From Mycobacterium sp. ST-F2 (GTDB lineage: Bacteria; Actinomycetota; Actinomycetes; Mycobacteriales; Mycobacteriaceae), in the NCBI RefSeq assembly GCF_001905655.1, contig NZ_JMHT01000017.1:62001-126000 (forward strand): 64,000 nucleotides of DNA, given 5' to 3'. The position numbers and the translations under genes are program-made. Numbering within the stretch: the first letter of the stretch is position 1; each line of letters starts with the position of its first letter. Positions 1 to 64,000 of this stretch are shown here, piece by piece. The notes below the pieces were generated by a model, which was given only the letters and a program-made list of their open reading frames with translations, did not search any database and was not told the DNA's origin.

Positions 1-86
1 TCACCGCGAAGTCGATCGACGCCCCGATGGACACGAAGGTTGCGGTGCTCGACGCGCTCGAGGCCGACGAACGCAGCGCGACCTAG
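1..86 (+). CDS. C-terminal end of an unidentified protein (partial, 5' end outside the window)
   Basis: An open reading frame enters from the left edge and stops at TAG 84-86. The visible 27 or so C-terminal residues include SIDAPMDTKVAVLDALEADE, a charged, probably helical tail. It converges on nrdR with only 16 bp between the two stop codons. The fragment is too short to assign a family, and I do not recognise it. Confidence 0.5.
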   Translation, partial: TAKSIDAPMDTKVAVLDALEADERSAT

Positions 87-102
87 CGGCAGTCTGCGGC
101 TG

Positions 103-567
103 TCAGCCCGACGAGGGCACACCGCGGTGTGCCCGCAGCGCCTCGATTTCGCGTTCGAAGTCTTCGGCGGACGAAAACGACCGGTACACCGACGCGAAGC
201 GCAGGTAGGCGACCTCATCCAGGTCACGCAGTGGACCGAGGATGGCCAACCCGACCTCATGACTCGGCACTTCGGGAGATCCGGTGGCCCGCACCGCATC
301 TTCGACCTTCTGCGCCAATTGGTTCAGAGCGTCGTCGTCGACCTGCCGACCCTGGCAGGCGCGCCGTACGCCTTTGATCACTTTGTCGCGGCTGAACGGT
401 TCCGTGACGCCGCTGCGCTTGACCACCGCGACCACCGCGGTTTCCACCGTGGTGAACCGCCGACCGCATTCCGGGCACGACCGGCGACGCCGAATCGCCT
501 GCCCTTCATCGGCTTCCCGTGAATCGACCACACGCGAGTTCGGATGCCGGCAGAACGGACAGTGCAT
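103..567 (-). CDS. nrdR: NrdR, repressor of ribonucleotide reductase genes
   Basis: This 154-residue protein is a cytoplasmic transcription factor that senses ATP/dATP and represses nrd genes through NrdR boxes. The N-terminus [17 protein letters not shown] carries a zinc ribbon with CPFC and CPEC cysteine pairs (about residues 3-34). An ATP-cone domain follows (about residues 49-139), beginning near the [13 protein letters not shown] motif. Length matches the family (about 150). The frame runs further upstream, but ATG 565-567 is preceded by GAAGGAG at good spacing and gives the canonical MHCPFC start. It lies downstream of, and co-directional with, the ChiZ-like gene, the arrangement of M. 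tuberculosis Rv2718c. No NrdR-regulated nrd gene is in the window. Confidence 0.96.
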
Positions 568-678
568 CACCGCTCCTTCGCCGCACCGACAATCGACCGT
601 TTCGAACGGTCTCGAGCCTACCCGTGCCGCTCGGACCCGGCCGGGCGCCGTGCCGATGGAGGTGCGCACGGAATGTCC

Positions 679-1152
679 TCAGCCGACCGGGGCGATCAGC
701 GTCTGGCCGGCGTCAAGGGCGACAGACGGCAGTTTGTTCAGTTCCTTGATGCGGTCGACGACCGCGCTGACGGGAGCGTCCGGCGCCACCCGCCGGGCGA
801 CCTGCTGGATGGACTCCCCGGTCTGCACCCTGACCACGGCCAGCTGCGTGGGCACCGACTCCGTCGACGCGGCCGGCTGGACGGCCTCCCCGAACTGCGC
901 CACCAGGCCCAGCCACACCGTGATGCCCGCCGCGACCAGCGCCAGCACCACCGTCGTCAACGGGGTGATCGGGTGGCGCCGGTGCGAGGCGCGGGAAGTC
1001 AGCACGCCGGTGCCCCGGTGACGGAAGGCCGCGCCCGAGGGCCGGGAAGCGGCCGGACGCAGCCGGGCCTGCCGGTGCCGGTTCACATCGCCACGGCGCG
1101 GCACGGCGCGGACGACGACGTCGGTCGGGTATTCGCGGGTGATGACGGTCAT
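679..1152 (-). CDS. chiZ: LysM-domain membrane protein, ChiZ (Rv2719c) homologue, DNA-damage induced
   Basis: This protein of about 157 residues has a basic N-terminal segment, one transmembrane helix ([20 protein letters not shown]) and a C-terminal LysM domain ([19 protein letters not shown] to the terminal TLIAPVG) that would face the cell wall. The C-terminal half closely resembles Rv2719c/ChiZ, described as an SOS-induced protein that slows division by acting on the wall; whether it truly hydrolyses peptidoglycan is debated. ATG 1150-1152 is chosen because GAGAGGAA precedes it; an upstream ATG at 1179 would add nine residues and lacks a ribosome-binding site. It is divergent from lexA, and two damage-response elements lie in the shared intergenic region. 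Confidence 0.9.
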
Positions 1153-1228
1153 GTCGGTTCCTCTCAGGAGTTCGTACATAGGTTCGATCGCTCTTGTGTT
1201 CGACTATATCGCCCAAATGTTCGAACGG

Positions 1229-1244
1229 TAGAACATGTGATCGA
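1229..1244 (-). promoter_or_regulatory. Degenerate LexA (SOS) box in front of the chiZ-like gene
   Basis: TAGAACATGTGATCGA matches the mycobacterial LexA box TCGAAC-N4-GTTCGA with one mismatch in each half-site. It lies just downstream of the RecA-NDp-type promoter of the chiZ-like gene, where a bound repressor would interfere. Family knowledge: Rv2719c is driven by both LexA-dependent and RecA-independent damage promoters. The site call is an inference from sequence only. Confidence 0.5.
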
Positions 1245-1254
1245 ACTGTTGCGA

Positions 1255-1277
1255 ACGATACGACTGCCCACCGACAA
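1255..1277 (-). promoter_or_regulatory. RecA-NDp (PafBC-type) damage promoter of the chiZ-like gene
   Basis: Read on the minus strand, TTGTCGGTG is followed by exactly 8 nt and then TATCGT. This fits the RecA-independent DNA-damage promoter consensus of mycobacteria, TTGTCRGTG-N8-TANNNT, with no mismatch. That promoter class is activated by the PafBC regulator. It points toward the chiZ-like gene, about 100 nt upstream of its start. Confidence 0.85.
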
Positions 1278-1355
1278 GTTGCGTTCCGCGACTTCGACGG
1301 CGCCTTTCGCGGGCCCGCGCCCCGTGCCGCGCGCGACACGCCGAGCCATCCGATC

Positions 1356-1396
1356 TCGAACACATGTTTGATGAATCGTGTCCGCTGGGCTAGATT
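1356..1396 (+). promoter_or_regulatory. lexA promoter with LexA box overlapping the -35 element; probably leaderless
   Basis: The LexA box TCGAACACATGTTTGA (1356-1371) matches TCGAAC-N4-GTTCGA with one mismatch. It overlaps a -35 hexamer TTGATG (1368-1373), which is 17 bp from a -10 hexamer TAGATT (1391-1396). The lexA ATG begins 7 nt after the -10, and no Shine-Dalgarno is present, so transcription probably starts at or next to the ATG. LexA binding would occlude RNA polymerase, giving autorepression. Confidence 0.85.
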
Positions 1397-1403
1397 CGTA
1401 CCC

Positions 1404-2114
1404 ATGAGCGACAGCACCGATACCCCGGACGGCACCGCCCGCACCCCCGACGCCTCGCCGGGCGGGCGGTCCAGCAGCCTCACCGAGCGTCAGCGGACCA
1501 TTCTCGACGTCATCCGCACCTCGGTGACCACGCGCGGTTACCCGCCCAGCATCAGGGAGATCGGCGACGCCGTCGGCCTGACCTCCACCTCATCGGTGGC
1601 CCACCAGTTGCGCACGCTGGAGAAGAAGGGCTATCTGCGCCGCGACCCGAATCGGCCGCGCGCCGTGGACGTCCGGGGCGCCGACGACGCGACGGGCGCC
1701 ACCATCACCACCGATGTCGCCGGTTCCGATGCACTGCCCGAACCGACCTTCGTCCCGGTTCTCGGCCGGATCGCCGCCGGCGGCCCGATCCTCGCCGAGG
1801 AAGCCGTCGAAGACGTCTTCCCGCTCCCCCGCGAACTCGTGGGCGAGGGCTCGCTGTTCCTGCTCAAAGTGGTCGGCGAGTCCATGATCGACGCCGCGAT
1901 CTGCGACGGCGACTGGGTCGTCGTGCGGCAGCAGAACGTGGCCGACAACGGCGACATCGTCGCGGCGATGATCGACGGCGAAGCCACGGTGAAGACCTTC
2001 AAGCGCACCCGGGGTCAGGTGTGGCTGATGCCGCACAACCCGGCGTTCGACCCGATCCCCGGCAACGACGCGGTCGTGCTGGGCAAGGTCGTGACCGTCA
2101 TCCGCAAGATCTGA
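1404..2114 (+). CDS. lexA: LexA, SOS response repressor
   Basis: This 236-residue repressor of DNA-damage genes is inactivated by RecA-stimulated self-cleavage. The N-terminal winged helix spans about residues 25-90 ([12 protein letters not shown], then [21 protein letters not shown]). The cleavage site Ala125-Gly126 lies in GRIAAGG, the nucleophile Ser160 in VVGESMID and the general base Lys197 in ATVKTF, so the protease is intact. Start ATG 1404 fits the leaderless promoter directly upstream and matches the length of mycobacterial LexA. The gene is divergent from the chiZ-like gene and ends in a long bidirectional hairpin. Confidence 0.97.
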
Positions 2115-2120
2115 CTCCGG

Positions 2121-2180
2121 CCGCACCTATGGTTGGGCCCCGCTGCAGTCGCTCGCAGCGGGGCCCAACCATAGGTGCGG
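2121..2180. terminator. 26-bp perfect inverted repeat, bidirectional terminator between lexA and the LGFP gene
   Basis: The left arm 2121-2146 and right arm 2155-2180 are exact reverse complements (CCGCACCTATGG at the outer end, GGGCCCCGCTGC at the inner end), with an 8-nt loop. It starts 6 bp after the lexA stop and ends directly at the stop codon of the convergent LGFP gene. There is no long U-tract, as is common for mycobacterial terminators. Confidence 0.85.
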
Positions 2181-4421
2181 TCAGCCGCGGATGAAACCGT
2201 TCGTGACCGCGAATTCCTCACTGGCAAACCAGATTTGGACGGGTGCATCGTCGTATCCGGCCGAGCCCGGCACCCAGTACAGGCCCGACTCGGTGTTGGC
2301 CTTGATGTTGTAGCCCTGCGGCGGCTCCGCACCGGTCGCGACGCGGAACGACATCTGCGCGGTCTCCGGTTCCTCGGCGCCCAGGGCATGGTGCCGCCCG
2401 CTGGCCGGGCCGGCCGCGACGGTCTCCGCTGCTGGAGCGTCGTCGGTTTCAGCCGCAGCCTCGGTGGCCTCGGCCGGCTCGGCCTCGGCGGCCTGCTCCT
2501 CGACCACGGGCTCAGCCTCAGCCTCGGGAGCGGGCTCGTCACTGCCTTCAGACTCGACCGCAGCGGCATCTGGAGCAGCCCAGGCGCGGTCACCCGGGTC
2601 CCGTGGCCGCAGGCCCGCAAATCCGGCCAGCCCGGCGGCGGTCAGGCCCGCTGCCGCGCCACCGCGGCGCAGGGCCTCCGGAAGTTGCACCGACACCGTC
2701 GGTTCATCGACGGCGTCGGCGGCGGCCTCGTCGCCATCCGCCGCCGGTTCGGCGGGTTCAGTGGGCTCGGCAGCATCCACAGGCTGGGCTTCGGTTTCGG
2801 CCTCGAGCTCGTCCTCGGACGGCTCCTGCGCAGGCTGTTCGGCGGTGAAGTCGGGGTACACCGTCGGCGCGGTGTCGATGACGTCTGGATTGCTCTGGAA
2901 CTGGGGACCGCCGGGCGCAACGTCGAAATGCCCGCCCTCGGGCGCCAGTTCATCGCCGTGCTCGGAGTCGTCGCCGTACTCGGTGTCGGCGCCACCGTCC
3001 GCGTACTGCGGGTCGCCGTACTCCCCGTCTCCGAACTCGTGGTCGTCGTAGTCGTATGCATCCTCGTCGTCGAAGGCTTGCGCCGCAGCGCGGTGCCGAC
3101 GCCGCAGCAGTGCCGCAATGACGATGCCGACCACCACCAGCAACAGCGGAATGATCGCCAGCAGCCACCACCACTGGAACTGGTACCACTTGCCGGACTC
3201 CGAGGGCTGGGCGGACCCGCTGCTGGGCAGGTCGACGCTGGGCACCTGCAGACCGCTCAGCTGCGACGCCAGGTCTGCCGGCTCGGTGCTGAACGCATTG
3301 CTCGCCTTGTTCCACGAGATCGAGCCACCCGTGAACTTCTGGCTGACGGTGTCGCCGCTCACTGTTTGGTCGGCAGTCGGCGCGCCGAGCTTGCCGGTGG
3401 CCCCGCCGAGCTTGGCCCACGCGGCGTTCATGGCGCCGCGGACGATGAACGCCCCGTGGTCGGGCGTCCAGAAGATGGTCGGGTTGTCTGCCGCGGCGAA
3501 GGTCGCCACGCGACTGGTCGGTGCGATGCCGCCGTCGGTCTCGTTGCCGGCCGGGAATCCGAGGTCGCCCTGCGGTCCACCGGCCGCACGGTACTTGGCC
3601 AGCACATCGCCGGTGACGGCGTGGGCACCGGTCGCCGGCGAATAGAAGATGGCGCCGCCGGCGAAGTTCTGCGCGACGCCGTCGCCGACCTTGTACTGGG
3701 CGCCCTGCTCGTCGCCGAGGGGGCCCTGCGGACCGCCGGCGGCCCGGCGGGCCGCGGCGATGGCCGACGTCGCATCGCCCGGCACGTCCAGCCCGGTCAG
3801 CTGACCGGCCAGGTCCGCGGGCGTGGTGGTGAATGTCTTGGTCTTGGCGTTCCAGCTCACTTCACCGCCGGTGAAGGTCTGGGAGACGACGTCGCCCTTC
3901 CACGTCTCGTCCGCGGTGGGCACGCCGAGGGTGCCGGCCGAGCCGCCGAGCTTGTCCCATGCGGCATTGATCGCGCCGCGGACCACCCAGGCGCCGTTGT
4001 CCGGGGTCCAGAAGATGACGGGCTTGTCGGCCGCGCTGAACGTGCTGTTGCGGCTGTCGGTGGCCTTGCCGGCGCCTTCGTCGATGGTCGGGAAGCCGAG
4101 ATCGCTGTCAGCAGCGCCGCCCAGCGCCTGGTACTTGTCGAGAATTGCGCCGTAAATCAGATGGGCGCCGGTGTGCTCGGTGTAATAGATCTTTCCGCCC
4201 GCGAAGTTCTGTGCAAAGCCCGCGCCCACCTGGTAGACGTCACCGTCCTTGGCGCCCAACTCACCGCCGTCACCGCCCGCGGCATCCCACGTATGCGAGA
4301 TGGCCGCGTCGGCGGCATCGCTTTCCGGTGTCGCGATTGCCGTCGGAGCCATGAGCAATGCCACCGCGACCGAAAGGGCACCAATACCGGCCCATCCGCC
4401 ACGGGTTCGCAGCCCGGTCAT
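2181..4421 (-). CDS. LGFP-repeat cell-wall protein with a transmembrane anchor and an acidic cytoplasmic tail ending in a sunset domain
   Basis: This 746-residue protein starts at ATG 4419-4421 behind GGGAGGAA. Residues 1-32 form a signal peptide (GIGALSVAVALLMAPTAIA). Residues of about 45-400 hold four LGFP-type repeats (LGFPTIDEG, LGVPTADET, LGFPAGNET, LGAPTADQT) arranged as two copies of a larger unit of about 190 residues. LGFP repeats in corynebacterial and mycobacterial proteins are thought to bind the arabinogalactan layer. One strong helix follows (WWWLLAIIPLLLVVVGIVIAAL, about 411-435). A highly acidic Ala/Glu/Asp/Pro-rich tail of about 300 residues comes next. It ends in YNIKANTESGLYWVPGSAGY and then WFASEEFAVTNGF, which resembles the short sunset domain of ArfC-like accessory proteins. 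The predicted topology is wall-binding outside and acidic tail inside. It is absent from the matching M. tuberculosis position. Function is unknown. Confidence 0.85.
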   Translation of the reverse strand: MTGLRTRGGWAGIGALSVAVALLMAPTAIATPESDAADAAISHTWDAAGGDGGELGAKDGDVYQVGAGFAQNFAGGKIYYTEHTGAHLIYGAILDKYQALGGAADSDLGFPTIDEGAGKATDSRNSTFSAADKPVIFWTPDNGAWVVRGAINAAWDKLGGSAGTLGVPTADETWKGDVVSQTFTGGEVSWNAKTKTFTTTPADLAGQLTGLDVPGDATSAIAAARRAAGGPQGPLGDEQGAQYKVGDGVAQNFAGGAIFYSPATGAHAVTGDVLAKYRAAGGPQGDLGFPAGNETDGGIAPTSRVATFAAADNPTIFWTPDHGAFIVRGAMNAAWAKLGGATGKLGAPTADQTVSGDTVSQKFTGGSISWNKASNAFSTEPADLASQLSGLQVPSVDLPSSGSAQPSESGKWYQFQWWWLLAIIPLLLVVVGIVIAALLRRRHRAAAQAFDDEDAYDYDDHEFGDGEYGDPQYADGGADTEYGDDSEHGDELAPEGGHFDVAPGGPQFQSNPDVIDTAPTVYPDFTAEQPAQEPSEDELEAETEAQPVDAAEPTEPAEPAADGDEAAADAVDEPTVSVQLPEALRRGGAAAGLTAAGLAGFAGLRPRDPGDRAWAAPDAAAVESEGSDEPAPEAEAEPVVEEQAAEAEPAEATEAAAETDDAPAAETVAAGPASGRHHALGAEEPETAQMSFRVATGAEPPQGYNIKANTESGLYWVPGSAGYDDAPVQIWFASEEFAVTNGFIRG

Positions 4422-4595
4422 CGAATTCCTCCCGCGGTCGGCAAAACTGAAGAACACAAATTCCGTCAGACAAACTCTCTTGATCGAGAGATTCTGTCAA
4501 CTTTGCTTCAGTTCATGCCCATAGTGCGGGATATCCGGCAGTGACGCACGTGTGTGTCGCGGTTCATTTGCGAATGAATTCGCGTGGGAATTCGG

Positions 4596-5753
4596 CTAAA
4601 CGCCCAATCCGCGGCCGATGATCTCCTTCATGATCTCGGTGGTGCCGCCGTAGATCGTCTGGATCCGCGAATCGAGGAACGCCCGCGCAATGGGATATTC
4701 GCGCATATACCCGTAGCCGCCGTGCAGCTGCAGGCAGCGATCGACCAATCGGACCTGCGCCTCCGTCGAATACCATTTGGCCATCGCCGCCTGGTCGATT
4801 GTCAGCTTTCGATCGAGATGAAGGCGAATGAACTCGTCGACCATGATTCGCACCGCGGTGGCCTCTGTCGCCAGTTCGGCCAACACGAAACGGCTGTTCT
4901 GGAAGCTGCCGATCGGCTTGCCGAACGCCTTACGCTCCTTGGCGTATTGCAATGTCGATTCCAGGACGGCCTCCATGGCCGCGGCCGCCATCACGGCGAT
5001 CGAAATGCGCTCCTGGGGCAGGTTCTGCATGAGATAGACGAATCCCATGCCCTCCACACCGAGCAGGTTCTCGGCCGGGACTTTGACATCGGTGAAGGAC
5101 AATTCCGCGGTGTCCTGCGCGTCGAGGCCGATCTTGTCGAGATGACGGCCGCGCTCGAAGCCCGGCATGCCGCGCTCGACCACGAACAGGCTGAAGCCCT
5201 GTGCCCCCTTCTCCGGATCGGTCTGCGCGACGACGATCACCAGGTCGGCGTGAATACCGTTGGTGATGAAGGTCTTCGAGCCGTTGAGCACGTAGTGATC
5301 GCCGTCCTTGACCGCGCGGGTCTTGATGCCCTGCAGGTCACTGCCGGTGCCCGGCTCGGTCATGGCGATGGCACAGATGAGCTCGCCGTTGCAGAAGCCG
5401 GGCAGCCAACGCTGCTTCTGCTCCTCGTTGGCCAGTTCGAGCAGGTACGGCGCGATGACGTCGTTCTGCAGCGGGAACCCGAGACCGCTGTGCCGCCCCA
5501 TCGCGGTTTCCTCGGTGACGATGACGTTGTAGCGGAAGTCGGGGTTGCCGCCGCCGCCGTACTCCTCCGGCACGGCCATGCCGAGGAAGCCCTGCTTACC
5601 GGCCTCGCGCCAGACCTCGCGGTCGACGATCTTGGCCTTCTCCCATTCCTCGCGGTAGGGCTCGGCGTGCCTGTCGAGGAACGCGCGGTACGACTCCCGG
5701 AACAGTTCGTGTTCGGGTTCGAACAACGTGCGGTCGTACTTGATGACACCCAT
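4596..5753 (-). CDS. fadE20: Acyl-CoA dehydrogenase, FadE20 type
   Basis: This 385-residue flavoenzyme catalyses the first oxidation of fatty acyl-CoA. The N-terminal helical domain, beta domain (AMTEPGTGSDLQGIKT; FITNGIHADLV) and C-terminal helical domain (RKAFGKPIGSFQNSRF; LQLHGGYGYMREYP) are all present. The C-terminal signature is YGGTTEIMKE, so the position holding the catalytic Glu in medium-chain enzymes is Gly. As in LCAD and isovaleryl-type enzymes, the base is expected in the helix ending AMEAVLE, where Glu is present. Start ATG 5751-5753 has GGAGG upstream; length equals Rv2724c (about 386). The next gene downstream on the same strand is the LGFP gene. Confidence 0.93.
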   Translation of the reverse strand: MGVIKYDRTLFEPEHELFRESYRAFLDRHAEPYREEWEKAKIVDREVWREAGKQGFLGMAVPEEYGGGGNPDFRYNVIVTEETAMGRHSGLGFPLQNDVIAPYLLELANEEQKQRWLPGFCNGELICAIAMTEPGTGSDLQGIKTRAVKDGDHYVLNGSKTFITNGIHADLVIVVAQTDPEKGAQGFSLFVVERGMPGFERGRHLDKIGLDAQDTAELSFTDVKVPAENLLGVEGMGFVYLMQNLPQERISIAVMAAAAMEAVLESTLQYAKERKAFGKPIGSFQNSRFVLAELATEATAVRIMVDEFIRLHLDRKLTIDQAAMAKWYSTEAQVRLVDRCLQLHGGYGYMREYPIARAFLDSRIQTIYGGTTEIMKEIIGRGLGV

Positions 5754-5858
5754 GCGAGACCTCCGGTACTGGATAAGTTGGCAACAACTTATCCCAACCG
5801 GGCGGTTGGTTGTGAGCGGGCCCACACCCGGCGCGTCGCCAGGCGTGGGCTGGTGGGG

Positions 5859-7223
5859 CTAGCGGGACTGCTGGCTGCGTCCCGACTGCGAGCGACCCGC
5901 CTGCGAACGACCGCTCTGGGTGCGGCCGGGGGCCTGCAGTCCACCACTCGAACGTCGGCGACGACGCTGCGCCTGGCCTGCGGTCGCGGTCTTGGCCGGA
6001 CGGCTGCCGCCGCGCGGCGCGGGAGCTTCCTTGGGTGCCGGTGCCCGGTACGGTGCGATCTCGCCGACCAGCGCCTGCACCGGCGCCGAATCAGCGACGA
6101 CTTCCTGCGGCCGGGCGGTGATGCCGGCCTTGCGCAGCAGCTGCTGGGCATCCTTGCGCTGCTCGGGCAGCACGACGGTGACGACGTCGCCGGCGCTGCC
6201 GGCGCGGGCCGTCCGTCCCGAACGGTGCAGGTAGGCCTTGTGCTCGGCCGGCGGGTCGACGTGCACGACGAGCTCGACCTCGTCGACGTGGACGCCGCGA
6301 GCGGCGATGTCGGTGGCGACGAGCACGCGCGCCTCGCCGGTGCTGAACGCCGCGAGGTTGCGGTCACGCGCGGGCTGGGACAGGTTGCCGTGCAGGTCGA
6401 CCGACGGCACGCCGGCCTCGGTGAGCTGCCGGGCCAGCTTGCGGGCCTGGTGCTTGGTGCGCATGAACAGGATGCGCCGGCCGGTGCCCGACGCCAGCCG
6501 GTGCACCAGAGCATTCTTCTCGGCCGCACCGGAGACGTGGAACACGTGGTGGGTCATGGCCGGCGGCGGCGCGTCGATCTCGTCGACCGAGTGGGTGATC
6601 GGGTCGGACAGGAAGCGGCGCACCAGCTTGTCGACGCCGTTGTCGAGCGTCGCGGAGAACAGCATGCGCTGCCCGCCGGCGGGCGTCGCCGCCAGAATCC
6701 GGGTGACGCCGGGCAGGAAGCCGAGGTCGGCCATGTGATCGGCCTCGTCCAATACGGTGACCTGCACGGCGTCCAGGCTGACCAGCTTCTGCTTCATCAG
6801 GTCTTCGAGACGGCCCGGGCAGGCGATGACGATGTCCACGCCGCCACGCAGCGCGTCGACCTGGCGGTTCTGTGACACGCCACCGAAGATGGTGGTCACC
6901 TTCAGTCCCACGGCCGTGGCCAGCGGTTCGACGGTCGCGGCGATCTGAGTGGCCAGCTCACGGGTCGGGGCCAGCACCAGACCGGTGGGTCGTGACGGGC
7001 GTCGCGACGTGCCGGCGAGCCGGGCCACCAGCGGGATGGAGAAGGCGAGCGTCTTGCCGCTGCCCGTGCGGCCGCGGCCGAGCACGTCGCGGCCGGCCAG
7101 GGTGTCGGGCAGGGTGCTGACCTGGATGGGGAACGGCGCGGCGATGCCGCGGCCGGCGAGAGAGGCGACGAGCGCCTCGGGGACGCCGAGCTCAGCGAAC
7201 GATGATGATTGTTCTGCAGACAT
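5859..7223 (-). CDS. DEAD-box ATP-dependent RNA helicase, RhlE-like
   Basis: This 454-residue RNA helicase probably remodels RNA or acts in ribosome assembly or RNA decay. It has a Q-motif region (FPIQVSTLP), Walker A GRTGSGKT, motif Ia PTRELATQ, the DEAD box (VLDEADHMADLG), motif III SAT and motif VI HRSGRTARAG. A basic Ser/Gly/Arg/Gln-rich tail follows (repeats of GRSQ at the end), typical of RNA-binding extensions in mycobacterial DEAD proteins. ATG 7221-7223 is preferred; a GTG eight codons upstream is possible. A 409-bp structured gap precedes it, so a long 5' leader is plausible. It is downstream of no obvious operon partner. Confidence 0.92.
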   Translation of the reverse strand: MSAEQSSSFAELGVPEALVASLAGRGIAAPFPIQVSTLPDTLAGRDVLGRGRTGSGKTLAFSIPLVARLAGTSRRPSRPTGLVLAPTRELATQIAATVEPLATAVGLKVTTIFGGVSQNRQVDALRGGVDIVIACPGRLEDLMKQKLVSLDAVQVTVLDEADHMADLGFLPGVTRILAATPAGGQRMLFSATLDNGVDKLVRRFLSDPITHSVDEIDAPPPAMTHHVFHVSGAAEKNALVHRLASGTGRRILFMRTKHQARKLARQLTEAGVPSVDLHGNLSQPARDRNLAAFSTGEARVLVATDIAARGVHVDEVELVVHVDPPAEHKAYLHRSGRTARAGSAGDVVTVVLPEQRKDAQQLLRKAGITARPQEVVADSAPVQALVGEIAPYRAPAPKEAPAPRGGSRPAKTATAGQAQRRRRRSSGGLQAPGRTQSGRSQAGRSQSGRSQQSR

Positions 7224-7632
7224 GGACAAATACAGCCTTTCCGGCACGGAGGGTCGACAATGCCGGCGGCAGTATCGGTCGCCGCGAGAAGTGCTGGTGC
7301 AGATGGACTGACACGGCTCTCAGCCGTTCCACGACGTGATCAGCGGACGCGTCCGGGGAGGGAGCACAGCTGATGTTGTTGATGAGCTTAGTGCCGAACA
7401 CGGCCCGTCTCTGACCACGGCAACCGAAGCGGCCGATTGCGGGCCGAAAAGCCTTGTCCCGCAATCGGTATCACGATGGTGTGATTTCACCCACGATCGT
7501 GTACCGGCGTACCGGAAAATCGACACGCCCGACAAAATTTCGGCAAACGTCCGGTACCGGTCCGGTCACAGTGCGACGATGCGAATCGGGTGCCGATTAC
7601 CGGGGTCGGCGACGTTCGAAGGGGGGCGAGCG
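7224..7632. other. 409-bp divergent intergenic region with several inverted repeats
   Basis: No convincing gene is present between the helicase and the PE-PPE hydrolase. The region holds an 11-bp perfect inverted repeat CCGATTGCGGG / CCCGCAATCGG (7433-7443 and 7458-7468, 14-nt loop). A nested weaker repeat lies around 7472-7502 (GGTG/CACC inside CACGAT/ATCGTG), and clustered ACCGG/CCGGT repeats lie near 7505-7565. These could be a structured leader of the helicase mRNA (minus strand), operators, or both. Confidence 0.5.
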
Positions 7633-9207
7633 ATGCGCACTTTCGGACGCACCATTCCCGCAGCCGTGGCCGTGATGCTGACAGTGCTGAGCACCGTTCT
7701 GCTGGGCGTGGTGTCGATGGTGACGGCCGCGTTCACGCTCGCCGCGACCGCGCTGATCGTCCCGGGCACCGGCACCCCGAACGCCAACGTCGTGACCGGG
7801 TACAAGGAGAACGCGACCGACTACTACATCGCACCGTTCAACCTCAACGGACAACTCCAACCGGTGTGCACCAGCACCAATGGCTGCACGCTGGCGGGTA
7901 TCAACTACCCGGCCCAGTTCTGGCCGATCCCGCTGCCCGGCTGGGGTGGCCTGTCCGGCGCCAAGTGGAACGACTCAACAGGTCAGGGCATCGCCAACCT
8001 GGATGCCACCCTGACGCCGCTACTGCAGACGGCAACGCCCGGGAATCCCGTCATCATCTTCGGCTACTCGCAGGGCGGCAACATCGTCAGCCGCGAGAAG
8101 GCCACCCTCAGCGGCCTCACCCAGGCCCAGAAGGACTCGCTGGCCTTCGTCATGATCGGCAACACCAACCGGCCCAACGGCGGCCTGTTCGAACGGCTGG
8201 CCTTCCTCGGCACCGTGCCGATCCTCGACGTCACCTTCGGCCTGCCGGCACCCACCAATACCGGTATCAAGACCACCGACATCGCGTTCGAGTACGACGG
8301 CGTGTCCGACTTCCCGCTGTACCCGATCAACCTGCTCGCCGACCTCAACGCGATCGCCGGATTCTGGTACACCCACGGCACCTACCTGGCGCCGAACGCC
8401 AACAGCGATCCCGGCGAGATCCCTGATCTCGAGTACACGCCCGAAGAGCTCGACGCTGCGTTGAAGGACCCGGCGAACCAGACCGTCTACGGTGACACCA
8501 CCTACATCACGATCCCGACCAAGACTCTGCCGCTGGTACGGCCGTTCCTGGAGTTCGGCGGCTTCACGCACACCAGCTTCATCGTCAAGCCCCTGGTCGA
8601 CCTGGTCTCCCCCGTGCTGCGCGTGCTCATCGACACCGGCTACGACCGCAGCCTCAGCCCGGGCGTGCCGGCGCCGTTCCGGTTGATCCCGCTGATCAAC
8701 CCGATCACGCTGACGGTGGACCTGGTCAAGGCCGCCGGCGAAGGCGTGAAGGCGGCGATCAGCGACATCACCGGCGGCAAGGTGCAGCTTCCGATCGCCG
8801 CGACCACCCCGGCCCCGGCGCCGACCACCGTCGCGGCCCTGACCGGGTCCAGCGCACCGAAGGCCGGGTCCGCCACCCCGACCGGCGACACCAAGCTTGC
8901 GCCCGTCACCACACCCAAGCTGTCAACGGATCCCAAGGACGCCGACACGAAGATTGCCGACGTCAAGGACAGCGACACCAAGACGACCGACCCGAAGGCC
9001 ACAGATCCCACCCCGGAAACCACCGATCCGAAACAGGACCCGAAGCCGGCCACCGACCCGACCACCAACCAGGGTCCGGCCAAGGACGGCCAGACCGGCG
9101 CCACCGACAAGATCAAGAAGCCGAAGAAAGTCAAGGCCCCCAAGACCCCCAAGCCCGCGAAGCCGGCCGCAGAGCAGGCCGACAAGCCGGCCAAGGCCGC
9201 CGCCTGA
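7633..9207 (+). CDS. Secreted PE-PPE-domain alpha/beta hydrolase with a long charged Pro/Lys/Asp tail
   Basis: This 524-residue protein starts at ATG 7633 behind a G-rich ribosome-binding site (GGGGGG). An N-terminal hydrophobic segment (PAAVAVMLTVLSTVLLGVV) acts as signal or anchor. A PE-PPE/cutinase-like hydrolase domain (about residues 40-330) follows, with the nucleophile elbow GYSQGG (Ser146) and the opening LIVPGTGTPN. This fold is found in mycobacterial esterases acting on lipids or acyl chains. There is no PE or PPE N-terminal domain. The last 150 residues or so are low-complexity, first Asp/Lys/Thr rich, then basic KPKKVKAPKTPKPAKPA, possibly for wall association. It converges on hflX with one base between stop codons. 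Confidence 0.85.
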   Translation: MRTFGRTIPAAVAVMLTVLSTVLLGVVSMVTAAFTLAATALIVPGTGTPNANVVTGYKENATDYYIAPFNLNGQLQPVCTSTNGCTLAGINYPAQFWPIPLPGWGGLSGAKWNDSTGQGIANLDATLTPLLQTATPGNPVIIFGYSQGGNIVSREKATLSGLTQAQKDSLAFVMIGNTNRPNGGLFERLAFLGTVPILDVTFGLPAPTNTGIKTTDIAFEYDGVSDFPLYPINLLADLNAIAGFWYTHGTYLAPNANSDPGEIPDLEYTPEELDAALKDPANQTVYGDTTYITIPTKTLPLVRPFLEFGGFTHTSFIVKPLVDLVSPVLRVLIDTGYDRSLSPGVPAPFRLIPLINPITLTVDLVKAAGEGVKAAISDITGGKVQLPIAATTPAPAPTTVAALTGSSAPKAGSATPTGDTKLAPVTTPKLSTDPKDADTKIADVKDSDTKTTDPKATDPTPETTDPKQDPKPATDPTTNQGPAKDGQTGATDKIKKPKKVKAPKTPKPAKPAAEQADKPAKAAA

Positions 9208-9208
9208 A

Positions 9209-10618
9209 CTAGGCGGTGACGAATTCGCCGAGGCTGGCAGCGAGCGCCATCGGCACCCAGCCTTTGATCCGCGTGCCCTCGGCGGTGTGATCGGTGGCCT
9301 CGATGCGGCCTTCGGCATGCACGCGGGCCACCAGGTCGCCCCGGTCGTAGGGAATGGTCACGTCGACGGCGGCATCGGTCGGTTCGACCAGTTCACACAT
9401 GCGCATCCGCAGCCGGTCCAGACCGTCGCCGGTGTGTGCCGAGACGAACACGGCGTCCGGCAGCGCCCGGCGCAGATGGGCCAGCGCCAGGTCGCCGGCG
9501 GCGTCGGTCTTGTTGACCACCAACAACTCTCGTGGTGCGGCGATGTCGTACTCGGCCACCACCTCGCCCACGACCTTGCGCACCGCGTTGATCTGCGCCA
9601 GCGGATCGGCGTCGGACCCGTCGACGACGTGGACCAGCAGGTCGGCGTCGACAACCTCCTCCAAGGTGGAGCGGAACGCCTCGACCAGCTGCGTCGGCAG
9701 GTGCCGCACGAACCCGACGGTGTCGGTCAGGGTGAAGGGCCGGCCGTCGTCCAACTGGCCGCGGCGCGTGGTCGGCTCGAGGGTGGCGAACAGCGCGTTC
9801 TGCACCAGCACGCCGGCCCCGGTGAGGGCATTGAGCAGGCTGGACTTGCCGGCGTTGGTGTAGCCGACGATCGCGATCGACGGGGTGTCGCTGGCCCGGC
9901 GGCTGTGCCGCTGGGTATCGCGAATCTTCTTCATGTCCTTGATCTCGCGGCGCAGCTTGGCCATGCGCTCGCGGATCCGCCGCCGGTCGGTCTCGATCTT
10001 GGTTTCACCGGGGCCACGGGTACCCACACCGCCACCGGCGCCGCCCGCGCGACCACCGGCCTGCCGGGACATCGACTCACCCCAACCGCGCAGCCGCGGC
10101 AGCATGTACTCCATCTGGGCCAGCGACACCTGGGCCTTGCCCTCGCGGCTGGTGGCGTGCTGGGCGAAGATGTCGAGGATCAGCGCGGTGCGGTCGATGA
10201 CCTTGACCTTGACCACCTTTTCCAGCGAGTTCAGCTGGGCCGGGCTCAGTTCGCCGTCGCAGATGACGGTGTCGGCACCGGTGGCGAGGACGATCTCGCG
10301 CAGTTCCAGGGCCTTGCCGGAACCGATGTAGGTCGAGGCGTCCGGCTTGTCGCGCCGCTGGATCAGGCCTTCGAGCACCTCGGAGCCCGCGGTCTCGGCG
10401 AGGGCGGCCAGTTCGGCGAGGCTGTTGTCGGCGTCGGCCGCCGATCCGTCGGTCCACACACCGACCAGCACCACGCGTTCGAGGCGAAGCTGGCGGTATT
10501 CGACTTCGGAGATGTCGGCCAGCTCGGTCGACAGACCGGCGACGCGGCGCAGTGCCGCACGGTCTTCGAGCGCGAGTTCACCGACGCTGGGTGTTTCGGG
10601 ATTGAAAGGTGACGTCAT
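9209..10618 (-). CDS. hflX: HflX, ribosome-associated GTPase
   Basis: This 469-residue GTPase splits or rescues stalled ribosomes in bacteria; in mycobacteria HflX has been linked to macrolide tolerance. The N-terminal HflX domain contains the glycine-rich loop GGRAGGAGGGVGTRGPGETK. The G domain has G1 GYTNAGKSSLLNAL (near residues 250-265), G3 DTVGFVRHLP and G4 NKTD. Start ATG 10616-10618 is 27 bp downstream of the dapF stop. It is the last gene of a run with the extradiol-like gene, miaA and dapF, as in Rv2728c-Rv2725c. Confidence 0.95.
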   Translation of the reverse strand: MTSPFNPETPSVGELALEDRAALRRVAGLSTELADISEVEYRQLRLERVVLVGVWTDGSAADADNSLAELAALAETAGSEVLEGLIQRRDKPDASTYIGSGKALELREIVLATGADTVICDGELSPAQLNSLEKVVKVKVIDRTALILDIFAQHATSREGKAQVSLAQMEYMLPRLRGWGESMSRQAGGRAGGAGGGVGTRGPGETKIETDRRRIRERMAKLRREIKDMKKIRDTQRHSRRASDTPSIAIVGYTNAGKSSLLNALTGAGVLVQNALFATLEPTTRRGQLDDGRPFTLTDTVGFVRHLPTQLVEAFRSTLEEVVDADLLVHVVDGSDADPLAQINAVRKVVGEVVAEYDIAAPRELLVVNKTDAAGDLALAHLRRALPDAVFVSAHTGDGLDRLRMRMCELVEPTDAAVDVTIPYDRGDLVARVHAEGRIEATDHTAEGTRIKGWVPMALAASLGEFVTA

Positions 10619-10645
10619 AGGTAGTTATCGATGGTGCCCGCAAAG

Positions 10646-11536
10646 TCAGCGGGACGCATCTGAATTTCCTTCGTTCTCATGCCACCATTCGGCGGCCAGC
10701 TCACCGTGGGCCAACAGCACCGACGGCCCGCGCAGGTAGCTGGTGGTCTCGGTGATGGTCACGCTGACCTCGCCACCAGGGATCACCACCCGCAGGCTGC
10801 CGGTGTCGACACCGGTGTGGTTCAGAGCTGCCAACGTGGCGGCGACGGTTCCGGTTCCGCAGGAACGGGTTTCGCCCACCCCACGCTCGTGCACCCGCAT
10901 CGCCACCATGCCCTCGGACGGCGCGGTCAGGATCTCGACATTGACGCCTTCGGGGAACTGGTCGGCGTCGAAGGACACCGGGGCGGCGACATCCAGTGCG
11001 TTGAGCCCGGCCACGTTCAACGACGGGTCGACGCAGGCCAGGTGCGGGTTGCCGACGTCGACCGCCAGGCCGGCGAAGGTGCGTCCGGCGACGACGGCCT
11101 TACCGTGCCCATACGAGCGGGCCTTGCCCATCTCGACGGTCACCTCGGCGTCGACGGCGCCGGCGCCGTGCAGCACCACCGGACGCGGCCCGGCCAGCGA
11201 GCCGACCACGAATTCGTCGCGGTGCTCGAGCCCCGACGCGCGCAGGTAATGCGCGAAGACGCGGACGCCGTTACCGCACATCTGCGCGATGGAGCCGTCG
11301 GCGTTGCGGTAGTCCATGTACCAGTCGTCGGCGGCGACACCGTCGGGCAGTTGATCGAAGACGCCGGCGCTCTGGGCGGCCCCGGCCTTCGTGACGCGCA
11401 GCACGCCGTCAGCTCCCAGTCCACGGCGCCGGTCGCACAGCGCAGAGATGACCGCGGGAGTCAGCGTCAGTTCGGCGTCGACATCGGGCAACACCACGAA
11501 GTCGTTCTGGGTGCCGTGCCCTTTGGAAAACCGCAC
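10646..11536 (-). CDS. dapF: DapF, diaminopimelate epimerase
   Basis: This 296-residue enzyme converts LL- to meso-diaminopimelate for lysine and peptidoglycan synthesis. Both catalytic cysteines are present: Cys87 in MCGNGVRV and Cys226 in ETRSCGTGT, the same positions as in the M. tuberculosis enzyme. The GTG start at 11534-11536 gives the family N-terminus [13 protein letters not shown]; the longer upstream frame is unrelated sequence inside miaA. It begins 4 nt after the miaA stop, implying translational coupling. Confidence 0.96.
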
Positions 11537-11540
11537 ACTC

Positions 11541-12455
11541 TCAGGATACGTGGCGCCACCGACGGACCACGGCGGCCGCGTTCCCGTCAGCATCGCCCGC
11601 CAGCCAGGTGATCCGGTGATCGCGGCGGAACCAGGAGCGCTGCCGTCGCACGTAGCGGCGCGTGCCGATGAATGTCCGCTCCTGCGCCTCGGCCATCGCG
11701 GCCTCATCGCCGCCGGCCGCCAGCGCCTCGAGTACCTGCGAGTAGCCGAGTGCCCGGGCCGCCGTCGTCCCGTTGTGCAGGCCTCGGGCCTGCAGGGCCA
11801 CCACCTCGTCGACCAGCCCCGAGTCGAACATCAGGTCGGTGCGCCGCTGCAGCCGGTCATCGAGAATCTCTGTGTCCCAATCCAATCCGACGATGAGCGT
11901 GTCCCACCGCGGGGCGCCGATCTGCGGCGCCGAGGCCGCGAACGGCCTGCCGGTGAGTTCGACGACCTCCAGCGCCCGCACGATCCGGCGGCCGTCGGTG
12001 TTCAGGATCGACGCGGCGGCCTCGGGGTCGACCCGCGCCAGCTCGCCGTGCAGGGCCGTGACCCCGACCTCGGCCAGCCGCTCCTCCCAGCGGGCCCGGA
12101 CAGCCGGATCGGTCGCCGGGAACGACCACTCGTCGAGCAGCGACTGGATGTACATCATCGAGCCGCCGACGATCACCGGCACGGCGCCGCGCGCGGCGAT
12201 GGCCTCGACGTCGGCCGCCGCGGCCGCCTGGTAGTTCGCGACCGTGGCGGTCTCGGTGACATCCAGCACGTCGAGCTGGTGGTGCACGATGCCGCGCCGT
12301 TCGGGCACCGTCAGCTTGGCGGTGCCGATGTCCATGCCTCGGTAGAACTGCATCGCGTCGGCGTTCACGATCTCGCCGCCCAACTGTTCGGCGAGGTCCA
12401 GCGCCAGGGCCGATTTGCCCGTGCCCGTGGGGCCGACGACCGCGATGGGCCTCAC
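11541..12455 (-). CDS. miaA: MiaA, tRNA dimethylallyltransferase
   Basis: This 304-residue enzyme transfers a dimethylallyl group to A37 of tRNAs reading UNN codons; MiaB, also in the window, then methylthiolates the same base. The P-loop is GPTGTGKS (residues 8-15). The [17 protein letters not shown] segment and the C-terminal [15 protein letters not shown] signature are clear. The GTG start at 12453-12455 overlaps the upstream stop codon as GTGA. The call rests on near-colinear identity with Rv2727c. Confidence 0.96.
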
Positions 12456-13135
12456 TGCGGGGTCCAGGTGCCGACGAAGTAGCCGACACCGTAGGGCGCG
12501 CCGCGGTACAACTCGGTCGCCTTCGGGTCGGGTCCGGCCAGCCCGGCCAGCACCTGGTAGGCGACGCGGCCCAGCACGCCGGACAGATCGGCGATGGCGG
12601 CGACGTCGCCGGCGGCGAGCGCGTCGTCCCACTGTGCTTGTCGCGCAACGGAATCCGGGTCGAAGCCGCCGGGCGCCGCTGCCGTCAGGGTGTTCGCGCC
12701 GTCGGCGATCACCAGCGCACCCACCGGTTCAGTGGCCGCGTCGAGCTCGGTGCGCAGGGCACGACCGTTCTCCACTGCCGCGTCCGGCACCAGGTCATCG
12801 GCGAAAACCCGTACGTCGACGGTCGCGTCCGGATTCGCGGTCCCCCGCAGCCAGCCGGCGATCAGCGCGCACAACGGCAGCGGCTCCACGGTGCCGGTCG
12901 TGCCGGGCGCGAACGTCACCCGGACGTCCGCGCCGTAACCGGCGAACGTACCGACCGCGCCGGCGGCCACCCGACCGTCGTGCGACCCGACTCCGATCGC
13001 GACCCACCGGGACGGCAGGACCTGCGCCGCGCCGCGCACGGCAGTGGTCAGCTCGGCCAGTTCCGCAGCAGCTCCGGAGGCCAGTTCAGGCACCAGAACG
13101 GGGGCCGACGGGACGATGGCGATCGCGCTGAGCAC
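12452..13135 (-). CDS. Class III extradiol dioxygenase-like protein (Rv2728c homologue)
   Basis: This 227-residue protein starts with GTG 13133-13135 and [18 protein letters not shown]. Its length, N-terminus and position upstream of miaA match Rv2728c-type proteins, which share the fold of the class III extradiol dioxygenase LigB subunit. I see no clear metal-binding histidines, so enzymatic activity is uncertain. It is the first gene of the miaA-dapF-hflX run and is divergent from the DUF349 gene. Confidence 0.8.
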
Positions 13136-13238
13136 GCGTCCACGCTAACGAGTCCGGCAAACGCCTGCGCAGACGGCGGGTCGACCTGTTTGAATAGCGT
13201 GCGAGTACCAGATGACGGCGCCGCGTCGCGCGGCAGAA

Positions 13239-13255
13239 GCGTGGGTCACCCACGC
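13239..13255. repeat. 17-bp palindrome in the leader of the DUF349 gene
   Basis: GCGTGGGT-C-ACCCACGC has 8-bp perfect arms around one base. It lies about 20 bp upstream of the DUF349 start and about 40 bp downstream of a possible -10 (TAGCGT, 13195-13200). It could be an operator or a small leader hairpin. Confidence 0.5.
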
Positions 13256-13275
13256 GCGGGCATGAGGAGCACGAG

Positions 13276-14604
13276 ATGACCACCACCGAACCCGGCAACA
13301 CCCCGAAACCGACTCCTCGGCCCGGTCCCCCGCGCCCCGGCCCCAAGCCGAGCGCCATCCCGCACCATCCCCCGGCCCCGCCTGTGGCCGCGCCCCCGAC
13401 GTGCGATCCGCACCGGTTCGGCCGCGTCGACGACGACGGCACCGTGTGGCTGATCACCAGCGCCGGAGAGCGCAAGATCGCGTCGTGGCAGGCGGGCGAC
13501 GCCGAGGCCGCGTACGCCCACTTCGGCCGCCGATACGACGATCTGAGCACCGAGGTCGCGCTGCTGGAGCACCGGCTGGGCAGCGGCAGCGGCGACGCCC
13601 GCAAGATCAAGTCGGCCGCCGCGACGCTGCTGGAATCGCTTCCGGAGGCCTCGGTACTGGGCGATGTCGACGCCCTGACCACCCGGCTGACCACCATCGT
13701 CGAACAGGCCGGCGCCAGCGCGCAGGAGGAGCGGGCCAAGCGCGACGAGCACCGGGCAGCGCAGACCGCCCGCAAGGAAGCCCTGGCCGCGGAGGCCGAG
13801 GAGATCGGCGCCAACTCGACGCAGTGGAAGGCCGGCGGCGACCGGCTGCGGGCCATCCTCGACGAGTGGCGGACCATCACCGGCCTGGACCGCAAGGTCG
13901 ACGACGCCTTGTGGAAGCGCTATTCGGCGGCCCGCGAGGCCTTCAACCGGCGCCGCGGCTCGCACTTCGCCGAGCTCGATCGCGAGCGGGTCGGCGTGCG
14001 GCAGGCCAAGGAGGCCCTGTGTGAACGCGCCGAGGCGCTGTCGGGCTCCACGGACTGGGGCGCGACGGCGTCGACGTTCCGCGATCTGCTGACAGAGTGG
14101 AAGGCCGCCGGCCGCGCCGCCAAGGACGTCGACGACGCGCTGTGGAAGCGGTTCAAGGCCGCCCAGGACACGTTCTTCGCTGCCCGCAACGCGGTCAACG
14201 CCGAGAAGGACGCCGAGTTCAACGCGAACGCCGACGCCAAGGCCGAGCTGCTGGCGGAGGCCGAGAAGATCGACATCAGCGATGTCGACGCGGCACGTGC
14301 CGCGTTCCGGGCCATCGGCGACAAGTGGGACGCCATCGGCAAGGCGTCGCGCGACCGCGCCCCGGAACTGGAGCGCCGGCTGCGGGTCGTCGAGAAGAAG
14401 ATTCGCGATGCCGCACAGAGCGGCTGGAGCGACCCGGAGGCGCAGGCCCGGGCCGACCAGTTCCGCGAGCGGGCCGAGCAGTTCGAGCGTCAGGCCGAAA
14501 AGGCCGAGGCCGCGGGTAAGGCCAAGGACGCCGAGAAGGCGCGCGCCAGCGCGGCGCAGTGGCGTGAGTGGGCCGACGCGGCTTCCGCCGCGATCAAGAA
14601 GTAG
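13276..14604 (+). CDS. DUF349 coiled-coil protein (Rv2731 homologue)
   Basis: This 442-residue protein has a Pro-rich N-terminus ([17 protein letters not shown]) and then repeated DUF349 helical units, recognisable as [26 protein letters not shown] and an earlier [24 protein letters not shown]. It ends in a long Ala/Glu/Lys coiled coil. The family is widespread in actinobacteria and of unknown function. ATG 13276 has AGGAG 9 nt upstream. The 3' end overlaps the convergent membrane-protein gene by 11 bp. Confidence 0.9.
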
Positions 14605-15193
14605 GTTCGTCCGGTCCGTCGAGCAGCCCGCGCTTCTGCTGCTCGGCGGTCGACTCGCGGCGCTGTGCCTCGGCGGCCAGCTGCACCGCGGTGCGTGACC
14701 ACACCACGCGGGCCCAGTGGAACGTCAGCAGGATGACGGCGATCCAGGCCAGGTAGAGCCCGAATCCGGGGCCCGGGTACGGCTTGACGACGGTGTTGCG
14801 CGACCAGATGGCGAGCATGCCGAGGAAGCACGACACGGCGGAGCCGGCCAGCGCGATCCAGGCCAGGCCCCAGCGGCGGGTCAGCAGCGCCAGCATCGAG
14901 AAGCCGACGCTGAACACCAGGATCAGCCACACGAACACCCGCGACGGCAGCAGGATCTTCGCGTCGAGCGCGACCTGGTCGCCGAGCAGCACGTCGAAGC
15001 CCTTGACGGCGCCGGTGTGCGGCAACACGAACGACAGCAGGATCACGAAGACGCAGATCGCCACGACCATGGCGCGGCCGCCCGGGTCGATCTCCCGGGC
15101 GATGCGCTGCTCCGCGGCATCGATGTCGCCCTTGAATTCCTCGAATTCGCCGTTCGAGCCGCCGGTCGGCTGTTCGGGCTTGGTGTCGTTCAT
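14594..15193 (-). CDS. Integral membrane protein (Rv2732c homologue)
   Basis: This 199-residue protein has a hydrophilic N-terminus ([20 protein letters not shown]) and four hydrophobic segments ([69 protein letters not shown]). A charged tail follows. ATG 15191-15193 overlaps the miaB stop as ATGA; an ATG nine bases upstream is possible but too close to its ribosome-binding site. It is co-transcribed with miaB, as in M. tuberculosis. Function is unknown. Confidence 0.85.
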
Positions 15194-16764
15194 CGTGAAC
15201 ATCCCTGCTCTACGGGCGTGACGGGCGGCGCGCCGATCTGCGGCATGCCCAGGCCTACGCCGGTGGTGGGTTTGCGGCCCGCGGCGTGCGCGTCACCCGC
15301 GCGGGTGCGGCGGTGGCTGATGATCGGCGTGTCGGCGATCAGGTGGTGCGGCGCCGCACCGGTGACGGTCGTGGTGACGATGTCGCCCGGGCGGATGTCG
15401 GCGTCACCCGGGGCGAAGTGCACCAGCCGGCCGTCACGCGCGCGGCCCGACATCCTCTCGGTGGCCGAATCCTTGCGGCCTTCGCCGGTGGCCACCAGCA
15501 GCTCGACCTCGCGGCCGACCTGGGCCAGGTTCTCCTCCCATGAGATGCGCTCCTGCAGCTCGATGAGTCGCATATAACGTTCGGAGACAACCTCTTTCGG
15601 GAGTTGGTCCGGCAGCTCGGCGGCCGGCGTACCCGGCCGCTTGGAGTACTGGAAGGTGAAGGCGCTGGAGAACCGGGCACGTTCGACGACGTCGAGGGTG
15701 GCCTGGAAGTCCTCTTCGGTCTCCCCCGGGAACCCGACGATGATGTCGGTGGTGATGGCCGCGTGCGGGATGGCGGCGCGCACCCGCTCGATGATGCCGA
15801 GGTACTTCTCGGCCCGGTAGGACCGGCGCATCTCCTTGAGGATGCGGTCGGACCCCGACTGCAGCGGCATGTGCAGCGTCGGGCAGACGTTCGGGGTGGC
15901 CGCCATGGCTTCGATGACGTCGTCGGTGAACTCGGCGGGGTGCGGCGACGTGAACCGGACCCGCTCGAGGCCCTCGATGTCGCCGCAGGCGCGCAGCAGT
16001 TTGGCGAACGCGCCGCGATCGCGCTCGATGTCGGTCCAGGCATCCGGGTTCTCGCGGAGTCGTTCGTCCTGCGAGAACGAGACGCCGTACGCGTTGACGT
16101 TCTGGCCCAGCAGCGTGATCTCCAGGACGCCCTGGTCCACGAGGGATTGCACCTCGGCAAGGATGTCGCCCGGACGCCGGTCGACCTCCTTGCCGCGCAG
16201 CGACGGCACGATGCAGAACGTGCAGGTGTTGTTGCAGCCCACCGAGATGGAAACCCAAGCGGCATAAGAGGATTCACGCGTGGCCGGCAGGGCCGAGGGG
16301 AATTCCTGCAGGGCCTCGACGATCTCGACCTGAGCCTCGCGGTTGTGCCGGGCCCGCTCCAGCAGCACCGGCAGCGAGCCGATGTTGTGCGTACCGAACA
16401 CCACGTCGACCCACGGCGCCTTGCTCAGGACCGTGTCGCGGTCCTTCTGCGCCAGGCAGCCGCCGACGGCGATCTGCATGTTCGGATCGGCTTCCTTGCG
16501 CGGCGCGAGGTGGCTGATGTTGCCGTACAGCTTGTTGTCGGCGTTCTCCCGGACCGCGCAGGTGTTGAAGACCACGACGTCGGCGTCGGCGCCGTCGTCG
16601 GCGCGCCGGTAGCCGGCGTCTTCCAGCAGGCCGGCGAGCCGCTCGGAGTCGTGGACGTTCATCTGGCACCCGTAGGTGCGGACCTGGTAGGTACGCCCCG
16701 CGCCGGAACCCGTAGCGGCCTCCGTGACGTCAGCTTCCACGTCTGGAGTCGCTGTCGAAATCAC
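15190..16764 (-). CDS. miaB: MiaB, tRNA-2-methylthio-N6-dimethylallyladenosine synthase
   Basis: This radical-SAM methylthiotransferase of about 524 residues modifies i6A37 made by MiaA. The N-terminal domain holds three cluster cysteines (Cys33 in YGCQMNV, Cys69 in NTCAVRE, Cys103 in GGCLAQ). The radical-SAM motif is CNNTCTFC (Cys177, 181, 184). A C-terminal TRAM domain follows ([14 protein letters not shown]). The GTG start at 16762-16764 is 23 nt after a TATAAA on the minus strand. The reading frame stays open another 522 bp upstream, but that part overlaps the ABC ATPase and is unlike MiaB. Confidence 0.95.
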
Positions 16765-16870
16765 GTGCCAATCGTACGGGCGGCGCGTTTTATACCAAAT
16801 TTGCCGAAGGGATTCCGGTTTTCTGTGAGAGATCCGCGCGTCGGGGCTTACCTGGGTAGGGTCTGTGAGC

Positions 16871-17632
16871 ATGGTCACCGGCGAGCCGTCACCTGCCACC
16901 CCGATGATCTCGGTCAAGGGGGTCAACAAGCACTTCGGTGCACTGCATGTGCTGAAGGACATCAATCTCGAAGTGCCCCGCGGACAAGTGGTGGTGCTGC
17001 TCGGGCCCTCGGGTTCGGGCAAGTCGACCTTGTGTCGCACCATCAATCGGCTGGAGACCATCGACTCCGGCTCGATCCACATCGACGGTGAGCTGCTGCC
17101 CGAAGAGGGCCGCAAGCTCGCCACGCTGCGGTCCGAGGTCGGCATGGTGTTCCAGTCCTTCAACCTGTTCGCGCACAAGACAATTCTCGACAACGTCACC
17201 CTGGCGCCGATGAAGGTGCGGGGGAAGAACAAGGACGAAGCCCGCAAGAAGGGGCTCGAACTGCTGGAGCGGGTCGGGGTCGCCAATCAGGCCGACAAGT
17301 ACCCGGCGCAGCTGTCGGGCGGTCAGCAGCAGCGCGTCGCGATCGCCCGGTCCCTGGCCATGGGCCCTAAGGTCATGCTGTTCGACGAGCCCACCAGCGC
17401 ACTGGACCCCGAGATGGTCAACGAGGTGCTGTCGGTGATGACGTCCCTGGCGACCGACGGCATGACCATGATCGTGGTGACGCACGAGATGGGCTTCGCC
17501 CGCCGGGCGTCCAACCGGGTGGTCTTCATGGCCGACGGCACCATCGTCGAGGACGCCGAGCCCGACGAGTTCTTCACCGCCCCGAAGTCCAACCGCGCCC
17601 GGGACTTCCTGGGCAAGATCCTGGACCACTGA
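16871..17632 (+). CDS. gluA: Polar amino-acid (glutamate-type) ABC transporter ATPase
   Basis: This cytoplasmic ATPase of about 253 residues belongs to the GlnQ/GluA family. It has Walker [10 protein letters not shown] (about 45-53), the signature LSGGQQQR, Walker [15 protein letters not shown] and the switch His in [12 protein letters not shown] 16871 follows a TAGGGT (16857-16862) by 8 nt, consistent with a leaderless start; a GTG two codons upstream at 16865 is an alternative. The fused binding protein/permease follows after 2 bp, so this is one operon with three transport genes. The ATPase-binding protein-permease-permease order resembles corynebacterial gluABCD. Glutamate as substrate is inferred. 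Confidence 0.92.
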
Positions 17633-17634
17633 TC

Positions 17635-19170
17635 GTGGAACGATCGATTGGGCAGAGGTTCGTGACGCGCACGCTCCGCTGTCTTGCCGCGGTCACCGTG
17701 CTGATCGTGGCGCTGCTGTCGCTGAGTGCGTGCGGCGCCGACAGCAAGAAGATCACCATCGGCACCAAGTTCGACCAGCCGGGCCTGGCCGCGAAGAAGC
17801 CCGACGGCACGTTGGCCGGCTTCGACATCGATGTCGCGACCTACGTGGCCGGGCAGCTCGGCTACAAGCCCGACGACATCGAGTGGAAAGAGGCCCCGTC
17901 GGGTCAGCGCGAGAACCTGATCCAGAACCACCAGGTCGACTTCATCGTCGCCACCTACTCGATCACCGACGCCCGCAAGCAGAAGGTGTCGTTCGCCGGT
18001 CCGTACCTGGTGACCGGCCAGAGCCTGCTGGTGCGCGCCGACAACAACGAGATCACCAGCGTCGAGTCGCTCCAGAACCACAAGAAGCTGTGCTCGGTGT
18101 CGGGTTCCACACCGGCACAACGCATCAAGGACAAGTACCCGGGCGTGCAGCTGCAGCAGTACGACACCTACTCGGCATGCCTCGAGGCGGTGAAGACCGG
18201 AGCCATCGACGCACTCAGCACCGACGAGGTGATCCTGGCCGGCTACGCGGCACAGACCCCGGGCGCCTTCAAACTCGTCGGCAAGCCCTTCTCGGTGGAG
18301 AAGTACGGCATCGGACTACTCAAGGGCGACAAGGCATTACGCCAGAAGATCAACGACGCCATCGAGAAGATGCAGAAGTCCGGCGAGTGGCAGGCCGCGT
18401 TCGACCGCAACCTGGGCCCGGCCGGACTGACCGCGCCGCCGCCTCCCCCGCTGGATACCAACATCGGCGCCGCCGGCGGAGCGAAGCACATCGACCTGTG
18501 GGGCACCTACGGCGGCAAGATCGTAAAGGCGTTCTGGACCACCATCCAGCTGGCATTGCTCGCCGCGGCCGGAGCGCTGATCCTGGGCACGGTACTGGCC
18601 GCGATGCGGCTGTCACCGGTGCCCGTGCTGCGGTGGCTGGGTACGGCGTACGTCAACGTGGTCCGCAATACCCCGCTGACGCTGATCATCCTGTTCTGTT
18701 CGTTCGGCATCGGCAACACGCTGCGCATCACCCTGGTCGATTCGCATTCGCCAACAGCCGTGGTGGACAGCAACTTCCGGCTTGCGGCCCTCGGTCTGAC
18801 GGTCTACACCGCGTCTTTCGTGTGCGAGACGTTGCGCTCCGGCATCAACACCGTGCCGCTGGGCCAGGCCGAGGCCGCCCGTTCGCTGGGGCTGAGTTTC
18901 GGGCAGAACCTGCGGATGATCCTGCTGCCGCAGGCTTTTCGCGCGGTCATCAACCCGCTCGGCTCGGTGTTGATCGCATTGGTGAAGAACACCACGATCG
19001 CCTCGGCCATCGGTGTCGCCGAGGCCGCGCTGCTGATGAAGGAGATGATCGAGAACACCGCGGCGCTGCTCGCGGTCGGCTCGATCTTCGCCGCGGGTTT
19101 CGTGGTCCTGACGTTGCCGTTGGGGCTGTTGTTCGGTTGGTTGGGTAAGCGATACGCGGTGGTGCGGTAA
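17635..19170 (+). CDS. Fused amino-acid-binding lipoprotein and ABC permease (GluB-GluC-like)
   Basis: This 511-residue fusion starts at GTG 17635. Residues 1-35 are a lipoprotein signal (VLIVALLSLSAC). Residues of about 36-265 form a family 3 solute-binding domain (KITIGTKFDQPGLAAK; GFDIDVATYVA; SITDARKQKVSFAGPY). After a proline linker (TAPPPPPLD), residues of about 290-510 form a permease with the EAA loop (GQAEAARSLGLSFGQNLRMILLPQAFR). Binding proteins and permeases are separate genes in corynebacterial gluBC, so a tethered substrate-binding domain is notable, although such fusions exist in other polar amino-acid transporters. The stop overlaps the next permease start (TAATG). Confidence 0.9.
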   Translation: MERSIGQRFVTRTLRCLAAVTVLIVALLSLSACGADSKKITIGTKFDQPGLAAKKPDGTLAGFDIDVATYVAGQLGYKPDDIEWKEAPSGQRENLIQNHQVDFIVATYSITDARKQKVSFAGPYLVTGQSLLVRADNNEITSVESLQNHKKLCSVSGSTPAQRIKDKYPGVQLQQYDTYSACLEAVKTGAIDALSTDEVILAGYAAQTPGAFKLVGKPFSVEKYGIGLLKGDKALRQKINDAIEKMQKSGEWQAAFDRNLGPAGLTAPPPPPLDTNIGAAGGAKHIDLWGTYGGKIVKAFWTTIQLALLAAAGALILGTVLAAMRLSPVPVLRWLGTAYVNVVRNTPLTLIILFCSFGIGNTLRITLVDSHSPTAVVDSNFRLAALGLTVYTASFVCETLRSGINTVPLGQAEAARSLGLSFGQNLRMILLPQAFRAVINPLGSVLIALVKNTTIASAIGVAEAALLMKEMIENTAALLAVGSIFAAGFVVLTLPLGLLFGWLGKRYAVVR

Positions 19171-20048
19171 TGAGCGAAGCTTCCGTCCTCTACGACGCCC
19201 CGGGTCCGCGGGCGCGGCGGCGCAACCTGTTGTTCGCCGCCGTCATCGTCGCGGTGATCATCGCGATGGCCGGCTGGGTGCTGTGGCAGTTCGAGTCCAA
19301 AGGCCAACTGACCGCAGCGAAGTGGCATCCGTTCCTGACCGCGAACCTGTGGACGACGTACGTGCTGCCCGGCGTGGCAGGTACGTTGACGGCGGCCGCG
19401 GTCTCGATCGTGCTGGCGCTGGTGCTGGGTCTGGCGTTGGGCATGGGCCGGTTGTCCGATGCCCGCCCGGTGCGGTGGGTGTGCTCGGTGTTCGTCGAGT
19501 TCTTCCGCGCCGTCCCGGTGCTGATCATGATGCTGTTCGCGTATTTCCTGTTCGCGCTGTACGACGTCTTCCCGTCCCGGCAGCTGGCGCTCGCCGGTGT
19601 GATCACGGGGCTGACGCTGTACAACGGCGCGGTGATCGCGGAGATCGTGCGGGCCGGCGTGCACGCGCTGCCCCGCGGCCAGCGGGAGGCCGCGGTCGCG
19701 CTGGGCCTGCGGCCCGGTCAGACGCTACGGCTGATCCTGCTCCCCCAGGCCGTGACGTCGATGCTGCCGGTGCTGGTGTCGCAGATGGTGGTGGTGCTCA
19801 AGGACACCGCGATCGGCTACCAGATCACCTTCGTCGAGATGGTCCGGCAGGGCACGAACATCGGTTCGGCGTACAGCAATTACATCCCCGCGCTGTTGGT
19901 GATCGCGGCGCTGATGATCAGCCTCAACTTCGCGCTGTCGGCGCTGGCGACGCGGCTGGAAGCCCGGCTGCGGCAGTCGCGACGGACCCCCGATCCGCTG
20001 CCCGTGAACACGGGCGTTCAGGAGGACGCGCCGGGCACCCCGGCGTGA
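19170..20048 (+). CDS. gluD: Polar amino-acid ABC transporter permease (GluD-like)
   Basis: This 292-residue inner-membrane protein has an N-terminal helix (LLFAAVIVAVIIAMAGWVLW) and a permease core with the EAA motif GQREAAVALGLRPGQTLRLILLPQA. It would pair with the permease half of the preceding fusion. ATG 19170 shares its A with the preceding TAA stop. The C-terminal 30 bp overlaps the convergent TetR gene. Confidence 0.93.
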   Translation: MSEASVLYDAPGPRARRRNLLFAAVIVAVIIAMAGWVLWQFESKGQLTAAKWHPFLTANLWTTYVLPGVAGTLTAAAVSIVLALVLGLALGMGRLSDARPVRWVCSVFVEFFRAVPVLIMMLFAYFLFALYDVFPSRQLALAGVITGLTLYNGAVIAEIVRAGVHALPRGQREAAVALGLRPGQTLRLILLPQAVTSMLPVLVSQMVVVLKDTAIGYQITFVEMVRQGTNIGSAYSNYIPALLVIAALMISLNFALSALATRLEARLRQSRRTPDPLPVNTGVQEDAPGTPA

Positions 20049-20635
20049 GGCGCTTCCGGCCAGGCACGTAGGGCCTGATCGGCCACCGCGTGCAGCTCGT
20101 CGCGGTCGGCGCCACCGTTGGCCTGTACCGCCAGGCCCTGACAGACCGCGCTGATCCAGCGGGCCAGCCGATTCGGGTCCGCTCCTGGTAGCTCACCCAC
20201 AAGCTGAGCAGCCCTGAACCGCTCCGCCAGCTCGGCGATCCCGTCCTCGCGGAGCTGGGCCAGCTCGGCATGCAACTCGGTTGCCTCGTCCCCGGCAGCC
20301 AGCGCGCTCTGCACCAGCAGGCATCCCCGCGGTCCCGCTGTCCCGGACGACGCGTCGACGGCACCGTGCACCGTGGCATAGGCGGTATCCCACGCGGTGG
20401 GCAGGGCGAGCGCACGTTCGGCATATCCCCCCGGACCGGCCTGGTAGCGCCGCACCGCGGCACGGAAGAGGTCTGCCTTGGAACCGTATTCGGCGTACAG
20501 GCTGCGGCGGTTGACACCCGTTGCGTCCGTCAGGTCGCTGATGGACACCCCGTCATAGCCGTGCGCCCAGAACAACCGCATCGCGGTGTCGAGGACCCGC
20601 TGCGGGTCGAATTCGCGGGGCCTGCCGATCGCCAT
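20018..20635 (-). CDS. TetR-family transcriptional regulator
   Basis: This 205-residue regulator has an N-terminal helix-turn-helix (GRPREFDPQRVLDTAMRLFW; VSISDLTDATGVNRRSLYAEYGSKADLF). The start is ATG 20633-20635 behind GGAGGG. The C-terminal ligand domain (GAVDASSGTAGPRGCLLVQ) resembles the AcrR/YcdC-type subgroup that often controls an adjacent oxidoreductase. It is divergent from an SDR gene, with a palindrome between them. Confidence 0.9.
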   Translation of the reverse strand: MAIGRPREFDPQRVLDTAMRLFWAHGYDGVSISDLTDATGVNRRSLYAEYGSKADLFRAAVRRYQAGPGGYAERALALPTAWDTAYATVHGAVDASSGTAGPRGCLLVQSALAAGDEATELHAELAQLREDGIAELAERFRAAQLVGELPGADPNRLARWISAVCQGLAVQANGGADRDELHAVADQALRAWPEAPHAGVPGASS

Positions 20636-20711
20636 GAACCCTCCGGGTGTGATCTGGGCCACAGTTCGGAATGAAGCCCCGCTCTAGCGGCTTGTGCTGA
20701 GCGTACTTAGT

Positions 20712-20723
20712 AACCGATCGGTT
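20712..20723. promoter_or_regulatory. Candidate TetR operator
   Basis: AACCGATCGGTT is a perfect 12-bp palindrome in the gap between the divergent TetR and SDR genes, about 32 bp upstream of the SDR start. Its position suits autoregulation by the TetR protein and control of the SDR. Assigned by position and symmetry only. Confidence 0.55.
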
Positions 20724-20754
20724 CGAAAGAATCATCCCACGACTTGGAGAGCTC

Positions 20755-21510
20755 ATGAGCACCACCTCGGAAGCACCACTTGCCGGCCGGCGCGCACTGG
20801 TCACCGGCGGTTCCCGCGGCATCGGCGCGGCGACCGTGCGCCGGCTCGCCGCCGACGGCGCAGCGGTCGCGTTCACCTACCAGTCGTCGCCCGATGCCGC
20901 GCAGGACCTGGTCGACGAACTCGAAGCGACCGGCGCAAAGGTAGCCGCGATCAAGGCCGACAGTGCGGACGCGCTGGCCGTCGCCGCCGCGGTGGACGAA
21001 GCGGTCGAGCGGCTCGGCGGCCTGGACATCCTGGTCAACAACGCCGGCGTCGCGCAGGGCGCGCCCATCGAGTCGTTCCCCCTGGAGGACTTCGACCGGA
21101 TGCTGGACATCAACGTGAAGGCGGTGTTCGCCGCGATTCAGCGCGCCGTGCCGCATCTGGGCACCGGCGGCCGGATCATCACGATCGGCAGCGTGAACGC
21201 CGACCGGGTGCCGACGGTCGGGTTCTCGGTGTACGCCCTCACCAAGGCCGCGGTCGCCGGACTGACGCGCGGCCTGGTGCGCGAACTCGGCCCGCGCGGC
21301 ATCACCATCAACACCATCCAGCCGGGACCGGTCGCCACCGACATGAACCCCGACACCGGCGACTTCGCCGACGAACTCCGGCCGCTGATTGCGACCGGCC
21401 AGTACGGGCAGCCGCGCGACATCGCCAGCGCCGTCGCCTACCTGGCGCATCCCGAATCCGGGTTCATCACGGGCGTCACCTGGAACATCGACGGCGGCTT
21501 CGTGATCTGA
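20755..21510 (+). CDS. Short-chain dehydrogenase/reductase (FabG-like)
   Basis: This 251-residue NAD(P)-dependent oxidoreductase has the cofactor motif TGGSRGIG, the NNAG motif (LVNNAGVAQ), catalytic Ser in ITIGSVN and YALTK (Tyr and Lys). The ending GVTWNIDGGF is typical of classical SDRs. ATG 20755 follows GGAGAG. Substrate is unknown; control by the divergent TetR gene is likely. Confidence 0.92.
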   Translation: MSTTSEAPLAGRRALVTGGSRGIGAATVRRLAADGAAVAFTYQSSPDAAQDLVDELEATGAKVAAIKADSADALAVAAAVDEAVERLGGLDILVNNAGVAQGAPIESFPLEDFDRMLDINVKAVFAAIQRAVPHLGTGGRIITIGSVNADRVPTVGFSVYALTKAAVAGLTRGLVRELGPRGITINTIQPGPVATDMNPDTGDFADELRPLIATGQYGQPRDIASAVAYLAHPESGFITGVTWNIDGGFVI

Positions 21511-21529
21511 CGTCCGAGGTCGACTGACC

Positions 21530-21566
21530 GCCCGCGGGGTTCACGATTGAAGTGAACCCCGCGGGC
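21530..21566 (+). terminator. Hairpin terminator after the SDR gene
   Basis: GCCCGCGGGGTTCAC and GTGAACCCCGCGGGC form a perfect 15-bp stem with a 7-nt loop, 20 bp after the SDR stop. It separates the SDR from the following secreted-protein gene. Confidence 0.8.
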
Positions 21567-21616
21567 GCGCATGTCGTGTCCCTAGAGGAGATTCAATCGA
21601 TCCCGGGAGGCGCGTC

Positions 21617-22462
21617 ATGAGTGTCGAGGTTCACCCGTCGCCGTCGTATCCGAGCCAGACCGTCGCGGCACTGAGCGCCGCGTGCCTGGTCGCGGCATCC
21701 GCGGTGGTCCCAGTTGCCGCCGGCACCGCTCATTCGGTGCCCGTTCTGGCCCCACCGAGCATCTCGCTGACCGCACTACCGCTGCCGCTCGAGCTGGTCA
21801 ACCAGCAGGTGATGTTCAATACGGCGTTGTTCGTCGACTGGGTCACCACCGGCGCTGCGCTGGTCCAACGCCAGCTGCAGGTGCCGGGTGCACTCGTGGC
21901 CGACCTTCGCGCCGGCGTTCCACCGCAGACCGCGGCGGCTCGGGCCCTCACCGCCATCGCCGACATCGAATTCGAAGCGGGCCGCGACCTCATCGGCTAC
22001 GCCCAGGACATCGCCGTCTTCCAGCTGCAGTTCCGGGCCACCACGCTGTCGGCGATCCCGCCGTTCAACAACGGACCCGGTCAGCAGTTCGTCGTCGACA
22101 CCACCGCGTTCGGCCTCAAGCTGACGCAGCAGTTGGCCGATTTCGCGCGGGGTGTGGTCACGTCGGTGGAGCAGTTCACCCACAACGCGCTGCACACCCC
22201 ACTGCCATTCACCGCGACCACTGTCACGCCGACCGCGGCCATCGACACCCCGAATAACCCGGTCACCCCGAAGGCGGCCATCACCCTGAAGACACCAACG
22301 GCACAACAGGATTCGGCATTCAGCCCGAAACTGCCCAAGCTCCCGAAGCCGCCCGCACCCAAGTTCTCGGCACCCAAGTTCTCCGTGCCGAAGTTCTCGG
22401 CGCCGAAATTCACTCCGCCCAAGGTCCACAAGCCGCAGCCCAAGGGACCGTCGAAGGACTAG
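21617..22462 (+). CDS. Secreted protein with a Pro/Lys-rich PKFSAPKFS repeat tail, unknown function
   Basis: This 281-residue protein starts at ATG 21617 behind GGGAGG. A signal peptide is likely ([24 protein letters not shown]). The middle of about 150 residues is predicted helical ([36 protein letters not shown]). The last 60 residues are built of a short repeat ([20 protein letters not shown] and onward), basic and proline-rich, suggesting wall attachment. I do not recognise the family. It overlaps the recX stop by 4 bp in convergent orientation. Confidence 0.75.
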
Positions 22463-22992
22463 ACCGCGCGGCGCTGACGCTCCTGCGTGAGTTGGGTGTT
22501 GACCACATCGAAGGCCATGCCCTGGCTGTAGCCGCGACGTGCCAGCATCGCGACCAGCCGCCGGGTCACCTTCATCTCGTCGTCGAGGTTTTCCCGTCGC
22601 AGTTTTGTGGCAACCAGTTCCTCCGCGCGCACCCGCCATTCGCCCGCGTCGACGCTGTCGAGCGTCTCGGCGATCACCTCGGCGTCGATGCCCTTGGTCC
22701 TCAGTTCAGAGGCCAAGGCGCGCTTGCCTTTTCCCGCATTGGTGCGACGTTCCCGCACCCACTGCTCAGCGAAGGCGACGTCGTCGACCAGACCGACCTC
22801 GGTGAGCCGGTCCAGCACCTGGCCGCTGATGTCCTCGGGGAAGCCGCGCTTGGTCAGCTGGGTCTCGAGTTCGGCCCGGCTGCGCGCCCGAGTGGTGAGC
22901 AGACGCAGGCATAGGTCCCGCGCCTGCTCCTCACGCCGCTGCGGCTGCCCTGGCTCGGCCTCAGAAGTCGACCGGGGCGGGAAGGACGTCAT
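22459..22992 (-). CDS. recX: RecX, RecA regulatory protein
   Basis: This 177-residue RecA inhibitor consists of the three-helix repeats of the family ([50 protein letters not shown]). ATG 22990-22992 lies inside the recA 3' end with a 32-bp overlap, the usual mycobacterial arrangement, so translation is coupled to recA. Confidence 0.94.
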
Positions 22993-24013
22993 CAGCCGCA
23001 CCATCGGTCAGCACTGCCCCGATACCGAGCTTCTCCTTGATCTTCTTCTCGATCTCGTTGGCAGCGTCCACGTTCTGCAGCAGGTAATTGCGGGCATTCT
23101 CCTTGCCCTGCCCCAGCTGCTCGCCGTCGTAGGTGAACCACGAACCCGACTTACGGATGAAGCCGTGCTCGACACCCATGTCGATGAGCGAGCCCTCGCG
23201 CGAGATGCCGCGGCCGTAGAGGATGTCGAACTCGGCCTGCTTGAACGGCGGCGCCACCTTGTTCTTGACGATCTTGACGCGGGTGCGGTTACCGACCGCG
23301 TCGGTGCCGTCCTTGAGCGTCTCGATGCGGCGCACGTCCATACGCACCGAGGCGTAGAACTTCAAAGCCTTACCACCCGTGGTGGTTTCGGGCGAACCGA
23401 ACATCACGCCGATCTTCTCGCGCAGCTGGTTGATGAAGATGGCGGTGGTGCCGGAGTTGTTCAGCGCACCGGTCATCTTGCGCAGCGCCTGGCTCATCAG
23501 GCGGGCCTGCAGGCCGACGTGGCTGTCACCCATCTCGCCCTCGATCTCGGCGCGCGGCACCAGGGCGGCGACCGAGTCGATGACCAGGATGTCGATGGCG
23601 CCGGAACGCACCAGCATGTCGGCGATCTCCAGCGCCTGCTCACCGGTGTCGGGCTGGGATACCAGCAGCGCGTCGGTGTCGACACCGAGCTTCTTGGCGT
23701 ACTCGGGGTCCAGCGCGTGCTCGGCATCGATGAACGCCGCGATGCCGCCGGCTGCCTGGGCGTTGGCCACGGCGTGCAGGGCCACCGTGGTCTTACCGGA
23801 GGATTCCGGGCCGTAGATCTCGATGACGCGGCCGCGCGGCAGGCCGCCGATGCCGAGGGCGACATCCAGGGCGATGGACCCGGTCGGGATGACCGAAATC
23901 GGTTGGCGGGTCTCTTCTCCCAGCCGCATCACCGAGCCCTTGCCGAAGCTCTTGTCGATCTGTGCCAGCGCGAGCTCGAGTGCCTTCTCGCGATCCGGGG
24001 CCTGTGCTGCCAT
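22961..24013 (-). CDS. recA: RecA recombinase
   Basis: This 350-residue recombinase and LexA coprotease has Walker [10 protein letters not shown], the core segments [20 protein letters not shown] and the L2 region [17 protein letters not shown]. The coding sequence is continuous, with no intein (unlike M. tuberculosis). The start is ATG 24011-24013. Upstream are a RecA-NDp promoter and a LexA box. recX overlaps its 3' end. Confidence 0.98.
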
Positions 24014-24070
24014 GGGTGGTCTCCGTCCTCGTGGGTGTCCGTTGATCGGGTTTCCGATCGGTTGGCCGTG

Positions 24071-24093
24071 ACGCTAGATGAGGCCACCGACAA
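24071..24093 (-). promoter_or_regulatory. RecA-NDp (PafBC-type) promoter of recA
   Basis: On the minus strand TTGTCGGTG is followed by 8 nt and TAGCGT, an exact match to TTGTCRGTG-N8-TANNNT. It lies about 58 nt upstream of the recA start. This is the RecA/LexA-independent damage promoter known for mycobacterial recA. Confidence 0.9.
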
Positions 24094-24123
24094 AAAATTT
24101 CCGACGAACTGAGATGGAGGCTA

Positions 24124-24139
24124 ACGAACAGGTGTTCGA
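24124..24139 (-). promoter_or_regulatory. LexA (SOS) box of recA
   Basis: On the minus strand, TCGAACACCTGTTCGT matches TCGAAC-N4-GTTCGA except for the last base. It lies 111 bp upstream of recA, beyond the RecA-NDp promoter, where it would control a second, LexA-regulated promoter. Confidence 0.88.
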
Positions 24140-24179
24140 GATTGTGGGAGGCACGCCGAACACGGCGCGTCGCGGCCGA

Positions 24180-24953
24180 TCAATGCCCGGTCGCGCGTTT
24201 GTTCACCTCCCGCAGCACCCAGGACGGGACGAATTCGGCGACCGTCATCAGCGCCCTGGCCTGCAAGCCGACCGCGTGGTGCACGCCCTGCGGCAGCAGC
24301 GGCCTGCTCTCGATGGTCTTCAGGATGGAGTCGGCGACGTCGTCGGCCGTCAGGGACACCCCGAGCGCCCGCGTGCTCCCGGTGTCCACACCCGTCACCA
24401 TGTCGGTGGCGACGAACAGCGGCCAGACCGCGCTGACCTTGATGTCGTCGTCGGCCCACTCCAGCTCCAGGGCCTCGGTGAGACCCCGGATGGCGAACTT
24501 CGACGCCGAATACGCCGCCAGTTCGGCCTGCCCGTAGATGGCCGACGCCGAGCAGAGGTTGATCACGTGGGCGCCCCGGGTCGAGCGCAGATACGGGTAC
24601 GCCAGATAGCAGCCGTTCATGGTGCCGCCCACGTTCACGTCGACGATGTTTCGCTGTTCCGCCAGCGGAAGATCGACGAAATTGCCCGAGCTGAGGATGC
24701 CGGCATTGTTGATCAGCACGTCCAGCCGACCGCCGGTGAGCTCACCCAGTTCGGCGAGCCGGGTGGTCCAGGCCTCGGCGTCTTGAATGTCCAGGGTGTC
24801 GACGATGGCGTCGGGTCCCAGCTCGCCCCGCAGGGTCTCGAGTGCGGCCTGGTTGCGCCCGTAGGCCGCGACCCGATAGCCGGCCCGGTCCAGCCGCAGC
24901 GCGGTCGCCCGGCCGATTCCGGCTGTCGCACCGGTGATCACCACAGTCTTCAT
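24180..24953 (-). CDS. Short-chain dehydrogenase/reductase
   Basis: This 257-residue protein starts at ATG 24951-24953 behind GAGGAG. Its motifs are TGATAGIG (cofactor), NNAG and YSASK (catalytic Tyr/Lys). The longer frame upstream overlaps the next SDR and is not used. It is the last gene of a three-gene operon headed by a WS/DGAT acyltransferase, which suggests a role in lipid or wax metabolism (inferred). Confidence 0.9.
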   Translation of the reverse strand: MKTVVITGATAGIGRATALRLDRAGYRVAAYGRNQAALETLRGELGPDAIVDTLDIQDAEAWTTRLAELGELTGGRLDVLINNAGILSSGNFVDLPLAEQRNIVDVNVGGTMNGCYLAYPYLRSTRGAHVINLCSASAIYGQAELAAYSASKFAIRGLTEALELEWADDDIKVSAVWPLFVATDMVTGVDTGSTRALGVSLTADDVADSILKTIESRPLLPQGVHHAVGLQARALMTVAEFVPSWVLREVNKRATGH

Positions 24954-24970
24954 CGGATTCTCCTCGAAGC

Positions 24971-25765
24971 TCACAGCGAACGCTGGCGCCGCAGGCCCAA
25001 CGTCCTCATCAGGGATAGGGCGCGCAGGCCGGCGGCCGGCGCCACGTCGGTGCTCCGCGCGATCACGCCGCGCCAGCGCGGCACCACGCGGAAGATCTGG
25101 TGGGAGTCCATCAGTTCCAGGGCAGCCCGCGCGATGTCGTCGGCAGCCAGCGGCTTGGGTCCCGAAAACAGCAGCGCCGCACCGGGATCGTGGGCCCGGG
25201 CGGTGACCATCTCGGTGTTCACCACATCGGGGCACAGCGCGCGGACCCGGATCGGCAGCCCGGCGCTGCGCAGTTCGCCCTGCAACGACGTGGTGTACGA
25301 CAGCACCGCCGCCTTGCTCGCCGCGTACACGGCCAGGCCGGGCACCGGCGTGAGTGCCGAGATGGAGGCGATGTTGAGGATCACGCCGCCGCGCGCCCCC
25401 ATGGCGTTGACGGCCGCCATGCAGCCCGCCATCATGCCGCGGACGTTGACGTCGAGGGTCTGGATGACGTGCTCGGCGGGCTGCTCCCAGGAGTTACCGG
25501 CGTGCAGCACGCCGGCGTTGTTGACCCACACCGCAATTCGGCCCTGCTCAGCGGCCAGCGCGGCGATCGCCTCGTGGCCCGCGACGTCGCGCACGTCCTG
25601 GGCCAGGCCCCACGCACCGCGCCCGACGGTCTCGGCGGCGCGCGCGGCGGCGTCGCCGTCGACGTCGGTGATCAGTACGCGGTGTCCTTGCGCGGCAAGG
25701 GCTTTCGCTATGGCCAGGCCGATCCCCCGACCGGCTCCGGTGACCACGGCAATGGTGGCGCTCAT
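24971..25765 (-). CDS. Short-chain dehydrogenase/reductase
   Basis: This 264-residue SDR has TGAGRGIG, VNNAGV and YAASK motifs and a C-terminal basic tail. Its ATG overlaps the acyltransferase stop as ATGA, so the two are translationally coupled; the next SDR follows after 17 bp. Together they look like a reductase set working with the acyltransferase on long-chain alcohols or lipids. Substrates cannot be read from the sequence. Confidence 0.9.
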   Translation of the reverse strand: MSATIAVVTGAGRGIGLAIAKALAAQGHRVLITDVDGDAAARAAETVGRGAWGLAQDVRDVAGHEAIAALAAEQGRIAVWVNNAGVLHAGNSWEQPAEHVIQTLDVNVRGMMAGCMAAVNAMGARGGVILNIASISALTPVPGLAVYAASKAAVLSYTTSLQGELRSAGLPIRVRALCPDVVNTEMVTARAHDPGAALLFSGPKPLAADDIARAALELMDSHQIFRVVPRWRGVIARSTDVAPAAGLRALSLMRTLGLRRQRSL

Positions 25766-27123
25766 CGCTGTGCCACCGCCGCGTCGCGCAGCTCATCAAG
25801 TGCCTCACCGAGGTACACCGCGATGTACTGCAGGTGCGGGAGGGCGTCGCGGCTGCCGATCACCCCGATGTTCAGCTGCCCGTCGTAACTCACGCAGGTG
25901 ATGTTGAGGCCGAGGCCTTGAAAGGGCAGCGAGACCGGGTAGAAGGCCTCGAGCCGCGCGCCGTCCAGGTAACGGGTCTCGGCCGGCCCCGGGACGTTGG
26001 AGATGGTCACGTTCATGGGTGGTCGTGGCAACCGCGTGACCTGACCGCTCAGGACCGTCGCCACGGTAGGCGCCATGGTCAACAGCGTGAAAGTCGGGCG
26101 CACTGTGCTCGGCATGCTGCGTAGGTGGTCCTTGGCGGCACCCATGGAAGCCCGGATCGCCGCGAGCCGCTCGACGGGGTCGGCGACGTCCGTCGCCAGG
26201 CTCGACCACAGGAACCCGACAGCGTTGCCGCCCTCCTGGCCCTCCTCACGAAGGTTGACCGGCACCCCCGCGATCAGTGGACGATCCGGCAACGCGTCGA
26301 GGTCTTCGAGATATCGACGCAGCGCCGCGCCACATACCGCCAGAAAGATGTCGTTCACCGACGCGTCCTCGCGTTTGGCCACGTCACGGATCGTGCCGAG
26401 GTCCAACTGCTGGGTCGCGACGCGACGCGCATTGGTGACCCGGCCGTTCAGGATGGATGCCGGCGCTTCGAAGGGCAGCCGGACATGGTCCGGCCCACTA
26501 CGACGCAATGCCAGGCTGACCAGCCCGCGTCCCAACTCGACAGGCGTGCGCCACAGCGCGAGCGACTCCCGCTCCGTCTTACGTCGGGGCCGACGGGCCG
26601 TGGTCGTGGTCGGCTGTTGCCACGGCGCCCGCCATTCGCCGTCCGGCGTTGTGGCCAACTGGTCGGTCACGAGCCTGTTGCCGTTCACGCCGTCGGTGAG
26701 CCCGTGGTGGATCTTCACGTAGATGGCAAACCGGCGATCCGACAGTCCCTCGATGACATGGCAGGTCCACAAGGGTCGGGTCCGGTCGAGGACCGTGCCG
26801 TGCAGATGCGAAACCAACTCCCCGAGCTCGCGCTCGCCGCCGGGGGCGGGCAACGCGGTATGCCGGACGTGATACTCCATGTCCAGCTGCTCGACGACCT
26901 CCCACGCGGGCACGGCCGCCGAGAGCAGCCCACCGGCGAGCACCAGGTTGAAGGGCTTGCGCAATGCGACGGGCTCACGGAAGGCCGCAACCACCTTGGC
27001 GACGAAATCTGGACCGGCGTCCTCGGGCAGCGAATAGATCTGCAGGCCGGCAACATGCATCGGGGTGTCCGGCGTCTCGACGCGCAAGAATGTCGAGTCC
27101 AGCAGCGGCAGTCGGGTGCTCAC
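25762..27123 (-). CDS. Wax ester synthase/diacylglycerol acyltransferase (WS/DGAT)
   Basis: This 453-residue acyltransferase has the active-site motif HHGLTDG (His139, His140, Asp144), an intact HHxxxDG, and the downstream family segment (NVTISNVPGPAETRY). Such enzymes make triacylglycerol or wax esters in mycobacteria (Tgs family). GTG 27121-27123 is preceded by GAGAAGGA. It heads an operon with two SDRs that is inserted between recA and the DUF3046 gene relative to M. tuberculosis. Confidence 0.93.
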   Translation of the reverse strand: MSTRLPLLDSTFLRVETPDTPMHVAGLQIYSLPEDAGPDFVAKVVAAFREPVALRKPFNLVLAGGLLSAAVPAWEVVEQLDMEYHVRHTALPAPGGERELGELVSHLHGTVLDRTRPLWTCHVIEGLSDRRFAIYVKIHHGLTDGVNGNRLVTDQLATTPDGEWRAPWQQPTTTTARRPRRKTERESLALWRTPVELGRGLVSLALRRSGPDHVRLPFEAPASILNGRVTNARRVATQQLDLGTIRDVAKREDASVNDIFLAVCGAALRRYLEDLDALPDRPLIAGVPVNLREEGQEGGNAVGFLWSSLATDVADPVERLAAIRASMGAAKDHLRSMPSTVRPTFTLLTMAPTVATVLSGQVTRLPRPPMNVTISNVPGPAETRYLDGARLEAFYPVSLPFQGLGLNITCVSYDGQLNIGVIGSRDALPHLQYIAVYLGEALDELRDAAVAQR

Positions 27124-27242
27124 GTCGTCCTTCTCTCGTGGGGTACCCGAAGAACGCTATGAGCCGGCGGTAGCTACCACCATGTCGTCGCCCCACAAAC
27201 ACTGTGGCGCGGGTAGTCCCGAGAGACCAAATGAGATTGCGG

Positions 27243-27437
27243 TCACCACTGATCGCGCGGGACGTCGAAGTCCGCGCACAGGGCCCGCCAGACATCGCGG
27301 GGTTCGACACCGGCTTCGATCGCCTCAGCCGCGGTGCGCCCACCAAGGACGGCCAGCACGTGGTCCTTCACCAACGCGGCACCGCGCGCCGCACCGAACT
27401 GGTCTTCGATCAGCAGGGTGAATTCGGTCAGTCGCAC
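27243..27437 (-). CDS. DUF3046 small protein (Rv2738c homologue)
   Basis: This 64-residue protein (MRLTEFTLLIEDQFGAARGA at the start, CADFDVPRDQW at the end) starts with GTG. The family is conserved next to recA across actinobacteria with no known function. It is 9 bp downstream of the glycosyltransferase stop and probably co-transcribed with it. Confidence 0.88.
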   Translation of the reverse strand: MRLTEFTLLIEDQFGAARGAALVKDHVLAVLGGRTAAEAIEAGVEPRDVWRALCADFDVPRDQW

Positions 27438-27446
27438 CGCACCAAC

Positions 27447-28622
27447 CTACTCAGCACCGCCGCCGAGCGCCGCACGGCACACGACCACCGGGTCGGCGAC
27501 GTCGGCTCCGCTGTCACCGGCCCGGCGCGCCGCCTCGCGATAGGACGGCGTCGACAGGACCCGCTCGACCGCAGAGACCAGCGCGTCCGCTGTCGCCGGC
27601 CGGATCAGCTCACCACTGCCTTGCCGCACAACCCGATTGGCGATCTCCCACTGGTCACCGCCCCCGGGCACCACGACGAGCGGCACCCCGGCGAGCAACG
27701 TCTTGGACACGATGCCGTGCCCGCTGCCACAGACCATCACATCGGCCTGCTTGAGCAGTTCGTCCTGCCGGCCGAGCCCGACCGCGGCCCAGGGCGGCAC
27801 GGGACCGTCGGCGCCGCGCAGCCGGGAGACCACGACGCGCGCGCCGTCGGGGAGCGTCTGCCCCGGGATCAGCGTCTCCAGCGCCAAGTCGTCCAGGCCC
27901 TGCATCCCGGTCGTCGCGGTCGACGGCGCCACCACCACGACCGGCCCCGCGCCGGGCGGCACGTCCAGCACCGCTGCCGTCGGCTCGAAGTGCAGCGGCC
28001 CGACGACGACGGCCTCTGCCGGCCAGTCCGGGCGGGGCACCTCGAGCTCCGGCAGCGTGGCGATCAGCCGCCGCGCCGGCCCGGGATCGGTTGCGGGCAA
28101 ACCGATTCCGATGCGCGCCGCGGACCGCTGCCGGTGCCCCTCACGGATCGAGCGGGCCGTGAAGAACCGCAGCATGGCGTCCCGCAGGCGACCGCGCACG
28201 CCGACGCCGGGCGCCAGGCCACTGCCCAGCGGCGGGAGCCCCTTCGACGGCAGGTACAGCGGGTGCGGGGTCAGCTCGACCCACGGCAGACCCATCATCT
28301 CGGCGGCCATGCCGCCGCAGGCCGTGATGACGTCGGACACCACCAGGTCGGGTCCCAGCTGCCGCAGTACCGGCGCATTGAGCACTGCCATCCGCGCGGC
28401 CCGCTCGTGGATCTTGGCGCCCGAATCAGCGTCGTCGTCGCCGCCCTCGGGGTCCAGCCCGAGCAGCTCCCGCGCGTCGACGCCGGCGTCTCGTGCGGTG
28501 TCGAGCCATTGCCGCCCGGTCAGCAGCACCGGGGTGTCACCGGCCGCCAGAAACCGCAGGCACAACGCGATCGCCGGAAAGGCATGGCCGGGGTCCGGCC
28601 CGGCAACCACGGCGACACGCAT
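27447..28622 (-). CDS. Glycosyltransferase, GT1/MGT-like (Rv2739c homologue)
   Basis: This 391-residue GT-B protein has N-terminal VAVVAGPDPGHAFPAIALCL and a C-terminal donor-binding region with CGSGHGIVSKTLLAGVPLVV and PGGGDQWEIANRVV. Those segments match the nucleotide-sugar signature of UDP-glycosyltransferases. It probably glycosylates a lipid or small molecule; the acceptor is unknown. It is divergent from ephG, as in M. tuberculosis. Confidence 0.9.
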   Translation of the reverse strand: MRVAVVAGPDPGHAFPAIALCLRFLAAGDTPVLLTGRQWLDTARDAGVDARELLGLDPEGGDDDADSGAKIHERAARMAVLNAPVLRQLGPDLVVSDVITACGGMAAEMMGLPWVELTPHPLYLPSKGLPPLGSGLAPGVGVRGRLRDAMLRFFTARSIREGHRQRSAARIGIGLPATDPGPARRLIATLPELEVPRPDWPAEAVVVGPLHFEPTAAVLDVPPGAGPVVVVAPSTATTGMQGLDDLALETLIPGQTLPDGARVVVSRLRGADGPVPPWAAVGLGRQDELLKQADVMVCGSGHGIVSKTLLAGVPLVVVPGGGDQWEIANRVVRQGSGELIRPATADALVSAVERVLSTPSYREAARRAGDSGADVADPVVVCRAALGGGAE

Positions 28623-28682
28623 CGGGTCACCCTGTCACACCGGCCCCTGTGCGCCGGCGGGCAGGCGCATTACGGTGGCCGT

Positions 28683-29120
28683 ATGACACAGAGCACACCG
28701 GCTTTGACCCAGACCAACGCCGAGATCGTCGAATCCTTCCTGTACGCGCTGCAGGCCGAGGACATGGACACCGCCGACCGCCTGCTCGACGACAACCTCG
28801 TCTACGAGAACGTCGGGCTACCGACCATCCACGGCCGCAGCCGCGCGATGAAGCTGTTTCGCCCAATGAAGAAGAGCCCCGTCAGCTTCGAGGTCAAGTT
28901 CCACCGCATCGTCGGCGAAGGCACCACGGTGCTCAACGAGCGCACCGACGCGCTCGTCATCGGGCCCGTCCGCCTGCAGTTCTGGGTCTGCGGGGTCTTC
29001 GAGGTGCACAACGGCAAGATCACGCTGTGGCGCGACTACTTCGACATGTTCGACATGGCCAAGGCCACGGTGCGCGGCCTCATCGGCGCCGTCATCCCGG
29101 GCCTGCGTCCGACCATGTAG
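28683..29120 (+). CDS. ephG: EphG, limonene-1,2-epoxide hydrolase-family protein
   Basis: This 145-residue cone-shaped epoxide hydrolase has its catalytic triad present: Arg87 and Asp89 in NERTDAL and Asp118 in LWRDYFD. EphG of M. tuberculosis (Rv2740) hydrolyses lipid or sterol epoxides. ATG 28683 lies 6 nt after TACGGT (28671-28676) with no Shine-Dalgarno, consistent with a leaderless transcript. The open frame extends far upstream but overlaps the opposite-strand glycosyltransferase. Confidence 0.93.
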   Translation: MTQSTPALTQTNAEIVESFLYALQAEDMDTADRLLDDNLVYENVGLPTIHGRSRAMKLFRPMKKSPVSFEVKFHRIVGEGTTVLNERTDALVIGPVRLQFWVCGVFEVHNGKITLWRDYFDMFDMAKATVRGLIGAVIPGLRPTM

Positions 29121-29141
29121 CCAGCGGTAAAATCGGCCACC

Positions 29142-29582
29142 ATGGCCAATGAGAATCGCCCGAAGCCCAACGCCTGGCAGTACATCAAGTACAGCTACGG
29201 CGGCCGGCTGCCCGACTCGATGCGGGCGTGGGTGACCGAGGATCTCATCGGCAAGGGCGCGACACTGCGGATCGTCATCCGGATGTTCGTCCCGGCGTTC
29301 CTGATTTTGATCCCGATCTGGTTCCTGCCCGAGCTGCTCGGCATCACGGGCGGCTCGGACATGGTCATCCGCCTCAGCGCGACGGTGCCGATCCTGATTC
29401 CGGTGATCTACTTCTCGCACGCCCTGAACAAGATCTGGCGCCGCCACATGCTCGTCAAGCACGGCATCGACCCGAAACTCCTCGAAGATTCGTTGCGGCA
29501 GAAGAACGCCCACATCCACGCGGCCTACGAAGAGCGGTACGGTCGCCGGTCCGACGACGGCACGGGCAGCACCACGATCTAG
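29142..29582 (+). CDS. DUF5313 membrane protein
   Basis: This 146-residue protein has the signature start (NRPKPNAWQYIKYSYGGRLP) and two transmembrane helices (VPAFLILIPIWFLPELLG; LSATVPILIPVIYFSHALN). A charged cytoplasmic tail follows. ATG 29142 is 8 nt downstream of TAAAAT (29128-29133), again leaderless in appearance. It lies in the gap between ephG and the psp genes, where M. tuberculosis has PE_PGRS47 and pspN. Function is unknown; the association with envelope-stress genes is suggestive. Confidence 0.85.
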   Translation: MANENRPKPNAWQYIKYSYGGRLPDSMRAWVTEDLIGKGATLRIVIRMFVPAFLILIPIWFLPELLGITGGSDMVIRLSATVPILIPVIYFSHALNKIWRRHMLVKHGIDPKLLEDSLRQKNAHIHAAYEERYGRRSDDGTGSTTI

Positions 29583-29588
29583 CGGCCG

Positions 29589-30413
29589 TCAGGCCTGCCG
29601 CAACCGTCCGAGTTCGTCGAAGGCCTGCGCCCAGGCACTGAGCCGGTCGGTGGCGGCGACCAGTTCGCTGCGGTAGCGCTGCTCGGACATCGACCGCGCC
29701 GAGCCCGCACCGCTGTTCGCCGCTGACACCAATTGCGCTGCCGCCGTGGCGATGTCGCTGTACTGCTGCACGCCGGCGTCGAGCTGCGCGGTGTAGGCCT
29801 GGATGGTCGGGGCCAGATGCGCCCGCGACTGCGGCACCGAGCCGGCCGCGCGTTCCATCGCGACGACTTCCCCGGCAGTACCGGCCAGTGCCGCCGCCGA
29901 CACATTGGCCGCCGCGGTCACCTCGGCGATCTCCGCGGCGGGCAGCAACTGGCCGCGCTGGATGACGCTCAGCAGGGAATACAGGCCGCGTTCGGCCGCG
30001 GCGAGGGTCTCCATGGGTCGCCGCGCCGCCGAGCCTCTCGGCGGCAGCGACCGTGATGTCCGGGCCGGCGGCAAAGGCTCGCCGCGCAGCCAGCGGTACC
30101 GCAGGAAGCACAGGGTGGCCAGGAAGGCGGCGCCGCCGGCGATGGGGCCGGTGATGATCAGCACCCAGAACGGCGTGCTCCAGGCCGCCAGCAGCGCCGT
30201 CAGCCCGATCCAGAAGGCGGCGGCGCCGGCGAACAGCCAGCCCAGCCGCAGCGCCCAGCGCCGCTTGCGCAGCAGCCGGGCCCGGGGGTCGGCGGCCGCG
30301 CCGAGGCGCCGGGCCACCAGATCGGACAATTCGGCAGCGGTGTCGATGCCGCGTTGCAGGACCGCCTGCCAGCCCCGGGTCTCCCCGGGACGACCGGCTG
30401 ACTGGGCGTTCAC
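29589..30413 (-). CDS. pspM: PspM, membrane partner of PspA
   Basis: This 274-residue protein starts at GTG 30411-30413 behind GAGGGG. It has two adjacent transmembrane helices (LGWLFAGAAAFWIGLTALL; FWVLIITGPIAGGAAFLAT) and a long helical Ala/Glu-rich cytoplasmic part. Position directly downstream of pspA matches Rv2743c/PspM, which binds PspA and anchors the envelope-stress response. No pspN follows. Confidence 0.88.
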   Translation of the reverse strand: MNAQSAGRPGETRGWQAVLQRGIDTAAELSDLVARRLGAAADPRARLLRKRRWALRLGWLFAGAAAFWIGLTALLAAWSTPFWVLIITGPIAGGAAFLATLCFLRYRWLRGEPLPPARTSRSLPPRGSAARRPMETLAAAERGLYSLLSVIQRGQLLPAAEIAEVTAAANVSAAALAGTAGEVVAMERAAGSVPQSRAHLAPTIQAYTAQLDAGVQQYSDIATAAAQLVSAANSGAGSARSMSEQRYRSELVAATDRLSAWAQAFDELGRLRQA

Positions 30414-30437
30414 CGCTGCCCCCTCACATCTCGAAAG

Positions 30438-31247
30438 TTACTGCGACAGCGGGTTTTCCGGAGCCGGGTTGGCTGCCGGAGCCGCGGGCGTGGCGGGCGC
30501 GGCGGCACCGCCGGACGGCAGGGAGTTGCCCTGCATCGAGGCACGGATCTGCTCGAGGCGCGAATGCCCGGCCATCTGCACGCTGGCCTGCTGGACCTCC
30601 ATCATGCGGCCCTGAACGGAGTTCTGCGCCAGCTCGGCAGAGCCCATGGCGTTGGCGTAACGACGCTCGATCTTGTCGCGCACCTCGTCGAGGCTGGGCG
30701 TGTTGCCCGGCGCGGCGATCTCGGTCATGGAGCGCAGCGAAGCGCTGACCTGCTCCTGCATCTTCGCCTGCTCGAGCTGCGACAGCAGCTTGGTGCGCTC
30801 GGCGATCTTCTGCTGCAGCACCATGGCGTTCTGCTCGACGGCCTTCTTGGCCTGCGTCGCGGCCTGCAGCGACTGGTCGTGCAGCCCCTTGAGGTCCTCG
30901 ACGCTCTGCTCGGCGGTCACCAGCTGGGCGGCGAAGGCCTCGGCGGCGTTGTTGTACTCGGTGGCCTTGGCGACGTCACCGGCCGCGGTGGCCTGGTCGG
31001 CCAGGGTCAGTGCCTGCCGCACGTTGGCCTGCAGCTTCTCGATGTCGGCGAGCTGACGGCTCAGGCGCATCTCCAGCTGGCGCTGGTTGCCGATGACCGA
31101 GGCGGCCTGCTGCGTCAGGGCCTGGTGCTGGCGCTGGGCCTCCTCGATCGCCTGCTGAATCTGCACCTTCGGGTCGGCGTACTCGTCGACCTTGGAGCTG
31201 AACAGCGCCATGAGGTACTTCCAGGCTTTGACAAAGGGATTGGCCAT
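30438..31247 (-). CDS. pspA: PspA, phage-shock protein A (35-kDa antigen homologue)
   Basis: This 269-residue ESCRT-III-like peripheral membrane protein consists almost wholly of a coiled coil ([38 protein letters not shown]). It has the conserved start [20 protein letters not shown] and a Pro/Ala-rich tail of about 35 residues. It binds stressed membranes and, in mycobacteria, also ClgR. pspM follows after 24 bp; clgR is 181 bp upstream. Confidence 0.95.
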
Positions 31248-31428
31248 GAGATCGGTCCGCCTTCGTGTCGTTCGTTGATTCGGGATCGGTTGTCAGGTTG
31301 CCGGCCACACCGGTGGCAGCGCGTCTACAGCCAACCTAGTGGGTATGGACAGCCCGACGCAGCCCGCATGCAGGATTACGGCGCGGCGCGTGCCATCCGT
31401 GTCTTGCTGCGGGTCAGGCCCCGGCGAC

Positions 31429-31752
31429 TCAGGCAACCGCCATGGCGAGATGCTGCGGGATGACGACCTTGGTGGCGACGTCGATGTTGGCCACCGTGCG
31501 GTCGGCCTCGGCGCGCTCGGTGTGCAGCATCTGCTCGGCGGCGTCGGCCAGCACCTGGGACAGCGGCACGTCCAGGGCGCCGCAGATGGCGCCCAGCAGC
31601 TCGCTCGAGGGTTCCTTGCGGCCCCGCTCGACCTCGGACAGATAACCCAGGCTCACCCGAGCACCGTCGGACACCTCGCGCAGTGTGCGTCCCTGCCCGG
31701 TACGGGCCTGACGCAGCACGTCGCCGATGACCTCACGCAGTAATGTCGTCAT
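31429..31752 (-). CDS. clgR: ClgR, XRE-family activator of clp and psp genes
   Basis: This 107-residue activator has a helix-turn-helix ([38 protein letters not shown]). It ends in the small hydrophobic tail AMAVA, consistent with turnover by ClpP described for ClgR. ATG 31750-31752 has GAAGGGGA upstream; the longer frame is not needed. It controls Clp proteases and pspA. A SigE-type promoter lies about 81 bp upstream. Confidence 0.93.
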
Positions 31753-31811
31753 CGCGTTTCCCCTTCGCCCTGAAGTAACAGCAGCCGCGCAGCCCGGCCG
31801 GACCACCCGTT

Positions 31812-31827
31812 CTACACGGTCTTGTAG
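31812..31827. repeat. Inverted repeat CTACA-N6-TGTAG in the clgR leader
   Basis: Two 5-bp arms separated by 6 bp lie just downstream of the SigE-type -10 element, in the region that would become the clgR leader. It could be a regulator binding site; it does not look like the published ClgR motif as I remember it. Confidence 0.4.
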
Positions 31828-31832
31828 GCACC

Positions 31833-31860
31833 AACGCGGCGACGCACCGCTTTGGTTCCC
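31833..31860 (-). promoter_or_regulatory. SigE-type promoter of clgR
   Basis: On the minus strand GGGAACCA is followed by 16 nt and CGTT, fitting the mycobacterial SigE consensus (GGAAC -35, CGTT -10). It is oriented toward clgR. SigE control of clgR under envelope stress is established in M. tuberculosis; here it is supported by motif and position. Confidence 0.8.
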
Positions 31861-31882
31861 GAGGGGACGAATCAAGGTCGAA

Positions 31883-32467
31883 TCAGGAACGGCGAAACGC
31901 CGAGACGGCGTAGTCGATGCCGGTCAGCACCGTCAGCACGACCGCGGCCCACATGAACACCCAGGCGGTGGTCAGCCACGGGGCGGGCCAGGCATGCAGG
32001 GGCAGGACGAACAGGCCGATGGCCACGGCCTGCACCAGCGTCTTGAGCTTGCCGCCGCGGCTGGCGGGGATGACGCCGCGCCGGATCACCGCGAAGCGCA
32101 ACAGCGTCACCGCGAGCTCGCGGGCGAGGATCACGATGGTGATCCACCACGGCAGGTCGCCGAGCATCGACAGCCCGATGAGCGCCGCCCCGATCAGGGC
32201 CTTGTCGGCGATGGGATCGGCCAGCTTGCCGAACTCGGTGACCATGTCGAAGCTGCGGGCGATCTCACCGTCGAACCGGTCCGTGATGACAGCGGCCGCG
32301 AACACGACGAAAGCAATGATGCGCCAACGCGTTTCGTGACCGTCGCCGACGAAGAGCGCCGCCAGGAACACGGGCACCAGCACAATGCGCAGGCCGGTCA
32401 GCAGATTGGCGATGTTCGCCACGCCGGCGCGCGAGGCGCGCGGGTCGGTATCTGGCTGGCCTGTCAT
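31883..32467 (-). CDS. pgsA3: PgsA3, CDP-alcohol phosphatidyltransferase
   Basis: This 194-residue phospholipid synthase (phosphatidylglycerophosphate synthase type) carries the CDP-alcohol motif DRFDGEIAR followed by eight residues and [10 protein letters not shown], i.e. all conserved Asp and Gly residues. Several membrane helices are present ([45 protein letters not shown]). ATG 32465-32467 is taken over an ATG seven codons upstream. It lies upstream of clgR, as in Rv2746c-Rv2745c. Confidence 0.92.
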
Positions 32468-32522
32468 CGACACAGGATATCCGGTCACCTACCGGGCGAT
32501 ACGCAGCCGATACCCTCCACAT

Positions 32523-33044
32523 GTGAGCGACGCACCGAAACCCGGCACCACAGGGCTGGTGGTTCGCCGCGCCCGGACTTCCGACGTACCGGGAATCAAG
32601 GCCCTCGTCGACATCTACGCAGGAAAGATCCTGCTCGAGAAGAACCTGGTGACCCTCTACGAGGCGGTCCAGGAGTTCTGGGTGGCCGACCTGGACGGCG
32701 AGATCGTCGGCTGTGGCGCATTGCACGTGCTGTGGGCCGATCTCGGCGAGGTGCGTACCGTCGCGGCCCATCCCAAGGTGCGTGGCATGGGCGTCGGGCA
32801 CGCGGTGGTCGCCAAACTGCTCGACGTGGCCCGGGACCTGCAGCTGCAGCGCGTCTTCGTGCTGACCTTCGAGACCGATTTCTTCAGCCGGCACGGCTTC
32901 AAGGAGATCGAGGGCACGCCCGTCACCGCCGAGGTGTACGAGGAGATGTGCCGCTCGTACGACACCGGTGTGGCGGAGTTCCTGGACCTGTCCTACGTCA
33001 AGCCGAACACCCTGGGCAACACCCGGATGCTGGTCACGCTGTAG
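32523..33044 (+). CDS. argA: ArgA-type L-glutamate N-acetyltransferase (Rv2747 homologue)
   Basis: This 173-residue GNAT protein catalyses the first step of arginine synthesis in mycobacteria. It has the acetyl-CoA loop VRGMGVGHAVV and long near-identical stretches to Rv2747 (KILLEKNLVTLYEAVQEFWV; ARDLQLQRVFVLTFETDFF). GTG 32523 lies 6 nt after TACCCT (32511-32516) and lacks a Shine-Dalgarno, consistent with leaderless expression. It is divergent from pgsA3. Confidence 0.93.
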   Translation: MSDAPKPGTTGLVVRRARTSDVPGIKALVDIYAGKILLEKNLVTLYEAVQEFWVADLDGEIVGCGALHVLWADLGEVRTVAAHPKVRGMGVGHAVVAKLLDVARDLQLQRVFVLTFETDFFSRHGFKEIEGTPVTAEVYEEMCRSYDTGVAEFLDLSYVKPNTLGNTRMLVTL

Positions 33045-33563
33045 CTAGTCGGCGCCTTCGGCTGCCGCGTTCCGGCGCGCCACGATGCGGTCGCGCATGT
33101 CCATGATCGCGGCCCGCCGACGGGACCGTCCGCCACGGCCGAACGACGGCAGCGTCGGGATCACCTCGATCTTGTCCGACACCCCGATCATCAGCTCGGC
33201 GATCTCCAACACCAGCTCGTTGAGCTCGTCGACCTGCTGACCCATCGCCATGAACGCGCTCAGCGACTCCAGGACCACGCGCGCCACCAGCACGATCGCG
33301 ACGCAGGTGACCGGACCGGCGAGCACCAGCCAGAACACGCCGAGCACTGCGGACAACTCGAACGCCACCACGGCGCCCGCGAGATACAGAACCACCGCAC
33401 CGGCGATCACCAGCCCGTACAACAGCGGAACCACGTGCTGCGCCGTCGACTTCCGGAACCCGAAGTCGGTGAACGCCGTCAGCGCGGGCCACCTGCGGCC
33501 ACCGGATTCGAGCTCGGTGTCGAGCTCCGCGTCCGTTGCTGCGCTGCGCGAAATGTCAACCAC
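33045..33563 (-). CDS. DUF4282-type membrane protein
   Basis: This 172-residue protein starts at GTG 33561-33563 behind a perfect AAGGAGG. Two transmembrane helices (VVPLLYGLVIAGAVVLYLAGA; AVLGVFWLVLAGPVTCVAIVL) are flanked by a hydrophilic N-terminus and a basic C-terminus (GRGGRSRRRAAIMDMRDRIV). Stop codons of this gene and argA are directly adjacent in convergent orientation. It is not present at this position in M. tuberculosis. Function is unknown. Confidence 0.8.
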   Translation of the reverse strand: MVDISRSAATDAELDTELESGGRRWPALTAFTDFGFRKSTAQHVVPLLYGLVIAGAVVLYLAGAVVAFELSAVLGVFWLVLAGPVTCVAIVLVARVVLESLSAFMAMGQQVDELNELVLEIAELMIGVSDKIEVIPTLPSFGRGGRSRRRAAIMDMRDRIVARRNAAAEGAD

Positions 33564-33672
33564 GGCAAAGCCTCCTTAGGAGTCCAGCCTCCCACAGTCG
33601 GAGCCGTCAGCGACCGATCGTCGTTGTTATCCGCACCGCCGATCAGCCCGGGTGTGACGTCGGCAACAGCGG

Positions 33673-36309
33673 TCAGAAACCGGGGTCGTCGCCCATCGAA
33701 CCGTTGGCGTCCGAGCCGCCCTGGATCAGCATCAGCGTGCCGGCGAGCTCATCGGGCTTGACCAGGACCTCACGGGCCTTGGAGCCCTCGGACGGTCCGA
33801 CGATGCCGCGGGTCTCCATCAGGTCCATCAGGCGGCCGGCCTTGGCGAACCCGACCCGCAGCTTGCGCTGCAGCATCGAGGTCGACCCGAACTGGCTCGA
33901 CACGACCAGCTCGACGGCCTGCAGGAAGACGTCCATGTCGTCGCCGATGTCGCTGTCGATCTCGCGCTTCTCGACGGTCTTGACCGTGACGCCGTCGATG
34001 AACTCGGGCTGGGCCTGCTGCTTGGTGAAGGCGACGACGGCCTGGATTTCGTCGTCGCTGACGAACGCACCCTGGACCCGGATGGGCTTGGGCGCCTCCG
34101 ACGGCTGGAACAGGCCGTCGCCCTTACCGGTGAGCTTCTCGGCGCCGATCTGGTCGAGGATGACGCGCGAGTTGGTCGCGTTGGTGACGCCGAATGCCAT
34201 GCGGGACGGCACATTTGCCTTGATCAGACCGGTCACGACCGACACCACCGGCTGCTGGGTGGCCAGCACCAGGTGGATGCCCGCGGCGCGGGCCTTCTGG
34301 GTGATGCGGACGATGGCGTCCTCGACGTCGCGCGGCGCCTGCATCATCAGGTCGGCCAGCTCGTCGACGACGCACAGGATGTACGGATAGGTCTTGTAGA
34401 CCCGCTCGCTGCCCAGCGGCGCGGTGATCTCGCCCGAGCGCACCTTCTTGTTGAAGTCGTCGATGTGCCGGACACCGCTGGCGCTCATGTCCTGGTAGCG
34501 CTGCTCCATCTCCTCGACCAGCCAGGCGAGCGCGGCGGCGGCCTTCTTCGGGTCGATGATCACGGGCGTGATGAGGTGCGGAATACCTTGGTACGGCGGG
34601 AATTCCACCATCTTGGGGTCGACCAGGATCATCCGGACCTCGTCGGGGGTGGCGCGCTGCAGCAGCGACACCAGCATCGAGTTGATGAAGCTCGACTTAC
34701 CCGAACCGGTGGAGCCGGCCACCAGGAGGTGCGGCATCTTGGCCAGGTTGTAGCTGATGAAGTGGCCTTCGACGTCCTTGCCGATGCCGAACACCATCGG
34801 GTGGTGGTCCTTGCGGGTGCTCGGCGCGTTCAGCACGTCCTTGAGCCGCACCATCTCGCGGTCGCTGTTCGGCACCTCGACACCGACCAGAGACTTACCG
34901 GGGATCGGCGCGAGCAGGCGGATGTGCTCGTTGGCCACCGCGTAGGCGAGGTTGCGCTGCAGCTGGGTGAACCGCTCGACGCGGACACCCGGCCCGAGCT
35001 CGATCTCGTACCGGGTGACGGTCGGGCCGCGCTGGAAGCCGACGACCGTGGCGTCGACCTTGAACTGCTCCATGACCTCGGAGATGGCCGACATGATGCG
35101 GTCGTTGTCGCGGCCGACACGCTTCGGCGGGTCACCGTCGGACAGCAGGTCCAGCGGCGGCAGCGTGTAGTCGCCCTCGATGACGCGGTCCAGCGACAAG
35201 CCGTCGTCCTGCGCCTTTTCCAGGGCCTTGGCCTTGGTGGGCACCGGGTCCGCGACGTTCTGGGCCTTGCGGCGGCGCGCCGGCTTGGCGGCCGGCTCGG
35301 GCGCGGTCGGCGCTTCGTCGGCGGCGGGCTCGACGGGGTAGTTGTCCATCGGCGTGCGGCCCAGCGGGCGCGTCATGGCCGCGGTGGTCTGGTCCGAGCC
35401 GGGCCAGGCCTCGGGTTCGTCACGCGAGTAGGTCGGGTCGTCGTAGTAGCCGTCCGAGAAATCGTCGGCGAAGTCGTCCACGAAACCGGCCGACGCGTCG
35501 TCGTAGTCCTCGTCGTGCTCGCCGCGCAGGCGGCCGGAGACCATGTAGCGCAGCGTTTCCGGCAGCTCCCGGATGGTCGTGCCGGTGACGAGCAGCAGGC
35601 CGAACAGCACGCCCATGATGAGCAGCGGCGTGGCGATCCAGACGGTCAGCCCGTCCGAGAGCGGCCCGCCGATGACGAAGCCGACGAAGCCGGCGGCGCC
35701 GCGGCGCTCCCCCGGCTCGGTGGGCGCGCCGGCCCAGATGTGCCACAGGCCCAGAACGGGCAGCCCGATCATGACGGCGCCGAGGATCAGCCGGGGCCGG
35801 GCGTCGGGGTTCGGATGGGTGCGCATCAGCGTGACGGCCAGTGCGAGCAGCAGCACCGGCAGCACCACGACCGCGGCTCCGATGACGGTGCGGACGCCGT
35901 AGTCGATCCAGGCGCCGACCGGGCGCGCCGCGCCGAACCAGGAGCTCGCGGCGATGAGGAAGGCGACGCCGAGCAGTGCCAGCGCGATGCCGTCACGGCG
36001 GTGTCCGGGCTCGAGTTCGCGGGCCCGGCCGACGCTGCGGGCGGTGGTTCCGGCGCCCTTGGCGAGCATCAGCCAGCCGGCGCGGGCGCCACGACCCACC
36101 GCGGCGCCGGCGGTGGCGACCGGCGATGGATGCGGCGCGGGTTTGCGGGCCGGCTTGCGGGCGGGCGATTTCGGGGCCGGCGGACGTGCCGGCCGGCCCG
36201 ACTTTGCACTGCCTGACTTCGATGAACGCGCCCCCGAACCGGCTGCGCCACGATTCGCCGACCCGGCCTTGGCCCGGTTAGCTGAGCTCGTTGCGGTTTT
36301 ACTCGCCAT
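33673..36309 (-). CDS. ftsK: FtsK, DNA translocase
   Basis: This 878-residue translocase couples chromosome segregation to septation. A basic Ala/Lys/Arg N-terminus precedes four membrane helices (within GIALALLGVAFLIAA to PLLIMGVLFGLLLV). An acidic linker follows, then the motor with Walker A GSTGSGKSSF (near residue 530) and Walker B ILCVVDELADLMM. A C-terminal gamma winged helix ends it (VGFAKAGRLMDLMETRGIVG). Length is close to Rv2748c (883). ATG 36307-36309 is 7 nt from TAGGCT with no Shine-Dalgarno, again leaderless in appearance. Confidence 0.96.
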   Translation of the reverse strand: MASKTATSSANRAKAGSANRGAAGSGARSSKSGSAKSGRPARPPAPKSPARKPARKPAPHPSPVATAGAAVGRGARAGWLMLAKGAGTTARSVGRARELEPGHRRDGIALALLGVAFLIAASSWFGAARPVGAWIDYGVRTVIGAAVVVLPVLLLALAVTLMRTHPNPDARPRLILGAVMIGLPVLGLWHIWAGAPTEPGERRGAAGFVGFVIGGPLSDGLTVWIATPLLIMGVLFGLLLVTGTTIRELPETLRYMVSGRLRGEHDEDYDDASAGFVDDFADDFSDGYYDDPTYSRDEPEAWPGSDQTTAAMTRPLGRTPMDNYPVEPAADEAPTAPEPAAKPARRRKAQNVADPVPTKAKALEKAQDDGLSLDRVIEGDYTLPPLDLLSDGDPPKRVGRDNDRIMSAISEVMEQFKVDATVVGFQRGPTVTRYEIELGPGVRVERFTQLQRNLAYAVANEHIRLLAPIPGKSLVGVEVPNSDREMVRLKDVLNAPSTRKDHHPMVFGIGKDVEGHFISYNLAKMPHLLVAGSTGSGKSSFINSMLVSLLQRATPDEVRMILVDPKMVEFPPYQGIPHLITPVIIDPKKAAAALAWLVEEMEQRYQDMSASGVRHIDDFNKKVRSGEITAPLGSERVYKTYPYILCVVDELADLMMQAPRDVEDAIVRITQKARAAGIHLVLATQQPVVSVVTGLIKANVPSRMAFGVTNATNSRVILDQIGAEKLTGKGDGLFQPSEAPKPIRVQGAFVSDDEIQAVVAFTKQQAQPEFIDGVTVKTVEKREIDSDIGDDMDVFLQAVELVVSSQFGSTSMLQRKLRVGFAKAGRLMDLMETRGIVGPSEGSKAREVLVKPDELAGTLMLIQGGSDANGSMGDDPGF

Positions 36310-36489
36310 GGCTGCCAGCCTAGTCGCAATCACCCCATCTGCACCATCTGCCACACAAGTAACGCTTGGGTCACGACCAGGTCCGCATATCTGCTGGTCA
36401 CGCAGCAGTGGGAGCCACGTCACACGCGCCGCGCGGGCCGGTCTAACGTGGACACCTGTCTAGGTCAGCTAGCTATCGAGGAGTTCTTC

Positions 36490-36810
36490 ATGCCCGTCGT
36501 TGTCGTCGCCACCATGAAAGCCAAGCCCGAGTCCGTCGACCTGGTCCGCGCCGCGTGCGTCGAGGCCGTCGACGCCGTCCACGGCGAGCCGGGCTGTGAG
36601 CTCTACTCGCTGCACGAGGCCGACGGCGGCACGTTCGTGTTCGTCGAGCAGTGGGCCGACGCGGATGCCATCAAGACCCACAGCACCGCCCCGGCCATCG
36701 GCAAGCTGTTCGGCGCCATCGGCGAGCACCTCGACGGCGCGCCCGACATCAAAATGCTCGCGCCCGTGGTCGCCGGCGATCCGGCCAAGGGCCGGCTGCG
36801 GGGGCAGTAG
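36490..36810 (+). CDS. Antibiotic-biosynthesis-monooxygenase (ABM) domain protein
   Basis: This 106-residue ferredoxin-like-fold protein ([52 protein letters not shown]) matches Rv2749-type putative quinol monooxygenases. ATG 36490 follows GAGGAG at good spacing. It is followed after 2 bp by an SDR and then a methyltransferase; the three probably form one transcript. Confidence 0.9.
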
Positions 36811-36812
36811 CC

Positions 36813-37640
36813 ATGGGTGAGCTGAGCGGCAAGGTCGCCTTCATCACCGGCGCGGCGCGTGGCCAGGGCCGCGCGCATGCGGTGAAGCTGTCGTCGATGG
36901 GCGCCGACATCATCGCCGTCGACCTGTGCGACCAGATCGCGTCGGTCCCCTACCCCATGGCCACGCCCGACGATCTGGCCGCGACGGTGAAACTGGTCCA
37001 GGACAACGGCGCACGGATCGTCGCCGGCCAGGCCGACGTCCGCGACCGCGATGCCCTCAAGACCGCGCTCAAGGCCGGCGTCGAGGAACTCGGCGGACGG
37101 TTGGACATCGTCATCGCCAACGCCGGGATCGCGCCGATGGCCGGTGAAGACGCCTGGCAGGACGTCATCGACGTCAACCTGACGGGCGTGTACAACACGC
37201 TGGACGTGGCGATGCGGCCGATGGTCAAGGCCGGCAACGGTGGATCGATCGTGCTGATCAGCTCGGTGGCCGGACTGGTCGGGCTGGCCTCACCGATGGC
37301 CGGGTCGGTGGGCTATGCCGCCGCCAAGCACGGCATGGTGGGACTGATGCGGGTTTACGCGAATCTGCTTGCGTCGCAGAACATCCGGGTCAACTCGATC
37401 CATCCGGCCGGGGTCGACACCCCGATGATCGACAACGAGTTCACCCGGAAGTGGTTGAGCCAGTTGACCTCCGACTCCGAAGCGGCCAAATCAGCGCCGA
37501 ACATGACCAACGCGTTGCCCGTGCAGGTGCTCGAGGCCGAGGACATCGCCAACACCGTGGCGTGGCTGGTGTCGGACGCCGGGCGGTACATCACCGGCGT
37601 GACCCTGCCGGTGGACGCCGGCTTCGTCAACAAGCGCTGA
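36813..37640 (+). CDS. Mycofactocin-type short-chain dehydrogenase
   Basis: This 275-residue SDR has the cofactor motif [13 protein letters not shown] followed by [10 protein letters not shown], the pattern of the mycofactocin-coupled SDR subfamily with tightly held NAD. It also has the insert [17 protein letters not shown], typical of that group, and YAAAK as catalytic Tyr/Lys. It corresponds to Rv2750. ATG 36813 directly follows the ABM gene stop. Mycofactocin dependence is a family inference; no mft genes are in the window. Confidence 0.88.
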
Positions 37641-37641
37641 C

Positions 37642-38510
37642 ATGGCCCGCAATGCCGCGGCGCAGACGGCTTTCGGGCCGATGGTGCTCGCCGCGATCGA
37701 GCAGCACGAGCCGCCGGGTCGTCGTCTGGTCGATGACGACCTGGCGGCATCGTTCCTGCCGCCGGGCCTTCGCACACTGGTGGCGGCCACCCGGTGGTCG
37801 CCGGTGCGCAGCGCCATCATGGCCGCGTCGGACCGGTCGGCGCCCGGCATGTGGGCCGGCATCTTGTGCCGTAAGCGCTACGCCGACGACAACCTGATCG
37901 CGGCACTCGGCGACATCGACGCCGTGGTGATCCTGGGCGCGGGCCTCGACACCCGGGGCTGCCGACTGGCGAGCCGCAGCGCCATCCCGGTGTTCGAGGT
38001 GGACCAGCCGCTCAACACCGAGCGCAAACGCGCTGTGCTGAACCGGGTCCTCGGCACTCCCCCACCGTCCGTCCACCTGGTCGCCGTGGACTTCGAGCAC
38101 GACGACCTGATGGCCACCCTCGCCGCTGCGGGGTACCGCCGTGATGCCCGCACGTTCTTCATCTGGGAGGGCGTCACGCAATACCTGACCGCTGAGGCGG
38201 TCGATGCCACGCTCGCGCAACTACGGTCCGCGCCGGCGGGCAGCCGACTCGACTTCACCTACGTGCAGCGCGATTTCATCGACGGCGTCGACATCGCCGC
38301 CGCGCCATCGCTGTACCGCCGGTTCCGCGAGCGCAGCGAGGTCTGGAAGTACGGACTCCGACCCGACGAGGTCGACCGGTTCCTGGACGGATACGGCTGG
38401 CGACTGCTCGACCAGTTGGGGCCGGACCAGGCGCGTGACCGCTATGTGCGCCCGACCGGCCGGGCGCTGCCGACCTCGAGTCTCGAGTGGTCGGCGCTGG
38501 CCCGGAAGAT

Positions 38511-38514
<4 letters not shown>
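37642..38514 (+). CDS. SAM-dependent methyltransferase, leucine-carboxyl-methyltransferase-like (Rv2751 homologue)
   Basis: This 290-residue protein has the SAM-binding motif VVILGAGLDTRGCRL, an acidic loop VFEVDQP and FIWEGVTQYL. These are hallmarks of the mycobacterial LCM-like family often implicated in O-methylation of polyketides or lipids. Its ATG begins one base after the SDR stop. The 3' end overlaps the convergent rnj gene by 4 bp. Confidence 0.9.
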
Positions 38515-41149
<2,635 letters not shown>

Positions 41150-41222
41150 TCAGCCGCCCCTCTCGGCGGGCTACCTGCCGCAACAGGTGCTTGCCCACCG
41201 AGCTCGGGGTTACATTCGAAAA

Positions 41223-41621
41223 ATGCTGGGCCACCTTGGCGTAAACGTTCCCGACCTCGCGGCCGCGAAGAATTACTACGACGAATTCATGCCGTTGGTC
41301 GGTTTTGAGCCATACATTGCCGCCGACGATGAGTTCGCCTTTCGCCCCGCAGGCGGCAAACCTGGAACCTTCCTGTTCTTCTATCCCGCAGCCCAGGAAG
41401 GACCGTACTCACGACACCGTACCGGGCTGCAACACCTTGCTTTTATGGTCAAGACCCGATCGGCCGTTGAGCGCGTCCATCAGTTCGTACAGCGCGTCGG
41501 TGGCGAGGTGCTGCACGCGCCGCAGTCGTTCCCACAATATCCGCAGCCCTACTTCGCAATGTTCTGGCTGGACCCGTTCGGGCTCATGCTGGAAACGGTC
41601 TGCCATCACGACCGGGAATGA
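41223..41621 (+). CDS. VOC (glyoxalase/dioxygenase) superfamily protein
   Basis: This 132-residue protein has the paired beta-alpha-beta units of the VOC fold (MLGHLGVNVPDLAAAKNYYD; GLQHLAFMVKTRSAVERVHQ) and metal-type residues (His4, His70 region, and Glu in GLMLETVCH). It could be an isomerase, lyase or dioxygenase; the substrate cannot be told. ATG 41223 lies 6 nt after TACATT (41211-41216), leaderless in appearance. It is divergent from dapA and marks the left edge of the accessory region. Confidence 0.82.
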   Translation: MLGHLGVNVPDLAAAKNYYDEFMPLVGFEPYIAADDEFAFRPAGGKPGTFLFFYPAAQEGPYSRHRTGLQHLAFMVKTRSAVERVHQFVQRVGGEVLHAPQSFPQYPQPYFAMFWLDPFGLMLETVCHHDRE

Positions 41622-41835
41622 CCAAACCTGGATCTCACCTGATATCGAATTAGTTTGGCGCCGAGGTACTTTCCCGTTGCTCAATAATATCGACGCGTGC
41701 GCAGAAAAAACCTGTGTAAGTGCTTTGAGACACCACGACACCATGATCGAAACCGCAAAATGACAGCAAGAGCGTGCCCTCACGAAGTGTTATCGTTACA
41801 CTTCCGGCCGAACCCCCGATAAAAGGAGCACATTC

Positions 41836-42234
41836 GTGGCCGAACGCATTGTCGTCCAACTCGTCGACGATATTACCGGCGCCGAGATCACCGACGATTC
41901 CGGCGAGCGGATTAACTTCTCGGTGCGCGGCGTCGATTACCAGATCGACCTTTCTGCCGCCAACGTGGCGAAATTCGAAAAGGCGTTGGCGCCGTATCTC
42001 GACGCAGCAACCAGGGTCGGTGGCCGGCGCGCCCGGACTCAGAAGGCTGCAGAGCCCACCAGCCGCCCCGCCAAGAGCACGTCACGTGGTCGCGGCAGGA
42101 AGGCTGCCAAGGGCGCGTCGTCGAAGGAGCAGCTCGCCGCGATCCGGGAATGGGCGCAGGAGAACGGCTACGACGTCGCAGCCCGCGGGCGCATCAAGTC
42201 CGACATCGTCGAGGCGTACCACGCGGCGCAGTAG
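41836..42234 (+). CDS. Lsr2-family nucleoid-associated protein (paralogue)
   Basis: This 132-residue protein starts at GTG 41836 behind AAAAGGAG. The N-terminal dimerisation domain is [17 protein letters not shown] to [17 protein letters not shown]. The linker is basic ([12 protein letters not shown]). The C-terminal DNA-binding domain ([20 protein letters not shown]) contains the RGR AT-hook-like motif that reads AT-rich DNA. Lsr2 proteins silence horizontally acquired genes. The divergence from standard Lsr2 and its place beside an accessory island suggest a second, island-linked copy rather than the housekeeping lsr2. Confidence 0.9.
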
Positions 42235-42268
42235 CCGTGGTCGGAGCGGATCGCCGATGACACCTGAG

Positions 42269-42330
42269 TCAGAGGCGATCCGTCGCCGAAGCGTCGAGGA
42301 TCAATTCATGGTTCCCGCGGGCCCCTCCGC
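42269..42330 (-). pseudogene. Remnant of an hsdR 3' end (duplicated C-terminal codons)
   Basis: Read on the minus strand, this ends in GARGNHELILDASATDRL and a TGA stop, against GANRESIIDALAADRL at the end of the intact hsdR about 2.2 kb away. The DNA around the two stops is about 80% identical by eye over roughly 48 bp (42268-42315 against 44492-44539), including a perfect GTCAGAGGCGAT. No start or other hsdR sequence is attached, so this is a gene-end fragment. Confidence 0.75.
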
Positions 42331-42404
42331 TGGGCACCCGCAAGCACACCGGCTCCACACCTGTCGCGTGTGCCTTCAGCTGCCGGTGGCGCCCGAAGCA
42401 CCTG

Positions 42405-42788
42405 TCATTGTCGCTGTCGCGCCTTGGCGGCCACCCGTTCCCCCGCGTCGGTGAGGTTGATCCAGATCCTGTACTCCCATTCGATTCGGTCCTCGTACCG
42501 GTCAACGAAGAGTGCGGTGAACCGTGCCATCACCTCATCGACGCTGCCCGACCACGGCTTGAATCCAGGGTCATCTCGCCCAGGGATGTCCCCCACCACC
42601 ACAAGTCCATCGACCAGCAGCGATCGCACAGTGTCGACCACCAATTGCTGGTAGGGAGCGAGAGCATCGGCTGACGCGCCATTCGCGATACATGCCAGAA
42701 CGTCGGCCATGGACACGTAGTCGTCGAGCCCCATGCCCAGGATGTCGTCACGCAATGTTTCCTGCGCACTGGTCTGTTGTTCTGTCAT
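42405..42788 (-). CDS. Small acidic protein, candidate immunity protein for the adjacent toxin
   Basis: This 127-residue protein starts at ATG 42786-42788 with AGGAG and GAGGTG upstream. The sequence is acidic and mixed helix/strand (ETLRDDILGMGLDDYVSMAD; YEDRIEWEYRIWINLTDAGE). It lies 28 bp downstream of a type VII secretion-linked toxin-like gene on the same strand, the usual place of an immunity gene. I do not recognise the family; the role is inferred from context. Confidence 0.7.
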   Translation of the reverse strand: MTEQQTSAQETLRDDILGMGLDDYVSMADVLACIANGASADALAPYQQLVVDTVRSLLVDGLVVVGDIPGRDDPGFKPWSGSVDEVMARFTALFVDRYEDRIEWEYRIWINLTDAGERVAAKARQRQ

Positions 42789-42816
42789 CACCTCACGCTC
42801 CTCGTGTTCATCATCG

Positions 42817-44040
42817 TCATGAGTGCCCCTCGAAGTCACGCGGATTCTCTTCCGGGTCGTCAACGCCCAGGATCGGGAAATGGTGGTGGATGCTGCCGGG
42901 TGGGTGCACCGGCTGCGGTCCGAATGGTTCTGCTGACGGTCCGCCCCATCCCCTCGCCCCGATCTCGGGGGCCCGTTCGGTGACAGGCGGTCTCGGCGAG
43001 CTCGGTTCTGCGGGTATTGCTTTCGGCGCCTGCGGCTCGATCGGTGGCGCCTTGGGTGCGGGGATTTCCGGAATGCCGCCGGTCTTCGGGTTGATGTGCA
43101 CCTTCCAGTGTTCTGCCCCGTTGGCGCTCTTGAGATCGATGTCGAGGGAGTTGGTGCCGGTCGATTTCGCGGCGAAGCGTTCGCCGACTTCGCTGCCGTC
43201 GGGGAGGACCTTCCACGCACCCCTACCTGGGTCTCCGTAGCGGTTCTGGCCGTCGACGCCGCCCTGCGTCATCCACCGTTTCAGGGCCTGCAAATCATCG
43301 GGCGTGCGAACCTCCCTGATGTTGGGCTGGCTCCCTTGCGGCAGCTTGTCCAGCACGCCTTTCATATCTGCGGCGTTCGGGCCCGGTGGCACGGCAGGCG
43401 TAGGCGGCGGTACATCCTCCCTAATCCCATATCCCGCCGCCTGCACCACCGGTTCGTGATCGTTCGCCAACGGGCCCGGTGCCGCCGGCGCACCCTCTGG
43501 TTCGGTGAACTTCATGCCCTCCAACGGCGCCAACGCCCCGCTGATCTGCGTGGCGATCGCCTGGTCGATCGCTACAAGTGCCTGCACGCGGGCACTGATT
43601 TCGGTGGCGAAGGCCTGCGCCTGCTGTTGCCGGGCAGCGGTGTTGCGCAGCAGGCTGCCGGCGGACTTGTCGGTGACCGAGAAGTCTTGTCCGACAGCGA
43701 ATCCGGCATCTTCGGCTTCGGCAATCGCGTCGAGCACCTGACGTTTAGCCCAGGCGATGTCGCCAGCTCCATTGGTGGCACGACTGGCCGCTGCGTATAA
43801 CGCATCGCCCGCACCCCGGACTTTCACCAGGTCGCCCCAGCTGCGCTCGGCCGCGGCATCGGCGGCGGTTCCTTCCCAGGCCGTCCCGCCGGGTCGCAGC
43901 ATGCCGGTGTGGATGGTCTCGAAGTGGCTTTCCCAGTGCGCCGCGGTCGACCGCCAGCGTGTGGCGGCGACCTCAAGGTGGGTAGTGCCCCAGGATTCGA
44001 CGTCGGAGCGGGACAGGGCCCCACCGCTAGCCGCAGGCAT
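42817..44040 (-). CDS. Type VII secretion-linked polymorphic toxin-like protein
   Basis: This 407-residue protein starts at ATG 44038-44040, overlapping the upstream stop by one base. The N-terminal region of about 200 residues is helical and WXG100-like (SRSDVESWGTTHLEVAATRW; GGTAWEGTAADAAAERSWGD). A proline-rich linker follows. Near residues 265-345 lies a small folded domain (YGDPGRGAWKVLPDGSEVGE; SLDIDLKSANGAEHWKVHIN) that resembles BECR-type RNase toxin domains in pattern. It ends in a Pro-rich tail with HHHFPILGVDDPEENP. The toxin role is inferred from architecture, the EspC-like partner and the small gene downstream. Confidence 0.72.
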   Translation of the reverse strand: MPAASGGALSRSDVESWGTTHLEVAATRWRSTAAHWESHFETIHTGMLRPGGTAWEGTAADAAAERSWGDLVKVRGAGDALYAAASRATNGAGDIAWAKRQVLDAIAEAEDAGFAVGQDFSVTDKSAGSLLRNTAARQQQAQAFATEISARVQALVAIDQAIATQISGALAPLEGMKFTEPEGAPAAPGPLANDHEPVVQAAGYGIREDVPPPTPAVPPGPNAADMKGVLDKLPQGSQPNIREVRTPDDLQALKRWMTQGGVDGQNRYGDPGRGAWKVLPDGSEVGERFAAKSTGTNSLDIDLKSANGAEHWKVHINPKTGGIPEIPAPKAPPIEPQAPKAIPAEPSSPRPPVTERAPEIGARGWGGPSAEPFGPQPVHPPGSIHHHFPILGVDDPEENPRDFEGHS

Positions 44041-44339
44041 CAGACCTGAACGGTGGTGGTGATCGACTGCGCGCTGTCGCTGTCGGTGCCGGCGTACTTC
44101 CCCGCCGCGGTACACAGCGTGGTACCGGTCGCGGTGGCGCGCTCGGACAGTCGGGCGGCGATCGCATCGATCAGGGCATGGCCCTGGGCAACAGCCGCGG
44201 TGGTTGCCTGGGTCAGGTGGCCTGCGGCCGAGGGCGCTGCGGCGCGGAACGCTGCGGCGCGGATCGCTGCGGCCGCGGTGTCGCAAACACCGGCATGGGA
44301 CAGCAGGCCATCACTGTCGACCGTGACGTGCTCCCCCAC
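44040..44339 (-). CDS. EspC-like (DUF2580) ESX secretion-associated protein
   Basis: This protein of about 99 residues is Ala-rich and helical (DSDGLLSHAGVCDTAAAAIR; TATGTTLCTAAGKYAGTDSD), the pattern of the T7SS EspC/DUF2580 family. GTG 44337-44339 is 7 nt after TAGACT (44347-44352, minus strand) with no Shine-Dalgarno; the open frame continues to 44426 but would add 29 atypical residues. Its stop overlaps the toxin-like gene start (TGATG), so the pair is probably co-expressed and co-secreted. Confidence 0.72.
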   Translation of the reverse strand: MGEHVTVDSDGLLSHAGVCDTAAAAIRAAAFRAAAPSAAGHLTQATTAAVAQGHALIDAIAARLSERATATGTTLCTAAGKYAGTDSDSAQSITTTVQV

Positions 44340-44492
44340 GATTTGCAGTCTAAGACTGCCCGAGATGTGTGGCCGACGCCATTCACGCCCGGGCCGCCGC
44401 CCATCAGACCCCAGATTGGTACGCATCTAGACCAAGCCCGACGCAAAACCGCAGGTCAATGCGCAATCCGACCGACGGCTGGGAAATCCCGG

Positions 44493-47400
44493 TCAGAGGC
44501 GATCTGCAGCCAAAGCGTCGATGATCGATTCACGGTTCGCACCCGGCGTTCCGTGGGCATCACTGGCCTCGTAGGGCGCAGTGCGCGCGCCCGCATACTC
44601 GGGCGCAAGCACCTCCATCTGCTCCATCACCAGCTTGATCGCCGCCGGCTGCTTGTCCGGCGGGTACTTGTACTTGACCAGCAGACGCTTGATGGACGAT
44701 CGGAGTTTGGCCCGAACGTCGTCACGCACCGTCCAGTCGGTCTTGGTGTCGCGCTGCATCACCGCCACCAACTCGCGCGCGATCTGCGCCAGGACATCTT
44801 CTCCCTGGAACTCGACGGCGGATTCGTTCTGGGCGACGGCGTCGTAGAACGCCAGCTCGTCGTGCGACAACGGCGGTGAGAAGCGCTGTCCACGGTTCCC
44901 TTCAGCGGCGACCTCCCGCGCCATTTCGATCAGCTCGGCAATAACCTCAGCCGACGTCAGCTGCTGGTTGGTGTACCGCCGCATGAGCTCAGAAATGCGC
45001 TCGGAGAACGCCCGTTGACGCACCACGTTGCCCTTGGTGGATCGCGTCGCTTCTTCGGTGAGCACCGCGCGCAGCGCTTCGATCGCCAGATGCGGATTAG
45101 TCGCAGACTTGGCCTTGTTCTCGAAGTCAGCATCCAACTCGTCGAGGGACGGCTTCGGCAGACCGGCAGCCTGGTAGATATCGACAATCTCCCCAGATGC
45201 GGTCGAACCCGCAACAAGCGTCGACAGCATGCGTTTGATGTCTTCGGGAATCGGCTTACCCTCAGACTGCCGAAGCTGGGCATCGAACTTGGCCAGGTAG
45301 ATCCGCACCTCTTCGTAGAACCGGACGGTTTGGCGCAGCTTGTCCAGCGTCTCGCTGCCCGCGCAGAGTGCCCATGCCCGGGCTAGTTGGTTGGCCAGCA
45401 ACCGGTACCGCTCACGCAGTGTGGGTTCGCCGTCAGAAACTTGGTTGCCCGGCGTCGCTGGATCGCTGAGGTAGTTGGTCAGGGCGGTGGCGGCCTTCAT
45501 CCAACCGGTTGTCGAAGACGTAGCGGCGATCCGTCGCCAGTCGAATCCGGCACATAGCTCGTCGAGCTGGGCGATGAGTCGCTCGGTGAGTGCCACCGCT
45601 TCGTCGACGTTCTTGCCGACAGGTTTTTCCTTCTGGTCGTCGACGGTGTACTCGGCCAGAGCCGCGTTGAGGTTCTCGACGAGTGGGGCGTAGGCGACCA
45701 GCATCCCGTCCCGTTTTCCACGGAAAGTGCGGTTGACGCGGGCGAGTGTCTGCATCAGCAAGGCACCCTTCAACGGCCGATCCAGGTAGAGCGTATGTAG
45801 CGGCGGAGCGTCGAAGCCCGTAAGCATCATGTCCTTGACGATGACGAGCTGAAGTTCGTCATCGGGGTCCCGAAGGCGTTGCTGAATCGTCTTGTTCTGC
45901 GCCTCGCGCCGCACGTGCTTGGCCACAAGACCCTGGTCCTGCGCGGTACCCGAGTACACGACCTTGATGGCACCCTTGTCGATCGCATCGTCTGCCCACG
46001 ACGGTCGCAGTGCCACAATCTCTTCGTAGAGTCGGGCGCAGATCTCCCGTGTGGCGCCGACGATGAGCGCCTTGCCGGGACTCGAGATGAACTTTTGCAT
46101 CTCCGTAGATCGAACGTCCCAGTGCGCCAGGATGTCTGACGCGAGTGCAGCGAGCCGTTGCGGAGCGCCGTAGACCGCGTTGATGACCGCCACCGACTTC
46201 TCGATCTGCGCGCGTTCGACGTCATCGAGTCCGAGAGTCGCCTCATCAGCGGCTCGGTCGAGATCGTCCTCGGTGATGTCCTCGGCAAAGCCAACCTTGA
46301 TCAGTCGGGGCTCGAAGTAAACAGGAACCGTCGCACCGTCTTTCACTGCGCGAGTCAGGTCGTAGACGTCGATGTACTCGCCGAAGACATCCTTGGTGTT
46401 GCGATCCGAGAACGAAATCGGTGTGCCAGTGAACGCGATGTACACAGCATTCGGCAGTGCGTCGCGGATGTGGCGGGCGTATCCGTCAAGCTGGTCGTAG
46501 TGGCTGCGGTGCGCCTCGTCGACCATGACGACGATGTTGCGCCGGTCTGACAGCAGCGGGTGTTCGCTTCCGGCGTTCCGCTCGGCCTTGGTCAGGTCGA
46601 ATTTCTGCAAGGTGGTGAAGTAGATGCCGCCAGTCGTACGATTGCCGAGCTCGTCACGTAGTTCAGTACGTGAGGTGATTTTGACCGGCGATTCACGCAG
46701 CAGCTGAGAACGATTGAAGGTCTCGAACAGCTGGCTGTCGAGTTCTTTGCGGTCGGTAACGACGATGACGGTTGGGTTCTTCAGCTTCGGTTGCAGCGCG
46801 ACGAGGTGAGCGTAGAGCTCCATCTCCATGGACTTGCCGGAGCCCTGGGTATGCCAGACGACGCCGGCCTTCCCATTGCTCTCGAATGCCTGGACGGTTG
46901 TGCCGATGGCCTTAGTGACCGCGAAATACTGGTGCGGCTTGGCAATTCGCTTGGTCAACCCGTCCGCCTTGGAATCGAACGCGGTGAAATTGCGTAACAA
47001 CTGCAGGAAACGTTCGGGGTTGAACAACCCCTCGATCAGGTACTCCAGTTCGGTGCCGCCGTGTTCGTCGTCGAGGGCGGCGCCGGACTTGACCGGCTTG
47101 CCATCGTCGTCAACGTTCCATGGCGCGAAGTGTTCGAGCGCGGTGAACGGAGTCCCGTACCGAGCGGTGATGCCGTCGCTGATGACGTTGAACGCCGCGA
47201 AGCGGAAGGCCATCGGGAACTCACGCAGATACGTTTGAAACTGGCTGTGCGCCGCAGCCAGATCGGCATGCTTGGACCCGGCCTGCTTGAGTTCAAAGAA
47301 CACCAGCGGCAGCCCGTTGACGAACAGTACGACGTCGAAGCGGCGCTCGTGTTCGGCGGTGCGGACCGTAACCTGTTGCACCGCAAGCAGTTCATTGTCT

Positions 47401-47762
47401 TCAGGACGATGACCGACCAGCCGGATGGTCGGGTTCTGCTCCAAGCCGTCCGCGTCGATGTAACTGATGCCGCGGTAGCCGCCCACCAAATAGTCGTGCA
47501 GGCGGTGATTCTCCTGCATGGGGTCTTGTGATGCAGGCTGGGCAATCGCCGCAAGAGCCTGCTCCAAATACTCAAATGGGACACCCGGGTTCAGGGTCCG
47601 CATGCGCGCGAGCGTTCGACCCTTGAGTACCAGGTCATCCCAGGCATCGCGGCCATCGTCGGTTCCCGGCGCGATCTGAGCGCCCTTGAGCGGCAACCAT
47701 TCTTGCCGGCCGAGAGCCTCTAGCGCGAGTTGCTCCCAGTCCGCTTCGCTGAACATGCTCAT
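44493..47762 (-). CDS. hsdR: HsdR, type I restriction enzyme R subunit
   Basis: This 1089-residue ATP-dependent restriction subunit cleaves unmodified DNA after translocation. The N-terminal endonuclease has the PD-(D/E)xK residues Asp143 (RFDVVLF) and Glu157/Lys159 (VFFELKQ). The SF2 motor has QGSGKS (306-311), VDEAH (414-418), FTGTPIS and the GFDAPPLHTLYLDRPL region. A C-terminal helical domain binds the methylase. ATG overlaps the YhcG stop as ATGA. It is the last gene of a six-gene operon starting at 54434. No frameshift is seen. Confidence 0.95.
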   Translation of the reverse strand: MSMFSEADWEQLALEALGRQEWLPLKGAQIAPGTDDGRDAWDDLVLKGRTLARMRTLNPGVPFEYLEQALAAIAQPASQDPMQENHRLHDYLVGGYRGISYIDADGLEQNPTIRLVGHRPEDNELLAVQQVTVRTAEHERRFDVVLFVNGLPLVFFELKQAGSKHADLAAAHSQFQTYLREFPMAFRFAAFNVISDGITARYGTPFTALEHFAPWNVDDDGKPVKSGAALDDEHGGTELEYLIEGLFNPERFLQLLRNFTAFDSKADGLTKRIAKPHQYFAVTKAIGTTVQAFESNGKAGVVWHTQGSGKSMEMELYAHLVALQPKLKNPTVIVVTDRKELDSQLFETFNRSQLLRESPVKITSRTELRDELGNRTTGGIYFTTLQKFDLTKAERNAGSEHPLLSDRRNIVVMVDEAHRSHYDQLDGYARHIRDALPNAVYIAFTGTPISFSDRNTKDVFGEYIDVYDLTRAVKDGATVPVYFEPRLIKVGFAEDITEDDLDRAADEATLGLDDVERAQIEKSVAVINAVYGAPQRLAALASDILAHWDVRSTEMQKFISSPGKALIVGATREICARLYEEIVALRPSWADDAIDKGAIKVVYSGTAQDQGLVAKHVRREAQNKTIQQRLRDPDDELQLVIVKDMMLTGFDAPPLHTLYLDRPLKGALLMQTLARVNRTFRGKRDGMLVAYAPLVENLNAALAEYTVDDQKEKPVGKNVDEAVALTERLIAQLDELCAGFDWRRIAATSSTTGWMKAATALTNYLSDPATPGNQVSDGEPTLRERYRLLANQLARAWALCAGSETLDKLRQTVRFYEEVRIYLAKFDAQLRQSEGKPIPEDIKRMLSTLVAGSTASGEIVDIYQAAGLPKPSLDELDADFENKAKSATNPHLAIEALRAVLTEEATRSTKGNVVRQRAFSERISELMRRYTNQQLTSAEVIAELIEMAREVAAEGNRGQRFSPPLSHDELAFYDAVAQNESAVEFQGEDVLAQIARELVAVMQRDTKTDWTVRDDVRAKLRSSIKRLLVKYKYPPDKQPAAIKLVMEQMEVLAPEYAGARTAPYEASDAHGTPGANRESIIDALAADRL

Positions 47763-48811
47763 GGTTCTCCGTCCTCGGCCAGCTCGGCTTCGAGTTGTTC
47801 GATGCTCGGTAGGCCCGATTCCAGTTCGGCGGGCAGGCTTTCAGTGATCGCGGTCTTCCACTCGGCGACGCCGATCGGCATGGTGTAGCCCCGCAGGGCG
47901 TACTCGGCGACCACGTTGTTCTTCGTCTTGCACAGCAGCAAACCGATGGTGGGCTTGTCATCGCCATGCCTGAATTTGTCGTCGATCGCGGCCATGTAGG
48001 TGCCGAGTTGGCCGATGTAACCCGGCTCGAAGTCACCGACCTTCAACTCGATGACGACGTAGCACCGCAGCCGCAGATGGTAGAAGAGCAGATCCAGGTA
48101 AAAGTCCGCATCACCGACCTCAAGGTGCACCTGGCGCCCGACGAACGCGAATCCCTGACCAAGTTCGAGCAGGAACTTCTCGACGTGAGCGGTCAGCGCA
48201 TGTTCGAGGTCTCGTTCCCGGCGGATGTCGGCGTTGCCGACGAAGTCGAAGAGGTACGGGTCGCGCGTCGACTGCTGAGCCAAGTCGGAGTCTGCCGGTG
48301 GCAGGGTATTGGCGAAGTTGGAGATGGCCTTGCCAGCACGCCGGTGCAACTGTCCTTCGATGTGGTGCACCAGGACATTGCGGCTCCAGCCTTGGTCCAT
48401 GGCACGCTCGGCGTACCATAGCCGCACGTCAGCAGCGTCGAGCTTCTCCAGCAACGCGATGTGGTGGTACCACGGCAATCTTGCAAGCGGTGCTTGCAAG
48501 ATTGCGTTCTCCGACCAGACCGCGGCGAAGGTTCGCATGTATCTGAGGTTGCGGGGCGAGAACCCCTTGGCGCCCGGGAACCGGTCACGCAGGTCGGCCG
48601 CCAAGCGATCGACGACCCGGGCGCCCCAGCCCTCGAACTCCATACGCGCGACGATTTCGCTACCAACCTGCCAGTACGTGGCGACCAATTCTTGGTTGGC
48701 AGCGGCGATGGCACGCTGACGTCCAGCCTGGACGCGACCCGCAACCGCGTCGAGTAGTTCGGGGTACCAATCCGGGATTGGAGCCGGACGCCGATCGTCA
48801 CCCGGCGACAT
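47759..48811 (-). CDS. YhcG/DUF1016 family PD-(D/E)xK nuclease
   Basis: This 350-residue protein has an N-terminal DUF1016 domain (ELVATYWQVGSEIVARMEFEGW; FSPRNLRYMRTFAAVW; PWYHHIALLEKL). The C-terminal nuclease domain (QVHLEVGDADFYLDLLFYHL; YVVIELKVGDFEPGYIGQ) has Asp and ELK catalytic residues. Such proteins occur beside type I RM genes and are thought to process DNA ends or junctions; their role in restriction is not settled. The coding sequence overlaps both neighbours (14 bp with the nucleotidase, 4 bp with hsdR). Confidence 0.92.
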   Translation of the reverse strand: MSPGDDRRPAPIPDWYPELLDAVAGRVQAGRQRAIAAANQELVATYWQVGSEIVARMEFEGWGARVVDRLAADLRDRFPGAKGFSPRNLRYMRTFAAVWSENAILQAPLARLPWYHHIALLEKLDAADVRLWYAERAMDQGWSRNVLVHHIEGQLHRRAGKAISNFANTLPPADSDLAQQSTRDPYLFDFVGNADIRRERDLEHALTAHVEKFLLELGQGFAFVGRQVHLEVGDADFYLDLLFYHLRLRCYVVIELKVGDFEPGYIGQLGTYMAAIDDKFRHGDDKPTIGLLLCKTKNNVVAEYALRGYTMPIGVAEWKTAITESLPAELESGLPSIEQLEAELAEDGEP

Positions 48812-49802
48812 CAGCCAGCTCCGGTTCTAGTGCGCCGTGAGGTGGAAACGCGACATCTGTGTTCGCCACCGATTTCGCGATGTTGGCGACGCCGTACGGG
48901 ATATGTACGCCGGCGATGTACTCGACCGCGCCATCGAGGTGCACCTGTTGATCATCGAAGAAGATATGTGGGCGAAGAACTTTCAGGACTTTCGACTTAT
49001 CGATGCCGCCGAGGAAGAAGGCGTCGTTGACGTTGACACCCCACTCGCTCATGGAATGGACCGGCCGTTCGTGGGCGGGTGCGTTCCGTGCCGTGATCAA
49101 TGAGATCCGGAGCCGCGGCAAGTACGACGGGTCGCCGATCCTGCGCTCCTCTTCGAGGGTTTGAATACGGTTCAGATCCGCCAGCAGCGGCTGCAGTAGA
49201 CCGGGAGCAAGCGCCACACGACTGTTCTGGTCCTCATGCTCGAAGTACTCCTCGATTCCTTCAGCTTCCCGATACACCCGCTCCGAATGATCATCTGCTA
49301 GAACACCATCGAAGTCGAATGCCACGCGAAGCGTAGGGTCAGCATCGTCGTAGGTCGCGGACGAGGGCAGCACATGGCCCGCGGGGAATCCCGCCTTGAT
49401 AGCCGCATCGACATCGCCCCGATTTCCGGTGAGGAACAGTGACATTTCGAACGCCTCGATGTAGGCGTGGGGGGATTGGCCTTGCGTGAACACCGATCGG
49501 GTGATGCCCAAACCGTGAGCCCTGACCGACCGCATCACCCGCAACCCGGTCATCGGATCGTTGTGCGACAAGATGATTACTTCAACAAGTGGATTGCCGG
49601 GGCGGAGATCGTTGAGGTTCACCAGGCGTTGGATGAACGGGAACGCGACGCCAGGTTGCAGGGTTTCGTCGATCCGCTCGTCTTGGTAGACGCGGTACTT
49701 CGCTTCACCGTGCTGTTTGAAGTAGGCGTCTGACTCCGAGAGGTCAAAGAGTGCGCTGGAGGCGACTCCCACAACCAGGCGGTCATCGAGGTTGTACGGC
49801 AT
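48798..49802 (-). CDS. Cytosolic 5'-nucleotidase I (NT5C1-like) inside the RM operon
   Basis: This 334-residue protein has strong similarity to eukaryotic cN-I nucleotidases: VGVASSALFDLSESDAYF, PGVAFPFIQRLVNLND and VEVIILSHNDPMTGLRVM. The HAD motif is AFDFDGVLADD (Asp163, Asp165), and LRPHIFFDDQQVHLDGA lies near the end. The family dephosphorylates nucleoside 5'-monophosphates such as AMP. It begins directly after the hsdS stop (no gap) and overlaps the YhcG gene by 14 bp, so it is embedded in the RM operon. A role in nucleotide depletion or in recycling degraded phage DNA is inference. Confidence 0.9.
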   Translation of the reverse strand: MPYNLDDRLVVGVASSALFDLSESDAYFKQHGEAKYRVYQDERIDETLQPGVAFPFIQRLVNLNDLRPGNPLVEVIILSHNDPMTGLRVMRSVRAHGLGITRSVFTQGQSPHAYIEAFEMSLFLTGNRGDVDAAIKAGFPAGHVLPSSATYDDADPTLRVAFDFDGVLADDHSERVYREAEGIEEYFEHEDQNSRVALAPGLLQPLLADLNRIQTLEEERRIGDPSYLPRLRISLITARNAPAHERPVHSMSEWGVNVNDAFFLGGIDKSKVLKVLRPHIFFDDQQVHLDGAVEYIAGVHIPYGVANIAKSVANTDVAFPPHGALEPELADVAG

Positions 49803-50954
49803 CTAAACCATCTCCTCGACGATCGATTCTGCCGTTCGTACTGCGAGCTTTCCCGACATCAACAGTGGCAATAGTTGATCGCGCGTTCGTACCAACCTGT
49901 CATTCTCAATCCGAGTCGCCTCGAATATCGTTATCAGGCTGTTCTGCACTTCACCACAGCGTCGTTGATCACTAATTGACAATAGAGGCAACGTTAGTGA
50001 GCGGACGTCGCGAAGACTGACGTACGGCGCCATGTCGCTCTTATTCATCAGCGTCGCCGCCTGACGTTGCAGATCATCGCTCCGAAACCATCCACTTAGG
50101 TAGCCGGGGTCAACCTGGCAAGCATCTGTTACTCGAAAAAAACAGACCTGCGGGCTATAAACGACGGGTTCGACCGCGTCAGCGACGACAGCCACTCTCC
50201 CCACGGTTCCCTTGGTCGTGAGCACGATGTCGCCAGGCCGCGATGCTTTCGACCCGATCTGCCGTGAATAGTCGCTCGAGACATAGTCCCCGCCGCTCGG
50301 ATATAGATACGAATCCCGCACGTCGCCCGCCCGCAAGATCCGTAACCCGGGACGTCCGTGCTCAATCTTTTTCGTCCTGTAACCGTCACTGAACTCGATC
50401 GCCCTGATATCCGCCAACTCTCCGATAGTCAACATCCGTGACTCATTCGCCGCCACGGCCTCAAGAAAAAGAGTCCCAGCAAGATCTAGTAACGCTTGCG
50501 CGATTCTGTCGTTCACGGTGAGCTTGTCGTCAAGCGCAGCAAGTATGCTCGCGATCGACCTCTGAACCGTGACAGGCGGCCGCAGCACAGGAATGTTCTT
50601 CAGAAAGTTACGATTCAGGGACGGCTGAGCGCTACCGGAATTGAAGCCGGTAAAGTCGATCGTCTGCAACAATCGGAAAACCCACTGAGAGTCGTTTCCT
50701 TTGAAGTCCTTTACGAACAGACACGTATTCAGTGGCCAGTATGCACCTGCGACGTAAGTCGCAGTGCCGATTGCTGCGCCACTTCGTCCAATCGCGACAC
50801 CTGGGCCGTCATAGGCTGCGCGATCGTGTGTTCCAGTGATACCGAACGATCCGATAACAGGTACGTCCCCAGGATTCCTCTCGGAAGCGGGCAGATCGTG
50901 CCCACGTTGAAGTTCCACGACGTCCTCGAACTGCACTAACTGCCACTCATCCAT
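49803..50954 (-). CDS. hsdS: HsdS, type I RM specificity subunit
   Basis: This 383-residue protein has two target-recognition domains. TRD1 runs from MDEWQLVQFEDVVELQRG to NFLKNIPVLRPP, and TRD2 from MLTIGELADIRAIEFSDGYR to SLRDVRSLTLPL. Each is followed by a conserved helical spacer (SIASILAALDDKLTVNDRIA; RIENDRLVRTRDQLLPLL). It recognises a bipartite DNA site. ATG 50952-50954 overlaps the hsdM 3' end by 8 bp. Base composition in the TRDs is visibly more AT-rich than in neighbours, as expected for diversifying specificity genes. Confidence 0.93.
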   Translation of the reverse strand: MDEWQLVQFEDVVELQRGHDLPASERNPGDVPVIGSFGITGTHDRAAYDGPGVAIGRSGAAIGTATYVAGAYWPLNTCLFVKDFKGNDSQWVFRLLQTIDFTGFNSGSAQPSLNRNFLKNIPVLRPPVTVQRSIASILAALDDKLTVNDRIAQALLDLAGTLFLEAVAANESRMLTIGELADIRAIEFSDGYRTKKIEHGRPGLRILRAGDVRDSYLYPSGGDYVSSDYSRQIGSKASRPGDIVLTTKGTVGRVAVVADAVEPVVYSPQVCFFRVTDACQVDPGYLSGWFRSDDLQRQAATLMNKSDMAPYVSLRDVRSLTLPLLSISDQRRCGEVQNSLITIFEATRIENDRLVRTRDQLLPLLMSGKLAVRTAESIVEEMV

Positions 50955-52557
50955 CGAGCCGCTCCAACTGTTCCCGAACGACCTGCTCCAACCGAGCCGA
51001 CTCGTCAAACGCCGCAAGCAGTTCTGTCTTCAGTCGTGCGATCTTCTCTTCGATCGGCTCGCCATCGTCCTCGACTTCGGCAGCACCGACATACCGACCT
51101 GGCGTCAGCGCATAATCGGCGTCCTTGATCTCCGCCAACGTCGCCGACTTACAGAAGCCCGGAACATCTTCGTAGACAACACCCTTCGCCGCAGCCGAGG
51201 AAGATCCACGCCACGCATGGAAGGTGTCGCCAATCTTCACAATGTCGTCATTCGACAGCGCACGCTCGGCGCGGTCGACCATGTAGCCCATCTCTCGGGC
51301 ATCGATGAACAGCACTTGCCCGGTGCGATCGACAGACCCCTGTTTGCCCGCCGCCTTGTCCTTGGCAAAGAACCAGACGCAAACCGGAATACCGGTGCTG
51401 CGGAACAGTTGGGTTGGCAGTGCGATCATGCAGGACACCAGATCAGCTTCGACAATCTGGGCCCGAATCTGGCCTTCTCCGTTGGAGTTCGACGACATCG
51501 ACCCGTTGGCCATAACCACGCCGGCCTTACCGCCGGGTGCCAACTTGTACAGGATGTGCTGGATCCAGGCGTAGTTGGCGTTGTTGGCCGGCGGCACCCC
51601 GTACCGCCATCGAGGGTCTTCCTCGTTGCGCGACCAGTCCTTGATATTGAACGGCGGATTGGCCAGTACATAGTCCATCTGGGTCTCGGCGTGCTGATCA
51701 CGGGCGAAGGTATCGCCCCAGCGCGCGCCGAGGCCCTTGTTGTCGATGCCGTGGATAGCGAGGTTCATCTTCGCCATGCGCCAGGTCTCCTCAATGGACT
51801 CCTGGCCATACACCGCAATATCTTTCGGGTCGCCGTCGTGCTCGTAGATGAAGCGGTCGGTCTGCACGAACATGCCGCCCGAACCACAGCACGGGTCATA
51901 CACCCGGCCCTTCGACGGCTCTAAGACCTCGACCAGGACTCGCACCACGCTCGGCGGCGTGAAGAACTCTCCACCCCGTTTGCCTTCCGCGCGGGCGAAG
52001 TTCCCGAGGAAGTACTCGTACACCTCGCCCATCAGGTCGCGTGCGCGACCGTCGCCCTGACGACTGAACCGCGCGCTGTTGAACAGGTCGATCAGCTCGC
52101 CGAGTCTGCGCTGATCGATGTTGTCTTTGTTGTAGATGCGCGGGAGCGTGCCACCCAGCGTCGGGTTGGCCTTCATCACGGCGTCCATGGCCTCGTCGAT
52201 CAGCTGACCGATGGTCTTGGCGTCGCGGCCTTTCGCGTTCTCGGCAAGGAACGTCCACTGCGCGGTCGGTGGCACCACGAAGACGCCATAACCCTGGTAC
52301 TCCTCAGGGTCGTCGATCAGATCTTCGATCTGATCTGCTTCCATACCGTCGGCCACCAGCTCCGCCCGAATCGCCTCGCGCCGTTCGTCATACGCATCCG
52401 AGACGTACTTCAGGAACACCAGGCCCAGGATCACGTCTTTGTACTGGCTGGCGGACAGTGACCCACGGAGTTTGTCCGCGGCCTTCCACAGCGTGTCCTT
52501 GAGTTCCTTCATGGTCGACGGCGCCTGGGGCTCGTCGGCCTTCTTACGGGGTGGCAT
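50947..52557 (-). CDS. hsdM: HsdM, type I RM N6-adenine methyltransferase
   Basis: This 536-residue methylase protects host DNA by m6A. The HsdM N-terminal helical domain is near residues 15-160. The SAM motif is DPCCGSGGMF (221-230) and the catalytic motif ANPPFNI (300-303 NPPF). The C-terminal helical tail (KIARLKTELLAAFDESARLE) contacts HsdS. ATG 52555-52557 overlaps the upstream stop by one base (TGATG). All catalytic motifs are intact. Confidence 0.95.
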   Translation of the reverse strand: MPPRKKADEPQAPSTMKELKDTLWKAADKLRGSLSASQYKDVILGLVFLKYVSDAYDERREAIRAELVADGMEADQIEDLIDDPEEYQGYGVFVVPPTAQWTFLAENAKGRDAKTIGQLIDEAMDAVMKANPTLGGTLPRIYNKDNIDQRRLGELIDLFNSARFSRQGDGRARDLMGEVYEYFLGNFARAEGKRGGEFFTPPSVVRVLVEVLEPSKGRVYDPCCGSGGMFVQTDRFIYEHDGDPKDIAVYGQESIEETWRMAKMNLAIHGIDNKGLGARWGDTFARDQHAETQMDYVLANPPFNIKDWSRNEEDPRWRYGVPPANNANYAWIQHILYKLAPGGKAGVVMANGSMSSNSNGEGQIRAQIVEADLVSCMIALPTQLFRSTGIPVCVWFFAKDKAAGKQGSVDRTGQVLFIDAREMGYMVDRAERALSNDDIVKIGDTFHAWRGSSSAAAKGVVYEDVPGFCKSATLAEIKDADYALTPGRYVGAAEVEDDGEPIEEKIARLKTELLAAFDESARLEQVVREQLERLDG

Positions 52558-54434
52558 CAGTTTCCTCTCTGCGGTGCATCTGCACCGACGGTCATGGGTG
52601 CGGCGTCGAGGGTCAGGGCTCCCGCGGCGACGCCGTCGATCAATGCGCTGGTCAAGTCTTTTGCAGCGGCGGCTCTCTGCCGGAGCTCACGCTCGAAGGC
52701 ATCCACCTCAGCCAGCGCCTCTTCGAGTCGTTGTGCTTCTGCGCCGGTCATTACTGGAACCGACCAGCTCTGCCACTCCGATGGCGCTGCAGGCAGTCGG
52801 TTGATCGCGGCGGCCAGTAGTCGCGGCCCGATCTCCGCAGTCGCCTCAAGTCGAAGAATACGGGCCGGGGACGCCACCATCGACCCACCGCGCACGTCCA
52901 CCCAGGCCTGCGGTCGCGGATGCTCCACGAACACAACATCGCCAGGATTGGTACGGGCCGATCGCGGATAGCGTTGCTCGGCGTCGACGGGATCAAAGCG
53001 GGCGGCCCCCGATACAGGCTCCGGCAAAACGTTGACGGTGCCGTTGGGATCCGCGAAGGCCAGGTCAATCCGGTTGCCTCGCTTAAGAGTCAGCTTTCCG
53101 TCCGCCCTCAACTGGCCGAGTGACCGCTGTGCGACCTGAAGCCGTCCGGGAGACGGCTGCACGAGAACGTCCAAGGGCGCCAGCGGCACGCTGGTGGTCA
53201 GCGTCGCGGCGTGAACCGCTTCGACATGATTCCCGGTGTTGAGCAGCCTCATCCGCGGTGGTTGCACACCGCGTGGAACGAGAGCGCCACCGGCCAAAAT
53301 CGTCGACACGTCGCCGAGACGGCCGTAACGGAATGCCCTACCTGATTCACCCGACAACGCCGCCGCAACGTCGGCAGCCACATCGTCGTTCGCAATAGTG
53401 TCGGCAGCGCACAGATCTCCCACCACAGGGCGCTGCCGACGAGCGTCGCCCAGACAAACCCAGAGTGCCAAGCTCTGTCGATGCGCCTCACGCCAGTAGC
53501 CGCGCGGAAGCCGAAGTGCGGCAACCACATTCTCGATACGAAGCACACTTGCCCGCCTGCCCTGCAGCGGCCCGGTCAAGTCGTCGGCGAGGATTGACGC
53601 CGGCCCGACGACGATCGCGATATGACCTGCCTCCAAGTCAAGGACCACGTCGTCCACCGCGTCGAGCACATCGGCCGGTTCGCGACCGACAACTGACGTG
53701 AATGAGAGTAATGTCGGCCGCGATGGTTCGCCCAGTTGCACACCGCGAATGAGAGCGCGGCGTGCGATACCCCGCTCGGTCGTCGTGATTGCGGTAGCGG
53801 CCTCGCCGGCGACGTCGAGGGACAACTCACTGCCATCCACACTCAGCGCCACACCGTCTCCGCCGAGATAAACAACACACGCGCTGACGACGCTCGCAAT
53901 CAAATCCGTTGCAGCAGAAGACAGATTCCGCGCAGCCTCCCTCCGGCCGAGCTGCCCTTCCTCTACCCGTTGCAAGGCGTCGACGGCGCCGAATGACGCC
54001 GCCAGAAGCTGGTCTGTGTAGTCGAGGACCGCATCAGCGGCATGGAGACGACTGAGCTCACGCAACAGGATGCGATCATCCGGGTCGCATTCCGCGGCAC
54101 GCCGCACCCGGTAGGCATGCGAGGTGCCGGCCAGATCCTCACCGGTAAGGACATGCCAAGCCAACAACGTCACGACATCCTCAAGCGCCGCCTCGATGGG
54201 TACAGCGATTGCCGGAGCGTCATCGACAACATCTGGGTTGTTGCCCCGGCCGGTCCGCTTGAGGTACTCAACGACGTCGGCTACGTCGAACCGATCTTGA
54301 CCATCAACCCGCTCGATGGCGGTAGGAAAGGGATGAGACACGCCGCGAACAAGCGGTCGATTTCGCCATGTGCTGACAACCGCGCGGCGTACCTTGGCGA
54401 GATCGGCCATGTCCTGCAACGTCATCGTCGGCAT
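52557..54434 (-). CDS. Degenerate N6-methylase-like protein fused to a specificity (TRD) domain, RM-associated
   Basis: This 625-residue protein starts at ATG 54432-54434 behind GGGAGGTG. A short helix-turn-helix (MTLQDMADLAKVRRAVVSTW) begins it, as in actinobacterial N-6 DNA methylases. The middle keeps methylase-like segments (VVLDLEAGHIAIVVGPASIL; NVVAALRLPRGYWREAHRQS), but I find neither a DPxxGSG SAM motif nor NPPY/F. Residues of about 440-625 look like an HsdS TRD plus coiled coil (TNPGDVVFVEHPRPQAWVDV; LEEALAEVDAFERELRQRAA). It is first in the RM operon. It is probably catalytically dead and may act as a regulator or an alternative specificity module. Confidence 0.75.
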   Translation of the reverse strand: MPTMTLQDMADLAKVRRAVVSTWRNRPLVRGVSHPFPTAIERVDGQDRFDVADVVEYLKRTGRGNNPDVVDDAPAIAVPIEAALEDVVTLLAWHVLTGEDLAGTSHAYRVRRAAECDPDDRILLRELSRLHAADAVLDYTDQLLAASFGAVDALQRVEEGQLGRREAARNLSSAATDLIASVVSACVVYLGGDGVALSVDGSELSLDVAGEAATAITTTERGIARRALIRGVQLGEPSRPTLLSFTSVVGREPADVLDAVDDVVLDLEAGHIAIVVGPASILADDLTGPLQGRRASVLRIENVVAALRLPRGYWREAHRQSLALWVCLGDARRQRPVVGDLCAADTIANDDVAADVAAALSGESGRAFRYGRLGDVSTILAGGALVPRGVQPPRMRLLNTGNHVEAVHAATLTTSVPLAPLDVLVQPSPGRLQVAQRSLGQLRADGKLTLKRGNRIDLAFADPNGTVNVLPEPVSGAARFDPVDAEQRYPRSARTNPGDVVFVEHPRPQAWVDVRGGSMVASPARILRLEATAEIGPRLLAAAINRLPAAPSEWQSWSVPVMTGAEAQRLEEALAEVDAFERELRQRAAAAKDLTSALIDGVAAGALTLDAAPMTVGADAPQRGN

Positions 54435-54506
54435 ATTCACCTCCCCAAGGCCGATTAGCTCCAGCTCAACGTAAGCCTCGGTCCATCTGCGGTCAATGAG
54501 CATCAC

Positions 54507-54524
54507 TGATAAGCCCGCTTATCA
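54507..54524. promoter_or_regulatory. 18-bp inverted repeat between the divergent RM operon and coiled-coil nuclease-like gene
   Basis: TGATAAGC-CC-GCTTATCA has perfect 8-bp arms. It lies 73 bp upstream of the RM operon start and 87 bp upstream of the divergent gene, the only long symmetric element in this gap. It is a probable operator for a dimeric regulator; the HTH protein starting at 54434 is one candidate. Confidence 0.65.
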
Positions 54525-54610
54525 GATTCAATCATTGTCGATACGAGTCGATTGGCAGCACTCTTGCGTCACCCGCCGGAACCAACCGGCACTCACCGCA
54601 AGGAGTAGCC

Positions 54611-56029
54611 ATGAGCAACCCGAACACCGCGCACTTGGACGTCGCCGCCAACGCCGTCGTCATCAACCGGCTGACCGTCCAGGACAAAGACCTCACCCGT
54701 GAAGCGCAGCGCTGGACGACCGGGGAACGCGGACCCGTCGTCGATGACGCCGACGTCCTCACAGCAGCCGACATGTCCGCCTTCGTGACCGAAGCGCTCA
54801 AGATCGGCGCCCACGCGCTGTCGGCCACCGGCCAATCCCAGGACTCCCGTGCCCTCGAACGAATGATCAAAGAGGTCGGCGACAAGACCGCGGCGACATC
54901 GGTTCAGGCAGCCGAACTGACCGACCGCACCGTCAAGGACGCCACCAAGACCATGACGAAGGCCGCCGAGGATGCGAAGAAGGCGATCGTCGAGGCCGAC
55001 AAGACCAGCCGCAAGGAGTTCACCGATTCGGTGGCCGCGGCGAAGACCGAACTGAGCACCGAAGTCCGCCGGATCTTCGCCGGCGACAGCCCCGAACTGC
55101 TCGAGAAGCTCCAACCGCTGCTCGACAAGTTCGGCGCTGACCTGGATGCCAAGAGCTCGGCCAGTATCACCGAAGTTCTGGCCAAGGCGGTCAAGCAGTT
55201 CGATCCGACTGACCCGACCTCTCCGATGGCCAAACACACCGCGGGTCTGGAAGCACGTCAACTCCAGCTGACCGAGCTGATCGGCAAGAACCACGCGACC
55301 ATCGCCCAGAAGGTGGACGAACTCGGCGTGGCGCTCAAGGTCCAAGCTGCGCAGGACAAAGTCAGCAAGGTGACGCCGATCAAGGGCGACACTTACGAGA
55401 ACCAGGTCAACATCGTGTTGGCCGAGGTCGCGGCGGGCCTTGGTGATGAGTACACCGATACCCGTTCCACCGTTGGGCACCTGCCCCGGTCCAAGAAAGG
55501 CGACGGCCTGCTCACGGTCGACGGCGGCCTCGCACGCGTGGTGATCGAAATGACGGACTCGGCCCGTGCGGGGTGGACCGAGTACCTGGACGAGGCCGAG
55601 CGCAACCGACAGGCGGCGGCATCGCTCGGCCTCGTCCGAACCACCGACCAGAACGGGGGCCGCTCGATCCGGGTGCTCGGGTCGCGGCGAATCGTGCTCG
55701 CGTTCGATCCGACTTCCGACGACCCCGATCTGGTGCGCACCGTCGTGTTGTTGCTGCGAGCCGCAGCCGTGGCCGCCGCCACGCGTCACGGTGCCGAACA
55801 GTTGTCCACCGCTGAGGAGAAGATCACCGCGGCCGTCGCCCAGTTGGCCCGCATCGACGACATCAAGAAGGCGGCGAGCTCCATCCACAAGAACGCCGAC
55901 AAGATCGAGAGCGGCTGCACCGCAGTCACTTCTGGTATCCAGCGGCTGCTGTCGGAGGCTCTCGCGGCACTGGCGGACGTGCAATCCGCTTCGGACATCA
56001 CCGATACGCCCGGCGACGCCGTCGCCTGA
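54611..56029 (+). CDS. Coiled-coil protein with RmuC/DUF2130-like nuclease-type domain
   Basis: This 472-residue protein starts at ATG 54611 behind AAGGAG. Residues of about 90-250 are a long Ala/Lys/Glu coiled coil (DRTVKDATKTMTKAAEDAKK; LQLTELIGKNHATIAQKVDE). Residues of about 255-400 fit a PD-(D/E)xK-type pattern (KGDTYENQVNIVL; SKKGDGLLTVDG; RVVIEMTDSARAGW), but the usual ExK reads EMT, so activity is uncertain. Similar actinobacterial proteins are often labelled Fis-family regulator, a label the sequence does not support. It is divergent from the RM operon and shares its promoter region. Confidence 0.75.
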   Translation: MSNPNTAHLDVAANAVVINRLTVQDKDLTREAQRWTTGERGPVVDDADVLTAADMSAFVTEALKIGAHALSATGQSQDSRALERMIKEVGDKTAATSVQAAELTDRTVKDATKTMTKAAEDAKKAIVEADKTSRKEFTDSVAAAKTELSTEVRRIFAGDSPELLEKLQPLLDKFGADLDAKSSASITEVLAKAVKQFDPTDPTSPMAKHTAGLEARQLQLTELIGKNHATIAQKVDELGVALKVQAAQDKVSKVTPIKGDTYENQVNIVLAEVAAGLGDEYTDTRSTVGHLPRSKKGDGLLTVDGGLARVVIEMTDSARAGWTEYLDEAERNRQAAASLGLVRTTDQNGGRSIRVLGSRRIVLAFDPTSDDPDLVRTVVLLLRAAAVAAATRHGAEQLSTAEEKITAAVAQLARIDDIKKAASSIHKNADKIESGCTAVTSGIQRLLSEALAALADVQSASDITDTPGDAVA

Positions 56030-56061
56030 TCCGATCACCCCAACTCTGAGAAGGAACAACC

Positions 56062-56502
56062 ATGAACCGCATCGCACTCAACACCATCGTCATCGCCCCG
56101 GCCCTTGTCGCTCTGGCGGCTGGATGCGCGGCAACCGAGAAAGCCAGGTCGGGAAGCAGCCTTGCCACCGGATCGTCCGCTGTCACCACCCCGACCAAAT
56201 CCAAAGCAGCACCGCCTACGCCGGCCGACTTCATCGTCGGCGTGATCATCACCGAACAGAAATGCTTCGGATCGGCCGGCTGCAACTACCACTACACCAT
56301 CAATCCTCAATACCTCAGCACCAAGCCGCTACCCGACAAGACAACGGTTGTCTTCACCGTCACCGGTGGGGACCAGGATCAGGTCGGCAACTTCATCATC
56401 GATGCCAGCGGCACAGCCACGTTCGACCGCGAGACGTCGATCTCGGGCCAGGAGAACGCGAACCTGAAGGCCACCGTCACCCAAGTCATTCCAGGCCGGT
56501 GA
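56062..56502 (+). CDS. Small lipoprotein, unknown function
   Basis: This 146-residue protein starts at ATG 56062 behind GAAGGA. The signal peptide ends in a lipobox (ALVALAAGC). A Ser/Thr/Pro linker (SSAVTTPTKSKAAPPTP) and a compact domain of about 95 residues rich in beta strand follow, with two cysteines (EQKCFGSAGCNYHYTINPQY). It is a probable membrane-tethered extracytoplasmic protein, 32 bp downstream of the coiled-coil gene and possibly in its transcript. Confidence 0.75.
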   Translation: MNRIALNTIVIAPALVALAAGCAATEKARSGSSLATGSSAVTTPTKSKAAPPTPADFIVGVIITEQKCFGSAGCNYHYTINPQYLSTKPLPDKTTVVFTVTGGDQDQVGNFIIDASGTATFDRETSISGQENANLKATVTQVIPGR

Positions 56503-56508
56503 GTCGGC

Positions 56509-56727
56509 ATGACATACAACACCGCAGTGTTGGACGCGCCGTGTCCCTCGCCATACAAAGATGACTTTCCGAAGGAACGGCAGGCGAGGGCGGCGGTCCG
56601 TGCGATGCGCAAACGCGGCAAACGCGGCAGAGGCAAGTACGTCCCGCAACAGCCGTACCGATGCGGTTGCGGGATGTTTCACCTCAACCATGCACAGCGT
56701 CGCACTGATGGCCGGCTGAGGATCTAA
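56509..56727 (+). CDS. Small basic Cys/His protein
   Basis: This 72-residue protein has a strongly basic middle (AMRKRGKRGRGKYVPQQPYR) and a CGCGMFHLNHAQRR end that could bind zinc. It starts with ATG 56509, 6 bp after the lipoprotein stop. Similar short CxCxxxH proteins occur in actinophages and near accessory genes. It overlaps the convergent glycosylase-like gene by 4 bp. The coding call is moderate because of the short length. Confidence 0.55.
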   Translation: MTYNTAVLDAPCPSPYKDDFPKERQARAAVRAMRKRGKRGRGKYVPQQPYRCGCGMFHLNHAQRRTDGRLRI

Positions 56728-57920
56728 GCCCGACGCTTCAACTCCGCCACCAGGTCACCGCGCTCCCCGACGGTCACGTCGTCGACGCCGAGCCACGCCG
56801 CCATCGACTGCAGCTCCGGCACCAGCGCCGCGGCCACCCGCGCCCGGTCCTGGCCGTCCTCGGCGAACGCACCGACCACATGGAGTGCGTCAGGGGTTCG
56901 TTTCAGGTCGACGCGCGCGACCAATTGGCCGTCGAGCAGAAACGGCCAGACGTAGTAACCGAATTGGCGCTTCGCGGCCGGGGTGTAGATCTCGATCCGG
57001 TAGTGGAAACCGAACAGTCGCTCGACTCGGGGCCGGAAGAAGATCAGCGGGTCGAACGGGCACAACAGCGCCGTTCCGCGGTCGGTCCGCGGGACTTTCT
57101 GCCCGGCACGCAGGTAGGCCGGCACCCCGTCGATCGCGACGGGCTCGAGCTCTCCGGACGCCACCAGCGCCGCCAGCGCGGGCTTCACCTGACGCGCGCC
57201 CAGGCGGAAATAGTCGCGGATATCGGCCTCGGTCCCCACACCCAGCGCCCCGGCGGCCTTGAGCACCAACTGCCGGACCGCCTCGTCGTCGGACACCTCC
57301 CGGGCCAGCACCTCCGCCGGCAACACCCGTTCGACCAGGTCGTAGTGCCGCGCGAACCCGGCCCGAGTGGCGGTGGTGAGCACACCCGACGACCACAGCG
57401 CCTCGGCCACCCACTTGGTGTCACTGCGCCCCCACCACGGCCCCTTGGCGCCTCGGGGTTCGGCCTCGAGGTGGGCCTCGATCTGTCCGGCGGTCGACGG
57501 CCCGAGTTCGGCGACGGCGGCGACGATCTTCTCGGCCAGCTCACCGTTGCGTTTGACGATCTCCGTGCCCCAGCGACCGTGGGTGTATTCGCGCATCCGC
57601 CAGCGCAGCAGCGGCCAGTCGTCGACCGGCAACAACGCGGCCTCGTGCGCCCAATATTCGATGAGATGCCGCGGCGAGCGCGCACTGTGGCTCCACGCCA
57701 GCGCGTCGAGAGCGTCCCGATCGTAGGGGCCGAGCCGGCTGAACACCGGCGCGTAATGCGCCCGGACGCAGACCGATACCGAATCCAGCTGCAGCACTTG
57801 TATTCTGGACAGCAAACGCTTCAGGTGTGCCCGGGTTACCGGTCCGGTCGGCTTGGGTTCGTGAAAGCCCTGGGCGGCGACGGCGATGCGACGGGCCTGG
57901 ACCGTGGTGAGTGCTGCCAC
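56724..57920 (-). CDS. AlkZ/YcaQ-like winged-helix DNA glycosylase (HTH_42)
   Basis: This protein of about 398 residues consists of tandem winged helices of the HTH_42 family, whose members YcaQ and AlkZ unhook DNA crosslinks. Its N-terminal RIQVLQLDSVSV contains Gln44-Leu45-Asp46, matching the QxD catalytic motif of YcaQ-type enzymes. The frame extends upstream to 58007, with possible starts at 57959 and 57926. GTG 57918-57920 is favoured because it sits 6 nt after the -10 of a RecA-NDp-like promoter. It is divergent from the topoisomerase genes. DNA-repair function is inferred from the family. Confidence 0.82.
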   Translation of the reverse strand: MAALTTVQARRIAVAAQGFHEPKPTGPVTRAHLKRLLSRIQVLQLDSVSVCVRAHYAPVFSRLGPYDRDALDALAWSHSARSPRHLIEYWAHEAALLPVDDWPLLRWRMREYTHGRWGTEIVKRNGELAEKIVAAVAELGPSTAGQIEAHLEAEPRGAKGPWWGRSDTKWVAEALWSSGVLTTATRAGFARHYDLVERVLPAEVLAREVSDDEAVRQLVLKAAGALGVGTEADIRDYFRLGARQVKPALAALVASGELEPVAIDGVPAYLRAGQKVPRTDRGTALLCPFDPLIFFRPRVERLFGFHYRIEIYTPAAKRQFGYYVWPFLLDGQLVARVDLKRTPDALHVVGAFAEDGQDRARVAAALVPELQSMAAWLGVDDVTVGERGDLVAELKRRA

Positions 57921-57926
57921 TGTCAC

Positions 57927-57949
57927 ATCGTGGCGCAGACCACCGACAA
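57927..57949 (-). promoter_or_regulatory. RecA-NDp-like (PafBC-type) promoter of the AlkZ-like gene
   Basis: On the minus strand TTGTCGGTG is followed by 8 nt and CACGAT: a perfect upstream block, correct spacing and one mismatch in TANNNT. The same TTGTCGGTG block is found before recA and the chiZ-like gene. A start six nucleotides downstream coincides with GTG 57920, giving a leaderless transcript. Confidence 0.7.
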
Positions 57950-58060
57950 ACTCGCGCATGGATCTGCAAGGTTGTCGGCCGAACCGCCTACCATTCCTGC
58001 GGCACACCCTGTATTGGGGCTTCGGTCGCTCCCGACCGGCCCTGACGGAAAGGACCAGCA

Positions 58061-60094
58061 GTGAGCTACAACGCTGCGGACATCACCGAACTCGACGATG
58101 TTCAGCACACCCGCCTGCGACCGGCGGTCAACCTGGGCCTGGACGTGCTCAACACCGCCTTGCGCGAGCTGGTGGACAACGCGGTCGAAGAGGTCGCCGA
58201 TCCCAGTCACGGCGGATCCACCGTCACCATCACCCTGCATGCCGACGGCTCGGTGAGTGTCGCCGACGACGGACGCGGCCTTCCCATCGACTCCGACCCC
58301 GTGACCGGCAAGAACGGCATCGTCAAGACCCTCGGGACGGCGCGCGCCGGTGGCAAGTTCTCGGCCCACACCGACGCCACCAGCACCGGTGCCGGCCTGA
58401 ACGGCATCGGCGCCGCGGCCGCGGTGTTCATCTCGGCCCGCACCGACGTCACGGTGCGCCGCGCCGGCAAGACGTACCTGCAGAGCTTCGGCCACGGCTA
58501 CCCCGGCACGTTCGAGGGCAAGGAGTTCGACCCGAACGCCGAGTTCACCCGTGCCGACAACCAGAAGCTGCGTGGCACGGGCAACCGCAAGCCCGACGCC
58601 CACGGCACCACGGTGCGCATCCTGTTCGACCAGGCCGTCGTGCCGGACGCCAGCGTCGACATCGCCGAGGTCCTGCTGCGCGCCCACGCCGCCGCCCGGA
58701 TGTGCCCCGGTGTGCACCTGACCGTCGTCGACGACGGCTGGCCCGGCGAGGAGGTCCCGCCCGCGTTGCTGCAGCCCTTCAACGGCCCCTGGGGCACCGA
58801 AGCGCTGCTGGACCTCATGTGCACCTCGGCAGGCACTCCCCTGCCCCCGGTCCGCGCTGTGGTCGAAGGACGCGGCGAGTACACCACCGGGCGCGGCCCC
58901 ACCCCGTTCCGCTGGTCGCTGACGGCCGGCCCGGCCGAGCCGACCACCGTGGCCGCGTTCTGCAACACCGTGCGCACCCCCGGCGGCGGCTCACACCTGA
59001 CCGCCGCCATCAAGGGGCTGTCGGAGGCGCTCGCCGACCGGGCGTCCCGGATCCGGGACCTGGGTCTGGCCAAGGGTGAGGACGGACCCGAACCGCAGGA
59101 CTTCGCCGCGGTCACCGCGCTGGCCGTCGACACCCGCGCCCCGGACGTCGGCTGGGACTCGCAGGCCAAGACCGCGGTCTCGTCGCGCTCGCTGAACGTC
59201 GCCATGGCGCCGGACGTGGCGCGCAGCGTCAACGTCTGGGCGGCGAATCCCGCGAACAGCGAGACGGTGTCGCTGTGGACCAAGCTGGCGCTCGAGTCGG
59301 CCCGCGCGCGCCGCAGTGCCGAGGGCGCCAAGGCGCGGTCCCGCGCGGCCTCGAAGGCCAAGGGGCTGGGCACCAACCTCTCGCTGCCGCCGAAGCTGCT
59401 ACCCAGCCGCGAGACCGGCCGCGGCTCGGGCGCCGAACTGTTCCTCTGCGAGGGCGACTCGGCGCTGGGCACCATCAAGGCGGCGCGCGACGCGACGTTC
59501 CAGGCCGCCTTCCCACTGAAAGGCAAGCCGCCCAACGTCTATGGCTTCACGGTGAACAAGGCCCGGGTCAAGGACGAGTTCGATTCCATCGAACGCATCC
59601 TGGGCTGCGGCGTGCGCGACAACTGCGACCCCGAGCAGTGCCGCTACGACCGAATCCTGTTCGCCTCCGACGCCGACCCCGACGGCGGCAACATCAACTC
59701 AAGCCTGATCTCGATGTTCCTGGACTTCTACCGCCCGCTCGTCGCGGCCGGCATGGTCTACGTGACGCTGCCGCCGCTGTTCGTGGTGAAAGACGGTCAG
59801 GAGCGCATCTACTGCCAGGACGAGTCCGAGCGCGACACGGCCGTCGCCGAGCTGAAGGCGCGCTCGAAGCGCCGGGTGGAAGTCCAGCGCAACAAGGGTC
59901 TCGGTGAGATGGACGCCGACGACTTCTGGAACACCGTGCTGGATCCACAGCGCCGCACCGTGATTCGCGTGCATCTCGACGACGCCGAGAAGAAGCTGCA
60001 CCACACCCTGTTCGGCGGGCCGCCCGAGGGCCGGCGCTCGTGGATGGCCGAGGTGGCCGCCGTCGTCGACACCCTTGCGCTGGACCTGGACTAG
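58061..60094 (+). CDS. Type II topoisomerase ATPase/TOPRIM subunit (GyrB/ParE-like, second set)
   Basis: This 677-residue protein starts at GTG 58061 behind GAAAGGA. The GHKL ATPase has ELVDNAVEE (36-44), DDGRGLPI and GLNGIG (112-117). The TOPRIM domain has EGDSALG (near 465) and DADPDGG (near 538). It is shorter and much diverged from GyrB. It pairs with the GyrA/ParC-like gene 12 bp downstream. Mycobacteria normally have only DNA gyrase; M. smegmatis additionally has an atypical TopoN/TopoM enzyme, which this pair may match (inferred). Confidence 0.92.
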   Translation: MSYNAADITELDDVQHTRLRPAVNLGLDVLNTALRELVDNAVEEVADPSHGGSTVTITLHADGSVSVADDGRGLPIDSDPVTGKNGIVKTLGTARAGGKFSAHTDATSTGAGLNGIGAAAAVFISARTDVTVRRAGKTYLQSFGHGYPGTFEGKEFDPNAEFTRADNQKLRGTGNRKPDAHGTTVRILFDQAVVPDASVDIAEVLLRAHAAARMCPGVHLTVVDDGWPGEEVPPALLQPFNGPWGTEALLDLMCTSAGTPLPPVRAVVEGRGEYTTGRGPTPFRWSLTAGPAEPTTVAAFCNTVRTPGGGSHLTAAIKGLSEALADRASRIRDLGLAKGEDGPEPQDFAAVTALAVDTRAPDVGWDSQAKTAVSSRSLNVAMAPDVARSVNVWAANPANSETVSLWTKLALESARARRSAEGAKARSRAASKAKGLGTNLSLPPKLLPSRETGRGSGAELFLCEGDSALGTIKAARDATFQAAFPLKGKPPNVYGFTVNKARVKDEFDSIERILGCGVRDNCDPEQCRYDRILFASDADPDGGNINSSLISMFLDFYRPLVAAGMVYVTLPPLFVVKDGQERIYCQDESERDTAVAELKARSKRRVEVQRNKGLGEMDADDFWNTVLDPQRRTVIRVHLDDAEKKLHHTLFGGPPEGRRSWMAEVAAVVDTLALDLD

Positions 60095-60106
60095 AAAGAG
60101 TCAACT

Positions 60107-62248
60107 GTGACCTCGACCCTGGACGTTCCTGAGCAGAATCAGGACCTGGTCCTCGACCAGAGCGCCGACGACTACTGGAACCACTACCAGCTGACCTTCG
60201 CGCTCTACAGCGTCAGCGACCGCGCCATCCCGTCGGCGTTCGACGGCCTCAAGCCGGGCCAGCGCCGGCTGCTGTACCAGATGCACGACTCGAAACTGCT
60301 GCCCGGCAACAAGCCGCAGAAGTCGTCGAAGGTCTGCTCGGCCGTCACCGGCAACCTGCACCCGCACGGCGGCGCGTCGATGTACGGCGCGGCGGCGCTG
60401 ATGGCCGCCGAGTTCCAGCGCGTGAAAGTCATTGACGGACAAGGCGCTTTCCCGCGCATCCAGGGTGACATCCCGGCCGCCGACCGGTACACCGAGATGC
60501 GGCTGTCGGCCCCCGGGGCGGCGCTGACCGCCGAACTCGACGACCACGCGGTGCCGATGGTGCCCACATTCGACGGGGAATGGATCGAGCCCACGATGCT
60601 CCCGGCCCAGTGGCCGGTGCTCCTGTGCAACGGCGCCGTCGGCATCGCCGAAGGCTGGGCCACCAAGGTGCCCGCGCACAATCCGCGCGAGATCATGGCG
60701 GCCTGCCGGGCGCTGCTGAAGACCCCGAACATGACCGACGACCGGCTGGCCAAACTCATCCCCGGCCCGGACTGGGGCTGTGGGGCGACGGTGGTCGGCA
60801 CCGCCGGGCTGCGCGAGTACCTCACCACCGGCCGCGGTGCGCTCACCGTGCGCGGCACCCTGTCGGTCGACGGCAAGAACGTCGTGATCACCGAGCTGCC
60901 GCCCGGTGTCGCGAGTAACACTGTGCAAGACCGGATTCGGGCGCTGGTCGAGTCCGGCGAGCTGGCCGGCGTCGCCGACATGTCCGACCTGACCGACCGT
61001 CGCAACGGGCTGCGGATCGTCGTCACCGCCAAGCGCGGTCACGCCGCCGAGACCATCCGCGACCAGCTGCTGGCGCTGACCCCGCTGGAGTCGACGTTCG
61101 CCGCCAGCCTGGTGGCGCTCGACGAGGACCGCGTGCCGCGGTGGTGGACGGTGCGCGAGCTGATCGGCGCCTTCCTGCACCTGCGCGACTCGGTGGTCCT
61201 GCACCGCAGCCAGTACCGGCTCGATAAGGTCACCGCCCGCAGGCATCTGGTCGCCGGCCTGATGAAGATCCACCTGGACATCGACGCGGCCGTCGCGGTC
61301 ATCCGCGGCTCCGACACCGTCGACGACGCCCGCCGCGGGCTGCAGGAGCGGTTCAGCATCGACGAGGAGCAGGCCAATTACGTGCTGGCACTGCAACTTC
61401 GACGTCTGACGAAGCTCGACGTCATCGAGCTGCAGGCCGAGGCGGACAAGCTGGATGCCGAATTCGCCGAGCTCACCGAGCTCGTCGCGAACCCCGATGC
61501 TCGGCGCGTGGTGATCGACAACGAACTGAAGGAGACGGCGAAGCTGTTCGCCGGGCCCGAATTCGACCGCCGCACGGTCCTGGACTTCGAGGGCACGCCG
61601 ACGGCCTCGAGTTCCGACGACGACGGCCCGCGTGAGCGAAAAGTCAACGCCAACTGGCGCCTTGACGATCGGGGCGTGTTCTCCGACAGCCACGGCGACC
61701 TGCTGTCCGCCGGGCTGGGCTGGGCGGTGTGGACCGACGGGCGCATCAAGTTCACCAACGGCAATGGCCTGCCGTTCAAGACGCGCGACATCCCGGTGGC
61801 CCCGGACATCACAGGGCTGCTGCGCTCGGGCGTGCTGACGCCGGGCCATCACCTGGCACTGGTGACGCGGCGCGGCAAGATTCTGCGCATCGACCCGGCC
61901 GCGGTGAATCCACAGGGCGCGGCGGGCAATGGCGTGGCCGGTGTGAAGCTGGCCGGCGACGGTGACGAGGTCATCGCCGCACTGCCGATCACGTGCGGTA
62001 ACGGCGAAGCCATCTTGTCGACCTCCGAAAAGGGCTGGAAGGTAACCGAAGTCGCCGACATCCCGGTCAAGGGCCGCGGCGGCGCCGGCGTGGGCTTCCA
62101 CCCGTTCGTCGGCGGTGAGGATGCCCTGCTGTCGGCGGCGGTCTCCCCCACCGGGTTCGTGCGCAATGGCAAGACCGTGCGCGCCGAGAAGCGCGCGAAG
62201 TCCTCGGTGAAGGGCACGGGCGCCGACGTGACGCCGGCAGAGGCGTAG
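60107..62248 (+). CDS. Type II topoisomerase cleavage subunit (GyrA/ParC-like, second set)
   Basis: This 713-residue protein starts at GTG 60107 behind GAAAGAG. The winged-helix/tower core has DGLKPGQRRLLYQM and the active-site Tyr128 in ADRYTEMRLS, equivalent to gyrase Tyr129. A coiled-coil tower (LQAEADKLDAEFAELTELV) and a short beta-pinwheel-like C-terminal domain follow, with KGRGGAG in the place of a GyrA box. The C-terminal domain is smaller than in GyrA. Together with the upstream subunit it should form an A2B2 enzyme that changes DNA topology or decatenates. Confidence 0.92.
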   Translation: MTSTLDVPEQNQDLVLDQSADDYWNHYQLTFALYSVSDRAIPSAFDGLKPGQRRLLYQMHDSKLLPGNKPQKSSKVCSAVTGNLHPHGGASMYGAAALMAAEFQRVKVIDGQGAFPRIQGDIPAADRYTEMRLSAPGAALTAELDDHAVPMVPTFDGEWIEPTMLPAQWPVLLCNGAVGIAEGWATKVPAHNPREIMAACRALLKTPNMTDDRLAKLIPGPDWGCGATVVGTAGLREYLTTGRGALTVRGTLSVDGKNVVITELPPGVASNTVQDRIRALVESGELAGVADMSDLTDRRNGLRIVVTAKRGHAAETIRDQLLALTPLESTFAASLVALDEDRVPRWWTVRELIGAFLHLRDSVVLHRSQYRLDKVTARRHLVAGLMKIHLDIDAAVAVIRGSDTVDDARRGLQERFSIDEEQANYVLALQLRRLTKLDVIELQAEADKLDAEFAELTELVANPDARRVVIDNELKETAKLFAGPEFDRRTVLDFEGTPTASSSDDDGPRERKVNANWRLDDRGVFSDSHGDLLSAGLGWAVWTDGRIKFTNGNGLPFKTRDIPVAPDITGLLRSGVLTPGHHLALVTRRGKILRIDPAAVNPQGAAGNGVAGVKLAGDGDEVIAALPITCGNGEAILSTSEKGWKVTEVADIPVKGRGGAGVGFHPFVGGEDALLSAAVSPTGFVRNGKTVRAEKRAKSSVKGTGADVTPAEA

Positions 62249-62254
62249 GCATCT

Positions 62255-63487
62255 GTGCGGTTCGACTGGGCGGGATTCGAAACCGACCTGACCGCCGCCG
62301 CGGTCACGGCGGTGCGCGCGCTGGCCGGCGCGGCCGCAGGGCAACAGCCGTACGCGGTGGCGTTCAGCGAGTTCTACGCTGAGACGACCGGTGTCATCTA
62401 CCTGCCCAATCTGGCCCTGGCCACCGAGCAGACGGTGCCGGAGCCGTCCTGCCGGTTCAGCCCACCGGACTGGGAGCACCAGGACTACGAGTGGAGCGAG
62501 ACCGCCGGCGACTGGGGTGACCGGCTGGTCGAGGCGGTGTCGGGCCTGCCACGTGCCCAGTGGGACCAGGCCTGGGAGCGGTTCGCGCAGGCGATGCTGA
62601 CCATCGCCGCAGGCGTGCGAGCCACGCTGGTGGCCGACGGCACCCTGCCGGCCGACGTCGTCGTCTACCTCGACGACGAGGACGGCGATCTGCTGGTGCG
62701 CTCGCTGACATCCGCCGAACTGCAGCGACATTTCCCCGAGTACGTCGCCGCCGCCGCGGCCGAGCACGCGATCCTGGCGCTGCCGGTCGAGCAGCGGGTG
62801 GCCGCGCTGGCGGCGGCTGCCGGACTGGTACCCGGACCGCCGGGCGACCTGGGCCAGGAACGCGCACGGGCACTCCTGCTGGAGCTCGGCGGTGCCGCGG
62901 TTCCCGTCGCCATCGCGGCGTTGAAGCGCCGGGACACCGCCTGGCTCGGCGCCAAGCTGTTGGCGGACCTCGATGTCGCGTCGCCCGAAGTGCTCGACGC
63001 GCTATGGGCGGCGGTGCCCCTGCCCGGCCCCGGCCACGACTGGGCGGCCACCGCGCTGGGACGGCTGGGCTATGGACCCCAGGTGCTGGAGAGCGACCTG
63101 CCCGCGGCAACCCGCGCGGCCGCCGTCACGGCGTCGTACCGGTCGTTCCGCGATCACGGCCGCAGCCATCGGCCGCTGGACTACGCGCTGCTGGCCGCCG
63201 GGCTCGCCGACCCGAGTGTCGCGGCACTCATCGCGGATGAGTTGGCTCCCGGCCAGGGCTACTGCACGCTGGACGCCGCCGACCTCCCCGGCGCCCGGGC
63301 GGGGCTCGACCATGCCGAGCCGCTGATCCGCCGGCACGCCGTCGTCGTCCTCGGTGAACTGATCGGCCCCATGGGACCCGAGGGTCTGGACCCCGACGAC
63401 GTCGCGGCGCTGAGCGCCCGGATCACCGACCTGGCCGCCCACGATCCCGACCCCGACGTCCGGCGGCTCGCCGGCTACCGCCGATAG
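62255..63487 (+). CDS. DUF4303/HEAT-repeat-like protein
   Basis: This 410-residue protein starts at GTG 62255, 6 bp after the topoisomerase stop, so probably in the same transcript. The N-terminal part of about 170 residues fits DUF4303 ([40 protein letters not shown]). The C-terminal half is Ala/Leu-rich helical repeats ([36 protein letters not shown]) like HEAT repeats. No catalytic motif is seen. It overlaps the dfrA stop by 13 bp in convergent orientation. Confidence 0.8.
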
Positions 63488-63933
63488 GTGCAGAAGCGGT
63501 AGCGCAGGCCGGTCTTGCTGGTCTGCCACTCGCTGTGCGTGACGGTCCAGGAGTCGTCCAACGCCGGCGCGAAAGCGTCGCCGTCGGGCACGTCGACGTC
63601 GATCTCGGTGACCTCGCACAGCGTCGCCGCCGGCAGCGCCAGAGCGTACAGCTGCGCTCCGCCCATCACCCAGCCGTCGATCTCGGCGGGCAACGACGTC
63701 ACCACCTCGGCGCCTTCGGCGACATAACCCGCGTCGCGGCTGACGACGACGTTGCGGCGGCCCGGCAGCGGGCGGAACCGCTCCGGCAGCGACTCCCAGG
63801 TGAGCCGGCCCATCACGACCGTGGAGCCGAGTGTCAGTTCTTTGAAGTGCGCCATGTCCTCGGGCAGCTGCCAGGGGATGTCGTTGTCGCGGCCGATGAC
63901 ACCGCCGTTGCCCTGCGCCCAGATCAGCTTCAC
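63475..63933 (-). CDS. dfrA: DfrA, dihydrofolate reductase
   Basis: This 152-residue enzyme reduces dihydrofolate to tetrahydrofolate and is the trimethoprim target. It has [20 protein letters not shown] (active-site loop), [23 protein letters not shown] and [15 protein letters not shown] 63931-63933 is preceded by GGGGGA and aligns with the M. tuberculosis start (VGLIWAQ). thyA is expected just beyond the right edge, as in Rv2764c-Rv2763c, but is not visible. Confidence 0.95.
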
Positions 63934-64000
63934 CGCGCCGTCCCCCTGCGTGTCGCAGTCGGCGTGTCGGCTCTCCTGTGGCACTTGCGAATTGAAGCGG

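What the first reader, a model, noticed from the sequence alone, without database searches (positions are those of the whole stretch)
44493..54434. Six-gene overlapping type I RM operon with two unusual accessory enzymes
The order is pseudo-methylase, hsdM, hsdS, 5'-nucleotidase, YhcG nuclease, hsdR, with overlaps or zero gaps at every junction. The accessory genes sit inside rather than beside the RM genes. Such strict coupling suggests one composite defence system: modification, restriction, DNA-end processing and nucleotide hydrolysis.
Basis: partly seen in the sequence, partly recalled or inferred. Interest (0 to 1): 0.72.

Follow-up and report, generated by a model that had tools for sequence, protein, structure and literature searches.

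The report
Pseudo-methylase switch for type I restriction
The first gene of this bacterial DNA-restriction operon encodes a methyltransferase-like protein that lacks the catalytic motifs and carries a DNA-reading domain likely to control the whole operon from a conserved operator next to its promoter, whereas the two odd enzymes in the middle are exchangeable cargo; that would give type I restriction systems a dedicated switch, a poorly understood part of their biology.

Summary
The six overlapping genes are there as described, but they are not one fixed six-gene machine. Across Actinomycetes the conserved unit is gene1-hsdM-hsdS-[slot]-hsdR. The 5'-nucleotidase and YhcG genes sit in a slot whose content differs even between operons with 93-96% identical HsdM: empty, YhcG, 5'-nucleotidase, both, Schlafen/AlbA-type, GmrSD or unknown genes.

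The interesting part is gene 1. It is predicted to be a helix-turn-helix fused to a degenerate HsdM/half-HsdS body; methyltransferase motifs I and IV are missing. Upstream of it, 93 of 94 non-duplicate loci carry a 5-N6-5 inverted repeat (89 perfect; GATAA-N6-TTATC in 75), with a -10 at fixed spacing. The repeat changes together with two recognition-helix residues (12 of 12 against 0 of 81). Gene 1 and hsdR, at opposite ends of the operon, are present or lost together (7 of 7 informative independent pairs). An unreported divergent gene with a predicted coiled coil and PD-(D/E)XK-like domain lies on the operator's other side.

Best reading: gene 1 is an autogenous controller, probably an activator, of a type I restriction operon and its defence cargo. 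All function is inferred from sequence.

The parts
54506..54525 (.). operator: perfect inverted repeat CTGATAAGCGGGCTTATCAG (core GATAA-N6-TTATC at 54508-54523)
   Evidence: sequence; only site in the window's own 5.9 Mb genome at up to 1 mismatch; a 5-N6-5 repeat upstream of gene 1 in 93 of 94 non-duplicate loci
54491..54496 (-). predicted -35 TTGACC of the gene 1 operon, 17 nt before the -10
   Evidence: sequence; TTG exactly 11 bp beyond the operator core in 18 of 93 loci
54468..54473 (-). predicted -10 TACGTT
   Evidence: TANNNT 32-34 bp beyond the operator core in 81 of 93 loci; single-distance peaks 39 (34 bp), 25 (33 bp), 17 (32 bp) against at most 6 at any single distance in 100 shuffles
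52557..54434 (-). gene 1 (G1): predicted helix-turn-helix + degenerate HsdM-like + half-HsdS-like protein; likely controller of the operon
50947..52557 (-). hsdM, N6-adenine methyltransferase subunit, motifs I and IV present
   Evidence: PF02384 and PF12161; motif count
49803..50954 (-). hsdS, specificity subunit
   Evidence: PF01420, PADLOC Specificity_I over nearly the full profile
48798..49802 (-). cargo: 5'-nucleotidase family protein
   Evidence: PF06189 E 1.9e-117; PADLOC PDC-S08
47759..48811 (-). cargo: YhcG/DUF1016 protein with PD-(D/E)XK nuclease domain
   Evidence: PF17761 and PF06250; PADLOC PDC-S02
44493..47762 (-). hsdR, restriction/translocation subunit
   Evidence: PF04313, PF18766, PF11867; TIGR00348
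54611..56029 (+). divergent gene D: predicted coiled coil plus PD-(D/E)XK-like domain, facing away from the same operator
   Evidence: relatives divergently beside G1 in 43 of 90 loci; model and fold comparison
54535..54540 (+). predicted -35 (TTGTCG) of gene D, mirror position of the gene 1 -35
   Evidence: on the D side T, T, G at 11-13 bp beyond the core in 35, 25, 38 of 44 loci with D, exact TTG in 21 of 44; the D-side -10 is weak in this window

Best explanation
Gene 1 is a methyltransferase-like protein without catalytic motifs that likely binds, as a dimer through its N-terminal helix-turn-helix, the conserved inverted repeat beside its own promoter and would thereby control, most probably activate, the whole restriction operon, its cargo and the divergent gene. 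Shown by the sequence: the repeat, its fixed distance to the -10, its co-variation with the recognition helix, the absence of motifs I and IV, and the shared presence or loss of gene 1 and hsdR. Predicted: the fold (helix-turn-helix, HsdM-like body, half-HsdS-like domain with a long C-terminal helix) and dimerisation. Inferred: that binding is regulatory; that it activates, because the repeat lies just upstream of the -35 (centre near -54) at fixed spacing to mirrored promoters on both sides; and that the HsdM/S-like body dimerises or senses something. The 5'-nucleotidase and YhcG proteins are then separate defence cargo, likely expressed under this switch.
Against: Nothing was assayed. Half-site classes other than GATAA were defined after looking at the same loci, and only 3 co-variation pairs lie on well-supported branches, too few for significance (p 0.25). 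When the information is divided by column entropy, residue 43 still ranks first but residue 40 only eighth. G1 also occurs without hsdR in L055 and without any hsd gene in the fetched 19 kb of L132. Three type I loci outside the clade (L118-L120) have hsdR and no G1. L024 has no recognisable operator. Three of 19 exact sites lie away from G1. Activation rather than repression rests on position alone; TANNNT is not enriched on the D side in loci with D. G1 is in one operon with hsdM as well as hsdR, so a simple delay of restriction relative to modification does not follow. Only 6 of 48 G1 relatives hit Pfam HTH_17, and sequence-profile comparison with HsdM is weak.
Confidence: 0.72

Rival explanations
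1. Gene 1 is an autogenous repressor: it binds the same operator and keeps the restriction operon low until released.
For: Regulators of defence islands named in the passages read are often repressors, RptR of a type I operon among them (PMC12255303); the C-gene relative upstream of a type I hsd locus in Mycoplasma gallisepticum appears to repress (PMC12707154 section 13, passage).
Against: The operator lies upstream of the -35 at fixed spacing to mirrored promoters on both sides instead of over the -35/-10.
Confidence: 0.3
2. Gene 1 is mainly a structural subunit of the restriction complex (a pseudo-M/S partner needed for HsdR action), and its DNA-binding domain is secondary.
For: HsdM/HsdS-like predicted fold and presence or loss together with HsdR.
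Against: The HTH is the best-conserved domain (71% mean identity against 60-65% elsewhere in 18 Mycobacteriaceae) and co-varies with the operator. The half-HsdS-like domain stays at 64% while HsdS recognition domains of the same operons are at 29% and 19%, so it does not follow target specificity.
Confidence: 0.2
3. One reading: six genes form one composite defence system of modification, restriction, end processing and nucleotide hydrolysis.
For: Overlapping or touching junctions; PADLOC lists both inner enzymes as defence candidates.
Against: Cargo is exchanged in the hsdS-hsdR slot: of 83 scorable loci 43 empty, 18 YhcG, 9 Schlafen/AlbA-type, 5 nucleotidase, 4 both, 3 unknown, 1 GmrSD.
Confidence: 0.05

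Closest known systems
C (controller) proteins of type II restriction systems, with one relative reported upstream of a type I hsd locus in Mycoplasma gallisepticum (PMC12707154, passages of sections 10 and 13)
   Same: Regulator gene ahead of restriction genes, operator beside its own promoter, autogenous control
   Different: G1 is about 620 residues with an HsdM/HsdS-like body; C proteins are small stand-alone HTH proteins (size recalled). Single symmetric operator between mirrored divergent promoters.
Dual-function methyltransferase repressors M.SsoII, M.Ecl18kI, M.EcoRII (PMC12707154 section 11, passages; PMC3978073, start of abstract in the listing)
   Same: HTH fused to a methyltransferase fold that regulates its own system
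   Different: Those are methyltransferases of type II systems (SsoII and Ecl18kI cytosine-5 enzymes by the listing; EcoRII recalled); G1 lacks motifs I and IV, has a type I-like M/S fold and sits beside a separate HsdM with intact motifs
RptR of the RRDM island in enteropathogenic E. coli (PMC12255303, passages)
   Same: First gene of a type I operon with defence cargo between hsdS and hsdR; regulator and operator conserved together
   Different: RptR is 79 residues and binds three 6-bp palindromes overlapping the -10; G1 differs in size, predicted fold and operator
Embedded phage-defence candidates PDC-S02 and PDC-S08 of PADLOC (guilt-by-embedding; Payne et al. preprint 2024 not held, known here from passages in PMC10855318 and PMC12988326)
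   Same: The YhcG and 5'-nucleotidase cargo match these models
   Different: No difference claimed for the cargo; the pseudo-methylase controller matched no PADLOC model

Membership tests
Type I restriction-modification operon (genes 2, 3, 6) | HsdM with N6-methyltransferase motifs I and IV | tested here: met
   PF02384 and PF12161; motif IV in 77 of 77 and motif I in 76 of 77 HsdM of the G1 loci, the window's among them
Type I restriction-modification operon (genes 2, 3, 6) | HsdS and HsdR with helicase-like motor | tested here: met
   PF01420; PF04313, PF18766, PF11867; TIGR00348
Type I restriction-modification operon (genes 2, 3, 6) | DNA methylation and ATP-dependent cleavage | not testable with these tools
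   needs enzymes or methylome data
Active HsdM (for gene 1) | motif I (PxxG[S/T]G) and motif IV ([N/D/S]PP[Y/F/W]) | tested here: not met
   motif I in 0 of 94, motif IV in 1 of 94 (L095, a chance match); 0 of 48 rows of A1 for both, the window's own included
Autogenous HTH regulators of defence operons (for gene 1) | conserved operator at its own promoter that co-varies with the recognition helix | tested here: met
   co-variation pairs on well-supported branches are only 3
Autogenous HTH regulators of defence operons (for gene 1) | DNA binding and change in transcription | not testable with these tools
   needs gel shift and reporter assays
Type II C proteins (for gene 1) | small stand-alone HTH protein | tested here: not met
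   about 620 residues with a methyltransferase-like body
Dual-function methyltransferase repressors (for gene 1) | HTH fused to an active methyltransferase | tested here: not met
   fusion predicted, catalytic motifs absent
RptR | 79-residue protein binding TAGCTA-type palindromes over the -10 | tested here: not met
   different size and operator
PADLOC PDC-S02 / PDC-S08 (cargo genes) | match over nearly the full length of the profile | tested here: met
   YhcG 476.6 bits over 11-347; nucleotidase 430.7 bits over 1-308
PD-(D/E)XK nucleases (gene D) | fold and catalytic residues | tested here: inconclusive

The most novel reading that the evidence does not exclude
A type I restriction system has turned a duplicated methyltransferase-specificity protein into a sensor-transcription factor: the dead HsdM/S body acts as a decoy that feels the state of the restriction machinery or phage anti-restriction DNA mimics, and its helix-turn-helix then fires two divergent promoters, so that restriction, embedded defence cargo and a divergent nuclease-like gene come on as one induced response.
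Probability: 0.15. Interest if true: 0.92.

Novelty: new variant of a known kind. Interest (0 to 1): 0.74.

Why it matters
How type I restriction operons are transcribed is poorly known; a 2025 review says there is surprisingly little information (PMC12707154, section 20, read). Here is a candidate dedicated controller with a readable operator, found in many Actinomycete genera and present or lost together with hsdR. It makes the question directly testable with one protein and one 20-bp site. It may also explain how unrelated defence genes can be swapped in and out of one operon: the slot would inherit a ready-made switch. Natural changes of two recognition-helix residues that go with changes of the half-site offer a small DNA-recognition code to study.

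Tried and rejected
Six-gene composite system: rejected on cargo turnover. Gene 1 as an active methylase: rejected, no motifs. Gene 1's half-HsdS-like domain reading the same target as HsdS: unlikely, it stays conserved while HsdS varies. The half-HsdS-like domain, rather than the HTH, reading the operator: considered because a half-S dimer could also read a bipartite palindrome; set aside because the two columns with most information on the half-site lie in the HTH, but a further contact is not excluded. The 5'-nucleotidase as a dedicated restriction partner: in the class survey 12 of 394 genomes have a relative; 2 (window and G290) lie in this operon, the other 10 show no hsd gene in the fetched stretch (L139 is cut just behind the gene), and 7 neighbours from 7 of these loci gave no defence family. 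HMM-HMM comparison of gene 1 with HsdM gave only a weak alignment; the link rests on predicted structure. The D-side -10 by TANNNT was not enriched in loci with D; a looser pattern (A35, T39) is common. The unbiased palindrome finder's 7-of-8 hits include three that are other palindromes (L024, L056, L082). Searches for a printed account of a pseudo-methylase controller of type I operons found none in the held library (listings); the library lacks most subscription papers and bioRxiv, and the Payne preprint was not held. Rows: identical HsdM were merged (151 to 137), G1 with identical C-terminal 400 residues merged (107 to 94); near-identical strains remain. Slot labels were partly entered by hand; L064 and L067 were labelled Schlafen-type from size and kinship without their own scan; L060 and L063 stood under a separate label there and were identified later, so 23 changes is slightly high. 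Left out of that count: six rows with unclear slots (L050, L055, L056, L078, L084, L095; L050 holds a PIF1-like helicase matching PDC-S48) and six cut-off rows (L025, L045, L046, L080, L093, L109).
Full report
What is there. Six genes on the minus strand, 54434 down to 44493, overlap or touch at every junction. Genes 2, 3 and 6 are a type I restriction-modification set. Gene 4 is a PF06189 5'-nucleotidase and gene 5 a YhcG/DUF1016 protein, both matched by PADLOC phage-defence candidates PDC-S08 and PDC-S02. Gene 1 (G1 below) matches nothing in Pfam, PADLOC or NCBIfam.

The conserved unit is not six genes. A scan of genome contigs with a G1 alignment gave 77 loci from many Actinomycete genera (the best 80 of 112 confirmed matches were kept). 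In 75 of 77 hsdM follows G1 directly (two of these, L059 and L069, are broken operons), in one (L056) it follows after about 7 kb, and one (L094) is cut off. Where the contig reaches, hsdS comes next and hsdR after a slot of variable content. Of 83 loci whose slot could be scored, 43 are empty, 18 hold YhcG, 9 a Schlafen/AlbA-type protein, 5 a 5'-nucleotidase, 4 both nucleotidase and YhcG, 3 unknown genes and 1 a GmrSD-type protein. Slot content changes about 23 times on the HsdM tree, 10 of them among 21 rows of the Mycobacteriaceae, and 12 pairs with 93-96% identical HsdM differ in cargo. In the genus survey 86 of 297 genomes had a close hsdM; loci of 48 of these, the window's included, were read; the 38 not read align only from residue 99-115 onwards, like the orphan group. 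18 of the 48 have intact G1 and hsdR; 4 of the 18 have the six-gene set, 10 YhcG alone (three of them truncated), 2 nucleotidase alone, 1 Schlafen-type, 1 unknown.

Its operator. Upstream of G1 in the window lies CTGATAAGCGGGCTTATCAG (54506-54525), the only such site in the 5.9 Mb genome at up to one mismatch. A finder for any palindrome with 8-bp arms around 4 bases, given no sequence, recovers perfect arms in 43 of 94 loci, all at this repeat, and 7 or 8 matches in 70 of 94, 67 of them at this repeat; shuffles give 0.11% and 5.7%. 93 of 94 loci carry a 5-N6-5 repeat: GATAA 75, GTTAA 9, GTTTA 2, GAGAA 2, GACAA 1, and with one mismatch GGTAA/TTATC 2, GATAA/TTAAC 1, GATAG/TTATC 1; only L024, whose start is uncertain, has none. 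Classes other than GATAA were named after seeing the loci. As a partial check, all 19 non-duplicate G1 loci reached through hsdM have a site (17 GATAA, 2 GGTAA/TTATC; one search counts 20 with L132, which came from the G1 search), and L115, left out for its low score, has GATAA-N6-TTATC. GATAA-N6-TTATC occurs in 319 of 66,400 random windows of the same loci, true sites included. Exact 18-bp sites number 19 in 18 of 297 genus genomes, 16 at G1 operons (one with a broken G1) and 3 elsewhere, with none for the backward control.

The HTH likely reads it. Loci with S or T at residue 40 and A at 43 of the recognition helix have GT half-sites in 12 of 12 cases (one on one side only); the other 81 never do. 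The two traits change six times each on a G1 tree made without the HTH; three independent pairs lie on well-supported branches, all the same way, too few for significance (p 0.25). Over 621 alignment columns, residues 43 and 40 carry most information on the half-site (0.90 and 0.85; next 0.63); divided by column entropy residue 43 stays first and residue 40 falls to eighth. Both loci with RHVV in the helix have GAGAA and both with RQAVTN have GTTTA.

Promoter geometry. A -10 (TANNNT) lies 32-34 bp beyond the operator core in 81 of 93 loci; the peak at one distance is 39, against at most 6 at any one distance in 100 shuffles. In the window the pair is TTGACC-17-TACGTT, with 33 nt between the -10 and the G1 ATG. 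The operator centre is then near -54, upstream of the -35. On the other side the -35 trinucleotide stands at the same distance, 11 bp (T 35, T 25, G 38 of 44 loci with gene D), and A and T of a -10 at mirror positions are common in loci with D (28 and 29 of 44) and without (35 and 37 of 49); TANNNT as such is not enriched there in loci with D. A fixed, mirrored, non-overlapping position fits an activator better than a repressor; this is inference.

Link to restriction. On a tree of 125 HsdM loci, G1 and HsdR are both intact in 84 and both absent or broken in 28; G1 alone 1 (L055), HsdR alone 0, 12 undetermined at contig ends. Three rows whose HsdR ran off the fetched stretch (L032, L056, L084) were counted as intact. 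Many of these loci were found through G1 and so cannot lack it; among the 50 loci reached by hsdM, window included, 20 have both, 27 neither, 3 are undetermined. Eight independent pairs on well-supported branches differ in HsdR; G1 goes the same way in 7, opposite in 0, does not differ in 1 (sign test p 0.016). Because the two genes are at opposite ends of the operon, one deletion that spares hsdMS cannot explain this. Remnants of G1 (L099, L159, L161) or HsdR (L104, L112, L162) mark the path to orphan methylases; no operator is found in 29 of 31 G1-less loci, and the two that keep it have broken G1. Outside the clade, three type I loci have HsdR and no G1 (L118-L120), so G1 belongs to one branch of type I systems. 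L132 is a lone G1 with an operator.

How it likely works. G1 dimers would bind the operator through the HTH and control both promoters, raising (more likely) or holding back (less likely) the restriction operon, its embedded cargo and the divergent gene. The HsdM/S-like body may dimerise G1 or sense the restriction machinery. Restriction without G1 was not found in the clade, and with one exception (L055) operons without restriction do not keep an intact G1. Cargo in the slot comes and goes and would inherit this control.

What is known. C proteins regulate type II systems and one relative is reported upstream of a type I locus; type II methyltransferases with a fused HTH repress themselves; RptR represses a type I island in Gammaproteobacteria with cargo in the same hsdS-hsdR slot (PMC12707154, PMC12255303; passages only, plus section 20 of the first). 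Defence genes embedded in other defence operons are an established idea (passages). A methylase-like protein without catalytic motifs as the controller of a type I operon, with a recognition code, was not found in print in the searches listed, within a library that lacks most subscription papers and bioRxiv.

Verdict.

Noticed in passing
window 54611-56029 (+): Unreported divergent gene with predicted coiled coil and PD-(D/E)XK-like domain, sharing the operator region with gene 1.
   Followed up: partly
L132 (G311), G1 at 6970-9021: A lone G1 with its operator 53 bp upstream of the predicted start and no hsd gene found within the fetched 19 kb.
   Followed up: no
L055 9947-21830: Intact G1, hsdM and hsdS followed by a 593-residue gene but no hsdR in the next 7 kb; its operator has one GATAA and one GTTAA half-site.
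   Followed up: no
L184 7458, L185 6369, L186 7111: Exact operator-like sites away from any G1 or hsd gene in three genomes; role unknown.
   Followed up: partly
L033 8414-9553 (-), L045 1527-2846 (-), L043 5420-8026 (-): Other genes on the divergent side of the operator: SAVED with HNH, pPIWI_RE domains, SMC/AAA ATPase; a second variable slot.
   Followed up: partly
L024, L028, L148: Truncated YhcG genes in the slot, as if this cargo were decaying in place.
   Followed up: no
L059 and L069: Operons in which G1, hsdR and the divergent gene are broken while the operator persists (YhcG broken in L059).
   Followed up: partly
L056 9992-21851: About 7 kb of other sequence lies between G1 and hsdM.
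   Followed up: no
L002 and L003 (own genome): Two further hsdM-type genes elsewhere in the window's own genome, one on the same contig.
   Followed up: no
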